Shown here: positions 1-64,000 of the stretch, piece after piece
How positions within the stretch are numbered: the stretch's first letter is position 1
How the letters are laid out: each line of letters begins with the position of its first letter
Origin: Altererythrobacter sp. TH136
GTDB lineage: Bacteria; Pseudomonadota; Alphaproteobacteria; Sphingomonadales; Sphingomonadaceae
Length of the DNA stretch: 64,000 nt
Reading direction: 5' to 3'
Assembly (NCBI RefSeq): GCF_007065885.1
Contig: NZ_CP041409.1
Location: 806,001-870,000, forward strand
Program-made: the position numbers and the translations under genes
Notes under the pieces: model-generated
What the model was told of the DNA's origin: nothing
Seen by the model: only the letters and a program-made list of their open reading frames with translations
Database searches by the model: none

Positions 1-1
1 C

Positions 2-109
2 AGCCGGGAACAGCCGCGCGCGAAAGTGCTGTCCAAGCCCTTCCATCTCAAGGATCTGGTGCTCGAGGTCGACCGGGTATTTCGGACCGAAGAAGCCGCC
101 CGCCTCTGA
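2..109 (+). CDS. Response regulator, C-terminal fragment (5' end outside window)
   Basis: An open frame enters from the window edge and stops at TGA 107-109. Its last 35 residues contain VLSKPFHLKDL, the conserved Lys-Pro-Phe of beta-5 and the following helix of a CheY-like receiver domain. No output domain follows, so the protein ends with a receiver domain, either as a single-domain regulator or as the tail of a hybrid kinase. The phosphorylated Asp and the N-terminus lie outside the window, so partner and function cannot be assigned. Confidence 0.6.
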   Translation, partial: SREQPRAKVLSKPFHLKDLVLEVDRVFRTEEAARL

Positions 110-178
110 CCCCCTTGCAGCGGCGCGCAGCCGCCGCTACATGGCCGCCTCGCCACGCAGTTGGCGGCACGATGGTGC

Positions 179-253
179 GGGCGTATAGCTCAGTGGTAGA
201 GCACTATGTTGACATCGTAGGGGTCGCAAGTTCAATCCTTGCTACGCCCACCA
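179..253 (+). tRNA. tRNA-Val (anticodon GAC)
   Basis: A complete cloverleaf is readable. Acceptor arm GGGCGTA (179-185) pairs with TACGCCC (243-249). The anticodon stem is CTATG/CGTAG around the loop TTGACAT, with anticodon GAC at 211-213. A T-arm with GTTCAATC follows, then discriminator A250 and an encoded CCA at 251-253. The 75-nt length is normal. It decodes GUC and GUU valine codons. It stands alone between the response-regulator tail and icd. Confidence 0.95.
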
Positions 254-379
254 TCGAACCTTCGAGAGGCGTCGCGAAAGCGGCGCCTTTCGCGTTTCCG
301 GGCTGCCCTTGCACCCTGCCGGTGCCCTGCTAAAGCCCGCGCAACCTCCCGATACAGCATGACCGACAGCAGGACCGAT

Positions 380-1606
380 ATGGCAAAGATCAAGGTAGTG
401 AACCCCGTCGTCGAGATGGACGGCGATGAGATGACCCGCATCATCTGGCAATGGATCCGCGAGCGGTTGATCCTGCCCTATCTCGATATCGACCTGAAGT
501 ACTACGACCTCTCGGTCGAGAAGCGCGACGAGACGAACGACCAGATAACGGTCGATTCCGCCGAAGCGACCAAGAAGTACGGCGTCGCCGTCAAATGCGC
601 GACGATCACGCCCGACGAGGCGCGAGTCGAAGAATTCAACCTCAAGTCGATGTGGAAAAGCCCCAACGGCACCATCCGCAACATCCTGGGCGGCACGATC
701 TTCCGCGAACCGATCGTCATCCAGAACGTCCCCCGACTGATCCCGGGGTGGACCGACCCTATCGTGGTCGGCCGCCATGCGTTCGGCGATCAGTACCGCG
801 CGACCGACTTCGTCGTGCCCGGACCCGGCAAGCTGCGCCTGGTATTCGAGGGTGACGATGGCGAAGTGATCGACCGCGAGGTGTTCAACTTCGCAGGCGG
901 CGGCGTCGCGATGGCGATGTACAACCTCGACGATTCGATCCGCGACTTCGCCCGCGCCAGCTTCAACTATGGCCTTAACCTCGGCTGGCCGGTGTACCTC
1001 AGCACCAAGAACACCATCTTGAAAGCGTATGACGGCCGCTTCAAGGACCTGTTCCAGGAAGTGTTCGACAGCGAAGGCTTCGCCGAGAAGTTCAAGGCTG
1101 CCGGCATCGTCTACGAACACCGCCTGATCGACGACATGGTCGCTAGCGCGCTCAAGTGGTCGGGCAAGTTCGTGTGGGCGTGCAAGAACTACGACGGCGA
1201 CGTGCAGTCGGACCAGGTGGCACAAGGCTTCGGCAGCCTCGGCCTGATGACCTCGGTTCTCCTGACCCCGGACGGCAAGACTGTGGAAGCCGAAGCCGCG
1301 CACGGCACAGTTACCCGCCACTACCGCCAGCACCAGCAGGGCAAGGCGACCAGCACCAACCCGATCGCCAGCATCTTCGCCTGGACCCGCGGCCTCTATT
1401 ATCGCGGCAAGTTCGACGGCACCCCCGAGGTGCAGAAGTTCGCCGAAACGCTGGAGCGGGTGTGCATCGACACCGTCGAAAGCGGCAAGATGACCAAGGA
1501 CCTGGCCCTCCTCATCGGTCCCGAACAGGCTTGGATGACCACGGAGCAGTTCTTCGAAGCGATCGTCGAGAACCTTGAAAAGGAAATGGCCGCCCAGGCG
1601 GGGTGA
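380..1606 (+). CDS. icd: NADP-dependent isocitrate dehydrogenase
   Basis: 408 aa. Catalyses oxidative decarboxylation of isocitrate to 2-oxoglutarate in the TCA cycle, making NADPH in the cytoplasm. The start [20 protein letters not shown] is the characteristic N-terminus of the dimeric, eukaryote-like class of IDH common in alphaproteobacteria. The segment with KSPNGTIRN is the substrate-binding loop, and [12 protein letters not shown] near residue 310 carries NADP-binding residues. I chose ATG 380 because the family starts here; the open frame continues upstream into the tRNA gene. Length fits the class (about 405). The gene is monocistronic and is followed by a strong hairpin at 1663-1693. 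Confidence 0.95.
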
Positions 1607-1662
1607 AACCATCGCGTCGCTCGGCCATTGATCGAGCGATGTGATCCCTGATGCGAACCTAG

Positions 1663-1697
1663 GGACCGGGTCGGCTGCAGCTGAGCCCGGTCCTTTC
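1663..1697 (+). terminator. Rho-independent terminator of icd
   Basis: An 8-bp perfect stem, GGACCGGG (1663-1670) with CCCGGTCC (1686-1693), with a short palindromic CAGCTG in the loop, is followed directly by TTT. It lies 57 nt after the icd stop and before the start of the next gene. Confidence 0.65.
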
Positions 1698-1754
1698 GCA
1701 TAAGCAGCCCGCTTTTTCGTGTTCGCACACGCGACGCCACCGATATGGAGTTCC

Positions 1755-3416
1755 ATGGCTGATACCGCCAACAGCAAGCCGCGCTCGATGCCCAGGCGCA
1801 AAGCCAGCGAAAAAGCAGGGAAACGCCGGCTGGAGGTGCGCAACGCCCGCGTGAAGGACATCCCTGGCATCGCAGCGCTGGTGCGGCGCGTATACGACGA
1901 GATGCCCGCCTATACCCACGGCGAGATCCGCGGCCAGATCAACAATTTCCGCGAGGGCTGCTTTGTCGCTCTGCTCGACGACACCATCGTCGGATACTGT
2001 GCGACGATGCAGGTTGCCGAAGCGCTGGCCTTTCAGGATCACGACTGGGACGAGATCACCGGCAATGGCTTTGGCAGCCGGCACGATCCGACCGGTGACT
2101 GGCTCTACGGCTACGAGATGTGCGTCGATCCCAAGGTGCGTGGCGTGCGCATCGGTCGGCGCCTGTATGAAGAGCGGCGCTCGCTGGCCGAAGAGCGCGA
2201 CCTGACCGGGATCATTTTTGCCGGCCGGATGCCGCACTACCGCCGCAACCGGCGCAAGGTCAGCGGGCCGCAGGACTACCTCGACCAGGTGGTCGCCGGA
2301 AAGCTGCACGATCCGGTACTGCGCTTCCAGCTCGCCAACGGGTTCGAGCCGGATCGTGTGCTGGAAGGTTATCTACCCGAAGACACCGCTTCGGCCGCGA
2401 ACGCAGTGCTGATGGTGTGGCGCAACCCGTACGTCGAGCGCGACCAACCGGCGAAGAAGCGACTGCCGCGCGGGGTGGAATCGGTCCGCGTCGCCACCTG
2501 CCAGTTGCAGGCGCGCGCAGTGAAGGATTACGACGAGTTCCTCTCAACCATTCGCTATTTCATCGACGTTGCAAGCGATTATGAGGCGGACTTCATCCTG
2601 TTTCCCGAACTCTTCACGCTGATGTTGTTGAGTTTCGAGGAGAAGGAACTGTCGCCGGTCGAGGCGATCGAGCGGCTGTCGGACTACACGCCGCGGTTGA
2701 AAGCGGACATTTCCGACATGGCGATGCGCTTCAACATCAACATCATCGCCGGCAGCCATCCAACGCGCATGGACGATGGCGACATCCACAACGTGTCGTA
2801 CGTGTGCCTTCGCGATGGTTCGATTCACGAGCAGGAAAAGATCCACCCGACGCCCAACGAGCGGTACTGGTGGAACATTCGCGGCGGTGAGAAGATCGAT
2901 GTGATCCAGACCGACTGCGGTCCGATCGGCGTGCAGATCTGCTATGACAGCGAGTTCCCCGAACTCAGCCGCCGACTGGCCGACGAAGGCGCGCGGATCA
3001 TCTTCGTGCCGTTCTGCACCGACAACCGGCAGGGTTACCTCAGGGTGCGCTATTGCGCGCAGGCGCGGGCAATCGAGAACCAGTGCTTCGTGGTGATGAG
3101 CGGCAACGTCGGCAACCTGCCGAACGTCGCCAACATGGACGTGCAGTATGCGCAGAGCTGTATCCTCACGCCCTGTGATTTTCCGTTCGCCCGCGATGGC
3201 ATCGCGGCCGAAGCGACCGAGAACGTGGAAACGTTGACGATCAGCGACATCAATCTCGCGGACCTGAATTGGGCGCGCGCGGAAGGCACCGTCCGCAACC
3301 TCGCTGATCGGCGTTTCGACCTCTACCGGATCGAATGGGACAAGACGGGCAAGCATCCCGGCAAGCCCCGCCCGCGCCGCGAACCGCTGGGGCACGGCGG
3401 ACCGGGCGGCGGATAG
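1755..3416 (+). CDS. GNAT acetyltransferase fused to a nitrilase-superfamily carbon-nitrogen hydrolase
   Basis: 553 aa. Residues about 28-230 look like a GNAT acyltransferase, with a VRGVRIGRRLYEER segment resembling the acetyl-CoA-binding R/Q-x-x-G-x-G/A loop. Residues about 245-530 form a carbon-nitrogen hydrolase with the whole nitrilase triad: Glu285 in FPELF, Lys362 in EKIHPTPNE and Cys396 in QICYDSEFPE. It should hydrolyse an amide or nitrile, and the fused domain may acetylate an amine of a related substrate. The substrate is not predictable from sequence. ATG 1755 was chosen over the upstream ATG 1719 because the first 12 residues look non-coding. It is monocistronic, between icd and the antiporter. 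Confidence 0.85.
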   Translation: MADTANSKPRSMPRRKASEKAGKRRLEVRNARVKDIPGIAALVRRVYDEMPAYTHGEIRGQINNFREGCFVALLDDTIVGYCATMQVAEALAFQDHDWDEITGNGFGSRHDPTGDWLYGYEMCVDPKVRGVRIGRRLYEERRSLAEERDLTGIIFAGRMPHYRRNRRKVSGPQDYLDQVVAGKLHDPVLRFQLANGFEPDRVLEGYLPEDTASAANAVLMVWRNPYVERDQPAKKRLPRGVESVRVATCQLQARAVKDYDEFLSTIRYFIDVASDYEADFILFPELFTLMLLSFEEKELSPVEAIERLSDYTPRLKADISDMAMRFNINIIAGSHPTRMDDGDIHNVSYVCLRDGSIHEQEKIHPTPNERYWWNIRGGEKIDVIQTDCGPIGVQICYDSEFPELSRRLADEGARIIFVPFCTDNRQGYLRVRYCAQARAIENQCFVVMSGNVGNLPNVANMDVQYAQSCILTPCDFPFARDGIAAEATENVETLTISDINLADLNWARAEGTVRNLADRRFDLYRIEWDKTGKHPGKPRPRREPLGHGGPGGG

Positions 3417-3723
3417 GATCGCGTCGCGGACCAAACCCACGGCCGCGTGTTAGGCGCTGTGTAATTCGTTTTCCTATTCATCGGCTTGGCCGCTACCCTT
3501 ATGCGGCATGTCGTCACCGTCTATCCTCGCGCGATCTTGTCCGCACTCAGGCCTGCGCGCGTCGTTATGATCGTGGCCCGTTATCAGTACCGCTCCCGTC
3601 AAGGTCACGCCCGTTGAACAATAAAGGCGATAAAACAGGCGTCTGGATGCCACAGTTACGCAGTTTTGCTCACGGTTCTGTGCGCGGCGCAAGCCTCCGC
3701 GCTCGCATGGGCAAGGCGCGCTG
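3417..3723. other. Intergenic region, 307 bp, no gene recognised
   Basis: Lies between the GNAT-nitrilase gene and the antiporter gene. No RNA gene, repeat or convincing ORF is visible; the open frames here have no family motif. An AT-richer patch around 3615-3640 (TTGAACAATAAAG) could hold the promoter for the antiporter, but no clear -35/-10 pair stands out. Confidence 0.5.
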
Positions 3724-5484
3724 ATGGCGGCCGAACTCGCAGCCAGCGACACGCTCTCGGACGCGCTGGTGATCCTGGGCGCCGCGGGGATCGTCATCCC
3801 CGTGTTCCATCGGTTCCGGATCACTCCGATCATCGGCTTCATCCTGATCGGCATCGCGGTCGGGCCGTTCGGCCTGGGGAGGTTCGTGCCGCAAGCGCCT
3901 TGGCTCTATCACTTCACCATCACCGATACCGAAGCGCTGGCGCCGTTCGCCGAATTCGGCATCGTCCTGCTGCTGTTTACGATCGGGCTGGAGCTGTCGT
4001 TCAATCGGCTCTGGTCGATGCGGCGGCTGGTGTTCGGTCTGGGCGCGCTGGAATTGCTGATCATCGGCTGCCTGATCGCCGCGGGTTTGTCGTTGACGGG
4101 CCTGAGCCTGGCCGGCGCGGCGGCGCTCGGCTTCGCCCTCGCGCTCAGTTCGACCGCGATCGTGCTGCCGATTTCCGGCACCACCACCCCGGTCGGGCGC
4201 GCCGCCCTGTCGATGCTGTTGTTCGAAGACATCGCGATCGTCCCCATCATCTTCACCCTGGGGGCGCTGGCTCCCTACGCGCAGGCTGACGGCCTCCAGG
4301 GCCTGGTCACGACCCTGTGGCAGGGAGCTCTGGCGGTGATCGGCTTGCTGGTGGTGGGGCGGCTTGCCCTACCACGGCTGTTTGGTCAGGCGGCGCGCAC
4401 CAAAAGCCCCGAGTTGTTCCTTGCGGCCAGCCTGCTGGTGGTGATCGGCGCCAGCCTGGCGACCGCGGCGGCGGGCCTGTCGCCGATCGTCGGTGCGCTG
4501 ATTGCCGGACTGCTGATCGCCGAGACCGAGTACCACGGCGAAGTCGAGGGGATCATCGAGCCGTTCAAGGGTCTGGCCCTGGGCGTGTTCCTGATCACGG
4601 TTGGCATGAGCGTGGACCTCCAGCGCATCTGGACGGAGTTCGGCTCGATCGCACTCGCGGTAGTCGCCGTGCTGTCGCTGAAGGCGGTCGTCACCGGGGT
4701 GCTGCTGCGATTGATGGGGGCGCGGCGGGGGACCGCTGCGGAAACGGGCCTGCTGATGTCCAGCCCCAGCGAAACGACGCTGATCGTCCTCGCCGCTGCC
4801 ACCGCCGCGCAATTGATCGATCCGGCCACGGCGCAGTTCTGGCAAATCGTCACCGCCATCGGCCTGACGGTCACCCCTTTGCTGGCCCGGCTCGGCTCAG
4901 TAGTGGCGCGGCGCGTAGAGCCGTTGCCGGCAATGGAAGACGCCTTGGGCGAAGGGCGGGCGATCATTGTCGGTGCCGGGCGGGTCGGTCGGCTGGTAGC
5001 GGACATGCTCACCGTGCACGGGATCCCTTATGTCACCATCGATAGTGATTCCGACCTTGTCCTGCGCGCCCGCCGCCGCAAGTACCGCGCCGTGTTCGGC
5101 GATGCGGGACGCGGCCAGACCCTGGAGCGTCTGGGCATCGATCACGCCCCAGCGATTATCCTGACTATGGACGAACCGGTGCTCGCCCAGCGCCTCACCG
5201 CCAAGTTGCGCCGTGCTCACCCCGACCTGCCGATCATCGCCCGTGCGCGCGACCTGGCGCATGCCTCCGCCCTGTACCGGGCGGGAGCGAGTCATGCGGT
5301 GCCCGAAACCCTCGAAAGCTCGCTTCAATTATCGGAGGCGGTGCTGGTGGACCTCGGCGTGCCGATGGGGCCGGTGATCGCCTCGATTCACGAAAAACGG
5401 GACGAGTTCCGCGCGCTTATTAGGGAACAGGGGGCGCTGGATTACACCCCCAAGCTGCGCACCAGCGTGACGGACGAGGGATAG
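3724..5484 (+). CDS. KefB/YbaL-type monovalent cation:proton antiporter (CPA2) with TrkA-N domain
   Basis: 586 aa. Residues 1-390 form about 12-13 hydrophobic helices of the Na+/H+ exchanger fold, with ITPIIGFILIGIAVGP at the N-terminus and GLELSFNRLWSMRR typical of CPA2 carriers. Residues about 410-530 are a Rossmann TrkA-N domain (IIVGAGRVGRLVADML) that binds nucleotides and gates the pore. It probably exports K+ in exchange for H+ at the inner membrane. Overall length fits KefB/KefC/YbaL (about 560-620). The C-terminal extension found in Kef ligand-gated members is short here, so it may be closer to YbaL. It stands alone; the 52-aa ORF follows 42 nt downstream. Confidence 0.88.
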   Translation: MAAELAASDTLSDALVILGAAGIVIPVFHRFRITPIIGFILIGIAVGPFGLGRFVPQAPWLYHFTITDTEALAPFAEFGIVLLLFTIGLELSFNRLWSMRRLVFGLGALELLIIGCLIAAGLSLTGLSLAGAAALGFALALSSTAIVLPISGTTTPVGRAALSMLLFEDIAIVPIIFTLGALAPYAQADGLQGLVTTLWQGALAVIGLLVVGRLALPRLFGQAARTKSPELFLAASLLVVIGASLATAAAGLSPIVGALIAGLLIAETEYHGEVEGIIEPFKGLALGVFLITVGMSVDLQRIWTEFGSIALAVVAVLSLKAVVTGVLLRLMGARRGTAAETGLLMSSPSETTLIVLAAATAAQLIDPATAQFWQIVTAIGLTVTPLLARLGSVVARRVEPLPAMEDALGEGRAIIVGAGRVGRLVADMLTVHGIPYVTIDSDSDLVLRARRRKYRAVFGDAGRGQTLERLGIDHAPAIILTMDEPVLAQRLTAKLRRAHPDLPIIARARDLAHASALYRAGASHAVPETLESSLQLSEAVLVDLGVPMGPVIASIHEKRDEFRALIREQGALDYTPKLRTSVTDEG

Positions 5485-5526
5485 ATCACGCGTCTCGCCC
5501 GTTGGTGAGGCGAAGGAGAAGTCCCG

Positions 5527-5685
5527 ATGACGACGACCAAATCGCCCGAGAAGAGCACACCCGCCGACCAGGCCGGCGAGGAACACGGATCGATCGACCA
5601 GCGCCAGCGGCACGAGCGCGACATGATCGACACTGCCCGGGGAAGCGAACCCGCAACCCGCGGGTCATCCGGCCGCCGCAACTGA
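5527..5685 (+). CDS. Small hydrophilic protein, 52 aa, unknown function
   Basis: ATG 5527 is preceded by a good ribosome-binding site (GAAGGAGAA about 6 nt upstream) and the frame stops at TGA 5683-5685, two bases before the alaS stop on the other strand. The product is charged and probably disordered, rich in Glu, Arg, Ser and Thr (starts MTTTKSPEKSTPADQAGEEH). It has no Cys, no membrane segment and no motif I recognise. The strong Shine-Dalgarno sequence is the main argument that it is real. Confidence 0.5.
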   Translation: MTTTKSPEKSTPADQAGEEHGSIDQRQRHERDMIDTARGSEPATRGSSGRRN

Positions 5686-5687
5686 GG

Positions 5688-8354
5688 TCAGGCCGGGGCG
5701 GTCTCGCTCTCCAGCGCAGCGCGCACGGCGGCGATCGCCTCGGCAGCCTTGCTAGCGTCCGGACCGCCGCCCTGGGCCATGTCCGGGCGGCCACCACCGC
5801 CTTGCCCGCCCAGCGCTGCGACCCCCGCGCGCACCAGCGCGACGGCATCGTAACGACCGACAAGATCTTCGGTCACCGCCGCCGCGATCGCCGCGCGTCC
5901 ATCGTTCACCGCCACTATCGCGGCGACCCCTGATCCCAGGCGCGACTTTGCTTCGTCGAGCAGTCCGCGCAGTGCCTTCGCCTCAAGACCATCGATTACC
6001 TGGCCGGAGAACGCCACCCCGCCGATATTTTCATCAGCCGGGCCAGCCCTGGCCGCGCCGCCGCTGAGCGCCAGAGCCTTGCGTGCTTCGGCCAATTCCT
6101 TCTCGAGCCGCTTTCGCTCATCGAGCAGCGCGGCAAGCCGAGCTGGCACATCTTCAGGAGTCGATCGGACGGCGGCGGCGGCATCCTTCAGCGCGTCCTC
6201 GCGTTGAACCAGCCACTGCCGCGCGGCTTCGCCCGTCAGAGCTTCGATGCGCCGCACTCCTGAACTGACAGCGCTTTCCGAAATGATCCGCAGCAAGCCG
6301 ATGTCGCCCGTCGCGCGGACGTGAGTCCCGCCGCACAACTCCACCGAGTAGTTGCGGCCCTCGTCCCCGGCCCGCCCCATGCTGAGCACGCGGACTTCGT
6401 CGCCGTACTTTTCGCCGAACAGCGCCATCGCCCCCGCCCCAATCGCCTCTTCGGGGCTCATGAGCCGCGTGGTGACCGTCTCGTTGGCGCGGATTTCGGT
6501 GTTCACCTCAGCCTCGATCGCGGCGATATCGTCCGCGCTCAGGGGCTTGGGATGAGAGAAGTCGAACCGCAGCCGGTCTTCTGCAACCAGCGATCCCTTC
6601 TGCGTCACGTGATCGCCCAGCCGGTGGCGCAAGGCCGCGTGAAGCAGATGGGTTGCCGAATGATTGGCCCGGACACGATCCCGGCGGTCGGCGTCCACCT
6701 GCAGGTGGATCGTGTCATTCACACGGAGAGAACCCGCTTCGATCGTGCCGTGATGAGCGTGCAACCGGCCAAGCGGCTTGGAGGTGTCGGTGACTACGAT
6801 GCGCAGACCTTCCGGCGTCGAGATCAGACCCGCGTCGCCAGCCTGTCCGCCGCTTTCGCCGTAAAACGGCGTCTGGTTGGTTAGCACAACCACCTCGTCG
6901 CCGGCGGACCCGCTGTCCACCGGTTGGCCATCACGGATCAACGCGACCACGCGGCCCTCACCCTCCGTCGACGCGTAGCCCGTGAATTCGGTGCTTCCCT
7001 CGCGCTCGGCGATGTCGAACCAAAGTTCGCTGTCGGCCGCGGAGCCGCTGCCCTTCCAGGCCGCGCGTGCCGCTGCTTTCTGGCGCGCCATGGCGGCATC
7101 GAAGCCGCCGCGGTCAACCGTGATCCCACGGCTGCGCAACGCATCCTCGGTCAGGTCGTACGGAAAACCGAACGTGTCGTAGAGCTTGAAAGCTGTCTCA
7201 CCGTCGAGGCTCGCCCCTTCCCCCATCTCGCCCGTCGCCTCGTCCAGCAGGCGCAGGCCGTTGGCCAGGGTGCGGCGGAACTGGGTCTCCTCGCGCTGTA
7301 GCGTTTCCTCGATCAGCGGTTGCGCGCGGCCGAGTTCCGGGAACGCCTGTCCCATCTCGGTCACGAGGGCGGGGACCAGTCGGTGCATCAGGGGCTCGCT
7401 GGCGCCCAGGAGATGCGCGTGACGCATGGCCCGGCGCATGATGCGCCGGAGCACATATCCGCGACCCTCGTTGGACGGCAGCACCCCGTCGGCCAGCAGG
7501 AAACTGGTGGAGCGCAGGTGATCGGCGATGACCCGGTGGCTCACCTCCGCCTCGTCACTCGGGGCGCCCAGCGTGAGCGCCTTGGACGCCGCGATCAGTT
7601 CCTGGAAGGTATCGGTGTCATAGTTGTCGTGCACGCCCTGCAGCACGGCCGCGAGGCGCTCCAGCCCCATTCCGGTGTCGATGCTGGGCTTTGGGAGATC
7701 GGCAACGATCTCGTCCGCTACCTGCTCGTACTGCATGAACACGAGGTTCCAGATCTCGACGAAGCGGTCGCCGTCCTCGTCGGGGCTCCCAGGGGGGCCA
7801 CCGAAGATATGCTCGCCGTGATCGTAGAACACTTCCGAACATGGACCGCACGGCCCGTCCGAGCCCATCGACCAGAAATTGTCCTTGGTCGGGATGCGGA
7901 TGATCCGCTCTTCCGGCAAACCGCTGATCTTCCGCCACAGGTCGAACGCCTCGTCGTCGGTGTGATAGACGGTGGCGGTCAGGCGGGCGGGATCGATGCC
8001 CCATTCCTTCGTCAGCAAGGTCCAGGCATGCAGGATGGCCTGGTCCTTGAAGTAGTCTCCGAAACTGAAGTTGCCGAGCATCTCGAAGAACGTGTGGTGC
8101 CGCGCGGTATAGCCGACATTGTCGAGATCGTTGTGCTTGCCGCCCGCGCGAACACACTTCTGGCTGCTGGTCGCGGTGGCCGCCGGCGGGGTCTCAAGGC
8201 CGGTGAACGCGTTCTTGAACGGGACCATTCCCGCATTGACGAACATCAGCGTCGGATCGTTGTACGGCACCAGCGGCGCGCTGGGCACGACGCGGTGCCC
8301 CTCGCGAGCGAAGTAATCGAGGAAGCTGCGGCGGATCTCGTTGGTCGAGGTCAT
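5688..8354 (-). CDS. alaS: Alanine--tRNA ligase
   Basis: 888 aa, the normal bacterial length. Charges tRNA-Ala in the cytoplasm. The N-terminal class II catalytic core starts [15 protein letters not shown] and contains [11 protein letters not shown] and the [11 protein letters not shown] loop. The editing domain carries [12 protein letters not shown] and, further on, CGGTHV, which supply the zinc ligands of the deacylation site. The C-terminal end has the [12 protein letters not shown] motif of the C-Ala domain. I chose ATG 8354 because the family begins MTSTNEIR; the longer frame adds 13 residues with no similarity to the family start. It converges tightly on the 52-aa ORF. Confidence 0.97.
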
Positions 8355-8432
8355 AATGCCAGCGCAGTTAAATGGTGCAACGCGGCGCGACAAGCAGATT
8401 GCGCGAACGGCCCACGAGCGATGCTGCCGCCG

Positions 8433-9254
8433 TCAGGCACCGACACGCGCGGTCACGATCCAGGCCGCGCCGGGAAGCGCCACCAGATCGCCCTGAGCAT
8501 TTCCGGCGAGATAGTTGCGCAATCGGGACACGAATTCCGCTCGCGCCGTGTCGCCAAGCTGCGCCGCGCCTCGCGCCGCAGGCCCGATGGCCGTGAAAAA
8601 GGATACCGCATCGTCGACCGCGTGTTCGCCCATCCCGGCGACATAGGCGAATTCGACCGCTTCGAAGGCGATATCCTGCCACCCCGCCCCTCCCAAGATC
8701 GCCACAACCCGAGCGCGATCGGCAAAGGCGAAGGGCCCGGGCTCATCCGCCGCCGGCGGGGGGGCCGGGTCGGGCAGGAGCGCGGCCAGGCGTTCGGCCC
8801 AGGGGTTGAGCGCGCGGTCCCGGAAACAGGAGAAAACAAGCCGTGCTGCGGGTGCGGCAGCCTTGGCGAGGTTGGTGAACGCCGATACGGGATCGCTGAA
8901 AAACATGACTCCGTGGCGGGATACCACAAGGTCTGGGGAAAAATGCGAGCCGCGCCAGTTGGCGGCGTCCGCCACCAGAAAAGTCGCATTGCCTAGGTTG
9001 GCGGCCCGGGTGCGCGCCACTTCGACAAGATCTTCGCTGATGTCGAGGCCGATCACCTCAGCGTCGGGGCGACCTCGAGCCAGCGCCAACGACAGTTCAC
9101 CGGCGCCGCACCCGACATCGACCGCGCGCATGATGGGGTGAGCGCAGGCGCTGGCAAGCAGCCGGTCCGTCAGTCCGGCGAAGCTGCGGTCAGTGCGGCG
9201 CCATTCCTCCGCCCACTTGCGTCCGACCCGCCCTTCCCACTCGCTGCGATCCAT
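8433..9254 (-). CDS. Class I SAM-dependent methyltransferase
   Basis: 273 aa. Motif I is VDVGCGAGELSLALA (residues about 50-65), followed by an acidic motif II (VIGLDIS) and a post-I region, which together define a Rossmann methyltransferase of the Methyltransf_25/UbiE-like type. The methyl acceptor cannot be deduced. Start at MDRSEWEGR (9254) is preferred over GTG/ATG options 27 bases upstream because the helix that normally precedes motif I begins there. It lies 78 nt upstream of alaS on the same strand, so the two may share a transcript. Confidence 0.8.
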   Translation of the reverse strand: MDRSEWEGRVGRKWAEEWRRTDRSFAGLTDRLLASACAHPIMRAVDVGCGAGELSLALARGRPDAEVIGLDISEDLVEVARTRAANLGNATFLVADAANWRGSHFSPDLVVSRHGVMFFSDPVSAFTNLAKAAAPAARLVFSCFRDRALNPWAERLAALLPDPAPPPAADEPGPFAFADRARVVAILGGAGWQDIAFEAVEFAYVAGMGEHAVDDAVSFFTAIGPAARGAAQLGDTARAEFVSRLRNYLAGNAQGDLVALPGAAWIVTARVGA

Positions 9255-9341
9255 CGACACCCTCCCGTTTCGTCGAACCACGGTTCACCGCAACGCGACG
9301 CAAATGCAACAGCGGTTTGCGTCATAGGCTTAGACGGGAAG

Positions 9342-9375
9342 AGCCGGCACGGGTCCCACAGACACCGCGCCGGCT
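9342..9375 (-). terminator. Candidate terminator after recA (may act in both directions)
   Basis: AGCCGGC (9342-9348) pairs perfectly with GCCGGCT (9369-9375), with a partly paired interior. On the minus strand the hairpin is followed by CTCTTCCC, a weak U-tract; on the plus strand it is followed by TTT. A second hairpin (GCAGGCG 9386-9392 / CGCCTGC 9402-9408) sits just after the recA stop. Either could end the recA transcript. Confidence 0.45.
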
Positions 9376-9417
9376 TTCCGGGTGGGCAGGCGTGAAAGGC
9401 TCGCCTGCTATGAGGTA

Positions 9418-10488
9418 TCAGATGTCGTCGTCCGCGTCCGGGCCCGTCATCATCTCCTCGGCGACGGCATCGGTCCGGCCGCGAATCGCAGCTTCCAACT
9501 TGTCGCAAAGTTCAGAATTTTCTTTCAGGAACTGCTTGGCGTTTTCGCGGCCCTGACCAATGCGGATCGAATCGTAGCTGAACCAGCTGCCCGACTTCTC
9601 CACCAGGCCGGCCTTGACCCCGAGGTCGAGGATCTCGCCGATCTTGGAGATGCCCTCGCCGTACATGATATCGAATTCGACCTGCTTGAACGGGGGCGCG
9701 ACCTTGTTCTTGACGACTTTCACCCGGGTCGAATTGCCGACGATGTCGTCGCGATCCTTGATCTGTCCGGTGCGGCGGATGTCCAGCCGAACCGAAGCGT
9801 AAAACTTCAGCGCATTGCCGCCCGTGGTCGTCTCCGGATTGCCGTACATCACGCCGATCTTCATGCGCAGCTGGTTGATGAAGATCACCATGCACTTGGA
9901 CCGGTTAATCGAGCCCGTCAGCTTGCGCAGCGACTGGCTCATCAAGCGGGCCTGCAGGCCGACGTGGCTGTCGCCCATCTCGCCTTCGATCTCCGCCCGC
10001 GGAACCAGCGCGGCGACTGAATCGACCACCAGCACGTCGATGGCATTCGAGCGCACCAGCGTATCGACGATCTCGAGCGCCTGCTCGCCCGTGTCGGGCT
10101 GCGAAACAATCAGTTCGTCGATGTTGACACCCAGTTTCTTGGCATAGGCGGGGTCAAGCGCGTGTTCGGCATCGACAAAGGCGACCGTTCCGCCATTCTT
10201 TTGCGCTTCGGCGAGCACATGCAGCGCGAGCGTCGTCTTGCCCGAGCTTTCCGGACCATACACCTCGATCACGCGGCCCTTGGGCAAGCCGCCCACCCCA
10301 AGCGCGATGTCGAGGCCCAGGCTGCCGGTGGAGATCGTCTCGACCTCCATGGTTTCCTTCTGACCCAGCTTCATCGCCGAGCCCTTGCCGAACGCACGAT
10401 CGATCTGCGCAAGCGCGGCGTCGAGCGCCTTCTGACGGTCAGTATCCAAGTTCTTGCCTTCCACCAGCTTCAAGTTCGCTGCCGCCAT
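9418..10488 (-). CDS. recA: Recombinase RecA
   Basis: 356 aa. Forms filaments on single-stranded DNA, performs strand exchange and activates LexA self-cleavage. Walker A is GPESSGKTT (residues 78-86). The MAW-type segment [10 protein letters not shown], Walker B region [12 protein letters not shown] and the L1/L2 loops ([38 protein letters not shown] region) are all intact. The acidic tail ends [10 protein letters not shown]. It is preceded by a LexA box at 10567-10581 and is downstream of the DUF4139 pair on the same strand, but the 121-nt gap with its own operator implies a separate SOS-regulated promoter. Confidence 0.98.
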
Positions 10489-10566
10489 GACACACCCTTT
10501 CGCGCTTTGCCTAGACCCGCAGGCCCGCTGTCAACCGAAGGTGCATGTATTCTGTTTGTTCCACGA

Positions 10567-10581
10567 GAACAAGAGGAGAAC
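10567..10581 (-). promoter_or_regulatory. LexA (SOS) box upstream of recA
   Basis: The plus strand reads GAAC-AAGAGGA-GAAC, so on the recA strand it is GTTC-N7-GTTC, the direct-repeat LexA operator known in alphaproteobacteria. It lies 79-93 nt upstream of the recA ATG. A neighbouring GTTC at 10558-10561 forms GTTC-N5-GAAC with the first half-site, which may extend the operator. Confidence 0.8.
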
Positions 10582-10609
10582 GCAATTTATTTCCAACTCG
10601 GTTGCTGGC

Positions 10610-12190
10610 TCACTCGCTGATCGATCTCCATTCTATCCGGCGATTACCGTTCCCCGGCACGATCACGTCGGCGATCTGCTGGCCGTCCTTGACCCGCACA
10701 CCCTTAAGCCCCGTAATCCGCGCGGCGCCGGCGCGGCCGAGCGACATGCGGACTGTCACCGGCTTGGGGGTGGCATTGCTGAGGACCGCGCGCATCGTGG
10801 CCCCCGTACCAGCGTCGCCAGCCGGGTCGCGGCCTGCGGCGCTACAGGTGACGAAGACCTGCGTGCTCTGTCCCAAGCCAATCTCGACCTCCTGCCCCGC
10901 AGCGTAGTCGCGGATCGTGGGCCGGCCAATCAGTTGGTCGCCGCGGGCAGACTGTTCGAACACCGTCAAGCTGCCGGCGGGAAGAGCGACGCCGAGGCCG
11001 TGCTGTGTATCGTTCACGGTCGCCAAGATGATCGACGCGGCCCGGGCGCCTTCGGGAGCTGTCCAGGGTGCACACTCGGTGGTATAGATCATTCGCCCGG
11101 TGACCTGGTCGCGATCGAGGAAAGCGATCTGTTTCTGGCTTTTCGCGGTCACCGTCACCGGTTCGGGCACCCGGTAGAGTTTCAGGTCGGCCAGATTCTC
11201 TTCCCGCGCGACCAGCGCCGGCGCACGAGCGCGCGAGCCGGTGACGATGATGTCCTGCGCAATCGCTGCCATGGGCGCGGGAGGCGGCGGCGGGGGCGGC
11301 GCGAAGGGATATGGAGGGGGAACCTCCACCGGCGATCCCGCGGCCGTGCTGCCCAATGGATAGCATAACAACCGCAGCGGCTTGGCATCGGGTGGATCGG
11401 CGAGCTCGCGGTAATTGCTGACGACGCTCAGCCTGCCGGCCACCGCCAGCAGTTCGGCATCGGGAAAGCTCTGGCCGTTATCATTGACCAGCGTGAGCCA
11501 GCTGGTGAGGTGCATCGACAGCTTGTCGGGCGAGGCGCCGCCTGCGACGGTGGCGACGTAATTCGCCTGCCAGTCAAAGCCCCAGGCGAGATAGGTCAGC
11601 GTCACATCAAACGTGCCGCCCCGCGGTGAAGCGGTGTCGATCGTATAGACCGGGTTGGCTGACAGGCCCGGCGGAACCCGGTCGAAAGTCACGTTCTCAG
11701 CCAAGCCGGAACAACGGACCGCTTCGAACCCGGCCGAGGTCTGCAACACGAGGCCACCGTCGGCGCGCGTGCGCACGATCGCCTCCTCGCTGGTCGCAAG
11801 GCCGCTGGCCGGATTGGTGCGGGTGATCGTCACTCGATTGCCGAGCGAGCCGTCGACCAGTGCGCCGGGGCTCAACAGGTCGGCGTTGCGGTTCTTTTCG
11901 ATCGTGCCGCCCGGCAGGCCGGTCACGATCGCGCTGACTGCCACCATCCCCTCGGCCACGCCATCGAAGCGGATGGTCGATTCGCCGGGGGGCAAGACCA
12001 CCCGCCGGGTCTCACTGATCATCGCGAAGCCGCGCGGCCAGTTGCGATCGAGCTTCTGATCCGGCGCACGATCGGGATCGCGGTACATTGTCACCGAGAT
12101 CGCCCTGGGAGCCGAGGCGTCGACGGTCTCGCGCGCCTCTCCTGGTGAACCAGCACCGGCGAGCAGCAAAAGCAGGACGGCACGCCGCAT
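10610..12190 (-). CDS. DUF4139 domain-containing secreted protein with a TonB-box-like insertion
   Basis: 526 aa. A hydrophobic signal peptide (MRRAVLLLLLAGAGSPGEA) directs export. The rest aligns by eye with the neighbouring 499-aa protein: shared elements include the LLSPGALVDGSLGN/LLTPAKLMEKAIGQ segment, RTNPA.G, FDRVPP and WLTLVND/WVTLTNQ. DUF4139 proteins have no established activity. Residues 291-305 are proline-rich, and residues 313-320 read DIIVTGSR, which resembles the TonB-box/plug start of TonB-dependent receptors and is absent from the paralogue. The gene starts 10 nt after the paralogue's stop, so the two form an operon. Confidence 0.75.
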   Translation of the reverse strand: MRRAVLLLLLAGAGSPGEARETVDASAPRAISVTMYRDPDRAPDQKLDRNWPRGFAMISETRRVVLPPGESTIRFDGVAEGMVAVSAIVTGLPGGTIEKNRNADLLSPGALVDGSLGNRVTITRTNPASGLATSEEAIVRTRADGGLVLQTSAGFEAVRCSGLAENVTFDRVPPGLSANPVYTIDTASPRGGTFDVTLTYLAWGFDWQANYVATVAGGASPDKLSMHLTSWLTLVNDNGQSFPDAELLAVAGRLSVVSNYRELADPPDAKPLRLLCYPLGSTAAGSPVEVPPPYPFAPPPPPPPAPMAAIAQDIIVTGSRARAPALVAREENLADLKLYRVPEPVTVTAKSQKQIAFLDRDQVTGRMIYTTECAPWTAPEGARAASIILATVNDTQHGLGVALPAGSLTVFEQSARGDQLIGRPTIRDYAAGQEVEIGLGQSTQVFVTCSAAGRDPAGDAGTGATMRAVLSNATPKPVTVRMSLGRAGAARITGLKGVRVKDGQQIADVIVPGNGNRRIEWRSISE

Positions 12191-12200
12191 CGCGGTGCCC

Positions 12201-13700
12201 TTAGTACCGGGTGTCGTAAGTGACCCGCACTTCGCGCCGGCCGTTCGCCGGCACGGTGACGAGATATTTGCGGCGGTCGGCGTTGATCTGTTCGCCCGGC
12301 ACGTCCTCGCTGGAGACGCGGAAGTCGCGGCTCCACCAGCCCCGGTCGAGCCCGCTCTGGCTCAGTTCGACTTCTACCGGGACGGCTTTGGCATTGGTCA
12401 GCGTGTAGCGCATCGTGGTGCGCCAGAATTCGACCGGCCGTTCGCTGGTAACGCTGGCGGCGCGACCATCGTCAGCGATGACCCGGTAACGACTGGTCGC
12501 CTCCCATTGCTGCGAGGTGATTTTCTCGCGGCTGACTACCTCGGCCTGCACGAACACGTCGAACGCGTCGCCGGTGACGAGGGTGAGGGCGCTGCCCATC
12601 GGCGTGTGACCGATCCGGCTCTCGCCGATGAACTGCGGAGTGCCCTCCCGATCGCGCTGATAGAACCGCACCGTCCCCGCCGGCAGCGCATCCCCCAGCC
12701 CCTGCTCGCGGGCTGTCGAAAAGCCGACCGCCGTGGTCGCGTTCACTGGCGCGTGGTCACTGGTGAGCCAGCCGATGGTGCGAGCATAGACCTTCCTCGC
12801 CGGCACGCCCTGCACGTCAAGGAAGCTGACCTGCTTGGTCTGCGCGTTAGCCACGGTAGTCCGGCCGGGCAGCGGGTAAAGGTAGTAGTCGCCCAGCCGT
12901 TCGCGCGGCGCCGTTTCGGTGCCCGGCCTGAAGCCACCGCGCGGCGGGGGCGGCGGCGGATTGCGAGAATTGCCGCTGCTGGACGGGCTGCCCGCCACCA
13001 GGACCGTGCGGGCATCGTGGAACGTCGTGCCGGTCTGATTGGTCAGGGTGACCCAGCCTTGCATGTCCGTCGTGCCCTTGGCCTCGTCATACAGCGCGAC
13101 ATAGTCCGCCGACCACCCAAGCCCGCCGGTGAGATAGCGGATCGCGGCTGGCCGCACCCCGGCGTGGTCGCTGTCGATCGATACCGACAGTGTTGGCCGC
13201 GCGCGCAAGTTGGGCGGGACTCGGTCGAACACCACCCGGGTGGGCAACCCATCGTCCCGCAACACCTCGATCCGGTCGCCGATCCGGACGACCACCCCGC
13301 CCGCGGTCGATAGCACGGTGGCGCGCTCCACCGTCTCCCCGCCGGTGGCGGGGTTGGTGCGCACCAGTGTTACCGTCTGTCCGATCGCCTTCTCCATCAG
13401 CTTGGCCGGCGTCAGCAGGTCGAAATCGAAATTCTGCTCCAGGATGCCGGCACCGTCGGCACTGAAGCTCAAGGTTTCAGGCTGAATCTGGGCGGAAACA
13501 TCGGGGAAATCGATGCGGCTGCGTCCGTCGGCAATCGCCAAGCGGCGCACGTCCTGCACCAGCGCCTGCCCATCATTGTAGATCGTCAGCGCAAGATCGC
13601 CCTGCGCGGTCGGTTCGCTGTCAGCCGTCTGCGCGGCCACGCCGACCGCAGCGCCCAGCACAATCGCTGCTCCCAACCCCAGCTTCCACCGCCCGCCCAT
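12201..13700 (-). CDS. DUF4139 domain-containing secreted protein
   Basis: 499 aa. Begins with a signal peptide (GLGAAIVLGAAVGVAAQ) and is probably periplasmic or outer-membrane associated. It contains the DUF4139 features ALTIYNDGQALVQDVR at the N-terminus, FDRVPPNLRARP, GLGWSADYVALYDEAKGTTD and a beta-rich C-terminus ending ANGRREVRVTYDTRY. Function is unknown. It is the first gene of a two-gene operon with the paralogue at 10610-12190 and is divergent from the acyltransferase at 13831. Confidence 0.75.
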   Translation of the reverse strand: MGGRWKLGLGAAIVLGAAVGVAAQTADSEPTAQGDLALTIYNDGQALVQDVRRLAIADGRSRIDFPDVSAQIQPETLSFSADGAGILEQNFDFDLLTPAKLMEKAIGQTVTLVRTNPATGGETVERATVLSTAGGVVVRIGDRIEVLRDDGLPTRVVFDRVPPNLRARPTLSVSIDSDHAGVRPAAIRYLTGGLGWSADYVALYDEAKGTTDMQGWVTLTNQTGTTFHDARTVLVAGSPSSSGNSRNPPPPPPRGGFRPGTETAPRERLGDYYLYPLPGRTTVANAQTKQVSFLDVQGVPARKVYARTIGWLTSDHAPVNATTAVGFSTAREQGLGDALPAGTVRFYQRDREGTPQFIGESRIGHTPMGSALTLVTGDAFDVFVQAEVVSREKITSQQWEATSRYRVIADDGRAASVTSERPVEFWRTTMRYTLTNAKAVPVEVELSQSGLDRGWWSRDFRVSSEDVPGEQINADRRKYLVTVPANGRREVRVTYDTRY

Positions 13701-13830
13701 TGCATTCCCCTCGCTTGGTCGCGTACCGCCATATCGCGCAAGTAACAGTGTATCATGGGTGAACGACCGGCAACCACCGTTTTGTTTGTCGTTATTGCCG
13801 CCGTGCGCAGCCGAATCTAGGGACTCGTAG

Positions 13831-14226
13831 ATGAAGCGAAGCGATGATCCCAGGCGCGCAAGATCGCTGCGGCAGGTGTGGCAGTACCTGACGCGGCGAT
13901 ACTTCTGGCGTTCGCGTGTGGCTCGCTCGGCCTGGATTCACGCCACAGCATCGGTTGACCGCACGCATCCCGCCGGCATCGAAATTGGCGAAGATGTGTG
14001 GATCGGCCCTTACGCCATGGTGCTGTCGCACGACATGAGCCGCGGGCTTTACGCCCGGACCGTAATTGGCGCGCGCAGCGTGATCGGTGCCCGGGCCGTG
14101 GTGATGCCGGGTGTCACGGTGGGTCTGGACTGCATCGTCGCGCCAGGTTGTGTGGTGTCGCGCGACATACCGTCGGGGGAACACGTCGCCGGCAATCCGG
14201 CACGGATCGTGCGCTCGCCTGACTAG
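13831..14226 (+). CDS. Small left-handed beta-helix (hexapeptide repeat) acyltransferase
   Basis: 131 aa. Residues 40-125 show isoleucine/valine-patch hexapeptide repeats (IEIGEDVWIGPYAMV, VIGARSVIGARAVVMPGVTVG, CIVAPGCVVSRDIP) and end with [12 protein letters not shown], the usual close of WcaF/LacA-like O-acetyltransferases. His in LSHDMSRG is the likely catalytic base. It probably acetylates a sugar or polysaccharide precursor. It is shorter than typical WcaF (about 180 aa), lacking much of the N-terminal region. Its TAG stop overlaps the TAG stop of cckA on the opposite strand within the palindrome CTAG. Confidence 0.78.
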   Translation: MKRSDDPRRARSLRQVWQYLTRRYFWRSRVARSAWIHATASVDRTHPAGIEIGEDVWIGPYAMVLSHDMSRGLYARTVIGARSVIGARAVVMPGVTVGLDCIVAPGCVVSRDIPSGEHVAGNPARIVRSPD

Positions 14227-16661
14227 GCGCGCTCCGTGGCCCGCGATGCGCCGAGCACCTCCCCAGCCTTGTCGGAAATCTGCTGCACGCTGAACGGCTT
14301 GGCGATGAAATGCATGTTGGCGATGTCGAGATCGCGCCGCAGCTGCTCTTCGGCATAGCCTGACATGAACAGAATCGGCAGCGAGGGCTTCACCCGGCGG
14401 ATCGCGCGCGCCATCGTGGGGCCGTCCAAGCCCGGCATCACGACGTCGCTTACCACCAGGTCGAACGTCCCGCCGTTGGCAACGGCGGCCAGGCCTGCTT
14501 CCCCATCGGCGCATGCAGTGACCTGATAACCGGCCCGGGTCAGTGCCCGCTCGGCAACGGCGCGGACCATGTCCTCGTCCTCGACCAGCAGAACCTTGCC
14601 GCCCCCGGACCATTGCGCGGCAGGCGCGGGCGTCGCTGGCTTGCGCGCTTGCGGCACGGGGCCCTGGTGCACCGGGAAGTACACGCTGAAGCGCGCGCCT
14701 GCCCGGCCCTTGCCAGCGGCTGGCGAAACGTTGTCAGCGAAAATGAAACCACCGGACTGCTTCACGATGCCATAGACGGTGGACAAGCCAAGGCCGGTGC
14801 CCTTCCCCTGCTCCTTGGTGGTGAAGAACGGTTCAAAGATCTTGGTCAGGTTTTCGGGGGGAATGCCTCCTCCGGTATCTTGCACCACCATCACGGTATA
14901 GTCGCCTTCGGGCAGAATCTCGCTACCCATCTGCCGCACGTCGCGCGCGGATACGCGTCGAGTGGCGAGCGACAGCTTGCCTCCGGCACCCTTGCTCAAC
15001 ATCGCGTCCCGCGCATTGACCGCCAGGTTCACGATCACCTGTTCCAGCTGCTGCGGATCCGCCCGAACCGGTCCGAGATCGCGATCGTGATGAACCTTGA
15101 GCTCGATTTTCTCGCCTAGCAGCCGCTTCAGCAGCAGGCTCACCTCGCTGATGACATCCGGAAGTTGGAGCACTTCGGGCCGCAGCGTCTGCTGGCGGCT
15201 GAAGGCGAGCAGTTGGCGGGTAAGCGCCGCCGCACGGTTTGAGTTGGCCCGAATCTGCTGGATGTCGTCGTAGTCGCTGTCGCCCGGCGTATGGCGCAGC
15301 AGCATCAGGTCGCACGTGCCGATCACCGCGGTGAGCACGTTGTTGAAGTCGTGCGCAACTCCGCCCGCGAGCTGCCCGACCGCCTGCATCTTGGTCGCCT
15401 GCGCCACCTGCCGCTTCAGCTTGGTCTCCTCGGTCGAATCGACCAGGCTGAGCAGCACCGCCGCTTCGCCCAATCCGCGTACGCCCGCGATACCCAGCGA
15501 CACCGGATCGTCCGCCGCGCCGCGCAGGCGCACGGCCATGTCGGCCGCGCTCGGCGCGCCTTTGCCGAACCGGCGGACGGCATCGACCAGTGCGCCCTTG
15601 TCTTCCGCCACCACCAGGTCGGACGGGAACGGAGGCAGGATGCCCCCTTCGATGCCCGCGGCCCGCCGGAACGGCGTATTCGCGAACAGGAACCGCCCGT
15701 CCCGATCGGTCATGGCGAGGCCAAGCGGAAGCGCGCCCAGCAGTGCCTCGAGCTGCGGCGCGGCACCGCTGCCGGCGGCAACCTCGGGAGAGCCGCCAAG
15801 GCCCACCCCCGCGTCGACCAGCAGCATCAGCGAAGGACCCTCGTCCGCGTTCGGTGCCCGCGGGGTAGCCTGCTCGGTCAACGGGACGTGGATCAGGGTC
15901 TGCGGATTGCCGCGGCGCCCTTCGCGGGAAAAGAATATGCGCTCGCGCTCATCCGCCCGCAGCAGGGTAGCGAATTCCTGGCCCGCAAGCGTGGCGGCCG
16001 CATCACCCGTCGCCCGCTGCGCAAACCCGGGCGCGGCCGCCCGGACCAGGCCATCGGCGCCGACCAGCGCCGCTTCGATGCCACTACGCGACAAAACCCG
16101 GCCCAGGGCCCCTGTGATCCGCGCTGACAGGTCCTCGACAAAATCGTCTTCGGTCAGTCCGACGAAGCGCCAGATGAGGTAATCGTCGCCTCGTCCCGCC
16201 CGCTCGGCCTGCGCGCTCCAGCTGGCGGCCCCGTCGCCGGCGTCAATCCGTTCGGCGCGGCTGCTGCCCTCGCGCCACGCTTCGCGCGCGACCCGGGCGA
16301 GCGCTTCCAGGCCGCTGCGCTCGAGCGGCAGATTGGGCGGCGCGCTGTCGGGACCGAACCAGCCGCTGTAAACGGTATTGGCGCAAACCAGCCGGTTAGC
16401 GCGATCCACGATCGCGACGCCCTCGCCCGCCCGCTCAATCGCGGCCACGGTGACCGACCAGTCGGGAGTGGCAAGTTCCTCCGCCCCACCCGCCGGACGA
16501 AGGCGCGCGATCACCGCGCCCACCATGACGAAAACCGCCAGGGCGCCGGTGAAGGACAGCGGGGTCACCGCGTCGCCGCTCGCCAGCCAAACCAGCGCGG
16601 CGCTGATGACGATCGCCGCCGCGATACCGCCGATGAGCGGTGTCAGCCGGTTCGTCTCCAT
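14223..16661 (-). CDS. cckA: Cell-cycle hybrid histidine kinase CckA
   Basis: 812 aa. Two N-terminal membrane helices (about residues 8-29 and 36-54) precede PAS-like regions with [21 protein letters not shown] and [25 protein letters not shown]. The HisKA domain has the H-box [16 protein letters not shown] with His437, followed by an HATPase ([30 protein letters not shown]). A C-terminal receiver domain has [11 protein letters not shown], phospho-acceptor Asp739 in VVSDVVMPG, and Lys in FIAKPF. CckA feeds phosphate through ChpT to CtrA to control cell cycle and motility in alphaproteobacteria. It starts one base after the DUF2062 stop (TGAGATG), so the two are co-translated. Confidence 0.93.
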
Positions 16662-16662
16662 C

Positions 16663-17250
16663 TCAGAACCCTGCGTCGCTGGCGGACGCAGCCCGCTCAC
16701 GGCGGGTGCGCCGTTCATGCAGCTTGCGGGTCCGTTTCCTTGCAACGATGATCCGCCACGCGAACACCGTGACCAGGTAGCTTACCGCGGACGCCACCAC
16801 CGCGATCACGACCAGCCCGAAGGCCGTCACCAGGGTCGCCCCTGTCAGCCATTGCAGCATGTCACCGAACTCGCTGCGCTCCATCGCCGCATTGACGGGT
16901 GCGACCACGGTCATCGCATCGACCCGCAGCATCCACGATCCCACGTTGTAGCCCAGCACCCACACCAGCGGCGTGGTGAACGGATTGGTGACGAATGTTG
17001 TCAGGGCCGCGATCGGCACGTTCGCGCGCACGGGCAGGCATAGCACTGAGGCGAACAAGATCTGCGCGAACGGGACGATGATTCCGACGAGCATCCCCAG
17101 CGCCACCCCGCGTGGCACCGACCGCCGGGTAAAGCGCCACAGGTCCGATCGCAGCACCCGGCTGGCGAAGGGGCGCATGACGCGGCTCTTCTCCATCTGC
17201 TCGCGCGTCGGCAGGTTGCGCTGGACCCAGGCGGTAGTGCGTTGAAACAT
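16663..17250 (-). CDS. DUF2062 domain-containing inner-membrane protein
   Basis: 195 aa. Has the DUF2062 signatures PRGVALGMLVGIIVPFAQ and NPFTTPLVWVLGYNVG, with three or four hydrophobic segments, and a basic C-terminus (ARKRTRKLHERRTRRER). No enzymatic activity is known for the family. It lies directly upstream of cckA with one base between stop and start, and 38 nt after smpB, inside the dapA-DUF885-smpB-DUF2062-cckA run. Confidence 0.8.
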   Translation of the reverse strand: MFQRTTAWVQRNLPTREQMEKSRVMRPFASRVLRSDLWRFTRRSVPRGVALGMLVGIIVPFAQILFASVLCLPVRANVPIAALTTFVTNPFTTPLVWVLGYNVGSWMLRVDAMTVVAPVNAAMERSEFGDMLQWLTGATLVTAFGLVVIAVVASAVSYLVTVFAWRIIVARKRTRKLHERRTRRERAASASDAGF

Positions 17251-17288
17251 CGGTGCGGGCCGCCCTTAGGAGATCGCGGTGCGCGCGG

Positions 17289-17771
17289 CTAGCCGCGCTC
17301 GCGCATCAGACGCGCCTTGTCACGCTGCCAATCACGATCCTTGGTGCTCTGCCGCTTGTCGGCCGAGTTCTTGCCCTTCGCCAGCGCCAGTTCAACTTTC
17401 GCCCGGCCGCTCCCGTTGAAATATATCGACAGCGGAACCAGCGTCATGCCCTTGCGCTCCACCGCGCCGGTCAGCTTGTCGATCTCGCGCGCGTTGAGCA
17501 GCAGTTTGCGCGGACGCTTCGGCTCATGATTGAAACGGTTGCCGTGGCTGAATTCGGGCACGTTGGCATTGACCAACCACACCGACCCGTCGCGCACCTC
17601 GGCATAGCTTTCGGCGATCGTCGCCTCGCCGGCACGCAGGCTCTTCACCTCGGTCCCGGTCAGCATCAGCCCGGCTTCGAACTTGTCGTCGATAAAATAA
17701 TCGTACCGTGCGCGCCGGTTCTCGGCGACGGTCTTCTGCTTGTCGAATGTTGCGGGTTTCGGACGGGCCAT
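17289..17771 (-). CDS. smpB: SsrA-binding protein SmpB
   Basis: 160 aa. Binds tmRNA and delivers it to stalled ribosomes in trans-translation. It has the family features [35 protein letters not shown], and the basic tail [29 protein letters not shown] region that folds in the ribosomal mRNA channel. Length is standard. It sits 60 nt downstream of the DUF885 gene and upstream of DUF2062 on the same strand. The tmRNA gene itself is not in this window. Confidence 0.96.
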
Positions 17772-17831
17772 TGGCGGCCATGTAGGCCGTCCCGCGCCAA
17801 TGCGAAAGGGCGCCCACCAAGGTGCGGTGCC

Positions 17832-19142
17832 TCAGTGCGCCAGAAGGTCCTCCGGCAGCGTTGGTTCGCTCAGGATTTGCTCCATCCGCCGCCACTTCGC
17901 TTCCTGGGTCGCACCCGCCGCTTCGACGTGCGCGCGCACCATGTCCTGCCCCAGTCCGTAATTGATGATGTAGCTGCGATAGGTCTTGATGAAGCGGATC
18001 GATTGCGCTGCGCGTTCAGGCGATTCCAGCTGGTACTTTTGTAGCAGATCGGCGGCTTCTGCCTCGGTGATCTCGCCCGCCAGCAATCGCGAGGCGACGG
18101 TATAGCGCGCGGAGGTCAGCTTCTCGGTCATCTGGTTGAGCGCGACGAACCGGGCGACATCGGCCGTGGGCAGGCCTGCGAGCGGCGCCAGCACCCGTGT
18201 ATTGAACGCGACTGCGTCATCACCTGGAAATGCTAGGTCGATACCGTAATTGGCCGATCCTTCGGCGATCAGCGACTGCGGGGAATAGAGCGGATAGACG
18301 GCGTATTCGCGCCAGCCGCGGCCTTTCACCAAGTCGCGCTCCAGCAGTACGTTGTATACGTGGTGCCCCGGGTATCCTTCGTGGCAGCCAAGGTCGATCG
18401 CGCGGTCCAGGCGCACCGGCAGGTCGGTATTGACCTCGATCTTGGAGTGATAGTCGCCCTGATAATAGTTGTAGCCGCTCCACGGCTTGTCGGTGACCAG
18501 CGCCAGTTCAAACCGCTCGCCCGCTGGCATGGCGATCCGTGCCAGCGTGCGGCTGCGGCACTCCGCGATCGCTGCGTCCATGACGGGCTTCAGGCGGTCG
18601 GCCGGAATGTCGAACTGTTTCTTGAATGCGTCCACCCGCTGCCACAGCGGCCCACTGCCGGGCACCAGGCGATCGACCTCCGCAATGACCGGATCGAACG
18701 TGGACAGCGCGGGCGTTTCCGGCCGCACCCCGAACAGGCCTTGCGCTTCATCCTGGAACGACAGCTTGGCACCTTGCATCATCTGCAGCCGTGTGATCGC
18801 AGCGGTAAGCTGGGCCACCAGGAAGCGGGCGCGGCGCTGCTCGAGCGAGGGTTCGACACCACTGGCCCGCAAAAGTCCGGCGGCCCGGTCGCGCAGCGCA
18901 AGTGCCCGTGCCGACAACTGGGGCAGCGACTGCCCCGCCGCGTCGGACACCGCGCGGTTCTTTACCACGTCAGGCCCGTAAAAGGCGTCGATGTAGCCGC
19001 TTTCCTTCTCCCCGATCGTCAGCTGCAGCAAGACATAGTCGTCGGCGATCGCATCCATGCCGGTATCAGTCGCCAGGCTTTCCCCCGTGGTCGCACACGC
19101 CGCGAGCGCCGCGCTTGCCACCATCGCCAGCAGAGCCCGCAT
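17832..19142 (-). CDS. DUF885 family lipoprotein, putative metallopeptidase
   Basis: 436 aa. The N-terminus MRALLAMVASAALAACATT is a lipoprotein signal with lipobox LAAC. Residues around 270 read GCHEGYPGHHVYN, matching the HExxPGHH signature of DUF885 proteins, which resembles a zinc-protease HExxH. Family members are about 550-600 aa, so this is a shorter version. It likely acts in the periplasm as a peptidase, though activity is unproven. Its ATG overlaps the dapA stop by one base (TGATG), so it is translated from the dapA mRNA. Confidence 0.75.
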   Translation of the reverse strand: MRALLAMVASAALAACATTGESLATDTGMDAIADDYVLLQLTIGEKESGYIDAFYGPDVVKNRAVSDAAGQSLPQLSARALALRDRAAGLLRASGVEPSLEQRRARFLVAQLTAAITRLQMMQGAKLSFQDEAQGLFGVRPETPALSTFDPVIAEVDRLVPGSGPLWQRVDAFKKQFDIPADRLKPVMDAAIAECRSRTLARIAMPAGERFELALVTDKPWSGYNYYQGDYHSKIEVNTDLPVRLDRAIDLGCHEGYPGHHVYNVLLERDLVKGRGWREYAVYPLYSPQSLIAEGSANYGIDLAFPGDDAVAFNTRVLAPLAGLPTADVARFVALNQMTEKLTSARYTVASRLLAGEITEAEAADLLQKYQLESPERAAQSIRFIKTYRSYIINYGLGQDMVRAHVEAAGATQEAKWRRMEQILSEPTLPEDLLAH

Positions 19143-20023
19143 CAGATCAGTTCAGCATGCGCGAGGGCTTCGTCGACCGCCTGGCGCGCGGCTTGCGAAC
19201 ATTCCACCAAAGGCAGGCGCACGCTCGGATTCAGCCAGTCGTGCACCCGGCTGAGGGCATACTTGACCGGCCCCGGGCTCGCATCCTCGAACATCGCATA
19301 ATGAAGCGGATAGAGCTTGTCGTTCAGCTCCCGCGCGCGGGTCAGATCATTGGCCGCGATCGCCGCCTGGAACTCCGCGCACAGCGCGGGCGCGACGTTG
19401 GCGGTGACCGAGATGCACCCCACCCCGCCCGCGGCGGAGTGCGGCAGCCACAACTCGTCATCTCCCGATAGCTGGCAGAATTCCTTGCCGATGCCCATCC
19501 GGTGGTCCGTCACGCGGCTCAGATCCCCGCTCGCATCCTTGATGCCGACGATCTTGCCCGGAAAGCGCGTGGCGAGCTCGCATACCGTTTCAGGCATGAT
19601 GTCCGTCACCGTCCGGCCGGGAACGTTGTAGAGCACTATCGGCAGGCTGCTGTTTTCGGCCAGGAAACTGAAGTGCGCGATCAGTCCTTCCTGGCTTGGC
19701 CGGTTGTAATAGGGTGCCACGCACAGCGCGGCCGCTGCTCCAGTCTTGCGGCTGAAGTTCATGTGCAGCCGGGCGTTCATCGTGTCGTTCGAACCGCAGC
19801 CGGCGATCACCGGCACCCGTCCGGCGGCCTGCTCGACGCAGACCTCGATCACCCGGTGATGCTCGGCATTGGACAGCGTCGAGGCCTCTCCCGTCGTGCC
19901 GCACGGGACCAGCGCGCTGGACCCGCTGTCGATCTGCCAGTCGACCAGCCGGCGGAACGCCTGCTCATCGAACGATCCGTCGCGAAAAGGAGTCACTAGA
20001 GCGGGTATGGAACCGGAAAACAT
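19142..20023 (-). CDS. dapA: 4-hydroxy-tetrahydrodipicolinate synthase
   Basis: 293 aa. Condenses pyruvate with aspartate semialdehyde in the lysine/diaminopimelate pathway. It shows PALVTPFRDGS at the start, CGTTGEASTLS (pyruvate-binding TT pair), YNVPGRTVTD with the catalytic Tyr, and KDASGDLSRV with the Schiff-base Lys. I chose ATG 20023 (MFSGSIPALVTPF), the family start; the longer frame adds 41 unrelated residues. It is the first gene of the minus-strand run ending in cckA and is divergent from the lytic transglycosylase. Confidence 0.95.
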   Translation of the reverse strand: MFSGSIPALVTPFRDGSFDEQAFRRLVDWQIDSGSSALVPCGTTGEASTLSNAEHHRVIEVCVEQAAGRVPVIAGCGSNDTMNARLHMNFSRKTGAAAALCVAPYYNRPSQEGLIAHFSFLAENSSLPIVLYNVPGRTVTDIMPETVCELATRFPGKIVGIKDASGDLSRVTDHRMGIGKEFCQLSGDDELWLPHSAAGGVGCISVTANVAPALCAEFQAAIAANDLTRARELNDKLYPLHYAMFEDASPGPVKYALSRVHDWLNPSVRLPLVECSQAARQAVDEALAHAELI

Positions 20024-20126
20024 TGCAGTGGCGCCTTTGCTACGGTCATATCGGCCAGACGGAGGGGTGGGTTCCGCGCGCCCGATTTCAACGCATTCAT
20101 CGCCTGATAAGGAGCCAGTGGCCAGG

Positions 20127-22100
20127 ATGTCCAGTATGGTCGCCAATCGTTTATATTCGCTTCGCTTTCTTCCTCTTGTCGCGCTTGCGTGCGCTTCCGC
20201 GCCGGTTGCGGCGCAAAGTTACGACAACGGCCGGGCACAACTGGTGGCAAGCCAACCGGGTCAAGCCGCGGCCGCTGTTGCACGCTGGAAGCAGCTGACC
20301 GGCAGCAGCCGCATGGCATTTTCCGATTACGCAGGGTTCGCGCTGGCATATCCCGATTTCCCGCGGATGGAGGTCATCCGTTCAAGTGCGGAAGGCGCGC
20401 TGGAGCGCGATCTTACGGCGACGCCGCAACAGGTCGCCGCGTTCTTCGATCGGTTCCCGCCGATGGCGAACCCGGCCCGCGCGCGATATGCCCTGGCACT
20501 GTCGACGCTTGGCCGCCCGAACGCCCGCGAAGTGGCGCGCGCAGCCTGGCGTGGCGGCGAGATGAGCAGCGGTTCGGAGGCGTATCTGCAAGGGCTGTTC
20601 GGCCCGACCTTCACCGCTGACGATCACGAAGAACGGATGCGCGCGCTGCTGTGGCAGGGCGACAGCGAAGCCGCCGCCCGCCAGATGAACGTGGTCCAAT
20701 CGGCCAACCGCGAAGGCTACATGGCGCAGCTTGCCCTGCTGCAGGGGAACCTGCCGACTATGATCGGTCTGTCGGTCCCGGCCAGCGTCACGACCGACCC
20801 GGCTTATGTGTTCAACCTGGCACGGCACTATCGCAATACCGGCCAGACCGACCGCGGACGGCAGTTGCTGGCGACCCGCGCGACGTTTGCGCGTCCGCCG
20901 CACGACGCGCAGAACATGATCACCGAAATGCTCTCGCAAGCCAAGGGAGCATCCGCCAACACGGCGGCCGCGATCGCCGGCAAGGTGGACGATCTGTTCG
21001 CGCCCGGGACCGACATCTCCGCACTCTCGTACAAGCTGCGTGACGACTATACCTCGCTGATGTGGCTGGGCGGCACCAGCGCGTTGTGGTCTATGGGCGA
21101 CGGCAATCGTGCCGCGCCGATGTTCTATCGCTATGGCAATGCCGCGCGCACCCCTCAGACCCGCTCCAAAGGCTTCTATTGGGCCGGCCTCGCGTCCACC
21201 CGGGCGGGCAATCAGGCCGAGGCGAACCGTTTCTTCGAGATGGCCGCGCGCTACCCTGAATATTTCTACGGCCAGCTCGCACTGGAGCGGCTTGGCCGCC
21301 CGCTGCCGCGCTTCAACCAGGCGGCGCTGGCGCAGCCGCTACCCGCCGATGTGGCGGCGTTCAACGCGCGCCCGCTGGTGCAAGCGATCCGTTTCAACGC
21401 GCGATCGCAGCCCGACTGGCGGACGGAGCGATATTTCTTCACCGAGCTGGCCGATCAGGCGACCACGCCGGGGCAGATGCAGATGGCCGCCAATCTCGCC
21501 AGGGAGCTGGGCCTCAATGAACTTGCAGTGGTGCTCGGCCGCGTGGCACCCGAAAAGGATCTGACCGGCTTCACCGCGACCGGGTTCCCGGTGATCACCA
21601 CCCCGGCTGGCTCCGACTACACGATGGTGCACGCGATCACGCGGCAAGAGAGTGAATTCGACCGCGACCGGATCAGTCACGCCGGTGCGCGGGGGTTGAT
21701 GCAGCTGATGCCGGGGACTGCGAATGAACAGGCGGGGAAGATGGGCCTCGCGTACATGAGCGCGAACCTCACCCAGGACACGCAATACAATATCCGGCTC
21801 GGTGACGCCTATTTCGCCCGGATGCTGAGCTACTACGGCGGCAGCTACCCACTCGCAGTTGCCGCGTACAACGCAGGCGCGGGCAACGTGAACAAGTGGC
21901 TGCGTGCGAACGGTGATCCGCGCACCGGCAGTGTCGACTGGCTTCGCTGGATCGAGGAAATCCCGTTTTTCGAGACCAAGAACTACGTCCAGCGGGTGCT
22001 CGAGAATGCAGTGGTGTACGAGGCGCTGCACCCGGAGCGCACCCGTTATGGCAACGCGCGCGGGATCACCCAGTTCATCGGCAAGCGTTCGCCGGGTTGA
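20127..22100 (+). CDS. Soluble-type lytic murein transglycosylase (Slt70 family)
   Basis: 657 aa. A signal peptide (FLPLVALACASAPVAAQS) sends it to the periplasm. A long alpha-helical superhelix region (about 30-480) is followed by a C-terminal SLT domain with ITRQESEFDRDRISHAGARG (catalytic Glu in RQESEF), LMQLMPGTA and AAYNAGAGNVNKWL. It cleaves peptidoglycan glycosidic bonds to give anhydromuropeptides. ATG 20127 follows an AAGGAG at 20109-20114; the ATG at 20136 is an alternative. The longer open frame runs back into dapA on the other strand and is not coding there. Confidence 0.92.
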   Translation: MSSMVANRLYSLRFLPLVALACASAPVAAQSYDNGRAQLVASQPGQAAAAVARWKQLTGSSRMAFSDYAGFALAYPDFPRMEVIRSSAEGALERDLTATPQQVAAFFDRFPPMANPARARYALALSTLGRPNAREVARAAWRGGEMSSGSEAYLQGLFGPTFTADDHEERMRALLWQGDSEAAARQMNVVQSANREGYMAQLALLQGNLPTMIGLSVPASVTTDPAYVFNLARHYRNTGQTDRGRQLLATRATFARPPHDAQNMITEMLSQAKGASANTAAAIAGKVDDLFAPGTDISALSYKLRDDYTSLMWLGGTSALWSMGDGNRAAPMFYRYGNAARTPQTRSKGFYWAGLASTRAGNQAEANRFFEMAARYPEYFYGQLALERLGRPLPRFNQAALAQPLPADVAAFNARPLVQAIRFNARSQPDWRTERYFFTELADQATTPGQMQMAANLARELGLNELAVVLGRVAPEKDLTGFTATGFPVITTPAGSDYTMVHAITRQESEFDRDRISHAGARGLMQLMPGTANEQAGKMGLAYMSANLTQDTQYNIRLGDAYFARMLSYYGGSYPLAVAAYNAGAGNVNKWLRANGDPRTGSVDWLRWIEEIPFFETKNYVQRVLENAVVYEALHPERTRYGNARGITQFIGKRSPG

Positions 22101-22123
22101 TACAGCTCCCTTACGGCGGGTAG

Positions 22124-22615
22124 ATGGCGGGGATGCCTGCACTCGCCAGCAACCCGATCAGTCCTGCCGGCCTTGCGGCGCTTAAGGCCCGCTACGATCA
22201 ACTGCTGGGCACGGAACGGCCGGCGATCGTCGAACTGGTGAGTTGGGCCGCCGGCAACGGCGACCGCAGCGAAAACGGGGACTATCTCTATGGCCGCAAG
22301 CGGATGCGGGAGATCGATCGGGAGCTTGCGCACCTCGCCCGCCGAATGAAATCAGCCAGGGTGATCGATCCGGCGGACCAGCCCGATCCCGCCCGCGTGT
22401 TCTTCGGCGCGACCGTGACCCTGGCCGACGACGACGACCAGCAGCGGATCGTCACCTTGGTGGGCGACGACGAGCAGGACGCCGGCAACGGCGCGATCGG
22501 CTGGAGTTCCCCGATGGCGCGCGCTCTGCGCGGCGCGGCTGTCGGCGATGTTCGGACCGTGCGACTGCCGGGCGGGGAAAAGGACTGGGAAGTGATCGCG
22601 ATCCGCTATGCTTAG
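22124..22615 (+). CDS. greB: Transcription elongation factor GreA/GreB family (GreB-like)
   Basis: 163 aa. The N-terminal coiled coil begins ISPAGLAALKARYDQLL and includes GNGDRSENGDYLYGRKRMREID, whose Asp and Glu residues form the tip that stimulates RNA-polymerase transcript cleavage. The C-terminal FKBP-like domain has GWSSPMARALRGAAVGD. The YLYGRKRMREIDREL pattern is more like GreB than GreA. The start could also be the ATG at 22133. It follows the lytic transglycosylase by 23 nt and overlaps the next gene by 8 nt. Confidence 0.88.
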   Translation: MAGMPALASNPISPAGLAALKARYDQLLGTERPAIVELVSWAAGNGDRSENGDYLYGRKRMREIDRELAHLARRMKSARVIDPADQPDPARVFFGATVTLADDDDQQRIVTLVGDDEQDAGNGAIGWSSPMARALRGAAVGDVRTVRLPGGEKDWEVIAIRYA

Positions 22616-23090
22616 GGCGGTGCTGATCGCGGCGGCTTTGGTGGCGACGCCGGCCGCAGCCAAGGACAGCCTGGGCGTCTTCGGATCATGGGCCGCCTTC
22701 CGCGACCCGCCGGTGCCTCGCTGTTATGCCATCGCCATGCCGGCCGCGAGCAAGGCTTCGCGAGATTACGCCCCATTCGCCACAATCGGCACGTGGCCCC
22801 GCCGCGCCGTTCGCGGGCAGGTCCATTTCCGCCTGTCCCGCAAAGTGGCCGCAACCGCCCCGATCATCCTCAGCATCGGCGGGCAGCGGTTCACCCTTGC
22901 TGGTGGCGGCGGAGATGCATGGGCAAGTGACCGGGCCATGGACGCAGCGATCGTCGCCGCGATGCGCTCGGCCAGGTCCATGACCGTATCCGGGCGCGAC
23001 GCGAAGGGGCGCCGTTTCTCCGACCGCTATCCGCTGGAAGGCGCGGCCACCGCGATGGACGCAGCGACCGTGGGGTGCGCGCGCCGCTGA
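22608..23090 (+). CDS. Secreted protein, possibly invasion-associated locus B (IalB)-like
   Basis: 160 aa with a signal peptide (MLRAVLIAAALVATPAAA). The mature part is small and beta-rich: LGVFGSWAAFRDPPVPRCYA near the start, a central strand-rich region and a C-terminal YPLEGAATAMDAATVGC. Two cysteines may form a disulfide. The pattern of an N-terminal single-Cys strand and a C-terminal L-x-G-x-x-x-A...C resembles IalB-type periplasmic proteins, but identity is uncertain. The start codon overlaps the greB stop by 8 nt, so it is co-translated. Confidence 0.5.
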   Translation: MLRAVLIAAALVATPAAAKDSLGVFGSWAAFRDPPVPRCYAIAMPAASKASRDYAPFATIGTWPRRAVRGQVHFRLSRKVAATAPIILSIGGQRFTLAGGGGDAWASDRAMDAAIVAAMRSARSMTVSGRDAKGRRFSDRYPLEGAATAMDAATVGCARR

Positions 23091-23097
23091 TGCAAGA

Positions 23098-23125
23098 AAG
23101 GGCGGAGCGCCAGCGCCCCGCCCTT
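23098..23125 (-). terminator. Terminator after the outer-membrane protein gene
   Basis: AAGGGCGG (23098-23105) pairs with CCGCCCTT (23118-23125), with a further GCGC pairing inside. On the minus strand the hairpin is followed by TCTTGC, giving a modest U-rich tail. It lies between the convergent stops of the IalB-like gene and the outer-membrane protein gene and could serve both. Confidence 0.6.
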
Positions 23126-23149
23126 CCCTGGGTTCACCGCTGGTAGCGC

Positions 23150-23821
23150 TTAGAAGCGCACACCGGCGGTGGCGACGACCTGGTGACGATCGGTGTCGAG
23201 GTTGAAGCGGCTGGAGTCAGGCGTGTCGCCTTCGAAATCCACTTCGCCCTTGCCGTACTTCGAATAACGGTATTCCGCGCCGACATAGGCATTGCGGCTT
23301 ACCGCGAATTCAGCACCCGCACCAAGGCGCCAGCCGTCGGTGTCCAGCTTCTGGGCGAGGTTGACCGTTCCGTCGCTGCCCGTGACCGAGAAGCGCTGGT
23401 TGGTGTAGCCTGCCTTACCATAGATCATCGTGGTCGGGCTGGTGACGTAACCGACGCGGCCACCGACATAGATCTCGCGATCCGCCTGGACGTTGCCGAG
23501 GTTGAACACCGTGGGCTGGTCGTTGTTGAAGTCACGGCCAGCGGTGCTGCCCGAATACGAAGCTTCGGCACCGACGCGGAAATTCGGGCTCGCGGCGAAA
23601 TCATAGCCGACCACGCCGCCGTAGGTGACGCCGTCAACCGACTGCTTGAGGTCGCGAGTGTTGTCCACGTCCTCAGTGCTGCCCGAGCGGATGTGATCGT
23701 AGCCCACTTCGGCGCCGGCGCGGAGACCGCTGAACGGGATCTCGCTGGCGGTCTGGGCCATCGCGGGGGTCGCCATGGCCACCAGCGAGGCGGCGGCGAG
23801 CGATGCGATCTTGTACTTCAT
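23150..23821 (-). CDS. Small outer-membrane beta-barrel protein (porin/OmpA-barrel-like)
   Basis: 223 aa. A signal peptide (SLAAASLVAMATPAMAQ) is followed by alternating amphipathic strands such as LRAGAEVGYDHIRSGS, GVTYGGVVGYDFAAS, IYVGGRVGYVTSPT and YVGAEYRYSKYGKG, and the protein ends in VVATAGVRF with a terminal Phe, the outer-membrane insertion signal. It is an 8-stranded barrel by appearance, like opacity or OmpA-barrel proteins. I chose ATG 23821 because it gives a clean signal peptide. Three GTTTCA motifs lie 80-122 nt upstream. Confidence 0.85.
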   Translation of the reverse strand: MKYKIASLAAASLVAMATPAMAQTASEIPFSGLRAGAEVGYDHIRSGSTEDVDNTRDLKQSVDGVTYGGVVGYDFAASPNFRVGAEASYSGSTAGRDFNNDQPTVFNLGNVQADREIYVGGRVGYVTSPTTMIYGKAGYTNQRFSVTGSDGTVNLAQKLDTDGWRLGAGAEFAVSRNAYVGAEYRYSKYGKGEVDFEGDTPDSSRFNLDTDRHQVVATAGVRF

Positions 23822-23901
23822 GGGGGTACTCCGTCTTTCTTTCGTCCGGTCCGGCGCAGTGCCGTGACCTTGGACACGCTGAACGGGGGACAGCAGCGCC
23901 A

Positions 23902-23943
23902 GTTTCATTAACCTGAAACAACAAGAAGCCTGTGGTGTTTCAG
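23902..23943 (-). promoter_or_regulatory. GTTTCA repeat cluster upstream of the outer-membrane protein gene
   Basis: GTTTCA (23902-23907) and TGAAAC (23914-23919) form a 6-bp inverted repeat around TTAACC, and a third GTTTCA(G) occurs at 23937-23943. The arrangement suggests a binding site for a dimeric regulator of the barrel-protein promoter. No known regulator is assigned. Confidence 0.35.
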
Positions 23944-24050
23944 CAACAATCTAATCGACGAAGAGTCGTTCGTGTCCGACATCTGGTGGGAACCACGGCC
24001 GGATCGCGAGGTTTGCGCGCGCGCCCTTGAATACCTATATGCGCCGCTTC

Positions 24051-25301
24051 ATGACCGACACTGCCCTCATGTCCATCCCGGGTCCGATCGACCCGGTGCC
24101 CGTCGCGCGTCCCGATGCCGCCGATGGAGTCACGCCGCGGTCTGACGGGCGGATCGACCTCCTGGGTCTTCCGCGTGAGCGGATCGCCACCTTTCTGGCC
24201 GAGGCAGGGCTGGATGAGAAAGCGGCCAAGCTGCGCTCGCGCCAGGTATTCCACTGGATCTACCATCGCGGGGTAAGCGACTTCGAAGCGATGACCGACA
24301 TCGCCAAGACGATGCGCCCCTGGCTCGCTGAACGGTTTGTCATCGGTCGGCCCGAGATTGTCGAGGCGCAGCACTCCACTGATGGTACGCGCAAGTGGTT
24401 GCTGCGCACCGCGGATGGCCACGACTTCGAGATGGTGTTCATCCCCGATGCTGACCGGGGCACGTTGTGTGTGTCCAGCCAGGTCGGCTGCACGCTCAAC
24501 TGCACCTTCTGCCACACCGGCACCATGCGGCTGGTGCGCAACCTCACGCCGGGCGAGATCGTCGGTCAGGTGATGCTGGCTCGTGACGCCCTTGGCGAAT
24601 GGCCGCGCGGTTCGATGGCCGGACTGGAAGACGAAGAAGATGCCGGTCACTATTCGTCGGATGGGCGCCTGCTGACCAACATCGTGATGATGGGCATGGG
24701 CGAACCGCTGTACAATTTCGAAAACGTGAAGTCCGCGCTCCGCATCGTGATGGACGGCGCCGGGCTTGCGCTGTCCAAGCGGAGGATCACGCTGTCGACC
24801 AGCGGCGTGGTGCCGATGATGGCACGCGCGGGCGAGGAAATCGGGGTGAACCTCGCGGTATCGCTCCACGCGGTGAACAAGGAAACGCGCGATGAGATCG
24901 TCCCACTCAACCGCAAATATGGCATCGACGAACTGCTGACCGCCTGCGCGGCCTATCCGGGGGCGTCGAACGCGCGGCGGATCACGTTCGAATACGTGAT
25001 GCTGAAGGACAAGAACGACAGCGATGCCGATGCACGGGAGCTCGTCCGTCTGCTGAAGCACTACAACCTGCCGGCAAAGGTCAACCTGATCCCGTTCAAC
25101 CCGTGGCCCGGCGCGGCCTACGAGACGTCTTCGCCTGAACGGGTACGGCGCTTCTCAGAGATCGTATTCGAAGCCGGCATCAGTGCCCCGGTGCGCACCC
25201 CGCGTGGACGCGACATCGATGCAGCCTGCGGGCAGCTCCGCACAGCAGCCGAGAAGAAGAGCCGAGCGGAACGGGATCGCGAAGCAGCTGCGGTAGCCTA
25301 G
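24051..25301 (+). CDS. rlmN: Dual-specificity 23S rRNA / tRNA A-C2 methyltransferase RlmN
   Basis: 416 aa from ATG 24051. A radical-SAM enzyme that methylates C2 of A2503 in 23S rRNA and A37 in some tRNAs. The 4Fe-4S motif is Cys147-x3-Cys151-x2-Cys154 in [11 protein letters not shown]. Other signatures are [14 protein letters not shown] near the N-terminus, [20 protein letters not shown] and [10 protein letters not shown]. Four in-frame ATGs (24027, 24039, 24051, 24069) lie close together with no clear Shine-Dalgarno, so the exact start is uncertain. Monocistronic; divergent from the outer-membrane protein gene. Confidence 0.93.
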
Positions 25302-25450
25302 ACCGCATCACGGGCACGACTTATCGCCGGATCGGGGCATCTCGTCGTGAAAAGCGTTAGGCAACAAAGCGTTCATCTGAGGTTGTGGACCCCCTCGCCA
25401 GCTTGAGCGTCGACAGTTCAAGTCGCTCATTCGAGGGAAAGGAAAACCCC

Positions 25451-25792
25451 GTGAAAAAGATTGCTCTCGCCCTTGCCGCCACTGGCCTCATGGTTCCCGC
25501 CGCCCCGGCGCTCGCCGATCATCATCGTGGGCATCATTACAAGCAGAAGCAGCAGCGGTATTATTCGACCGATAACGGCATCCGTTACTGGCAGGGTGAA
25601 GACGGCCGGCGCTACTGCAAGCGCTCGGACGGGACCGTGGGCCTGATCGTCGGCGGTGCCGCGGGTGCCCTGGTTGGCCGCGCGATCGACACGCGCGGGG
25701 AACGGGCCACCGGCACGATCCTGGGTGCCGCTGCCGGTGCCCTGCTCGGCCGCCAGGTTCAGCGCGGCAGCAGCTCCTACCGCTGCCGCTAA
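25451..25792 (+). CDS. Glycine-zipper 2TM-type envelope protein
   Basis: 113 aa starting at GTG 25451, preceded by GGGAAAGGAAAA as ribosome-binding site. A signal peptide (ALALAATGLMVPAAPALA) is followed by a His-rich stretch, HHRGHHYKQKQQ, which might bind metal, and then by a glycine-zipper hairpin: GLIVGGAAGALVGRAI ... GTILGAAAGALLGRQV. The mature protein has two Cys. Such proteins sit in or near the outer membrane; function unknown. The frame is open further upstream but a signal peptide begins only at the GTG. Confidence 0.8.
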   Translation: MKKIALALAATGLMVPAAPALADHHRGHHYKQKQQRYYSTDNGIRYWQGEDGRRYCKRSDGTVGLIVGGAAGALVGRAIDTRGERATGTILGAAAGALLGRQVQRGSSSYRCR

Positions 25793-25828
25793 GCACATCG
25801 CTTCATCGGGTCGCATCTGATGAACGAG

Positions 25829-25860
25829 CGCGCCGTCTCCTTCGGGGGGCGGCGCGTTTT
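25829..25860 (+). terminator. Strong rho-independent terminator
   Basis: A 12-bp stem (25829-25840 with 25845-25856, including two G-T pairs) is closed by a TTCG tetraloop and followed by TTTT. It lies 36 nt after the stop of the glycine-zipper gene and ahead of the SDR operon. Confidence 0.9.
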
Positions 25861-25896
25861 GCTATGGGCTTTGTTATGGTGCGCCGCTGTGCTTGA

Positions 25897-26682
25897 ATGG
25901 CGGAGATGAGTGATGCCCCGCCCTCCCCTCCCGCCGTCCTGGTCACCGGCGGAGCGCGGCGGATCGGCGCGGCCATCGCCCGACGCTTTGCCGCTGCCGG
26001 GTGGCGCGTCATCATCCACTATGGTCGCTCGGTCGCCGAGGCAGAGCAATTGGCCGCCGAGTTGCCTGGAGCCGTCGCCATCCACTGCGATCTGGCGGAC
26101 GGGGATGCTGCCGAGGACATGGTGGAGCGGCTGGCGAGCTTTCTTCCTGACTGGCGCTGCCTGGTGAACTGTGCGTCCGTGTTTGACGCTGACGACGTTT
26201 CCCGCCTCGACGCCGATACCTTCCGCCGGGCGATCCGCGTTAACGCCGAAGCTCCGGCGCGGATGGCGCAGGCGTTTCTCGCAAAGGCGCAGGCGGGCGG
26301 CGGACGGCGGGTTATCCAGGTGACCGATCAGAAGCTCGCCAATCCGAACCCGGATTTCTTCAGCTACACGCTGAGCAAGCACGCCATCGCCGGCGCCATC
26401 CCGATGCTAGCAATGGGAGCCTGCGGCCCGGACGATCGAGTATACGGGCTCGCCCCGGGCGCCATTCTCGCCAGCCACGACCAATCGGAAGACGAGGCGG
26501 CGATCAGTCACCGGCTCAACCTGCTCGGTCGCAGGACCGATGCAGACGAGGTCGCGGACGCGTGCCTGTGGCTGTCGCAGGGATGGCTGGCGAGCGGTGA
26601 GACCCTGTTCATCGACAGCGGCCAGCACCTGGTGGCGCAGCCGCGGGACGTGATCTACCTAGCCCGGGAGAATGCCGCATGA
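25897..26682 (+). CDS. SDR family oxidoreductase, pteridine reductase / FolM-like
   Basis: 261 aa. The NAD(P)-binding motif is VTGGARRIGAAIARRFA, where the GGxRRIG form is typical of pteridine and dihydromonapterin reductases. Catalytic Tyr-x-x-x-Lys is YTLSK, and the usual catalytic Ser is replaced by VTD/QKLANPN, also a FolM-type feature. It may reduce a pterin. It starts an operon: the next gene overlaps its stop by 4 nt (ATGA), followed by a molybdopterin oxidoreductase, so a link to pterin or molybdopterin metabolism is possible but inferred. ATG 25906 is an alternative start. Confidence 0.75.
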   Translation: MAEMSDAPPSPPAVLVTGGARRIGAAIARRFAAAGWRVIIHYGRSVAEAEQLAAELPGAVAIHCDLADGDAAEDMVERLASFLPDWRCLVNCASVFDADDVSRLDADTFRRAIRVNAEAPARMAQAFLAKAQAGGGRRVIQVTDQKLANPNPDFFSYTLSKHAIAGAIPMLAMGACGPDDRVYGLAPGAILASHDQSEDEAAISHRLNLLGRRTDADEVADACLWLSQGWLASGETLFIDSGQHLVAQPRDVIYLARENAA

Positions 26683-27347
26683 AGCGGCACGCGCTCTCTA
26701 CCCGGATCTGGCACTGGGCGAACTTTGCCTGCCTCGTGATCCTATTCATGAGCGGGCTCAACATCTCCAACGCGCATCCTTGGCTGTACTGGGGCGAACG
26801 AGGGTTTCATCCGTCCGAAGCGTGGCTGGCGGTCACCCGCTTTCCGGGATGGGCGACGATCCCGGGGTACTACAGCCTTGCCGGGGCACGGGAGTGGCAC
26901 CTGGCCGTCGCCTGGCCGTTCGCGCTGCTGCTGGCCTTCCTGTGGCTGGCAATTCTCATTAATGGCCACTTCCGCCGCGACCTGATGACCCGCCGCCGCG
27001 AGTGGCGCGGTTCAGCCATTGCCGCTGACATCAGGGCGCACCTGCGGTTCGATTTCGATCGCGGAGACGCCAAGTTCAACTTCCTGCAAAAGCTGTCCTA
27101 CGGCGTGGTGCTGGGGATCCTGCTGCCGGGCATGGTGCTGACCGGCATGGGCATCAGCCCGGGCCTGGAGCCGATCATGCGCCCGCTGAGCGACTTGGTC
27201 GGCGGGCGGCAGTCGATGCGATCGCTGCATTTCATCCTTGCTTGGGGCCTGTTCGGGTTCCTGGTCCTCCACGTCGCGCTGGTACTGGTATCCAATCCGG
27301 TGAAGCAGATGCGCGCCATGATCACGGGCGGCCGCGATGCAGCGTAG
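26679..27347 (+). CDS. Cytochrome b561/b6-type membrane subunit
   Basis: 222 aa with about four membrane helices. Conserved His in STRIWHWANFACLVILF, a loop with EWHLAVAWPF, and SLHFILAWGLFGFLVLHVALV give the bis-haem pattern of cytochrome b561-like subunits that feed electrons to periplasmic oxidoreductases. It overlaps the SDR stop (ATGA) and the next gene by 11 nt, so the three are translated together. It is the likely membrane electron partner of the molybdopterin protein downstream. Confidence 0.85.
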   Translation: MKRHALSTRIWHWANFACLVILFMSGLNISNAHPWLYWGERGFHPSEAWLAVTRFPGWATIPGYYSLAGAREWHLAVAWPFALLLAFLWLAILINGHFRRDLMTRRREWRGSAIAADIRAHLRFDFDRGDAKFNFLQKLSYGVVLGILLPGMVLTGMGISPGLEPIMRPLSDLVGGRQSMRSLHFILAWGLFGFLVLHVALVLVSNPVKQMRAMITGGRDAA

Positions 27348-28074
27348 GGGCTTGCTGGCAGGGATCGCTGCGCTGGCGACAGGCGGCTGCGCCAAAGTCG
27401 CCGACAGCGGCACGGGGCAGGCGCTGCTGGGTGCTGCGGAGACGTGGCACATGAACGCCCAGCGCTTCCTCGCCGGCCGGAACGCACTGGCGACCGAATT
27501 CACGCGCGCCGACATCTCGCCATTCTTTCGCGGCAACGGAACGACCGCAATCGACACGCCCGAGTACGCCGCGGCGAAGGCGGCTGAGTTCGCCGACTGG
27601 CGGCTGACGGTCACCGGGCTTGTCGCGCATCCGCTGACCCTCAGCATGGAAAACATCCGCCGCCTGCCGCAGCGCACGCAGATCACCCGCCATGACTGTG
27701 TTGAGGGGTGGAGCGCGATTGGCGAATGGACCGGCCCGCAGCTTGCCACCATCCTGCGTGGCGCGACGCTGCTTCCGTCCGCACGCTTCATCGTATTCCG
27801 CTGCGCCGACACGCTGGGCGGTGCGCCATATTACGAGAGCATCGATCTAGTCGATGCGTTTCACCCGCAAACGATCATCGCGCACATGCTGAACGGAGCC
27901 CCTCTGCCGGAGCGCAACGGCGCGCCGCTGCGCCTGCGAGTAGAGCGACAATTGGGATACAAGCACGCCAAATATCTGACCGGCCTGGAGATCGTGTCCG
28001 ACCTCTCGGGCATACACGGCGGCCACGGCGGATACTGGGAGGATCGCGGATACCACTGGTATGCCGGCGCCTGA
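27337..28074 (+). CDS. Molybdopterin-dependent oxidoreductase (sulfite oxidase / MsrP-like)
   Basis: 245 aa. Starts MQRRGLLAGIAALATGGC, combining a twin-arginine-like RR with a possible lipobox GGC, so it is probably a periplasmic membrane-anchored protein. The Moco domain includes LTVTGLVAHPLTLSMENIRRLP and RHDCVEGWSAIGEWTG, where the Cys is the molybdenum ligand, followed by YYESIDLVDA and LPERNGAPLRL...LGYKHAKYLTGLEI. It resembles MsrP and YedY-type enzymes. With the cytochrome b it likely forms an MsrPQ-like couple that repairs or reduces a periplasmic substrate. Confidence 0.85.
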   Translation: MQRRGLLAGIAALATGGCAKVADSGTGQALLGAAETWHMNAQRFLAGRNALATEFTRADISPFFRGNGTTAIDTPEYAAAKAAEFADWRLTVTGLVAHPLTLSMENIRRLPQRTQITRHDCVEGWSAIGEWTGPQLATILRGATLLPSARFIVFRCADTLGGAPYYESIDLVDAFHPQTIIAHMLNGAPLPERNGAPLRLRVERQLGYKHAKYLTGLEIVSDLSGIHGGHGGYWEDRGYHWYAGA

Positions 28075-28243
28075 TTTTGACCGTTGACGAGCCACGTGAG
28101 GCGTGGATTGCTTACGTTCACCCGCGCGGCGCCACACCTTGGCATGTCACGTCTTGCACAAGGCAAGAGCACCGGTACGAGCGCGAGGCGCCGGATTGGC
28201 GCGTCAGCGCAGTGACGAGCAACGAAACGGATCGGTCGCAACG

Positions 28244-28786
28244 ATGAAACTTGTCCCATCGCGGTTTATCGCCCTGCTGCTGGCGGTATGCACCGCCATG
28301 GTGCCGCAAATGGCCCTGGCCAAGGTCTCGGTCTCCTTCCACAGCTTCAACGGGTCGCTCCTGTTCGGGCGTTACCCGCACGCGTTCGTGGTGTTCGAGG
28401 GCACCTTGGACGACACCGGTGAACGCGTTTACTCCAATTACGGATACACCGCCGTGACCGCGGGTCCCGCCGTCCTCGCGGGGCCGGTCCGGCAGACGAT
28501 GATGTCCGAAAAGGACAAGTACATCCGCTCCACCAACCGACATTTCACGGTCACGGTGTCCGATGCCACCTATCGCAGGATGATCGCGGAGGTGGCCGCC
28601 TGGCGCGATAAACCGGGCAAGAACTACGTGCTCGACAGCAACAACTGCATCCACTTCGTGGGCGCGATCATGCAGCTTGCCGGGGTGCGAGTAACCTACC
28701 CCTCCTCGATGGTCCGCAAGCCCAAGGCGTGGATGAACCACATCACCAGGCTAAACCCGCAATTGGGCGCGCGGCAGATTCCCTAG
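28244..28786 (+). CDS. Secreted protein of unknown function
   Basis: 180 aa. The signal peptide [26 protein letters not shown] is clear. The mature protein has [23 protein letters not shown] near the N-terminus and [17 protein letters not shown] near the C-terminus. The His-Ala-Phe early and Asn-Cys-Ile-His-Phe later recall permuted papain/NlpC-P60-like folds, which is only an impression. No neighbour clarifies it: it sits between the Moco operon and argG, each with its own spacing. ATG 28244 was chosen for the signal peptide. Confidence 0.6.
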
Positions 28787-28878
28787 CGCGCCGCGGCACC
28801 GGCTTTACTTGCCGCACCTTCGGCAGTCGCCTAGGGCGCGGCGCCACTGGCTCATCCTATCAGTTCCCGGGAACCGAC

Positions 28879-30093
28879 ATGACCGACATCAACAAGGTCG
28901 TCCTCGCCTATTCGGGCGGCCTCGACACCAGCGTGATCCTGAAGTGGCTGCAGGTAACCTATGGGTGCGAGGTGGTGACATTCACCGCCGATCTGGGCCA
29001 GGGCGAGGAGCTGGAACCCGCGCGGGCCAAGGCGCGGCTGATGGGCATTCCCGACGGCAAAATCTACATCGACGACCTGCGCGAGGAATTCGTGCGCGAC
29101 TTCGTGTTTCCGATGATGCGCGCTAATGCTCGCTATGAAGGCGACTACTTGCTCGGGACCTCGATCGCGCGGCCTCTGATCTCGAAGCGATTGATCGAAA
29201 TCGCGCGCGAGACCGGTGCCGATGCGATCGCCCATGGCGCCACCGGCAAAGGCAATGATCAGGTCCGCTTCGAACTGTCGGCCTACGCGCTCGATCCCGA
29301 CATCAAGGTAATCGCGCCGTGGCGTGAGTGGGACCTGACCAGCCGCACCGCGTTGATCGCCTGGGCCGAAAGCCACCAGATCGCGGTCTCGAAAGACAAG
29401 CGAGGCGAAAGCCCGTTTTCGACCGACGCCAATCTCCTGCACACCTCGTCGGAGGGCAAAGTGCTCGAGGATCCGTGGGAAGAAGTGCCCGACTATGTCT
29501 ATTCGCGCACCGAGGAACCCGAGAACGGTCCCGACACGCCCGAATACATCACGATCGATTTCGAACGGGGTGACGGGGTTGCGGTGAATGGCGAGGCGAT
29601 GAGTCCGGCGTCCTTGCTCACCGCGCTCAACGAATTTGGCCGGCGTCATGGCATCGGCCGTCTCGACCTGGTGGAAAATCGCTTCGTCGGGATGAAGAGC
29701 CGCGGCATGTACGAGACGCCGGGCGGCGAGATCTATGCGCGCGCCCATCGCGGGATCGAACAGATCACCCTCGACCGCGGAGCGGCGCATCTCAAGGACG
29801 AGTTGATGCCGAAGTATGCGGAGCTCATCTATAACGGCTTCTGGTTCACGCCAGAGCGCGAGATGCTGCAGGCAGCCATCGATCTGAGCCAGGAAAAGGT
29901 GTCCGGTACGGTTCGGCTCAAGCTGTTCAAGGGCCAGGCGCAAGTGGTCGGCCGCAGGTCGCCCAACTCGCTCTATTCCGAGCGGCACGTTACCTTCGAG
30001 GACGACGCCGGCGCGTACGACCAGAAAGATGCTGCCGGGTTCATCAAATTGAACGCCTTGCGCCTGCGATTGCTCGCTCAGCGAGATCGTTGA
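28879..30093 (+). CDS. argG: Argininosuccinate synthase
   Basis: 404 aa. Joins citrulline and aspartate with ATP in arginine synthesis. The N-type ATP pyrophosphatase loop is [16 protein letters not shown]. Other signatures are [46 protein letters not shown] and [11 protein letters not shown]. Full family length. ATG 28879 begins [14 protein letters not shown]; the longer frame upstream has no family match. It stands alone and is followed by an 830-bp gene-free region. Confidence 0.97.
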
Positions 30094-30134
30094 TTTAAAC
30101 CAAGGATTTAGTGCAGTTCGACTGCGCCAGTTTT

Positions 30135-30177
30135 TTATCCACCGATGTCCACAGGGAAAACCGGGGAAAGTGGATAA
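30135..30177. promoter_or_regulatory. Cluster of DnaA-box-like sites
   Basis: TTATCCACC at 30135-30143 and, in opposite orientation, AGTGGATAA at 30169-30177 each match the DnaA box TTATCCACA at 8 of 9 positions. TGTCCACAG at 30146-30154 is a weaker variant between them. An AT-rich stretch, TGATTTAAACCAAGGATTTAG, lies about 30-45 nt upstream. Confidence 0.4.
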
Positions 30178-30499
30178 GTGGCCACTTGCGTCCTTGCCCG
30201 ACTCGGCTCCGAAGCGCAGGTTCGGGTCATCGAGAGGAAACGAAATCCTTCAACTGGACAGGCTTAACAGCTTGAACGGAAAATGGATTTTCTACCAATC
30301 GTGATGGCGGCACCTGTCCGCGCAGACCTTGAGATCGTCGAATATCGGGCTTCGGTTCGATGCCAGGCGATCACCAGATAGGAATGCGAACGCGATGCAG
30401 TCATCGGCTGGACAGACCCAGCCATTCGAATGGCACGGTGTGCAGGCTTCGGCCAGGTATGCGGTGCTAAAGAATGGTCGGGAATGATCGGCCTCGGAA

Positions 30500-30700
30500 C
30501 CGGATGTCGGCGCTGGATCTTCGGATTCGCGCCAGCGGAAGGATCCGGATGCCGGTGCGAGCACCGGTGACAGAGCTGACGGAACGCCGGTCTTCGGATC
30601 GATCGACCTTCAGCGACGACACTGGGCGCCAAGTGCCTTCTTCGGGAGGTCCACGCGCTGGTGAGAGTGGGGTCGACCTTCGGGTCGGCCCCATTTGCGT
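30500..30700 (+). ncRNA. Candidate structured RNA with terminator (unidentified)
   Basis: Consecutive hairpins: outer stem CCGGAT (30500-30505)/ATCCGG (30543-30548) enclosing CGCTGG (30511-30516)/CCAGCG (30532-30537); CCGGTG/CACCGG (30552-30567); CGGTC-TTCG-GATCG (30588-30601); CCTTC-TTCG-GGAGG (30636-30649); and a 10-bp terminator-like stem with TTCG loop (30669-30692) followed by ATTTGCG. CGCTGG recurs at 30656-30661 and could compete for CCAGCG. No known RNA family is recognised; orientation is taken from the terminator. Confidence 0.4.
30669..30692 (+). terminator. Terminator-like hairpin of the structured region
   Basis: GGGGTCGACC (30669-30678), loop TTCG, then GGTCGGCCCC (30683-30692): ten pairs including one G-T. 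The trailing ATTTGCG is only a weak U-tract. Confidence 0.55.
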
Positions 30701-30823
30701 TCAGGCCGCGCATGACATCTTTGCTTGAAATGCAGCCGAGCGGTGGCTGAGCGAATCGGGCATGAACGGCTCGCTCGATCACCCGCACGAAGCGGTCGTC
30801 AGCCTGCGGTTGGCGGAACTATC

Positions 30824-30845
30824 GTGGTTAATCTTGAGTAACCAC
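30824..30845. promoter_or_regulatory. Inverted repeat upstream of rlpA
   Basis: GTGGTTA (30824-30830) and TAACCAC (30839-30845) form a perfect 7-bp inverted repeat with an 8-nt spacer, about 80 nt before the rlpA start. It could be an operator. The internal TTAATCTTGAGTAA is only a loose match to a CtrA site. Confidence 0.3.
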
Positions 30846-30925
30846 ACGATGAACGGTTTGCACGATGGGGCAAAGCGAGCGTGCAGGGGTGCCTCCCAAG
30901 CATAGACGCGGGTAAACCGCCCGCC

Positions 30926-31468
30926 ATGCAAAGAACCAACAAACGCATGTCGCGCCAGATGCTGCGCAGCGTCGTATTCGCTGCCGCCGTCATGCTCCCC
31001 GCATCCGCCAGCGGACCGGCATTTGCAGACGCAGGTGTTTCAGCCAGCCGCGAGAATTTCGCAGCGTCCTTCGCCAGTCTCAACACCGCCGCCAGCGCTT
31101 TTGTTCCCTCGACCGGGATGGTTGACGTAACCGCCATCCAGCCAAGCGAAGAGCCTGAGATCGAGGGCGCCGGACGGTCGATTGGCAGCGGCATCGCCAG
31201 CTATTACGGCAACGAACTCGCCGGCAATCGCACCGCGAGCGGTGAGCGGTTCGATCCGGGCAAATTGACCGCCGCGCATCGCACCCTGCCGATGGGTAGC
31301 CGCGTCCTTGTCACCAATGCGGCGAACGGCAAATCGGTGATCGTTCGGATCAACGATCGTGGCCCGTTCCACGGTAACCGGGTGATCGACCTGTCGAAGT
31401 CAGCTGCCAGTCGTATCGGCCTGATCGCTCGCGGCAGCGGGCGGGTAGAGATGGCGTTGCTGGACTAA
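30926..31468 (+). CDS. Septal ring lytic transglycosylase RlpA-like protein
   Basis: 180 aa. A signal peptide covers about residues 8-35 (SVVFAAAVMLPASASGPAFA). The C-terminal double-psi beta-barrel of RlpA includes GIASYYGNELAGNRTASGERFDP, AAHRTLPMGSRVLVTN with the conserved His, and INDRGPFHGNRVIDLSKSAA with the catalytic Asp. No SPOR domain is present, so this is a short form. RlpA cleaves denuded glycan at division sites or, in short forms, may act elsewhere in the envelope. ATG 30947 (MSRQML) is an alternative start. Confidence 0.88.
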   Translation: MQRTNKRMSRQMLRSVVFAAAVMLPASASGPAFADAGVSASRENFAASFASLNTAASAFVPSTGMVDVTAIQPSEEPEIEGAGRSIGSGIASYYGNELAGNRTASGERFDPGKLTAAHRTLPMGSRVLVTNAANGKSVIVRINDRGPFHGNRVIDLSKSAASRIGLIARGSGRVEMALLD

Positions 31469-31616
31469 CCTTGCGCCTTGGGCGCGATCGCAAGTCGATG
31501 CGCGCGCGCCGCGAAACGCTGCCTCTCCGGTGTCTGACCCCGAACTTGGAGTGACGCCCGGAAAGTCCTGTTGGTTCACGCGTTGATGATCTGCACGCAC
31601 ACACGAAAGGATCATC

Positions 31617-31790
31617 ATGCAGGGTGAAATTCTCAGCATCGCGACCATAGTCGGCCCCATCCTCATGCTCGCCGTGATCATCTGGGCCTACATGCGCAAC
31701 AAGTCCGCCAGTCGCTCGACAACTCAACGTGCCGAGCGCGGCGCTCGCGAACTGCGGGAGGAAATCGAGCACGACCGCGATCCCACCTGA
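31617..31790 (+). CDS. Small single-span membrane protein, 57 aa
   Basis: ATG 31617 is preceded by AAAGGA at 7-8 nt and the frame stops at TGA 31788-31790. One transmembrane helix (IATIVGPILMLAVIIWAYM, residues about 8-26) is followed by a charged tail with RAERGARELREEIEHDRDP, likely helical and cytoplasmic. Codon use is normal for the region. No family recognised. It is too short to appear in many automatic gene calls, but the good ribosome-binding site and clear membrane helix support it. Confidence 0.65.
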   Translation: MQGEILSIATIVGPILMLAVIIWAYMRNKSASRSTTQRAERGARELREEIEHDRDPT

Positions 31791-32029
31791 GGAGCGCCGA
31801 GGCTGCTGGCGGTCGCACCTCCGCCCCTCACGCCTTGATCTGATGCCGTCCACCGTTTCGCCACAGGCTCAGCCTTGGAGAAATTGACCGCGCGCGAGGC
31901 GGTGCATAGGACCGGGCAGATGACAATTAGCTCAGGGGCGGCGCTGACTGCGTTTGCCATTTCGACGTGCTTGCTCGGCGAAGATCTACAAAAGCTGGCG
32001 CAGGATGTGCGTGGCTTAACCCGCTCCCG

Positions 32030-32590
32030 GTGAAGCGTTTCGCGGGCCTTTTCCTGTGCGTGCTGGCGGCTTGCCGTCCGCCGGCGAGCGACGATTACGT
32101 TCAGCGCATCGAGCTGAATGCCGGGCGCGGTCCCACGGTGGAACCGACCTCGCCGCAGGTCGAAGGCGCGATATGGGCGCCCGGCGGAGGGTCTGAGCGG
32201 ATCGTGTTCGGCAAACCGGGTTCGCCCCCATACCTAGCGCTTGCGTGCATCGGCACGGGCAGCAGGCGCGCCGTCGAGATCACCCGCTTCGCGCGAACGG
32301 ATCCCAGGGCGCGCGGCATGATGGCCCTGGTTGGCAACGGACATATCGCGCGGCTCAAGATCGATGCAGAATGGAACGGCCGGGGGTGGTTATGGCGCGG
32401 TCGCTACCGCCCCACTGACGAACGGCTCGATGCGTTCACCGGCACGCGCAAGCTGGAATTGACCATCCCAGGCGCCGGCACATTGGTGCTGCAGGGCAGC
32501 AATGAACCCGGCCAGCTGATCGACCTGTGCCGACGCCTGTCGGCGCCCGCAATCAGGGTCCAGCCTGCGGCGATCCTTCCGCCAGGCTGA
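32030..32590 (+). CDS. Lipoprotein of unknown function
   Basis: 186 aa from GTG 32030. The N-terminus VKRFAGLFLCVLAACRPP is a lipoprotein signal with lipobox LAAC. The mature part is beta-rich with a region PPYLALACIGTGSRRAVEITRFA, and ends NEPGQLIDLCRRLSAP. No domain is recognised. The longer open frame begins at 31967, but those residues would spoil the signal peptide. Its 3' end overlaps the dsbD stop on the other strand by 38 nt. Confidence 0.6.
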   Translation: MKRFAGLFLCVLAACRPPASDDYVQRIELNAGRGPTVEPTSPQVEGAIWAPGGGSERIVFGKPGSPPYLALACIGTGSRRAVEITRFARTDPRARGMMALVGNGHIARLKIDAEWNGRGWLWRGRYRPTDERLDAFTGTRKLELTIPGAGTLVLQGSNEPGQLIDLCRRLSAPAIRVQPAAILPPG

Positions 32591-34583
32591 CGAGACTGTC
32601 GACGGTGAGGACCTGCGGCAGAACCTGTGCCTCGCCTCCCGGGGCATACCACAAGTAAAGCGGGATGCCGGCCGCCCCATGGCGGGTAAGGAAGCGGGTG
32701 ATTGCCGGATCGCGCCGCGTCCAGTCGCCCACCAGCGCCACCACGCCCGCCTTTTCAAAGGCCTTGCGGGTCGCCTCACGCTCAATCGCCGCCCGCTCGT
32801 TCACCTTGCAAGTGAGGCACCAGTCGGCGGTGAACCAGACGAAGACCGGCCTGCCCTCCGCCCGTGCGCTCGCGAGCGTCGCCTCGGAGAACGGTCGCGC
32901 GGGAAGCACGCCCTCGGTCGCGCTGGCGGGCGGCGCAACCAAGCTGGGCAAGGCCACTGCCATTGTCACCGCGAGCCCGGCGCTCAGTCCGGCCAGTGCA
33001 GTTCGCCGGTTCGCGCCTTGCCAGAGCGCCGCCAGCGCCGCGATAGTCAGCAAGGCCAGGATTGCGGCCCCGACCGCGAAAGACGCTCCGCCCAGACGCC
33101 AGCAAAGCCACGCCAACGCGGCCACCGTCAGCCCCATCGGCACTGCCATTGCGCGGCGGAATCGCTCCATCCACGGCCCCGGGCGCGGCAACAGGCGGCG
33201 CAGTGGAGGCAGGAACCCCAGCAGCAAGAACGGTAGCGCGAGACCCAGGCCAAGCGCGCCGAACAGCAGCAACGCCTGCGCCCACGGCAACAGCAGCGCC
33301 GCGCCCATCGCCGCCGCCATGAACGGTCCTGTGCACGGGGTGGCGACAAACGCCGCCAGCAGTCCGGTGGCGAAGGCGCCGGCCGGCTGACCTCCGCGCG
33401 TCAGCGACAGTGACGGCAGGTGGAACACGCCCGCCAGATTGGCGGTGATCGCCGACGCCAGCACCAGCAGCGCAACCACCACCGCCGGTTCCTGCAACTG
33501 GAAGGCCCAGCCGACCATCTCCCCCGCTGAGCGCAGCACGAGCAGCAGCACGCCAAGCGCCAGCGTCGCCAGCAGGACCCCGGCGGTGTACGCGATCCCT
33601 TCTGCCCGAGCTTGCGCATCGCTCTCACCCGCGCGTGCCAGGCTCAGCGCTTTCAGGCTGAGGATGGGGAACACGCACGGCATCACGTTCAGCAGCAGCC
33701 CCCCGGCCAACGCGCCGAGCAGCAGCAGCCATATGGGTCCGGCCTGCCTGTCTCCGGTCTTGAGCGGCACGCCGCCCGTCGGGACTGGCCCGGGTACGGC
33801 GCTGAAGCGTACCCCCTCCCCGTTGCCCAGCGCCAGAATGCCGCTCATGGTCTGCGGTCGTCCGGCGCCCGCCGCCAAGGGGATTTCGGCAATCAGCAGG
33901 TCGCCCTCAGCAGCGAACGTCTGGACCGCGGCGTATCGGACAAGATCGCGCTGCTCGAGGAACACGTGAAGGTCGGGCTTGGCCAGCGTGGCCGGCAACG
34001 GAATGGCGATGCGCAGCCGCCCCCCCTCGCTGGCGAAGCTGGCCGCGCGGTCGATCAGTGCGGGGATCGCCGCGCGCCAGCGATCGAACTGCGCGCCTGG
34101 CTGGACTTGCGCCAGGTCAAGCGTGAGGCGCGCTTGTTCGGGCACGCAAATCTGATCGGTGCAGGCGAGCCACTGCGCATCGACCGCAATGGGCGCGGGC
34201 CTGGCCGCGGCCGCCGAAGACGGAACCTCGACATCGATCAGCACCGCGTACGGCCCTTCGTACACGTGGTTCATCAAGCCACCGATGACGAGCCGCTGCG
34301 GCACTGGATATTGCGGCTCTCCCGCTTGCCACCCGGGCGGCAACTTCCACTTGAGCGTCAGGCCGTATCCCGCGTCGCCGGGGTTCTTCCAGTAGCCATG
34401 CCACCCGGGTTCCGGCGTAAAGGCGATAGCCAGGGTAAGCGGTTGGCCCGGACGAACCGGTCCCTCGGCCACCAGGCGCGCGGCGATGTGGTTGGGCCGC
34501 GCCTGCGCCGTCGCGACATCGTGCATCAGCAGGGCCAGGAATGCACACAGCACCGCCAGAAGGGGCAAGGACCTTGCGCGCAT
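32553..34583 (-). CDS. dsbD: Protein-disulfide reductase DsbD family
   Basis: 676 aa. A signal peptide (SLPLLAVLCAFLALLMHDVATA) leads to a periplasmic N-terminal domain with WLACTDQICVPEQ, whose two Cys form the redox pair. The central eight-helix membrane domain carries GGLLLNVMPCVFPILSLKAL and FVATPCTGPFMAAAMG. The C-terminal thioredoxin domain has VWFTADWCLTCKVNE, Cys589 and Cys592. It moves electrons from cytoplasmic thioredoxin to periplasmic disulfide isomerases or cytochrome maturation factors. Start ATG 34583 gives the signal peptide; the open frame continues upstream inside the divergent gene and is not coding there. Confidence 0.93.
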   Translation of the reverse strand: MRARSLPLLAVLCAFLALLMHDVATAQARPNHIAARLVAEGPVRPGQPLTLAIAFTPEPGWHGYWKNPGDAGYGLTLKWKLPPGWQAGEPQYPVPQRLVIGGLMNHVYEGPYAVLIDVEVPSSAAAARPAPIAVDAQWLACTDQICVPEQARLTLDLAQVQPGAQFDRWRAAIPALIDRAASFASEGGRLRIAIPLPATLAKPDLHVFLEQRDLVRYAAVQTFAAEGDLLIAEIPLAAGAGRPQTMSGILALGNGEGVRFSAVPGPVPTGGVPLKTGDRQAGPIWLLLLGALAGGLLLNVMPCVFPILSLKALSLARAGESDAQARAEGIAYTAGVLLATLALGVLLLVLRSAGEMVGWAFQLQEPAVVVALLVLASAITANLAGVFHLPSLSLTRGGQPAGAFATGLLAAFVATPCTGPFMAAAMGAALLLPWAQALLLFGALGLGLALPFLLLGFLPPLRRLLPRPGPWMERFRRAMAVPMGLTVAALAWLCWRLGGASFAVGAAILALLTIAALAALWQGANRRTALAGLSAGLAVTMAVALPSLVAPPASATEGVLPARPFSEATLASARAEGRPVFVWFTADWCLTCKVNERAAIEREATRKAFEKAGVVALVGDWTRRDPAITRFLTRHGAAGIPLYLWYAPGGEAQVLPQVLTVDSLVSLAEGSPQAGP

Positions 34584-34611
34584 CGTGACTTGCGCTCTAG
34601 GGCCCGTGGAC

Positions 34612-35832
34612 ATGGACGACAAGCGCGACCTCGTGATCCTGGGCGGCGGACTCGTCGGCATGACGCTGGCGCTGGCTGCGGCAAGCAAGGGCATCTCCAG
34701 CCACGTCGTCGATCGGGCCGATCCCGCCGAATTGACCGCAGTGGGCTTCGATGGCCGCGCCTCCGCCATTTCGACCGCCAGCTGGAACCTGTTCGGCAAC
34801 ATCGGTCTGGCAAGCGCGTTGGAGCCTTTCGCCTGTCCGATCGAGCGCATCGCCGTCAGCGACCAATTGAAGCCGGGCCAGATCGATTTCGTGCCTGAAC
34901 CGCACGAAGGTTCGCTCGGCCGCATGTTCGAAAACCGGCGCCTGAGGCTGGCGCTGTTCGAAGCCGCGGAGCAGCAGCCGCTGATCGCCTTCCATCCTCG
35001 CGCCGAGGTGATCGAGCGGGAACGCGGGGCGCACGGCGTGGCCGCGCGACTACGAGATGGGCGCACGCTCACCGGCAGCCTGATGGTGGCGGCGGAGGGC
35101 AGGCGCTCGCCCACTCGAGAGGAAGCTGGCCTGCCGTTGGCGCAGTGGGATTATCGCCATCGGGCCATCGTGACAGGGCTGGTCCACGATGCACCGCATG
35201 GCGGAACCGCGTGGGAAATCTTCTATCCGGCGGGCCCCTTTGCGTTGCTGCCGATGCTCGACGACGAAGCCGGCAACCATCGCAGCGCGCTGGTGTGGAC
35301 CGTTGCGGAAAAGGACGCGGCGGGAACGCTCAAGCTCGGCGACCGCGCTTTCCTGGCCGAAGTGAACAAGCGGATGGGCGAGGTGCTTGGCACCGTCACT
35401 GCGGCGGGTCCGCGGGCCTCCTATCCCTTGAGCTTCCAGCACACCGCGCGGATCGTGGCCGACCGGCTGGCGCTGGTGGGCGATGCGGCCCACGGCATCC
35501 ATCCGATCGCTGGCCAGGGTCTGAACCTGGGCCTGCGCGATGTCGGCGCACTGGTCGAAGTGATCGCTGACGGGATGCGGCTGGGCCTCGAGCCCGGCGA
35601 TGCCCAGTTGCTGGCGCGCTACGAACGGTGGCGCAGTCTCGACAGCATGTCGGTGGCACTGGCAACCGATGGGCTGACCTGGCTGTTCGGCGTTCCGGGG
35701 AAGGCCGCCAGCGCGGTGCGCCGACTCGGCATGGGCGGGGTCCAGCGCCTGTCACCGCTGAAGCACTGGTTCATGGATGAAGCGCGCGGCGTATCGGGCG
35801 CGCTTCCTGAATTGCTGACCGAACGCTACTGA
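34612..35832 (+). CDS. FAD-dependent ubiquinone biosynthesis hydroxylase (UbiH/UbiF/VisC family)
   Basis: 406 aa. FAD-binding Rossmann motif LVILGGGLVGMTLALAAA is at the N-terminus, the middle has VVAAEGRRSPTREEAGLP, and the second FAD motif is RLALVGDAAHGIHPIAGQG. These three define the UbiH family of aromatic-ring hydroxylases that modify the quinone ring in ubiquinone synthesis at the inner membrane. Which ring position it hydroxylates cannot be read from the sequence. It is divergent from dsbD with 28 bp between starts and overlaps the Mic60-like stop by 7 nt at its end. Confidence 0.88.
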   Translation: MDDKRDLVILGGGLVGMTLALAAASKGISSHVVDRADPAELTAVGFDGRASAISTASWNLFGNIGLASALEPFACPIERIAVSDQLKPGQIDFVPEPHEGSLGRMFENRRLRLALFEAAEQQPLIAFHPRAEVIERERGAHGVAARLRDGRTLTGSLMVAAEGRRSPTREEAGLPLAQWDYRHRAIVTGLVHDAPHGGTAWEIFYPAGPFALLPMLDDEAGNHRSALVWTVAEKDAAGTLKLGDRAFLAEVNKRMGEVLGTVTAAGPRASYPLSFQHTARIVADRLALVGDAAHGIHPIAGQGLNLGLRDVGALVEVIADGMRLGLEPGDAQLLARYERWRSLDSMSVALATDGLTWLFGVPGKAASAVRRLGMGGVQRLSPLKHWFMDEARGVSGALPELLTERY

Positions 35833-36713
35833 GCGGCAGGCGTAGCCGCGACGGCCGGACTGAGCTGCTCGACCGGCTGCCCGGCGCCGTTACGCAAGGT
35901 GCGCGGCTCCTGCACCGCAGCGGTCTCGATCAATTCCAGCGCCCGCTGCGCCCGCTCATACCGGCTGGCATCGGCGAGCCACTGCGCCGCGTCCACGGAC
36001 CCGGGCAAAAGCCGGACCTCGGCCATAGCCTTGTCCACCCGTCCGCTTTCCAGGAACATCCGCGCGCGCTGGAACCGCCGCTCCGGCTGAGGCGAAGGGG
36101 TGGTTTCGCGGCGGATCACGAACATGTTCGACAGCTCTTCACCCAGGCGGCTGAGGCTGGGCCGTCCCGACCCCCGCTCAAGGCTGGGCTGAAGACCGTC
36201 GAGACGCGCCACCAACACGTCGCGGGTCACAGGGTTGCCCGCAAAATCGAGCACCGTCTGCACCGCGTTGGGCTGAGCATCGCCGAACCGCAGGCGGAGC
36301 TGATCCGCCAGGTAGCCCAGTTCGCTACCGCGCTCCAGCGCACGGCGGGCGGCAAACGCGATCAGCAGGCCTTCCGCGCGCGCCGCGTTGCCGCCCGCCG
36401 CCTGCGCCTGAAGGTCGAGCCGGGCGATCCGCTGCTCGGCCGCCGCGAGCCGCTGGTCGAGACCGCCTTGGGTCTCTTGCACCCGGGCAACCGCAGCGGC
36501 GGCGGTCTCGCTCGGCACGGGGCGCGCGGGTGGGCCGGCCAGTGGCGCCTGCTCGGTCGGTGCGGGCGCGGGAGAGGCAACGCCGGGTACGAAATACCCG
36601 CGCCACGCAAGGTAGCCGACCACCGACGCTCCCAGCAGGAACGACGCCAAAACTGCAAACAAGACCGGCTTCAACGACGAGCGCGGACGGCTCGTGGTGG
36701 TGTAATCGTTCAT
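35826..36713 (-). CDS. Mic60/mitofilin-like inner-membrane protein
   Basis: 295 aa. A short cytoplasmic N-terminus, one membrane helix (LKPVLFAVLASFLLGASVVGY), a proline/alanine-rich linker, then a coiled-coil-forming stretch (AAAVARVQETQGGLDQRLAAAEQRIARLD) and a helical C-terminal region with ERRFQRARMFLESGRVDKAM and DAAQWLADASRYERAQRALE that resembles the mitofilin signature. Alphaproteobacterial Mic60 homologues shape the inner membrane and are commonly encoded beside hem genes, as here: hemC-hemD-this gene. ATG 36713 gives the expected topology; the longer upstream frame overlaps hemD. Confidence 0.72.
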   Translation of the reverse strand: MNDYTTTSRPRSSLKPVLFAVLASFLLGASVVGYLAWRGYFVPGVASPAPAPTEQAPLAGPPARPVPSETAAAAVARVQETQGGLDQRLAAAEQRIARLDLQAQAAGGNAARAEGLLIAFAARRALERGSELGYLADQLRLRFGDAQPNAVQTVLDFAGNPVTRDVLVARLDGLQPSLERGSGRPSLSRLGEELSNMFVIRRETTPSPQPERRFQRARMFLESGRVDKAMAEVRLLPGSVDAAQWLADASRYERAQRALELIETAAVQEPRTLRNGAGQPVEQLSPAVAATPAAQ

Positions 36714-36756
36714 CAAGTCCCGTTCTGCGAACCCGGGCATCCCGCCCTTGTCGACG

Positions 36757-37437
36757 TCAGTCTTGGCACAACCTCGCGGCCAAGGCCAGCAGCCGCGTAT
36801 CGGTGGGCTGGTCTGCTGCAACGGCGGTCCGCCATCCGGACCCCGCGGCGGTCACGATCCGGGGGCCGAGGCCGGCGATGGTTACCGGCGCGCGGTCGAT
36901 CGCCAGGCGATCGCACTCGCCGGCGAACCGCTCCGCCGCGTCCGCGGAATGGAGCAGCACCACCGCGCCACCGCGCAGCACAGCCGGCACCGCGGGGTCC
37001 AGATCGACCGGCTGCGCGCGGTAGACCACGCGCTCGGCCATCGTGCATCCGCCGCGCACCTGCAGCGCGATCCGCTTCTCCCCGGCAAGGCGCAACAACC
37101 TGACGGGCGTGGTGAAAGCATCGATCACGGATTGCAGCCCGCCCTCGCCCGTACCCGCGACGGTGAACCCTGCGGCGCGGGCTGCCTGCGCAGTGCGCTC
37201 CCCGACAGCGAAAACCGGTAGCCCCGTCAGCCGGGCGAGATCCGTCCCGCCGCAGCGGAAGGCATTGGCGCTGCCCGCGATGATCGCGTCGTATTGGGAA
37301 GCGTTCGGCACCTGCCAGGCCACGGGCTCCATCGCGGACAGGGGCGCCCCCATCGCGGTCAATCCCAGAGCTTCGGCGGCGGCCAGTGTTTCGCTGAGCC
37401 CCGGTTCGGGCCGCAGCACGATCAGCGGCTGCGTCAC
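36757..37437 (-). CDS. hemD: Uroporphyrinogen-III synthase
   Basis: 226 aa from GTG 37437. Cyclises hydroxymethylbilane to uroporphyrinogen III in haem synthesis. Family identity rests on VLRPEPGLSETLAAAEALG at the start, the DAIIAGSANAFRCGG segment, PVFAVGERTAQAARAAGF and the C-terminal APVTIAGLGPRIVTAAGSGW. HemD is poorly conserved in general, so context matters: it overlaps the hemC stop by 4 bp (GTGA) and is followed by the Mic60-like gene. The open frame continues upstream within hemC in another frame and is not coding there. Confidence 0.9.
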   Translation of the reverse strand: MTQPLIVLRPEPGLSETLAAAEALGLTAMGAPLSAMEPVAWQVPNASQYDAIIAGSANAFRCGGTDLARLTGLPVFAVGERTAQAARAAGFTVAGTGEGGLQSVIDAFTTPVRLLRLAGEKRIALQVRGGCTMAERVVYRAQPVDLDPAVPAVLRGGAVVLLHSADAAERFAGECDRLAIDRAPVTIAGLGPRIVTAAGSGWRTAVAADQPTDTRLLALAARLCQD

Positions 37438-38360
37438 GGTCCGCTGAACAGCGCGGCAATTCCCGGCGTCGCGCGGGCCAGCAGGTCCGCCGCCAGCCGT
37501 CCGGCCGCTGCGTGGTCCCCGGCTGTGAAGGTCGCGGTGCCCTCCACCCGCTCCGCCCCGTCCGCGCTGAACAGTGCGGCGGTCATCGCGAGGTGTGCTC
37601 CGTCGGAACGGGTGAGCACGGCAATGGGCGACTGGCAACTGCCGCCCAGTCCCGCCAGCAAGGCGCGCTCCGCCATGACTTCCGCCCGGCTGGGGGCGTG
37701 GTCCACCGCCGACAGCCACTCCCGGGTCTGGGCAGCGTCGGCGCGGCATTCGATCCCGATGGCGCCCTGCGCGGGAGCCGGCAGCCAGTCAGAAGTTTCC
37801 AGCGGATGTCCCGTGCCGGTCTCCCCCAGCCGCTCCAGCCCGGCCGCCGCGAGCAGGGTCACGTCGGCCTCTCCCGCCGCCAGCTTGGAGATGCGGGTCG
37901 CCACGTTGCCGCGGATCGGCACCACCTGCACATCCGGCCGGCGGTACAGCATCTGCGCGGCCCGGCGCGGCGCGCTGGTGCCGACCCGGGCGCCTTCGGG
38001 GATGCCCCGGATGCTGGCGGCACCGAGCAGGACGTCGCGTACATCCGCGCGCGGGAGCACGGCGGCGATCGTCAGCCAATCGGGCCGAATGGTCTCGACA
38101 TCCTTCAGCGAGTGAACCGCCCCGTCGATCCGGCCATCCTCGAGACAGGCGTCGAGTTCCTTGGTCCACAGCGCCTTGCCGCCGATCTCCGCCAGCGGGC
38201 GGTCCTGCACCTTGTCCCCGCTCGCCAGCACCGGCACCAGTTCGACCGCGCTTTCGTCCCATCCGTGCGCCTTGCACAACCGCGCGCGCGCCTCATGCGC
38301 CTGCGCCATGGCAAGCGGTGAGCGGCGGGTTCCGAGGCGAAGCTTGGGTGTCACAGTCAT
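37434..38360 (-). CDS. hemC: Hydroxymethylbilane synthase (porphobilinogen deaminase)
   Basis: 308 aa. Polymerises four porphobilinogens into hydroxymethylbilane. Shows LRLGTRRSPLAMAQA, KALWTKELDACLEDGRIDGAVHSLKD, APRRAAQML, and the dipyrromethane cofactor attachment Cys242 in GGSCQSPIAV. Full length. Divergent from tsaD with a 46-bp gap; hemD overlaps its stop by 4 bp. Confidence 0.96.
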   Translation of the reverse strand: MTVTPKLRLGTRRSPLAMAQAHEARARLCKAHGWDESAVELVPVLASGDKVQDRPLAEIGGKALWTKELDACLEDGRIDGAVHSLKDVETIRPDWLTIAAVLPRADVRDVLLGAASIRGIPEGARVGTSAPRRAAQMLYRRPDVQVVPIRGNVATRISKLAAGEADVTLLAAAGLERLGETGTGHPLETSDWLPAPAQGAIGIECRADAAQTREWLSAVDHAPSRAEVMAERALLAGLGGSCQSPIAVLTRSDGAHLAMTAALFSADGAERVEGTATFTAGDHAAAGRLAADLLARATPGIAALFSGP

Positions 38361-38406
38361 CGGGTGCGCTTGCCGTAGCCAAGCAAAGCTCTAAGTGAAA
38401 GCAACG

Positions 38407-39444
38407 ATGGGTGTGGTGCTGGGCATTGAATCGAGCTGCGACGAAACCGCAGCGGCGCTGGTCGCAGGCGATCGCACGATCATCGCGCAGGCCATCGCCA
38501 GCCAGGACGAAGCGCACGCGCCTTATGGCGGCGTGGTGCCCGAAATCGCCGCGCGTGCCCATGCCGAACGGCTGGCGCCGATGATCGAGGCGGTGATGCG
38601 TGACGGTGGGCTCAAGCTGGGCGACCTCGATGCCGTCGCCGCCACCGCCGGGCCCGGTCTCATCGGCGGGGTCATGGTCGGGCTGGTCACCGCCAAGGCG
38701 CTGGCGATGGCGGGCGACGTTCCGCTGATGGCGATCAATCACCTGGAAGGCCATGCGCTCAGCCCGCGCCTCGCGGATCCGGCGCTGGCGTTCCCTTACG
38801 CCCTGCTGATGGTGTCTGGCGGGCACTGCCAGATCCTCCGGGTGGAGGGCGTCGGACGATACCAGCGACTCGCGACAACCATCGACGATGCGCTGGGCGA
38901 AGCGTTCGACAAGACGGCCAAGATACTCGGGCTCGGTTTCCCCGGCGGACCGGCCGTTGAGCAGCTTGCGCGGGAGGGCGATCCGGAGGCAGTTCCCCTC
39001 CCCCGCCCGCTGGTCGGCAGCGGGGAGCCGCACTTCAGCTTCGCCGGCCTGAAGAGCGCGGTGCTGCGCGCGCACCAGAGCGGCCTTCATGCCGATGCGG
39101 ACCTTGCCGCCAGCTTCCAGCAGGCCGCGATCGATTGCGTGGTCGATCGGCTTACCCATGCCCTGCGCGCGATGGAGCCGGTCGAAACGCTGGTCGTCGC
39201 TGGCGGCGTGGCCGCGAACCAGGCAGTGCGCCGCGCTCTCGAAAGCCTCACCGCGGCGCAGGGCTTGCGTTTCTCCGCGCCGCCGCCGGCGCTGTGCACC
39301 GATAATGCCGCGATGATCGCGTGGGCCGGGCAGGAGCGGCTGGCGATCGGTGCCCCGTTCGATCCGCTCGACATCGCCGCCCGCCCCCGCTGGCCGCTCG
39401 ATCCCGCGGCAGAGCCGGTGCGCGGCGCAGGGTACAAGGCTTGA
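38407..39444 (+). CDS. tsaD: tRNA N6-adenosine threonylcarbamoyltransferase TsaD
   Basis: 345 aa. Transfers the threonylcarbamoyl group to A37 of tRNAs reading ANN codons, with TsaB and TsaE. The ASKHA-type ATP-binding fold shows VLGIESSCDETAAALV at the N-terminus, metal-ligand His residues in VVPEIAARAHAERL, NHLEGHALSPRL, MVSGGHCQIL and VVAGGVAANQAVR. ATG 38407 places the first strand as in relatives; GTG 38395 would add four residues. gpsA starts on its stop codon. Confidence 0.95.
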   Translation: MGVVLGIESSCDETAAALVAGDRTIIAQAIASQDEAHAPYGGVVPEIAARAHAERLAPMIEAVMRDGGLKLGDLDAVAATAGPGLIGGVMVGLVTAKALAMAGDVPLMAINHLEGHALSPRLADPALAFPYALLMVSGGHCQILRVEGVGRYQRLATTIDDALGEAFDKTAKILGLGFPGGPAVEQLAREGDPEAVPLPRPLVGSGEPHFSFAGLKSAVLRAHQSGLHADADLAASFQQAAIDCVVDRLTHALRAMEPVETLVVAGGVAANQAVRRALESLTAAQGLRFSAPPPALCTDNAAMIAWAGQERLAIGAPFDPLDIAARPRWPLDPAAEPVRGAGYKA

Positions 39445-40439
39445 GTTCCGCCTCTCCGCAAGTCGCGGTGCTGGGCGCAGGGGCCTGGGGGACCGCGCTG
39501 GCGCAGATGCTCGCCAGCGACGGGCGCGAGGTGCTGTTGTGGGCGCGCGAACCGGAGCTGGTCGAGGAGATCAACACCCGCCGCACCAACAGCCTGTTCC
39601 TCCCGTCCGCCATGCTCGCGCCGTCGATCCGCGCGACCGGTGACCTGAGCGATCTGGCGCAGGCGGAGCTGGTGCTCGCCGTCACGCCAGCACAGCACCT
39701 CGCCGCCGTGGTCGAAGCGATGCCGGCGCATCCGCGCGATCTGGTGCTTTGTTCCAAGGGCATCGAAGCGGGCACCGGGCGGCTGATGAACCACGTGGCC
39801 CGCGATGCCGCCCCCGAAAGCGAAATCGCGGTCTTGTCCGGGCCCACGTTCGCTCACGAGGTCGCAGCCGGCTTGCCGACCGCGGTGACGCTGGCTTGCG
39901 CAGGCGGCGAAGCGCAATGGCAGCGGCTGGCGCCGGCGATCGCGCGGCCGGCGTTCCGGCCATACTATTCGGATGACGTGGCAGGCGCCGAGATCGGGGG
40001 CGCGGTCAAGAACGTGCTGGCGATCGCCTGCGGAGTCGTCGACGGGCTCGGGCTCGGGCAGAACGCCCGCGCGGCGCTGATCGCCCGGGGTTATGCGGAA
40101 ATGCTCCGCTTCGGCGAGGCGCTGGGAGCGCAGCGCGACACCCTGGCCGGCTTGTGCGGCCTCGGCGACCTGGTGCTCACCTGCTCGTCCACCGCCAGCC
40201 GCAACTTCAGCCTCGGCAAGGCGCTCGGCGAAGGGGGCGATCCGGAGCAGCTTATGGCCGACCGGCGCACCGTGGCCGAAGGCGCGCATACCGCCCCGGT
40301 GCTCACCGAGCTGGCCGCGCGCCATGGGGTCGCCATGCCGATCGTGGCGGCGGTCTATCGCCTGCTGCACGGCGCCCCTGCCCGCGACATCGTTGCCGAA
40401 CTGCTCGCCCGGCCCCTGGGTGCAGAGACCGACGCGTGA
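39441..40439 (+). CDS. gpsA: NAD(P)-dependent glycerol-3-phosphate dehydrogenase
   Basis: 332 aa from TTG 39441, which overlaps the tsaD stop (TTGA). Reduces dihydroxyacetone phosphate to glycerol-3-phosphate for phospholipid synthesis. Rossmann motif VAVLGAGAWGTALAQMLA, LCSKGIEAGTGRLM, SGPTFAHEVAAGLPTAV, and the catalytic Lys in EIGGAVKNVLAIACG, followed by GLGDLVLTCSSTASRNF. Full length. The next gene starts at GTG 40436 over this stop. The TTG start is supported by the Rossmann strand beginning 6 residues later and by the overlap. Confidence 0.94.
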   Translation: MSSASPQVAVLGAGAWGTALAQMLASDGREVLLWAREPELVEEINTRRTNSLFLPSAMLAPSIRATGDLSDLAQAELVLAVTPAQHLAAVVEAMPAHPRDLVLCSKGIEAGTGRLMNHVARDAAPESEIAVLSGPTFAHEVAAGLPTAVTLACAGGEAQWQRLAPAIARPAFRPYYSDDVAGAEIGGAVKNVLAIACGVVDGLGLGQNARAALIARGYAEMLRFGEALGAQRDTLAGLCGLGDLVLTCSSTASRNFSLGKALGEGGDPEQLMADRRTVAEGAHTAPVLTELAARHGVAMPIVAAVYRLLHGAPARDIVAELLARPLGAETDA

Positions 40440-41980
40440 ATTCAGACCGCGATCAGGGTGACATCGCTGCTCTGGCCAAGGGCGGCCGGCAGAACTTCTT
40501 CGGTTTCCTGCTGCGCCTTGCGGGGATGCTGCCGTTCCTGTTCATCGCGGGCCGGCTCTACGGCGCGGCCGCGCTCGGCCGCTATGCCTCGGCCCTGGTC
40601 GTGGTCGAGATCGTCGGGCTGATCTGCTCCATGGGGGAGAAGCGCGGGCTCGCCCAGCGCCTGACCGAGGATCCCGACACCCGCCCCGCCAATGTCGTGT
40701 TCGATGGTATGCTCATCGCGCTTCTCGCCGGATCGGCCGCTGCGGCGTTTTTCTGGCTGGTGCCGGCACCGCTGTTCCCGAGCGGGGAATACACCCAGCT
40801 CGACCGGCTGATCGTGCTGGCGATCCCCGCCTATGCGTTGACTGAGATCGTGCTGGCCGCGCAGGCGTATCGCTTCGACATCGCCACCACCGTCCGCGCG
40901 CGTTCGATCGTCCTTCCCTGGACGCTGTCGATCGGTGCCGGCGTGCTGTGGTTCGTGGTGCCGGAATCCGGCCTTGCGCTCGCATACCTCGCAGCGACCC
41001 TGGCGGGGCTTTCCACGGGACTGTGGTCGTTCCTGAGGACGTATGGCTTGCCGCGCGCCTGGCACCCGCGGCTGGGGGAGATGGCCCGGTTGACTACCCG
41101 CGCGTTGCCGCTGGCCACCGCCGATGCCATCGAGTGGGGCACCCGGCGGCTCGACATCTTCATCCTGGGCCTGTTCGCGGCGCCGAGCGCGGTCGGGGTC
41201 TATTACGTCGCCCAGCAGGTCGCCTCGCTGCCGCAGAAGCTGAAAACCAGCTTCGAGCCGATCCTGGGGCCGGTAATCACCCGCAATCTCAAGGACAAGA
41301 ACTACGCGGCGATCGCCCGCCAGGTGTGCCAGGTGGGCTTCTGGATCACCGCCGCGCAAGCCGGAATCGGGCTGGCACTCGGAATTCCGGGAGAAGCGGT
41401 GATGGGGCTGATGGGTCCGAACTTCGTCGGCGGGACCGGGGCGCTGGCGTTCCTGCTGGCGGCGGAGGTCGTAGCCTCCACCGCGGTGGTGTCGGAAGCG
41501 GCCCTGATCTACGTCGCGCGGGTCCGTAATTTGCTGATTTCGGTGGCGACGATCGGGCTGCAGGCGTTGCTTACGGTGGCAGCGATGCTGATGGTTGATC
41601 GTTTCGACCTGCCCGAGACCTGGAAGGCCGCCGGCGCGGCGGCGGCACTGATGCTGGCGCTCGGGGTCGCAAGCCTGGTGAAGTCGATCGTGCTGAGCCG
41701 CTTCCTCCAGCATCGGATCAACAACTGGCGCTGGGCGCTGGTATATGCGGCCGCGCCGGCCATCCTGGTCGGCTGGGTGGCGACCATGCTGCCCGAATGG
41801 GCCGAACTGGCGATCGGGGTTCCCGCGATCCTGTTGGCGTACGGCTGGGTGATCTGGCGGTTTGGCTTCGGCCCGGAAGACCGGGTACTGTTTCGTCGTA
41901 ATCTCGAACATGCCGATGAAGCGATCGATGCCGAAGCCGCCGCGATCGCCGGCGCACCTGCTAGAAAGGTAGAACCATGA
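40436..41980 (+). CDS. Polysaccharide flippase (oligosaccharide/lipopolysaccharide export membrane protein)
   Basis: 514 aa from GTG 40436, overlapping the gpsA stop by 4 bp (GTGA). About 12-14 membrane helices of the MOP/Wzx-like fold: NFFGFLLRLAGMLPFLFIAGRLYG at the start, ATADAIEWGTRRLDIFILGLFAAPSAVGVYYVAQQVASLPQK in the middle, characteristic of polysaccharide biosynthesis exporters. Probably flips a lipid-linked sugar across the inner membrane. Substrate unknown; no glycosyltransferase is in the window. The HhH gene overlaps its stop by 4 bp (ATGA). Confidence 0.85.
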   Translation: MNSDRDQGDIAALAKGGRQNFFGFLLRLAGMLPFLFIAGRLYGAAALGRYASALVVVEIVGLICSMGEKRGLAQRLTEDPDTRPANVVFDGMLIALLAGSAAAAFFWLVPAPLFPSGEYTQLDRLIVLAIPAYALTEIVLAAQAYRFDIATTVRARSIVLPWTLSIGAGVLWFVVPESGLALAYLAATLAGLSTGLWSFLRTYGLPRAWHPRLGEMARLTTRALPLATADAIEWGTRRLDIFILGLFAAPSAVGVYYVAQQVASLPQKLKTSFEPILGPVITRNLKDKNYAAIARQVCQVGFWITAAQAGIGLALGIPGEAVMGLMGPNFVGGTGALAFLLAAEVVASTAVVSEAALIYVARVRNLLISVATIGLQALLTVAAMLMVDRFDLPETWKAAGAAAALMLALGVASLVKSIVLSRFLQHRINNWRWALVYAAAPAILVGWVATMLPEWAELAIGVPAILLAYGWVIWRFGFGPEDRVLFRRNLEHADEAIDAEAAAIAGAPARKVEP

Positions 41981-42510
41981 ACGATTTCGTCACTGCCAAC
42001 TGGCCGCTGATGGTAATCGCGACTTTGGTGGTCATCGCGCTGCTGTGGTGGCTGCTGGTCGCCTCGCGGCGCACCCGGGTCCAGATCGACCGGCACGATA
42101 TGCTCGATGAGGATGCCGCGCCCGCCGCGCGCAACCACGCGCTGATCGATGCGCCGCCCGCCGCGGCGCCATCGGTCGTGGTGCCCCCGCTGGTGCCTGA
42201 TGCCATCGGCGGCGCTGGCGTCGCGGTCGCCGCCGCCGCGCTCGAGGCACGGCGGGACGCAGGGGAAATCGCCGGTGACGATCTCACCCGCATCAAGGGG
42301 CTGGGTCCAAAGCTTGCCGCCACGCTCAACGACCTTGGCGTGTCGCGTTTCGATCAGATCGCGGGGTGGAGCGATGCTGACATCGACCGGATCGATGCGC
42401 AGCTCGGGCGCTTCCAGGGCCGCATCCGCCGCGATGACTGGGTCGGCCAGGCCCGCCTTCTGTCAGCTGGGGACGAGGCCGCGTTTCAGGCGAAGTTCGG
42501 CGCCGTCTGA
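41977..42510 (+). CDS. Membrane-anchored helix-hairpin-helix protein
   Basis: 177 aa. An N-terminal membrane helix (WPLMVIATLVVIALLWWLLVA), a proline/alanine-rich linker (residues about 45-90), then a C-terminal helix-hairpin-helix region LTRIKGLGPKLAATLNDLGVSRFDQIAGW with further RIRRDDWVGQARLLS. The KGLGPK loop is the phosphate-binding HhH hairpin, suggesting nucleic-acid or protein binding at the membrane face. Proteins of this layout are known in Sphingomonadales but have no assigned role. It overlaps the flippase stop, completing the tsaD-gpsA-flippase-HhH coupled set. Confidence 0.75.
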   Translation: MNDFVTANWPLMVIATLVVIALLWWLLVASRRTRVQIDRHDMLDEDAAPAARNHALIDAPPAAAPSVVVPPLVPDAIGGAGVAVAAAALEARRDAGEIAGDDLTRIKGLGPKLAATLNDLGVSRFDQIAGWSDADIDRIDAQLGRFQGRIRRDDWVGQARLLSAGDEAAFQAKFGAV

Positions 42511-42579
42511 TAGGGAACAAAATCAAGTCTTCGGGGTTAATGCGCGATCCACCCTGAACCCCGTGCAGAAGGAATAATC

Positions 42580-42939
42580 ATGGCTCAACAGTGCGTCCTC
42601 GTGGCCGAAGATGAGCTGATCATCGGGGTGGACCTGTGCGATACCGTGGAGGAAGCCGGGTACGATGTCGCGGGCCCGTTTGAATCCTCGAGTTCCGCAA
42701 TCGACGCTATCGAGCGCCGCAAGCCGGACCTCGCGATCCTCGACGTGCGGCTCGGTGACGGTGAAGTGTTTCCTCTCGCTGAAAAGCTGATGGCGGCGAA
42801 CGTGCCGGTGATCTTCCACTCCGGCGAATTTTCACCGAGCGAGGTGAGCGGCCGCTATCCGCAGGCGCACGCGCTGGCCAAGCCGTGCCCGCCCGATCAG
42901 ATCATCGCCACCATGCGAGAGGCTCTGGCCGAAGCCTGA
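42580..42939 (+). CDS. Single-domain response regulator (receiver only)
   Basis: 119 aa. A CheY-like receiver with [22 protein letters not shown] (acidic Asp/Glu pair), phospho-acceptor Asp in [13 protein letters not shown], Ser/Thr-position switch in IFHSGEFS, and Lys in ALAKPCPPD. No output domain. The AEDELIIG start is like receivers of the general-stress or CheY-like class in Sphingomonadales. Which kinase it serves is unknown; no kinase is adjacent. Preceded by AGAAGGAATAATC as ribosome-binding site. Confidence 0.85.
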
Positions 42940-42977
42940 CCTTGCACGCGGTGCCCGGTCCTGCAAAGGATCGGCGC

Positions 42978-44153
42978 ATGACACCATTCGACTGGCACGA
43001 CCCGTTCAGCCTCGACGCGCAGCTTTCCGAAGACGAGCGCATGATCCGCGACGCCGCCCATGCGTTCGCGCAATCCGAATTGCAGCCCCGCGTGATCGAG
43101 GCGTTCGCCAACGAGGTCGATGCGCCCGAGCTGTTCCCACTGATGGGCCGCGCCGGACTGCTGGGCGCCACGGTCCCGGAGGAATACGGCGGCGCGGGCG
43201 CGAGCTATGTCGCCTACGGCCTGATCGCGCGAGAGATCGAACGGGTGGATTCTGGTTACCGCTCGATGGCGAGCGTGCAGTCCAGCCTCGTGATGTACCC
43301 GATCCACGCTTACGGCTCCGAAGCTCAAAAGCGCAAATACCTGCCCGGCCTCGCCAGCGGTGAACTCATCGGCTGCTTCGGCCTGACCGAGCCTGACGCC
43401 GGTTCCGATCCTGGCGGCATGCGCACGTATGCCAAGCAGAATGGTGACGGCTACTCGTTGTCGGGCGCCAAGACCTGGATCAGCAACGCCCCGTTCGCCG
43501 ACGTGTTCGTCGTCTGGGCCAAGAGCGAGGCGCACGGCGGTGCGATCCGCGGGTTTATCCTCGACAAGGGCATGGCGGGCCTGTCCGCGCCCAAGATCGA
43601 CAACAAGCTGTCCTTGCGCGCCAGCACCACCGGCATGATCCTGATGGACGAGGTCAAGGTCGGCGCCGATGCGCTGCTGCCCGAGGTGTCCGGGCTCAAG
43701 GGTCCGTTCGGTTGCCTAAACCGCGCGCGCTACGGCATATCTTGGGGTGCGATGGGCGCGGCCGAGTTCTGCCTTCACGCCGCGCGCCAGTACGGCCTCG
43801 ATCGCGAGCAGTTCGGCGTGCCGCTCGCCTCCAAGCAGCTCTTCCAGCTCAAGCTCGCCGACATGATGAGTGAAATCGCCCTGGGGCTCCAGGCGTCGCT
43901 TCGCGTGGGCCGGCTGATGGACGAGCACGCCTTCGCGCCCGAGATGATCTCGATCGTCAAGCGCAACAATGTCGGCAAGGCGCTCGATATCGCGCGTAAG
44001 AGCCGCGACATGCACGGCGGCAACGGGATCAGCGGCGAATACCAGGTGATCCGCCACATGGTGAACCTCGAAACGGTGAACACCTATGAAGGCACGCACG
44101 ATGTCCACGCGCTGATCCTGGGCCGCGCGATCACCGGGATCCCGGCGTTTTGA
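42978..44153 (+). CDS. gcdH: Glutaryl-CoA dehydrogenase
   Basis: 391 aa. Oxidises and decarboxylates glutaryl-CoA to crotonyl-CoA at the end of lysine/tryptophan or benzoyl-CoA degradation. Matches GCDH rather than generic acyl-CoA dehydrogenases: Arg95 in [16 protein letters not shown] binds the gamma-carboxylate, Glu371 in [15 protein letters not shown] is the catalytic base, and [18 protein letters not shown] is intact. FAD-binding segments [10 protein letters not shown] and [13 protein letters not shown] are present. ATG 42978 follows AAAGGATCGGC. The maiA-like frame begins over its stop codon. Confidence 0.94.
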
Positions 44154-44167
44154 CGCATCAGAAGCAG

Positions 44168-44803
44168 ATGCGCCTGTGGGCCTATTTTCGCAGTTCGACC
44201 AGCTATCGGCTGCGGATCGCGCTGAACCTCAAGGGCCTCGAATACGAGGTCATTCCGGTGGACCTGCGCACCGCACAGCAGAAGGACGCCGGGTTTACCG
44301 CGCGCAACCCCTTCGGCAGCGTTCCCATGCTCGAGGCGGACGGACGCGACCGCGCGCAGTCGATGGCGCTGCTCGAATGGCTGGACGAGGCGTACCCCGA
44401 ACCCCCGCTGCTGCCCTCAGGGATGGAGGACCGCTACACCGCGCGCGAGCTTGCCTATGGCATCGCCACTGAAATCCACGCGGTGAACAACCTGCCGGTG
44501 CTCAATTATCTCAAGACCGAGCTCGGCCATTCGCAGGACGAGATCGACGTCTGGTACCGCCACTGGCTGGCGCGCACGCTCGATCCGGTCGAGGGGCTGC
44601 TGGCGCAGATCGGCACCGGCGAATTCCTGTTCGACGGGCCCGGCCTGTTCGAAGTCGTCCTGCTTCCGCAGGTATACAATGCGCGCAAGTTCGCGTTCGA
44701 TTTCTCCCGCCACCCGCATATCGAGCGGATCGAGGCGGCGTGTCTCGCCCTGCCCGCGTTCGAGCGCGCCCACCCCGACAACCAACCGGATAGCCCGCAA
44801 TGA
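44168..44803 (+). CDS. maiA: Maleylacetoacetate isomerase (zeta-class GST)
   Basis: 211 aa from ATG 44168. Isomerises maleylacetoacetate to fumarylacetoacetate using glutathione in tyrosine/homogentisate breakdown. N-terminal motif YFRSSTSYRLRIALNLKGLEYE holds the SSxxxR active site, followed by NPFGSVPMLEADG (glutathione cis-Pro loop) and the helical C-terminal domain with WLDEAYPEPPLLP and a maleylacetoacetate isomerase-like end. A TTG at 44150 overlaps the gcdH stop (TTGA) and would add six residues; family comparison favours the ATG. The FAH-like gene overlaps its stop by 4 bp (ATGA). Confidence 0.88.
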   Translation: MRLWAYFRSSTSYRLRIALNLKGLEYEVIPVDLRTAQQKDAGFTARNPFGSVPMLEADGRDRAQSMALLEWLDEAYPEPPLLPSGMEDRYTARELAYGIATEIHAVNNLPVLNYLKTELGHSQDEIDVWYRHWLARTLDPVEGLLAQIGTGEFLFDGPGLFEVVLLPQVYNARKFAFDFSRHPHIERIEAACLALPAFERAHPDNQPDSPQ

Positions 44804-45807
44804 AACTCGCCTCTCTCAAGCACGGCCGCGACGGCAAGCTGGTCGTCGTGTCCAAGGACATCACCCGCTATTCGTCGGCCGAGCACATCGCTCCGACGAT
44901 GCAGTACGCGCTCGACAATTGGGCTGAGGTCGCACCGCAGCTGGAGGCGCTGTACCGTGACGTCGAGCACTGGACGGTGCCGTGCGGGCGCTTCCACGAA
45001 CATGACGCCGCCAGCCCCCTTCCTCGCGCGTACCAGTGGGCGGACGGCAGCGCGTACATCAACCACGTCGAACTGGTCCGCCAGGCGCGCGGCGCGCAAG
45101 TGCCGGAAAGCTTCTACCATGACCCGCTGATGTATCAGGGCGGCAGCGACGGTTTCTTGGCCCCCCGCGATCCCATCCCGCTCAAGGACACCGCCTGGGG
45201 CTGCGACATGGAGGGCGAGATCGCCGTCATCGTCGACGACGTGCCGATGGGCGTGTCGTCCGACGAGGCGGTGGGGCACATCAAGCTGCTGATGCTGGTC
45301 AACGACGTGTCGCTGCGGGGCCTCATCCCGGGTGAGCTGGAGAAGGGTTTCGGCTTCTTCCAGTCGAAGCCCGCCAGCGCGTTCTCGCCGGTCGCGGTGA
45401 CTCCCGACGAGTTGGAAGATGCATGGGCCAACAGCGTCATCAACCTGCCGCTGATGGTGGATTACAACGGCCAGCCGTTCGGCCGGGCCAACGCCGCGCA
45501 GGAAGCCACGTTCAACCTGGCCGATCTGGTCGCTCACGCCGCCAAGACCCGTAGCCTGTGCGCCGGATCGATCATCGGTTCGGGCACGGTGAGCAACAAG
45601 GGTGCCGATGGCGGTCCGGGCACGCCCGTCAGCGAGGGAGGCGCTGGCTATTCGTGCATCGCCGAGATTCGCATGATCGAGACCATTGCCGGCGGAAAGC
45701 CGACCACGCCCTTCATGCAGCCGGGCGATGTGGTGTCGGTCGAAATGCGCGATGCGCAGGGCCATTCGATCTTCGGCAAGATCGAGCAGGAGGTCGTCGC
45801 CGCCTGA
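44800..45807 (+). CDS. Fumarylacetoacetate hydrolase family protein
   Basis: 335 aa. Contains the FAH-fold metal site: DMEGEIAVIVDD, with acidic ligands, then LLMLVNDVSLR, and KGFGFFQSKPASAFSPVAVTPDEL further on, and ends QPGDVVSVEMRDAQGHSIFGKIEQ. Beside a maleylacetoacetate isomerase it probably cleaves fumarylacetoacetate or a related ring-fission diketo acid. It is not the full 420-aa eukaryote-like FAH but the shorter bacterial form. Starts over the maiA stop (ATGA). The homogentisate dioxygenase expected in this pathway is not in the window. Confidence 0.9.
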   Translation: MKLASLKHGRDGKLVVVSKDITRYSSAEHIAPTMQYALDNWAEVAPQLEALYRDVEHWTVPCGRFHEHDAASPLPRAYQWADGSAYINHVELVRQARGAQVPESFYHDPLMYQGGSDGFLAPRDPIPLKDTAWGCDMEGEIAVIVDDVPMGVSSDEAVGHIKLLMLVNDVSLRGLIPGELEKGFGFFQSKPASAFSPVAVTPDELEDAWANSVINLPLMVDYNGQPFGRANAAQEATFNLADLVAHAAKTRSLCAGSIIGSGTVSNKGADGGPGTPVSEGGAGYSCIAEIRMIETIAGGKPTTPFMQPGDVVSVEMRDAQGHSIFGKIEQEVVAA

Positions 45808-45868
45808 TCGCGCTTGCGCGCAGACGCTTTCGAAATCATGGTATCCCGCAGATAACTGGGAGAGCACC

Positions 45869-46636
45869 ATGACCGATCCGTTTGACCTCGCTGGCAAAGT
45901 CGCTGTCGTTACCGGCTCATCGCGCGGGATCGGCAAGGCCATTGCTGAGCAACTCGCCGCCCGCGGCGCGCGTGTGGTGGTGTCGAGCCGCAAGCAGGAT
46001 GCCTGCGAGGAAGTCGCCGCGGCGATCAACGCGCAGTACGTCGCAGGGCGCGCCATCGCGATCGCGGCCAGCATCTCATCGAAAGAAGCGCTGCAGGACC
46101 TTGTCGCGGGCACGCGCGAGCGGTTCGGGCCGATCGACATCCTGGTGTGCAACGCCGCGTCCAATCCGCACTATGGCTCGCTCGATACGATCGACGATGC
46201 GATGTTCCGCAAGACGCTCGACAACAACATCCTGTCGAATCACTGGCTGATCCAGCTCGCCTTGCCCGATATGCGCGCGAAGCGGGACGGGGCGATCGTG
46301 GTGATCAGTTCGATCGGCGGTCTGCGCGGATCGACGGTGCTCGGCGCCTATACCATCACCAAGGCGGCCGATATCCAGCTGGTCCGTAACTACGCTGTCG
46401 AGAATGGCCAGCACGGCATCCGCGTGAACGGCATCGCGCCGGGCCTGGTAAAAACCGACTTCGCCAAGGCTCTGTACGAAAATCCGGAAGCCGAGAAGGC
46501 GGCGGTGTCGCGCACCCCCATGGGCCGTCTTGGCGTGCCTGACGACATCGCCGGTGCGGCGGTGTTTCTGGCGTCCCCGGCAGCGAGTTGGCTGACCGGA
46601 CAGACGCTGGTCGTCGATGGCGGATCGACGGTCTAA
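45869..46636 (+). CDS. SDR family oxidoreductase
   Basis: 255 aa. NAD(P)-binding TGSSRGIGKAIAEQLAARGA, NAASNPHYGSLDTID (NAG-type loop), catalytic Ser in VISSIGGLRGS, YTITK as the Tyr-x-x-x-Lys, and PGLVKTDFAKAL plus C-terminal GQTLVVDGGSTV. A classical SDR, of the kind often annotated glucose or 3-ketoacyl reductase; substrate unknown. ATG 45869 follows GGGAGAGCACC. Same strand as the gcdH group with 61 nt spacing. Confidence 0.88.
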   Translation: MTDPFDLAGKVAVVTGSSRGIGKAIAEQLAARGARVVVSSRKQDACEEVAAAINAQYVAGRAIAIAASISSKEALQDLVAGTRERFGPIDILVCNAASNPHYGSLDTIDDAMFRKTLDNNILSNHWLIQLALPDMRAKRDGAIVVISSIGGLRGSTVLGAYTITKAADIQLVRNYAVENGQHGIRVNGIAPGLVKTDFAKALYENPEAEKAAVSRTPMGRLGVPDDIAGAAVFLASPAASWLTGQTLVVDGGSTV

Positions 46637-46805
46637 ACGCGCGCTGACTGCACTCCCGCTTGCCGCCATTCCAGAAAGCGGTATGCTCGATTCGTTGAGC
46701 CGCGCACAAGCGGCCGGCGGGAGAGATGCAAGTGGTCTGGAAATCCGTCACTTCAGTTGAGAAGCGCGTTCGCGGCAGCCTCGTCCTGGTATCGGGGGCT
46801 TTCGC

Positions 46806-48302
46806 TTGATCGCCCCGGGTTCCCTGCAAGGAGACGGCAGCCGGATTCCCCTCGGTACACGGCTGTCCTATGGCTTTGGCGCCGTGTCCAACGGGATCAA
46901 GAACGCCGCGTTCTCGACTTATCTGCTGCTGTATTACAATCAGGTGGTGGGCGTTTCGGCGGCAATCGTATCGACTGCGATCGCGCTCACCCTCATCGTC
47001 GATGCCGTGGCCGATCCGTTCATCGGCCGCTGGTCGGACATGACCCGCTCGCGCATCGGGCGGCGGCATCCCTTCATCTTCGGGTCGGCGCTGCCCACCG
47101 CGTTCTTCTTCGTGCTCGCGTGGTTTCCGCCGGACGGACTGTCGGACCTGGCGATGGGAGCATGGATCTTCGCGCTCGCCGCACTCACCCGCATGTCGAT
47201 CAGCGCGTTCGAGATCCCCAGCTCTGCAATGGCGCCGGAACTGACCAGCGATTACGCGGAGCGCACGCGGCTGTTCTCGCTCCGTTATTTCTTCGGCTAC
47301 GCCGGCACTTTCGGCTTCACCGCGTTCAGCCTGGCGTTTTTCTTCGTCGCGACGCCGGAGTTCCCGCGCGGGCAGCTCAACCCCGAAGGATACGTCAAGT
47401 TCGCTTTTGCCGGCGGCGCGCTGATCTTCATCGCCATTCTCGTATGCGGTCTGGGGACCGTGAAGCGGGTGTCACACATGCGGCAGGCGGAGGAAAGCGG
47501 ACCGGGCGGCCTGCTGTCGCACGTGAAGGAAATGGGCGACGCGTTTCGCCACCCCGGCTTCCTCGCGATCTTCGGCTTCGGCGTGTTCAAGTACACCGCC
47601 ATCGGCCTCTACAGTGCCACCACGCTGTATTTCGGCACGTATGTGTTCAAGCTGGGCGCGGGGCAGCTTGCGCTGCTCACCTTCGATTCCCTCGTCGCCG
47701 CCGCGATCGCGGCTCCGCTGGCCCCGAAGTTCTCGCGCTGGCTGGGCAAGCGCAACACGTCAGCGCTGATGGCCGTGTTCGGTGTCGCGCTCGGCCTCAC
47801 GCCCCTCGCCCTCACCTACCTGCGGGTGTTCTTCGCCCCCGGCGACCCCATGCTGCTGCCGACGCTGTTCGTGATCGGCGCGGTCTATGGCTCGATGGTG
47901 GCGATATCGCTGATCAACACCAGCGCGATGCTGGCCGACGTGGTGGAAGACCACGCGGTGAAGACCGGCAAGCACACCGCCGGCGTCTTCTTCGCCGCGT
48001 CGAGCTTCATGCAGCAGTGTTCCAGCGCGCTCGGCATCCTGGCCGCGGGCCTCGTCCTGACCTGGTCGGGATTTCCCGAGAAGATCGCGCCGGAGGCGGT
48101 CACCCGCGCGATGGAGCAGAGCCTGCTGGCGCACTACATCCCGGTAGTGATGAGCTTGTGGATCATTGGCGCGCTGTTCCTGTTGTTCTATCCCATCGAC
48201 GAGGCCAAGCACCGCGCGAATGTCGAACGGCTGAAAGCGCTCGAAGCCGAATCGCGTGAACAAGTCGTGCGTGACGGGGCCTTCGGCGCCCCTGCGAGAT
48301 AA
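46806..48302 (+). CDS. MFS transporter, GPH (MelB-like) family
   Basis: 498 aa, about 12 membrane helices. The GPH signature is DAVADPFIGRWSDMTRSRIGRRHPFIFGSALP, in the loop between helices 2 and 3, which includes the acidic residues that bind cation in MelB-type symporters; ISAFEIPSSAMAPELTSDY follows. It likely imports a glycoside, organic acid or similar substrate with Na+ or H+. The start is TTG 46806, as no ATG precedes the first helix. It begins the transport and beta-oxidation group; the first acyl-CoA dehydrogenase gene follows 13 nt downstream. Confidence 0.85.
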   Translation: MIAPGSLQGDGSRIPLGTRLSYGFGAVSNGIKNAAFSTYLLLYYNQVVGVSAAIVSTAIALTLIVDAVADPFIGRWSDMTRSRIGRRHPFIFGSALPTAFFFVLAWFPPDGLSDLAMGAWIFALAALTRMSISAFEIPSSAMAPELTSDYAERTRLFSLRYFFGYAGTFGFTAFSLAFFFVATPEFPRGQLNPEGYVKFAFAGGALIFIAILVCGLGTVKRVSHMRQAEESGPGGLLSHVKEMGDAFRHPGFLAIFGFGVFKYTAIGLYSATTLYFGTYVFKLGAGQLALLTFDSLVAAAIAAPLAPKFSRWLGKRNTSALMAVFGVALGLTPLALTYLRVFFAPGDPMLLPTLFVIGAVYGSMVAISLINTSAMLADVVEDHAVKTGKHTAGVFFAASSFMQQCSSALGILAAGLVLTWSGFPEKIAPEAVTRAMEQSLLAHYIPVVMSLWIIGALFLLFYPIDEAKHRANVERLKALEAESREQVVRDGAFGAPAR

Positions 48303-48315
48303 CGAGGAGACTGAC

Positions 48316-49527
48316 ATGGCAACCCTGGCAGAGCCGCAAACGGCAAGCGCCGACGATACCTTTCGCGAGGAAGTGCGCAGCTTTCTGGCGGAAAACTTCC
48401 CCCCTGATCTGAAGAACAAGGGCAATGCGCTCGCCAGTGTGGAAGGCCCCACCCAGGAAGGCCCGGCCGAAAAGGCGTGGCGCGAAGCCATGGGTGCACG
48501 CGGCTGGGGCGTGCCGACCTGGCCCAAGGAATACGGCGGCGGCGGGTTGACCCGCAAGCAAGCGGCAATCCTCAACGAGGAGATGGCCAAGGCCGGCGCT
48601 TACAACCCGATCGGCGGCATGGGCGTGATGATGTTCGGCCCCACCCTGCTGGAATACGGCAGCGAGGAGCAGAAGCAGGAGCATATTCCCCCGATCGCGC
48701 GCGGCGAGATCCGCTGGTGCCAGGGCTATTCGGAACCCAACGCCGGGTCCGATCTTGCGAACCTGCAGACCTTTGCCGAGGACAAGGGCGATCACTACCT
48801 CGTCAACGGGCAGAAAACCTGGACCAGCGGCGGCCAGTGGGCCGACAAGTGCTTCGCGATCGTGCGGACCGACCGCAGCGACAAGCATCACGGCATCTCG
48901 TTCATGCTGATCGACATGGATGCGCCCGGCGTGGAAGTGCGCCCGATCCAGATGATCAGCGGCATGAGCCCGTTCTGTGAAACATTCTTCACCGACGTGA
49001 AGGTGCCCAAGGAGAATCTGGTCGGGAAGGAAGGCCAGGGCTGGACCATCGGCAAGCGCCTGCTTCAGCACGAGCGCACCAACCTGTCCGGCGGCGGCAG
49101 CATGGCCCGGATGATGGGCTCCAGCCTCGCCGACACGGCCAAGAAATACGTCGAGACCGACGACACCGGCGCGATCGCCGACAAGACCCTGCGCGACAAG
49201 ATCGCCGATTTCGAGATCCGCTGGCAGAGCTTCCTGCTCACCGCCAAGCGCGCGGTCGAAGAAAGCAAGGCGGCCGGCGGCGTGTCCGAAATCAGCTCGG
49301 TGCTCAAGAAGCTCGGCACCAAGCTCGGCCAGGAACGTGCCGAACTGATGATCGAGATCCAGGGCCTGCAGGGCCTTGGCTGGGAAGGCGAAGGCTTCAC
49401 CGATAGCGAACTGGCGGGCGTGCGCGCCTGGCTGTTCGGCAAGGCGACCACGATCTACGGCGGCTCGACCGAAATCCAGAACAACATCATCGCCAAGCGC
49501 GTGCTTGGCATGCTCGACCACCAGTAA
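48316..49527 (+). CDS. Acyl-CoA dehydrogenase, catalytic-type subunit
   Basis: 403 aa. FAD/substrate motifs GYSEPNAGSDLANLQ and GQKTWTSGGQWADK are typical. The C-terminal position that is Glu in MCAD (IYEG) is IYGG here, but Glu253 in LLQHERTNL stands where isovaleryl-CoA dehydrogenase has its catalytic base, so it is probably active. ATG 48316 follows AACGAGGAGAC. The next gene, another acyl-CoA dehydrogenase homologue, starts 13 nt after its stop; the two likely form a heteromer as in FadE26/FadE27-type pairs. Substrate probably a longer or branched acyl-CoA. Confidence 0.9.
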   Translation: MATLAEPQTASADDTFREEVRSFLAENFPPDLKNKGNALASVEGPTQEGPAEKAWREAMGARGWGVPTWPKEYGGGGLTRKQAAILNEEMAKAGAYNPIGGMGVMMFGPTLLEYGSEEQKQEHIPPIARGEIRWCQGYSEPNAGSDLANLQTFAEDKGDHYLVNGQKTWTSGGQWADKCFAIVRTDRSDKHHGISFMLIDMDAPGVEVRPIQMISGMSPFCETFFTDVKVPKENLVGKEGQGWTIGKRLLQHERTNLSGGGSMARMMGSSLADTAKKYVETDDTGAIADKTLRDKIADFEIRWQSFLLTAKRAVEESKAAGGVSEISSVLKKLGTKLGQERAELMIEIQGLQGLGWEGEGFTDSELAGVRAWLFGKATTIYGGSTEIQNNIIAKRVLGMLDHQ

Positions 49528-49540
49528 AGGCGCGCGAGAC

Positions 49541-50608
49541 ATGGCTATCTTGAACGAAGAACAGGAAATGCTGCGCGACATGGCGCGCGGCTGGGCGACC
49601 AACGAGAACCCGATCACCGCTTGGCGCAAGGTGCGCACGGAGAAGCCGGCCGAAGGCTACTCGCCTGACGTCTGGCGGACGATGGGCGAGATGGGCTGGG
49701 CCGGGATCGTCATCCCCGAAGAGTTCGGCGGCAGTGATTTCGGCTGGATGAGCGCTGGCCTGGTGGTGGAGGAGCTCGGCAAGACGCTCACCGCCAGCCC
49801 GATGATCGCCAGCACCCTCGCCGCAAGCGCGATCGTGCTGGGCGGCAGCGACGAACAGAAGCAGAAGTGGCTGCCACGGCTCGCCACGGGTGAAGTGGTC
49901 GGCACGCTCGCGTTCGATGAAGGTCCGCGGCACACGGGCCGGTATTCGGCCGCCGTCGATGGCGGCAAGCTGTCCGGCACGAAGGCGTTCGTCCACGAAG
50001 CGCATGGCGCGACCCTGTTCGTGGTCGCTGCGGCGGACGGGCTCTATCTGGTGGAAAAGGGCGACGGCGTGTCGCTGTCGGACCGCAAGTTGACCGATCA
50101 GCGCAGCCACGCCGAAGTCACCTTCAATGGGGCGGCGGCGGACAAGCTGGCGAACGGCAGGGAGGATCTGGTTGACCAGGTGCTCGACCGTGCGCGCATC
50201 CTCACCGCGGCCGAGATGCTGGGCATGGCGCAGCAGGTGTTCGACGTGACCCTCGATTACCTGAAGCAGCGCGTGCAGTTCAACCAGGTGCTCGCCAGCT
50301 TCCAGGCTTTGCAGCACCGGATGGCGGACCTGTTCGGCGACCTGGCGATGATGCGATCGGCGGTCGAAGGGGGTCTTGAAGCGCTCGATGGCGGTTACGG
50401 CATTCCCCGCGCCGCGACGGTCGCCAAGGCCGAAGCGAACCGCGTGCTCCACACGATGAGCCGCGAGGGCATCCAGCTGCACGGCGGCATCGGCATGACC
50501 GATGAATACGATGTCGGCTTCTTCCTCAAGCGCGCGCGCGTGCTCGAATCGAGCTGGGGTTCCACCGGCTATCTGAAGAACCGGTTTGCCGCCCTGGCGG
50601 GCTACTGA
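49541..50608 (+). CDS. Acyl-CoA dehydrogenase-like partner subunit, no visible catalytic Glu
   Basis: 355 aa. N-terminal MAILNEEQEMLRDMARGWA and C-terminal SREGIQLHGGIGMTDEYDVGFFLKR identify an ACAD fold of the smaller FadE27-like type. The IVD-type catalytic position reads LDRARILTA and no YEG motif occurs at the C-terminus, so neither usual glutamate is present. The FAD-contacting segments are also shortened (LAFDEGPRHTG). It is probably the second, structural or FAD-binding partner of the subunit encoded just upstream. The MFS gene appears to start at CTG over this stop codon. Confidence 0.85.
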   Translation: MAILNEEQEMLRDMARGWATNENPITAWRKVRTEKPAEGYSPDVWRTMGEMGWAGIVIPEEFGGSDFGWMSAGLVVEELGKTLTASPMIASTLAASAIVLGGSDEQKQKWLPRLATGEVVGTLAFDEGPRHTGRYSAAVDGGKLSGTKAFVHEAHGATLFVVAAADGLYLVEKGDGVSLSDRKLTDQRSHAEVTFNGAAADKLANGREDLVDQVLDRARILTAAEMLGMAQQVFDVTLDYLKQRVQFNQVLASFQALQHRMADLFGDLAMMRSAVEGGLEALDGGYGIPRAATVAKAEANRVLHTMSREGIQLHGGIGMTDEYDVGFFLKRARVLESSWGSTGYLKNRFAALAGY

Positions 50609-51915
50609 GTTCGGTTGATCCTGTCGAAGACGACGTCCTCGCCCTTCGGGGTGGGGACGACGCCTTCGCGCGCCACGACCGGTTCGTCGCGGACAACCTG
50701 AAGCGCAATTACACCGCGAATTTCATTCACGGCGTGCTGGGGATGACCGGCTTCCGCCTGATCTACGCGCCGACCATCATCCCCGCTTACCTGCTGGCGA
50801 TCACCGGCAGCGCGGCGGCGGTCGGGCTCGGCACCGCACTGCTCCAGCTTGGCGCCACCATCTCGCCGATCCTGTCGGGCGCGCGGATCGAGCATCGCAG
50901 CCACATCCTGCCGTATTCGATCCGCGTCGGATCGATGATGCGGCTGGCCATCCTCGGCCTTGCCCTTGCCGGCTGGTTCCTGACCGGCGAGGTGCTGGTC
51001 ATGGTCACGCTGGCGCTGTTCGCGTTCCTGGGCTTCTTCAACGGCGCCCAGCGTGTCGCCTTCCAGATGATCATGGCCAAGGTTATCCCGATAGACCGGC
51101 GGGGCCGGTTGCAGGGGTACCGGAACCTTGCCGGCGGGCTGATTGCGGCGGTGCTGGCGTGGGTCGCGGGCAAGTACTTCATTGCGGAGGAGTGGCTGGG
51201 CAACGGATACTCCACCACGTTCCTGTTCGCCTTCGCGCTGACCAGCGCGGGGCTGCTGGTGCTGCAGACGATGATCCGCGAGCCCGCTGCACCGGCGTCG
51301 CGCCCGGTCATCCCGTTGCGCGAGCGCATCCGGCAGTTCCCGCAGCTGCTGGAGGACAAGGACTTCGCCCGCTTCATCGCGGCGCAGGCCTGCGCCACCG
51401 CGATCCGCATCGGCGGGCCATTCTGGACGATCTACGCCGCGCAGCGTCTGGGGATGACCGGCGCGCTCATCGGCGGGCTCAGCTTCGCGTTCCTTGGCGC
51501 GGATACCTTGTCGAACCTGTTGTGGGGCCCGATGGGCGACCGGCTGGGCTTTCGCATCGTCTACATCCTGTCGCTCGCCAGCGCGGCGGCGGGCGTGATC
51601 CTGCTGATGACGCTGGGCACGGCGGCGGCGATCTACGCGGCGTTCATCCTGCTGGGCATCGGCGGATCGGGCTGGATGCTGGCGTCGACGACGATGGTGC
51701 TCGAATTCGGCGCGCACGAAGATATTCCCATGCGCCTGGCCTTTGTCACCACCGCGGAAGGCGCGGTGGCAGCGATCGGTCCGATCCTCGCGGGACTGCT
51801 GGTCGCCGTCGCCGGGTTTGGCCCGCTATTCGCGCTGGTGCTCGCGGGCATCGCCCTGGCGCTGGTGCTGATGATATTTGCAGTACGTGAACCGCGCCGG
51901 CGCACGCAAGTTTGA
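50605..51915 (+). CDS. MFS transporter (start probably CTG at 50605)
   Basis: 436 aa if read from CTG 50605. The major-facilitator body is clear: GFRLIYAPTIIPAYLLAITGS, a loop RIEHRSHILPYSIRVGSMMR, GFFNGAQRVAFQMIMAKVIP and GALIGGLSFAFLGADTLSNLLWGPMGD. The first ordinary start, GTG 50734, would cut into the conserved N-terminus. Upstream residues in frame, ending DRFVADNLKRNYTANFIHGV, read as a genuine cytoplasmic tail and first helix. The only start-like codon there is CTG 50605, placed as CTGA over the preceding stop, just like other coupled junctions here. Probably imports or exports a substrate of the adjacent pathway. Confidence 0.78.
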   Translation: MSSVDPVEDDVLALRGGDDAFARHDRFVADNLKRNYTANFIHGVLGMTGFRLIYAPTIIPAYLLAITGSAAAVGLGTALLQLGATISPILSGARIEHRSHILPYSIRVGSMMRLAILGLALAGWFLTGEVLVMVTLALFAFLGFFNGAQRVAFQMIMAKVIPIDRRGRLQGYRNLAGGLIAAVLAWVAGKYFIAEEWLGNGYSTTFLFAFALTSAGLLVLQTMIREPAAPASRPVIPLRERIRQFPQLLEDKDFARFIAAQACATAIRIGGPFWTIYAAQRLGMTGALIGGLSFAFLGADTLSNLLWGPMGDRLGFRIVYILSLASAAAGVILLMTLGTAAAIYAAFILLGIGGSGWMLASTTMVLEFGAHEDIPMRLAFVTTAEGAVAAIGPILAGLLVAVAGFGPLFALVLAGIALALVLMIFAVREPRRRTQV

Positions 51916-51986
51916 CTTTCGAGGCCAAGGCGTTGCCCGCCTGCCTCACCTCCACGGAAAGAACCGGGATTCAGCGGCCAAGCGCT

Positions 51987-52007
51987 GCTTCCTGCTTGAC
52001 AGGAAGC
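51987..52007 (+). terminator. Candidate terminator after the MFS gene
   Basis: GCTTCCTG (51987-51994) pairs perfectly with CAGGAAGC (52000-52007) around the loop CTTGA, and is followed by TTGTGTT. It separates the ACAD/MFS genes from the TonB receptor. The U-tract is interrupted. Confidence 0.45.
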
Positions 52008-52088
52008 TTGTGTTCACCTTTCAGATTCGAGGAACGGGTACCCATCGCGTAATGGCGAGGACCCGTCCCCAAGGGAGAGAGAAGACCG

Positions 52089-54932
52089 ATGATCAAGGCT
52101 AATCTGCGCCATACCTGTGCCTGCTTCGCAATCGCGGCGGGCATTTTCGGGGTGAGCTCCGCTCAAGCGCAAGACACCTCGGCCGCTGCTGTGACCGAAG
52201 AGTCGGCCGAGGTGCTGGAAGAGAGCGTCGATGATGTGGGCATCGTGGTGACCGCGCAGGGCCGCGCCCAGGCGCTGGCTGACGTTCCGGTCGCGATCTC
52301 TGCCGTTAATGCAGAGACGCTCCAGAATTCGGGTGCCAATGACATTCGGCAGCTCAACCAGGTCGCCCCGTCGCTCCTGGTGTCCTCGACCGGCAACGAA
52401 GCGAATGCCTCTCCGCGTATTCGCGGTATCGGCACCGTCGGCGACAATCCCGGCCTTGAAAGCTCGGTGGTTGTGTTCATCGACGGCGTGTATCGCTCGC
52501 GTTCGGGCATCGGCCTGAACGAACTCGGTGAGATCGACCGCGTCGAGGTGCTGCGCGGCCCGCAAGGAACCCTGGGCGGCCGTAACTCCTCCGCCGGCCT
52601 GATCTCCATTATCTCTAAGCAGCCGTCCTTCAGCGGTTTCTCCGCCGGTGGCGAAGCCACTTACGGCAACTACGATTACCTGCGTCTGGCAGGGAACGTG
52701 AACGTGCCGCTCGGCGATACCGTGGCCGCCCGGGTCGACGGCGTGTTCGTGCAGCGTGACGGGTTCTACCGGGATCCCGCGAACGACACCCGGGTCAACG
52801 ACCGCGATCGCTATTTCCTGCGCGGGCAGCTCCGCTTCGAGCCGACCAGCGACATCAGCGTCCGTCTGATCGGCGATTACACGAACCGCGAGGAATCGTG
52901 CTGCGGTGCGGTCTATGTCGATCGCTCGGTCAATCCGTTCATCGGCAATCTCAACGAGCCGGTGGCATCGGTCAATGCGGGCGCCGGGACGTTCGGCAAC
53001 GGCAACAACATCATCAACGTGCTGCGCGATCTGGGGCAAGACCCGGCCGCGTTCAACCGGGGCTACGATCGTACGCTGTCGGTCACTCCCGGCCGCAGCT
53101 ACGACGGCAAGACCGAGGATTGGGGCGTTTCAGGCCAAGTGGATTGGAACCTCGGCGAGGCATCGCTGACCTCGATTACCGCATACCGCGATTACTATAA
53201 CGAACAGGCTGCCGACCTCGATTACAGCACCATCGACATCCTTTACAACGGGGCTGATGGCAACAACCGGCGCGCGTTCAGGACTTTCACGCAGGAACTG
53301 CGCCTGAACGGCGAAGCATTCGACGGTAAGCTCGACTGGCTGATTGGCGGCTTCTACGCGGACGAGAAATTCCGCGGGAAAAGCAATCTGCGCTTCGGCA
53401 GCCAGTATGGCCGCTTTGCCGCTTGCCGCGCTGTGTCCGGCGGCACGCTGGCCGCGGGCTATTCCCCGACCAGCGCGGGCTGCCTCGCGCCGGCCATTCG
53501 CGGTGCGCTTAACGCCGGATTTGTCCCCGGCATCTCGGCCGGGGTGGGACAGACCCTCACCGCCGCGTTCGACCGGCTGGATTCCATCAGCGATCGCGGA
53601 AGCACCGTGGATTTCTACCGGCAGGACAGCCGCAGCTTCGCGGCCTTCACGCACAACATCCTGCACGTCACCGACACGGTCGATCTGACGCTGGGCCTGC
53701 GTTATACCAATGAACGCAAGAAGTTCAGCGCCACCTTCGGCAACGACAACACGGCGTGTGTCGCCCAGCAGGCGGCGCTTGGGCCCTTCCTCGCCACCGG
53801 TCTGGCGGCCACGGCGGGCGGGCTCATCTCGCTGACGTGCCAGGGCAATTCGACGAGCGAGCTGAACGGGGTCAGCATCAACGACCAGCGCAAGGAAGAC
53901 GAATTCACCGGCACCGCCATCCTGTCGTGGAAGCCGGTCGACGATCTGCTGGTCTACGGCAGCTATTCGCGCGGGTACAAGGCGGGCGGGTTCAACTTCG
54001 ACCGCTCGGCGCTCAAGGCACCGATCCGGTCATTCGCCAGCTTCGGCGGCGGCAATGCGCAGGCCGGTGCGCAGGCGCTCGTCGGCAATCTCCAGTTCGA
54101 CGCGGAAACGGTGAACGCATTCGAGATTGGCGCGAAGTACGCGACCGGACCTTTTTCGCTGTCTGGCGCGCTGTTCCTTCAGCAGTTCAGCAACTTCCAG
54201 CTGAACACGTTCGACGGCACCGTCTACATCGTCCAGAATATCAACGGCTGTTCGGCTGATCTGAACGGTGCCGACCGTGACCAAAGCAAGTTCACAGGCG
54301 CTCCCAACTTCAACGCCGGCGCCAGCGCCAGCGGCGCCTGCGCCGCGGACGATGTGACGTATGGCGTGCGCTCGCAGGGCGTCGAGTTGGAAGCGCAACT
54401 GGTTCCGGCCGACAACATCCGGGTGGCGCTCGGCATGACCTATGCCGACACCAAGTATCGCCGGAACCTGGTTGGGACCGAGGATGGCGCGCCGCTTAAC
54501 GAGTCGCTGCGCAAGCTGCCGGGGGACAACCTGTCCAACGCGCCGCAGATCACCACCACCGCCTCGTTCGCCTATACCCCGGAAATCGGCAACAGTGGCC
54601 TGTCGGCCCTGTTCTATGTCGATGGCCGGATGACCGGCGACTACAACACGGGGTCGGACCTGTTCCCGCAGAAGGAGCAGGACGGTTACGCGTTGTTCAA
54701 CGCCCGCATCGGCCTCCGCGGCCCCGACCAGCGTTGGTCGGTGGAGCTGTGGGGACAGAACATCTTCAACAAGGACTACGCTCAGGTCGCCTTCAACTCG
54801 CCGTTCCAGGAAGGCGCGGTCTCGACGACGACTGCGTTCGCCGATCCGCAGTACCCGGGCGGCCGGCAGATCTATTCGCAGTTCCTCGCGGAGCCGCGGA
54901 CTTACGGTGTGACCCTGCGCAGCCAGTTCTGA
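52089..54932 (+). CDS. TonB-dependent outer-membrane receptor
   Basis: 947 aa. Signal peptide up to AQAQ, then an N-terminal segment with DDVGIVVTAQGRAQALADVPVAIS, the TonB-box region and plug start. The plug shows SPRIRGIGTVGDNPGLESSVVVFIDGVYRSRSG and IDRVEVLRGPQGTLGGRNSSAG. The rest is a 22-strand barrel ending with RTYGVTLRSQF, terminal Phe. It imports a large or hydrophobic substrate using TonB. The substrate is unknown; this family in Sphingomonadales is very diverse. Strong ribosome-binding site AAGGGAGAGAGAAG. Followed by a strong terminator. It is the uptake end of the surrounding catabolic group. Confidence 0.93.
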   Translation: MIKANLRHTCACFAIAAGIFGVSSAQAQDTSAAAVTEESAEVLEESVDDVGIVVTAQGRAQALADVPVAISAVNAETLQNSGANDIRQLNQVAPSLLVSSTGNEANASPRIRGIGTVGDNPGLESSVVVFIDGVYRSRSGIGLNELGEIDRVEVLRGPQGTLGGRNSSAGLISIISKQPSFSGFSAGGEATYGNYDYLRLAGNVNVPLGDTVAARVDGVFVQRDGFYRDPANDTRVNDRDRYFLRGQLRFEPTSDISVRLIGDYTNREESCCGAVYVDRSVNPFIGNLNEPVASVNAGAGTFGNGNNIINVLRDLGQDPAAFNRGYDRTLSVTPGRSYDGKTEDWGVSGQVDWNLGEASLTSITAYRDYYNEQAADLDYSTIDILYNGADGNNRRAFRTFTQELRLNGEAFDGKLDWLIGGFYADEKFRGKSNLRFGSQYGRFAACRAVSGGTLAAGYSPTSAGCLAPAIRGALNAGFVPGISAGVGQTLTAAFDRLDSISDRGSTVDFYRQDSRSFAAFTHNILHVTDTVDLTLGLRYTNERKKFSATFGNDNTACVAQQAALGPFLATGLAATAGGLISLTCQGNSTSELNGVSINDQRKEDEFTGTAILSWKPVDDLLVYGSYSRGYKAGGFNFDRSALKAPIRSFASFGGGNAQAGAQALVGNLQFDAETVNAFEIGAKYATGPFSLSGALFLQQFSNFQLNTFDGTVYIVQNINGCSADLNGADRDQSKFTGAPNFNAGASASGACAADDVTYGVRSQGVELEAQLVPADNIRVALGMTYADTKYRRNLVGTEDGAPLNESLRKLPGDNLSNAPQITTTASFAYTPEIGNSGLSALFYVDGRMTGDYNTGSDLFPQKEQDGYALFNARIGLRGPDQRWSVELWGQNIFNKDYAQVAFNSPFQEGAVSTTTAFADPQYPGGRQIYSQFLAEPRTYGVTLRSQF

Positions 54933-54954
54933 TCGCAGGCTAATTGATCGGGAG

Positions 54955-54988
54955 GGGGCCGGGTACCGCGAGGTATCCGGCCCCTTTT
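54955..54988 (+). terminator. Strong rho-independent terminator of the TonB receptor gene
   Basis: A 13-bp stem (54955-54967 with 54972-54984, one G-T pair) with loop GCGA is followed by TTTTCGTT. It lies 22 nt after the receptor stop and between convergent genes. Confidence 0.92.
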
Positions 54989-55009
54989 CGTTGCCACAAA
55001 TCTAGTTAT

Positions 55010-56257
55010 TCAGCCGACTTCGGGCGGATCGGTGAACACGCCCGCGCACGGCGTCCAGGCATACAGTTTGACCGCCAGCGCAGGGTCCGGCTGCCGGGCC
55101 GCCCAGCCGCGCGCCTCGTACGCGGCGTTCAGGGCCGGCATGATCAGCTGGCTCGCCACCAGCGGATCGACCGCGCGCACCGACCCGTCGGCGATCCCGT
55201 CAGACAACATCCCGGCAAAGCGATTGGCCAGCCGATTTGACCGCACGACCACGCTGCCCCGATCCCCCATTGGCAGCGCCTGCAGCGCCGTGGTCCGCAG
55301 CAGCGGCATCGGATCGTGGAACTGCAGGTCGATCAGCTCTGCCAGCGCACTCGCGGTGCGCGTCCACCCGTCCCCCGCCAGCTCTCGCGCAGCCAGCTGC
55401 ACCGCTGACAGGCGATCGTAACTGCGCTGGAAACACGCGAAGACCAGATCGTCCTTGGCGTTGTGATGATGATAGAAACTGCCTTTGGTGACATTCAGCG
55501 CCGCCGCGATGCGGTTGACCGATGCGCCCCGGTAACCGCGCTGGTTGATCATCACGGTCGCCGACCGGAGGAATGCGCCGGTCGCGTCATCATCGTCCCC
55601 GCCGCGCCAGGATTCGTTCGCCAGCGTCTGCGGCGACCAGCCCCGCCCCTCCCCCGCCAGGCCGCGGGCGAAGATATCGAACATCCGTGCTTCAAGGCGA
55701 TCGAAGTCATGCGTCGAATAGCGCAGCGACCATACCGGCCACCAGAACATCGCTTCCAGCAGGATGTGCGCGCGCGCCGTGTCGAGCGACCGCTTGAGGC
55801 CGCCGCGCCCGTCGCCGAAGAACGCGCGCACGTGATCGAGCACCCGCGCGTATTGCGCCAGCAGCGGCGCCTGCGCGGCTTCGCCCAGCGTGCGGATTTC
55901 GCTGAGCGCGGTGATCAGCCCGCTCTCGCCGCCGCGAATCCGGCGGCGGAGCGCGACGTGCGCGCGCACGAACGAGCGCACCCGTTCCTGCGGCGTCGGT
56001 TGCGCGGCAGCCTCCGCCGCCGCTGCTTCGAGCCATTCCAGCGTCGCTTCGTAGACCGCGACCACCAGCTTGTCCTTGCGGTCGAAGTAATAGGTGATGC
56101 TGGTGGCGTTGAGCCGGACCGAGCGCGCAAGCTCGGCGAACGTGGTGCCCTTGACCCCCAGTTCGTTGATCAGCGCGGACGCTGCATGAATGACATCCTG
56201 CCGCCGCCGTTCGAAGCGGTCGGTCTCGTTCGGCCTGGCGTGGGTCCCCTCTCCCAT
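55010..56257 (-). CDS. Two-headed TetR-family transcriptional regulator
   Basis: 415 aa, about twice the usual TetR length (190-220). Two complete TetR-type N-terminal domains are present: residues 18-70 (ALINELGVKGTTFAELARSV then NATSITYYFDRKDKLVVAVYE) and residues about 226-280 (TVMINQRGYRGASVNRIAAA then VTKGSFYHHHNAKDDLVFACF). Each is followed by its own helical ligand-binding-type region. It likely represses the adjacent acyl-CoA synthetase operon and neighbouring degradation genes, with an acyl-CoA as inducer. It starts 7 nt after the synthetase stop and is co-transcribed with it. Confidence 0.9.
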   Translation of the reverse strand: MGEGTHARPNETDRFERRRQDVIHAASALINELGVKGTTFAELARSVRLNATSITYYFDRKDKLVVAVYEATLEWLEAAAAEAAAQPTPQERVRSFVRAHVALRRRIRGGESGLITALSEIRTLGEAAQAPLLAQYARVLDHVRAFFGDGRGGLKRSLDTARAHILLEAMFWWPVWSLRYSTHDFDRLEARMFDIFARGLAGEGRGWSPQTLANESWRGGDDDDATGAFLRSATVMINQRGYRGASVNRIAAALNVTKGSFYHHHNAKDDLVFACFQRSYDRLSAVQLAARELAGDGWTRTASALAELIDLQFHDPMPLLRTTALQALPMGDRGSVVVRSNRLANRFAGMLSDGIADGSVRAVDPLVASQLIMPALNAAYEARGWAARQPDPALAVKLYAWTPCAGVFTDPPEVG

Positions 56258-56264
56258 CGCCAGG

Positions 56265-58028
56265 TCAGCGCTGCCCGGGCGGCTGTTCGAAGAGCGCCTT
56301 CAGGTCCTTCTTGAGGATCTTGCCGTTGGCGTTGCGCGGCAGCGTGTCCGCGCTCAACAGGATCCGGACCGGCACCTTGAACTTGGCTAGCCGCTCGGCA
56401 ACCCAGGCCTGCAGTTCGGCCTCGGTGGCGGTCGTGCCGGGTGCGAGGTGGACCACTGCCGCCGGTTCTTCGCCCAGCTGCTGATGCGGGATGCCGACCA
56501 GCGCCGCGTCGGTCACCGCGGGGTGATCGTAGAGGACGTTCTCGACTTCGGACGAATAGATGTTCTCGCCCCCGCGCAGGATCATGTCCTTGGCCCGGTC
56601 GACGATGTAGCAGAAGCCGTCTTCGTCGAGCTTGGCGAGGTCGCCGGTCCGCACCCAGCCGTCGATGAAGGTCTCGGCAGTGGCTTCAGGATTGTTCCAG
56701 TACCCCTTCACCACCATCGGCCCGCGCGCATAAAGCTCGCCCACTTCGCCGACGGGAAGCTCCTCCGTGCCCTCTTCGTTCATGATCTTGAGGTCGGCGA
56801 CGGCGACCGGCGGGCCGCAACTCGTCGGGCGGTTGAGGTAGTCTTCGCTCGAGTGGCCGGTGACCGTGGCCATCGTTTCGGTCATGCCCCAACCGTTGCC
56901 GGGGAGCGCGCCGAAGATGTCGCGGATCTTGCGCACCAGTTCGGGCGCCGAGGGCGCGCCGCCATAGGCGATCGCCTCCAGGCTGGAGAGGTCGTAGTTC
57001 TCGCGTTCGGGATGCTCGATCAGCTGCCACGCGATCGTCGGCACGCCGCCGGTCACGTTGACCTTCTCGCGCTCGATGATCTGGAACGCCTTCACCGGGT
57101 CCCATCGGTGCATGAACACCAGCGTGTTGCCCGCCGCCAGCGTGCCCATCAGGGTGGCGGAGCAGGCGGTGACATGAAACAGCGGGATCACCGTCAGCGC
57201 CGTCTTGGGCACCGGGTCGGGCGGCACCTCTCCGCGCCGCAGCACCGACACCGTGGCGTTGTACGCGCCAGAGAAGATGTTGGTCACGAGATTGCGGTGC
57301 GTGCCGAGCGCCCCCTTGGGCTTGCCAGTGGTGCCGCTGGTGTAGAAAATCGTCGCGTCATCGTCGGAGGCGATGTCGACCGCCGGAAGCTCCGCATCCG
57401 GCAGGTTCTTCCATTCGTCGGTAGTGCCGATGAGCTCCTCCAGCCGCGCTGCAGGCGGCGCAAGGTCACCCAGGCAGCGGCTGACGAATACGTGGCGCAG
57501 CGAGGGGATGTCGCCGGTGTGCGGGGAAATCCGGTCCCACCGCTCCGCATCGCAGATCAGCACCGTGGTGCCCGAATCCGCCAGGCCATAGGCGAGTTCG
57601 CCCCCGGTCCACCAGGCGTTGAGCGGGACGCACACCGCGCCGATCGCCACGCTTGCGAAGAACGCCACTGGCCATTCGGGCAGGTTGCGCATCGCCAGCG
57701 CGACCCGGTCGCCCTTTTTCACGCCGTGCGCCTGCAGCACCTGCGCCAGCTTTGCCACCGCGCGGTGGAACGCGGCATAGGTCACCCGCTCGTCTTCGTA
57801 GATGGTGAACTCGCGGTCCCCGTGCGTGCGCGCGACCATCATCAGCGCGCGCAGGTTTTCCGGCGCGTTCTTCCACACCCGCGTGGGCACGCCGCGGATG
57901 GTGATCGTCTCCATTTCGAATCGCTCGCCAGGCGCGGTGAGCTTGTCCTGGATCTGTCCGCGGCTCATCGCAGGCCAGCCCGCGGGCGGCGTCCAGCCGA
58001 GAACCTCGGCCAGGTTGGTGTCAGGCAT
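56265..58028 (-). CDS. Long-chain-type acyl-CoA synthetase / AMP-dependent ligase
   Basis: 587 aa. Adenylation motifs: ATIFYTSGTTGKPKGALG (P-loop-like), GNGWGMTETMATVTG, WVRTGDLAKLDEDG with the ATP-ribose Asp, and the C-terminal catalytic Lys in NANGKILKKDLK. It activates a carboxylic acid as acyl-AMP then CoA thioester. Chain length or ring type cannot be assigned. It is divergent from the serine hydrolase/FadB-like operon across a 181-bp promoter region and precedes the TetR regulator in its operon. Confidence 0.92.
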   Translation of the reverse strand: MPDTNLAEVLGWTPPAGWPAMSRGQIQDKLTAPGERFEMETITIRGVPTRVWKNAPENLRALMMVARTHGDREFTIYEDERVTYAAFHRAVAKLAQVLQAHGVKKGDRVALAMRNLPEWPVAFFASVAIGAVCVPLNAWWTGGELAYGLADSGTTVLICDAERWDRISPHTGDIPSLRHVFVSRCLGDLAPPAARLEELIGTTDEWKNLPDAELPAVDIASDDDATIFYTSGTTGKPKGALGTHRNLVTNIFSGAYNATVSVLRRGEVPPDPVPKTALTVIPLFHVTACSATLMGTLAAGNTLVFMHRWDPVKAFQIIEREKVNVTGGVPTIAWQLIEHPERENYDLSSLEAIAYGGAPSAPELVRKIRDIFGALPGNGWGMTETMATVTGHSSEDYLNRPTSCGPPVAVADLKIMNEEGTEELPVGEVGELYARGPMVVKGYWNNPEATAETFIDGWVRTGDLAKLDEDGFCYIVDRAKDMILRGGENIYSSEVENVLYDHPAVTDAALVGIPHQQLGEEPAAVVHLAPGTTATEAELQAWVAERLAKFKVPVRILLSADTLPRNANGKILKKDLKALFEQPPGQR

Positions 58029-58209
58029 CGCTTTCCCTTATGCTTATGTCTTTGGCCCGACTGTATGAGCAATCGCGCCGCCTTCGCAAGCGGGCTTTCC
58101 AGATGCAGGTATGGCGGCAAGCGGCGGAGAGTATTTGCCCTGATCGGAAAGCTGGGTATGGCTTGACCGCAAGAGCGCCGATGGGCGCCATGCGGGAGAG
58201 AATCGCGTC
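58029..58209. promoter_or_regulatory. Divergent promoter region for the ligase-TetR and hydrolase-FadB operons
   Basis: 181 bp between two divergent starts (ATG 58028 on minus, ATG 58210 on plus). An obvious place for a TetR operator, but I see no clean palindrome long enough to name as such. Confidence 0.4.
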
Positions 58210-59445
58210 ATGCTGGACACCACCACTGCCACCGCGCTGGGGTTCGATCAGGATCGGCTGAATCGGATCGAGCCATTTCTGCGCACCGCCTATCTCGACA
58301 GCGGCCGCCTGCCGATGATGCAGGTGTCGGTCGCCCGCGACGGGCAGATTGCCTATCGCGCGCAGATGGGCGTGATGGGCGAAGGGCGCGAAGACCTGCG
58401 CGACGACGCGCTGTTCCGCATCGCCAGCATGACCAAGCCAGTCACCTCGATCGCGTTCATGCAGCTGGTCGAACAGTGCAAGGTCGCGCTGGAAGACCCC
58501 GTGACCAAGGTGTTCCCGGAATTCAGGAACCTGTCGGTCTACGCCGGCGGGGGCGGCAGCGGGGCGCCGTTCGTGCCGGGCGCGGCGGCGGGGCCCATGC
58601 GGTTCGTCGACCTGCTCACCCACATGAGCGGCCTGACCTATGGCTTCCAGCAGCGCAGCAACGTCGATGCCGCCTATCGCGAGAGCAATTTCGACTTCGC
58701 CCGCGCGCAGCTCGACAGCGACGAATACATCGCCAAGCTGGCGAAGATCCCGCTCGAGTTTTCGCCCGGCGACCGGTGGAATTACTCGGTCTCGACCGAC
58801 GTACTGGGCGTGGCGGTGGAGCGGCTCAGCGGCATGCGGCTGGGTGATTACTTCCAGCAGCACATCTTCGGCCCCCTGGGCATGACCGACACCCGCTTCG
58901 GCGCGGAAGGCCAGCTTGAGCGGCTGGTCGATGCCTATCAGTACGTGCCCGGCCAGCCCGCCAAGCTGATCGACGCCGGCCGCACCAGCCGGCTGGGCCA
59001 GGCGGGCAAGTTCGACAGCGGCGGCGGCGGCCTGGTCGGCACCATCGCCGACTACGAGAAGTTTTGCGCCGTGCTGATCGGCCGCGGGGAGCTGAACGGC
59101 GCGCGGATCATCGCGCCCAAGACGCTCGACCTGATGACCGCCAACCACCTGCCCGGCGGCCAGGACCTGACGCAGCTGTCCCAGAGCCTGTTCTCCGAAA
59201 GCCAGAACGCCGGGGTCGGCTTTGGCCTAGGCTTCGCCTGCGTGATCGATCCCGCCAAGACGCTGATGCCGTCGAGCAAGGGCGAATTCTACTGGGGCGG
59301 CGCCTATTCGACCGCGTTCTTCGTCGATCCGGTGGAGGGCATCTCGATGGTGTTCATGACCCAGGTCTACCCGTCCAGCGCCTATCCGGTGCGCCGCCAG
59401 CTCAAAACCCTGATCTATTCCGCGCTGTCCGACAGCCGCGCTTGA
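58210..59445 (+). CDS. Serine hydrolase of the beta-lactamase/EstB family
   Basis: 411 aa. Ser73-x-x-Lys76 in [11 protein letters not shown], Tyr-x-Ser in [17 protein letters not shown] (class C-like Tyr), and [15 protein letters not shown] near the third motif. It has no signal peptide and so is probably cytoplasmic. Enzymes of this family include esterases, and a role in cleaving an ester or lactone substrate before beta-oxidation is inferred from its place at the head of the FadB-like operon. It is divergent from the acyl-CoA synthetase gene. Confidence 0.88.
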
Positions 59446-59458
59446 GGAGCCTGAGAAA

Positions 59459-61498
59459 ATGACCGATCCGATTTCCTCCCACCGTGACGGCGAAGTGCTG
59501 GTCGTCGTGTCCAACAACCCCCCGGTCAATGCGCTCGGCCAGGCGGTGCGCGCCGGCCTCAAGCGCGAGGTCGAGGGTGGCCTTGCCGACGACAGCGTCA
59601 AGGCGATCGTGATCCGCTGCGACGGGCGCACGTTCTTCGCCGGGGCCGACATCACCGAATTCGGCAAGGCGCCGCAGGGCCCCAGCCTGCCCGAAACGCT
59701 CGATGCGATGGAGGCGAGCGACAAGCCGGTGGTCGCCGCGATCCACGGCACGGCGCTGGGCGGCGGGTGCGAAGTCGCGCTCGCCTGCCACTACCGCGTC
59801 GCGGTGCCGAGCGCGAAGCTCGGCCTGCCCGAAGTCAAGCTCGGCCTGATTCCGGGCGCCGCGGGCACCCAGCGCATGCCGCGCCTGGTCGGTGCCGAAG
59901 CCGCGCTGCCGCTGGTCGTCGGCGGCGATCCGATCAGCGCCAAGAAGGCTGAAAGCATCGGCTTGCTCGATGCGATCGTCGGCGAGGACAGCCTGGAGGT
60001 TGATGCCGTCGCCTTCGCCCGCAGCAAGATCGGCCAGCCGGTCCCGCGCGCCTCGGAGGGCACCAGGAACCAGGACGGGGTGCGCGACCCCGACATCTTC
60101 GACAAATTCCGCGCCAGCCAGGCACGCAAGATCCGCGGCTTCGACGCGCCCAACGCCGCGATCGAAGCGGTCAAGGCGGCGGGCGAGCTGCCCTATGCCG
60201 AGGGCGTGAAGAAGGAGCGCGAGCTGTTCGGCAAGCTGATGTCCGGCACCCAGTCCGCCGCCATGCGCCATTACTTCTTCGCCGAGCGCGCCGCGAACAA
60301 GATCGACGACGTGCCCGCCGACACTCCGCTGATCCCGATCAAGCGGATCGGCATCATCGGTGCGGGCACCATGGGCGGCGGGATCGGGATGAACTTCCTG
60401 ACCGCCGGCATCCCGGTGACGATCCTGGAGATGCAGCAGGAAGCGCTCGACCGCGGCGCGAAGACCATCCGCAAGAATTACGAAAATACCGCCAAGCGCG
60501 GCCGCATGACCGAGGATGCGGTCGAAAAGGCGATGGGCCTGCTCAAGCCGACGCTCGACTACTCCGAACTGGCCGACTGCGACCTGGTGATCGAGGCCGT
60601 GTATGAGAACATGGACGTCAAGAAACAGGTCTTCGCCAAGCTTGACGAAGTGGTGAAACAGGGCGCGATCCTGGCCTCCAACACCAGCTACCTCGACATC
60701 GACGAGATCGCGACCGCCACCGAGCGGCCCGGCTATGTCGTGGGTCTGCACTTCTTCTCACCCGCCAACGTGATGAAGCTGCTGGAGATCGTGCGTGGGC
60801 GTGAAACCCGGCACGACGTGCTGGCAACGGTAATGAAGCTCGCCAAGACCATCGGCAAGGTCGCCGCGGTGTCGGGGGTGTGCCCCGGGTTCATCGGCAA
60901 CCGGATGCTCAGCCCGCGCCAGCAACAGGCCAACGCGCTGATCATGGAAGGCGCGAATTACTGGGACATCGACGACGTCCTGCTCGAATTCGGTTTCCCG
61001 ATGGGCCCGTTCCAGATGGGCGACCTCGCGGGCACCGACATCGGCTGGCACCGCGATCCGTCGAAGATCGAAACGATCCGCGATGCGCTGTGCGCCAAGG
61101 GCCGCTTCGGCCAGAAGGCTGGCAAGGGCTATTACGACTACGACGAGGCGCGCAACCGCACCCCGTCCGAAGAAACCAAGGCGATCATCGCCGATTTCGC
61201 TGCCAAGGAAGGCAAGCCGCAGCGCCAAATCAGCAAGGACGAGATCCGCGAGCGGCTGCTTTACCCCATGGTCAACGAAGGCGCGAAGATCCTCGACGAA
61301 GGCATGGCCCAGCGCGCGAGCGACATCGATGTGGTCTGGATCAACGGCTACGGCTGGCCGCTCTACACCGGCGGGCCGATGTTCTGGGCCGACACCATCG
61401 GGCTGGATACCGTGGTCGAAGGTCTCGAGAAGCACGATCTGCCGGTGAGCGGATACCTGCGCCGCAAGGCCGAGGCGCACGAGAAGTTCAACCGCTGA
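59459..61498 (+). CDS. FadB-like bifunctional enoyl-CoA hydratase / 3-hydroxyacyl-CoA dehydrogenase
   Basis: 679 aa. N-terminal crotonase domain (about 1-190): [10 protein letters not shown], oxyanion loop [19 protein letters not shown] and [22 protein letters not shown], retaining both catalytic Glu positions. Central NAD-binding domain from about residue 295: [19 protein letters not shown], then [17 protein letters not shown] with the catalytic His, and a C-terminal dimerisation half. It hydrates enoyl-CoA and oxidises 3-hydroxyacyl-CoA. Starts 13 nt after the serine hydrolase stop; the thiolase-like gene overlaps its stop by one base (TGATG). Confidence 0.94.
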
Positions 61499-63009
61499 TG
61501 GATGACCGCACGCCGGTGATCGTCGGCGTCGGCCAGGTGGTCGAGCGGATCGGAGAGGCGGACTGGCAGGGCCGGTCCGCCGCCGATCTGGCCGCCTGGG
61601 CCGCCGAACGCGCCATCGACGATGCCGGCGCGGCCGCTGACCTCAAGCCGCTGATCGAGGTCGTCTCCGCGATCCGCACGTTCGAGGACTCTGGCGCCGC
61701 GCCGGCACAGTTCGGCAAGCCGGACAAGTTTCCGCTGGCAGTCGCCCGCCGCGTGGGCCTGTCGCCGAAGCGCGCGATCCTGGAAGCGGTCGGCGGTCAG
61801 TCGCCGGTCACCGCCCTGGTCGAGATGGCGGAGCGGATCGCCCGCGGCGAGATCGCGGCCGGCCTGGTGTTCGGGGCCGAGGCGATCTCGAACACCCGCC
61901 ACCTGTCCAAGCATGGCGAGAGCCGCGACTGGGCCGAGCACGACGACGGCGAGATGGAGGATCGCGGTTCCGCGCGGATGCTCACCCCGCTGGGCATCCG
62001 GCACGGCATCGTCAGCGCGCCGATCGCGTACGCGCTGCTGGAGAACGCCCGCCGCGCCCGCCTCGGCCTGAACCGCGAAGACTACCGCGCCGCCATGGGC
62101 GAACTGTTCGCGCCGCTGAGCGCGGTGGCCGCGGCCAACCCGTATTCGAGCGCCGCGAGCGAGCCGTTGTCGGCGGAAGAGATCGCCACGGTCACCCCGA
62201 AGAACCGGATGATCGCCGATCCCTTCCCTTTGAAGGTCGTCGCCCGCGACCAGGTCAACATGGGTGCCGCGATGCTGGTGATGTCAGTCGCCGCTGCACG
62301 CGAAGCGGGAATTGCGGAGGACCGCTGGATCTATATCCACGGTGCCGCGCACGCTGCCGAACCCGACATCCTCGAGCGCGCCGATCCGGGCGCCTATCCC
62401 GCCGCCGAAGCCGCGCTGGACGCGGCGCTGGCGGCGGCCGGCAAGCGGATTGACGAAGTGGCGGTGCTCGATTTCTATTCGTGCTTCCCCGTCGCGGTGT
62501 TCTCGACGGCGATCGATCACCTCGGCCTGTCGCCAGACGATCCGCGCGGCCTGACGGTGACGGGCGGCCTTCCCTACTTCGGCGGCGCGGGCAACGGCTA
62601 TTCCAGCCACGCGATCGCCAGCGTGGTCGAACGGCTGCGCGCGAACGCGGGCGCATACGGTCTGGTCGGTGCCAACGGCGGGTTCCAGAGCAAGTATGCG
62701 GCTCTCGTCCTGTCCACCGAGCCGGCGGCTTTTCCAGGCTGGAGCGAAGCCGTCCAGCACCGCCCGGCCGCGCCCGACCTGGTCGAACTGGTCGCGCGCA
62801 CCGGCACGATCGACACCTACACCGTCGTGCATGACCGCACGGGGCCGAGCTATGCGGTGGTGATCGGCCATCTGCCCGACGACCGCCGCTTCATCGCGCG
62901 CAGCGACGATGCCGAGACGCTGGCCTTGATGGATGCGCACGACCCCCTCGGTCGGCAGGTCACGCTCACCAATGACGGCGCGCGGAACGCGTTCACACTC
63001 GCCGATTGA
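61498..63009 (+). CDS. Thiolase-like protein (TLP1-type), canonical nucleophilic Cys absent
   Basis: 503 aa, longer than thiolases (about 390-400) because of a C-terminal extra domain (about 425-503). The fold is suggested by [15 protein letters not shown], the [22 protein letters not shown] helix and [26 protein letters not shown]. At the place of the thiolase Cys (NxxCxSG) the sequence is VGGQSP, and the C-terminal CxG motif is replaced by NGGFQSKYA. Related TLP1 proteins have no proven thiolase activity. Despite frequent automatic labelling as acetyl-CoA acetyltransferase, function is uncertain. Its ATG overlaps the FadB-like stop. Confidence 0.8.
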
Positions 63010-63040
63010 CCCGCTAGCCTGCCGCGCAAAGGAGAGAGCC

Positions 63041-64000
63041 ATGACCGAGCCTGCCGCGCACCACGATGACGAATGGGTGCGCCGCCCCGCCGCCGCCGCG
63101 CACGGCACCAACTGCACGTCTGAACAGTACGAGGCGCTTTACCGCCGCAGCATCGAGGACAGCGACGGCTTCTGGCTCGAACAGGCGCAGCGGCTCGACT
63201 GGGTGCAGGCACCCACGGTGGCGGGCGACTGGAGCTACGATCCGGTCAGCATCAAGTGGTTCGAGGACAGCCGGCTGAACATCTGCCACAACGCGGTCGA
63301 CCGGCACGTCGCCGCCGGGCATGGCGACCGGCTGGCGCTGATCTTCGAACCCGACGATCCCGCAGGCGAGGTCCGCCGCATCACCTATGCCGAGCTGCAG
63401 GCGGAAGTGATCCGCATGGCGAACACGCTGAAAACGATGGGCGTGGTCAAAGGCGACCGGGTGACGATCTATCTGCCGATGGTGCCGGAAGGCGCGTTCG
63501 CCATGCTCGCCTGCGTCCGGATCGGTGCGGTCCACTCGGTAATCTTCGGCGGCTTCAGCCCCGAAGCGATCGCGGGGCGGATCGAGGACTGCGCGAGCGA
63601 TTGGGTGATCTGCGCGGACGAAGGGCTGCGCGGCGGCAAGACCGTGCCGCTGAAGGCCAACGTCGACGAAGCGCTGAACAAGGTCGCGGTGAAGGCGGTG
63701 CTGGTGATCCGCCACACCGGCGGCGATGTCGCCATGACGCACGGCCGCGATCACTGGTATCACGAGCTGTCGGCAGGGGCAGCTGCCGACTGCCCGTGCG
63801 AACCGATGAACGCCGAAGACCCGCTGTTCATCCTCTACACCAGCGGCTCCACCGGCAAGCCCAAGGGCCTGCTCCACACCACCGGCGGCTATGCCGTGTG
63901 GACCGAAACGACCTTCCGCTACGCCTTCGACTACCGCGCGGGCGAGGTGTTCTGGTGCACCGCCGACATCGGCTGGGTCACCGGGCACAGCTATGTCGTC
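63041..64000 (+). CDS. acs: Acetyl-CoA synthetase (3' end beyond window)
   Basis: The first 320 codons are present; the frame runs off the window edge. ATG 63041 follows a strong AAAGGAGAG. N-terminal domain has [25 protein letters not shown] and the loop [20 protein letters not shown], then [23 protein letters not shown], and the ATP motif [21 protein letters not shown], then [16 protein letters not shown]. These identify Acs, which makes acetyl-CoA from acetate. It lies 31 nt after the thiolase-like gene in the same operon. The C-terminal catalytic Lys is not visible here. Confidence 0.95.

Follow-up and report, generated by a model that had tools for sequence, protein, structure and literature searches.

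The gene at positions 55010–56257 of the window, the whole 64,000-nucleotide stretch of DNA that was analysed, probably encodes an Mce3R-like double-TFR repressor, acting as a one-chain pseudo-dimer on one asymmetric predicted operator. The single chain would fold as an intramolecular pseudo-dimer with its two ligand domains packed together, and two unlike recognition helices would enter consecutive major grooves of a single asymmetric operator, the sides of which are predicted to be TTCnGAA and GGTATG with centres about one helical turn apart. The regulator would probably repress the divergent ligase-regulator and esterase-fadB transcripts, its own gene included, and in several relatives the facing operon too, and it would be released by a small acid or an acyl-CoA handled by the cluster. 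A conserved asymmetric box tends to accompany the regulator; from this and the data below we infer binding of the protein to the box, repression, autoregulation, and an inducer.

Pfam analysis placed the 415-aa regulator in the TetR family, with TetR_N (PF00440) reaching 74.1 bits over two stretches against a curated cut-off of 24 (whole-protein E value 7.7e-21, best stretch at residues 230–275), and TetR_C_24 was located at residues 324–380 in the second half. NCBIfam single-TetR matches began, in most rows, at residues 16–19 in the first half and 222–236 in the second. The two TetR HTHs proposed by a sequence-only reading of the same DNA could thus be confirmed by the double TetR_N match, with its limits of 18–70 and 226–280 being about right, and the separate C-terminal region that it gave to each half was borne out by two complete helical halves in an AlphaFold model. 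The gene and its parts were as follows, with mean identities among homologues.

55010–56257, minus strand: double TetR regulator gene, 415 aa, stop included (ORF list, Pfam, homologues, and model)
56072–56206, minus strand: N-half HTH region, residues 18–62, the first of the two TetR_N stretches, coordinates converted from residue numbers; mean identity 0.722
55664–56071, minus strand: N-half ligand/dimer domain, residues 63–198, from model helices; mean identity 0.605
55589–55663, minus strand: linker, residues 199–223, mostly helix-free in the model; mean identity 0.451
55442–55576, minus strand: C-half HTH region, residues 228–272 (Pfam TetR_N at 230–275); mean identity 0.86
55043–55441, minus strand: C-half ligand/dimer domain, residues 273–405, from TetR_C_24 at 324–380 and model helices; mean identity 0.674

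The regulator was 99.5% identical to a Tsuneonella troitsensis protein (locus L001). Among the 60 relatives searched, full-length homologues were present in 10 of 10 same-genus (Tsuneonella) genomes at 71–100% identity and in five genomes of other genera (G014, G025, G026, G016, and G031) at 50–63%, and the regulator is therefore not a chance ORF. Remote homologues with 30–34% identity occurred in G012, G045, and G047, the homologue in G013 covered residues 15–364 at 27% identity, and the remaining matches mostly covered one half of the regulator. Family-wide, 40 of 199 genomes had a match at E <= 1e-40, including the window genome itself (G000, 2.6 Mb). Across the class, at least 5 of 385 genomes matched, three of them from other families, a lower bound as at most four candidates per genome were scored.

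The neighbouring genes that enter the argument were the following.

56265–58028, minus strand: acyl-CoA ligase gene (AMP-binding), its stop 7 bases before the regulator ATG
58210–59445, plus strand: esterase-like gene (beta-lactamase fold), divergent from the ligase
59459–61498, plus strand: FadB-like enoyl-CoA hydratase/3-hydroxyacyl-CoA dehydrogenase gene, after the esterase
45869–46636, plus strand: short-chain dehydrogenase (SDR) gene, a possible further target
46806–51915, plus strand: facing run of an MFS/GPH transporter, two acyl-CoA dehydrogenases, and an MFS transporter, kept in other genera

All 10 other Tsuneonella loci have the ligase-regulator order facing away from the esterase, as do 16 of the 30 loci examined from other genera; in this comparison the esterase of L076 was a fragment and several loci had a gap of more than 1 kb. 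The ligase, both dehydrogenases, and the esterase scored below the cut-offs of all NCBIfam matches listed, and for this reason no substrate is named. The TonB receptor slot at 52089–54932 was variable, with a match of at least 82% in two of the 10 other Tsuneonella loci (L001 and L028) and a partial 29% match in L040, while the genes around the slot stay. In G012, the gene for a homologue with 33% identity to the regulator follows fadB within the same cluster (L035:9132–10271), and the box is absent there.

A bipartite, non-palindromic box, TTCnGAAnnnnnGGTATG, was found de novo between the divergent ligase and esterase genes. Expectation maximization (EM) on 24 regions gave the motif tt.TC.GAAag...GGTATG with 20.9 bits, and its log-likelihood of 221 and 220 in two runs, inflated by related rows among the regions, compared with 75.8 ± 3.1 (largest 81.0) for 22 dinucleotide shuffles. 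Against its own reverse complement, the motif reached a best correlation of 0.43 over 11 columns, which marks it as no palindrome. The half-site centres lie approximately 11–12 bp apart by manual count, a distance that suits successive major grooves. Alignment of 13 ligase-esterase regions revealed GGTATG at one place in 13 of 13 rows and at a second place in 11 of 13 (AGTATG in L032, lost in L035), with poorly alignable surroundings of the copies. Three sites were of note in the window.

58141–58160, plus strand: predicted operator, strong copy, TGATCGGAAAGCTGGGTATG, score 22.3, the best in the window; a motif training row
58094–58113, plus strand: predicted operator, weak copy, GCTTTCCAGATGCAGGTATG, score 8.9, 47 bp before the strong copy
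45826–45845, plus strand: possible third operator, GCTTTCGAAATCATGGTATC, score 12.8, 23 bases before the SDR ATG

The strong copy was conserved in the 13-region alignment. Two unrelated places in the window (23298 and 28493) scored at least as high as the weak copy, whose GGTATG was invariant in all 13 aligned rows. The possible third operator had the second-best score in the window and was held out from motif training. Paired copies, each scoring at least 8, had starts 47 bp apart in five Tsuneonella regions and 57 bp apart in L030, 55 bp apart in seven regions of other genera, and 54 bp apart in L084; among the other ten of the 24 regions, four had partners 31 or 143 bp apart, five had a single copy, and L035 had none. 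Control of the divergent operons had been proposed earlier through 58029–58209 and 51916–52088; the first part is backed by the conserved box around 58029–58209, and the second fell away, as a candidate operator before the TonB receptor at 51916–52088 was rejected on a best score of -1.1. A GGTATG at 46680 before an MFS gene was also discounted, with a box score of about 0.1. Further box copies were seen downstream of fadB in several genera (L073:16401, L072:1816, L081:16636, and L084:16993), perhaps before another regulated gene.

Held-out promoters were scored using a matrix trained on ligase-esterase regions only. Upstream of the gene that leads the facing operon in other genera (a paralogue of acyl-CoA dehydrogenase), five of seven loci had a site at p <= 0.01 per 400 bp, and a sixth locus was at p 0.0104. 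At the same p, one of 22 ACAD1 upstream regions had a site, and none was found upstream of MFS1 (0/18), ACAD2 (0/22), MFS2 (0/20), the TonB receptor (0/4), the regulator (0/24), FADB (0/23), thiolase (0/4), or other genes (0/9); the sites are thus confined to few promoters. Of four homologue loci of other families, representing three genomes, L152 (22.7) and L153 (13.0) had a site of at least 12 in the 250 bases before the regulator, and no such site was present in L151 (11.1) or L154. Within the family, the distant loci L087, L088, L089, and L090 had sites of at least 12, and L034, L035, L036, and L086 had none; the site of L037 lay approximately 5 kb off and that of L085 inside the esterase. 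Shuffled DNA gave no match of at least 12 in 104,750 bases.

Esterase homologues were present in 89 of 199 family genomes, and as a negative control the 400 bp upstream of the esterase were scored in 30 genomes with loci. None of nine regulator-less genomes reached 12 (best 11.1). Scores of at least 12 were obtained in 18 of 21 regulator carriers, of which 16 were training rows, so that only the absence side of the control is independent; the carrier misses were G012, with its 33% homologue, and G137 and G091, in which the esterase lies away from the regulator. Two further matches occurred in regulator-less loci (L211 at 12696, 16.1; L213 at 3390, 12.5). Matches inside the esterase coding sequence of regulator-less L205 (14.1) and L206 (22.8) were set aside as coding coincidence on a conserved peptide, FLxSxY, near the esterase start. 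Over the 199 family genomes, 16 of the 40 carriers contained the exact pattern TTCNGAANNNNNGGTATG, compared with 13 of the 159 genomes lacking the regulator (Fisher p 4.7e-6), an enrichment that is partly circular because many of the loci counted gave the motif; a reversed control pattern occurred in 2 of 40 and 10 of 159, respectively. By manual count, 14 of the 18 occurrences in carriers lay within 10 kb of the regulator. The window's own genome had no match to the exact pattern, and a 2-mismatch search there (39+39 against 30+30 for the control) was not informative.

GGTATG with a different left part was kept in three of seven regulator-less ligase-esterase regions (G129, G190, and G162), the other four being without GGTATG, and GGTATG with a different left half was also present in G012; hence the full box, and not GGTATG alone, marks the regulator. 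The GGTATG half may belong to the promoter or to another regulator. Such persistence would also suit a rather unlikely alternative, in which the box serves as a promoter element, with GGTATG in the -10 region, or is bound by a different regulator, and the double TetR has its site elsewhere. By eye, some boxes overlap promoter-like stretches and several sites have a TTG before them at promoter spacing, as a promoter element would; however, a promoter scan of 57900–58300 gave no match, two copies face the same way at a divergent promoter, and the L090 copy faces away from its gene. Whether as a promoter element or as a foreign site, the box would also have to be reconciled with the lack of the full bipartite form in regulator-less genomes and with the L152 site (22.7), which lies next to a homologue from another family.

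In the regulator-less loci L205, L206, and L209, the intergenic region holds GGGTATG with TCTCCC on its left and a conserved stretch after it. The CCC and GGG of these loci point to partial palindromy, as in a site that another regulator might bind.

The fold of the Mce3R-like repressor favoured here was predicted from 21 sequences, and the AlphaFold model reached a pLDDT of 86.8 and a pTM of 0.86. Foldseek comparison against the PDB gave Mce3R (9b7y) as the top match (E 1.5e-8, TM 0.69, rmsd 5.7, 411 columns), and the remaining 49 of the 50 listed matches were alignments of about 170–200 columns. VIA-align with Mce3R gave Z 27.8 over 355 residues (rmsd 4.0, 12% identity) against 15.1 for the best single TetR, and the L026 homologue from another family, 26% identical to the window protein, gave Z 26.0 over 357 residues against Mce3R, with the next at 17.1. 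A whole-chain match of such size means that the predicted halves are placed relative to each other much as in Mce3R. In the model, the halves of one chain are packed as an asymmetric pseudo-dimer, and the earlier suggestion that one polypeptide would act like a dimer gains support from this predicted structural likeness. One bipartite, asymmetric type of site fits better than the companion suggestion of different operators for the two halves, which is therefore not favoured.

Two chains might instead pair N-with-N and C-with-C, giving two symmetric TetR dimers on linkers, each with its own palindrome and ligand. This pairing is one of the two models that the Mce3R authors sought to separate, as described in PMC11667970, and each half of the window protein does resemble ordinary homodimeric TetRs; it is nevertheless judged improbable, as the whole-chain match of the model is to Mce3R, which is arranged the other way, and as one non-palindromic box type recurs rather than two palindromes.

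Over 46 distinct homologues, mean majority identity was 0.876 for the N-half recognition helix (residues 49–58) and 0.974 for that of the C half (255–264); loss of recognition-helix residues in one half, which the sequence-only reading had named as a sign of degeneracy, was not found across them. Judged by sequence, both HTHs are intact and decay is seen in neither half. At residue 48 (56114–56116, minus strand), in the turn preceding the N-half recognition helix, the window protein has R where 42 of 46 homologues, including the near-identical T. troitsensis protein, have glycine, and this R48 could alter DNA affinity in the window strain. That the protein is mainly an activator, or sets one half on DNA with the other as dimer or ligand partner, is very unlikely: conservation of the N-half HTH is indeed lower (0.722, compared with 0.86 for the C half), R48 stands where most homologues have G, and some TetR relatives activate, FasR being termed an activator in PMC7382501, but both recognition helices are conserved at the levels given above and the box has two conserved parts.

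For the repressor, an acyl-CoA inducer is plausible, judging from the neighbouring genes and from the structural relatives AibR and KstR2; according to the title of its PDB entry, AibR was solved with isovaleryl-CoA.

In a tree of the halves, drawn to weigh internal duplication against fusion, N halves stood apart from C halves with support of 71/97 and 92/80, single TetRs falling on both sides and several branches being long. As a tentative and on the whole doubtful extension, the regulator may belong to an old double-TFR lineage of Alphaproteobacteria, whose fusion was independent of that in Mce3R and which reads TTCnGAA and GGTATG so that the operator would have a built-in direction; same-facing copies would let two chains or a chain pair clamp or loop the DNA and thereby set both directions. 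GGTATG would then be the older part, and as it stays without the regulator, the fused regulator would have adopted half of an existing operator.

The double-TFR layout is already known from Mce3R, and the window protein is a further case of it. No natural double TetR from Alphaproteobacteria was among the literature matches listed, and to our knowledge the predicted box has no earlier description. What is newly found here is the bipartite box beside acid-breakdown genes, a predicted target. With a well-conserved double-TFR group in Alphaproteobacteria, found in non-pathogens insofar as its hosts are named, and with a predicted operator, the recognition of asymmetric DNA by a fused TetR can be tested in a simple system outside mycobacteria, as can the number of its ligand sites, one or two.

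Among ordinary TetR regulators, PfmR (3vpr) resembles the N half by profile, AibR (5k7f/h/z) and DarR (8suk and 8sua) resemble the C half, and KstR2 (4w97) is a structural relative matching one half. All four have one TetR half per chain and are homodimeric. The window protein differs from Mce3R (Rv1963c of M. tuberculosis) in being alphaproteobacterial, in its 12% identity in the structural alignment, and in the sequence of its box, which is predicted only. Mce3R was not among the 60 listed matches of homology searches with the regulator, and no mce/yrbE genes were present among the neighbours scanned, which were ligase, esterase, FadB, TonB receptor, MFS, and acyl-CoA dehydrogenase genes instead. 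PMC11667970 describes the Mce3R chain as an omega-shaped, asymmetric unit that has a single ligand domain, in which one ligand pocket is common to both halves, and that binds a 25-bp site of non-palindromic sequence; these sites occur as a pair 53 bp apart, and the unit additionally forms a homodimer. Its authors present the structure as the first for a double TFR and cite such proteins as infrequent, with 204 predicted in Actinomycetes, and PMC4482099 describes the Mce3R motifs as multiple copies that are not classical palindromes. The window regulator shares with Mce3R two TetR halves in approximately 400 aa, two unlike HTHs, a whole-chain fold, as modelled, and a setting in lipid or acyl-CoA metabolism; it would further share a place inside its own regulon and a non-palindromic site in two copies, here a predicted box.
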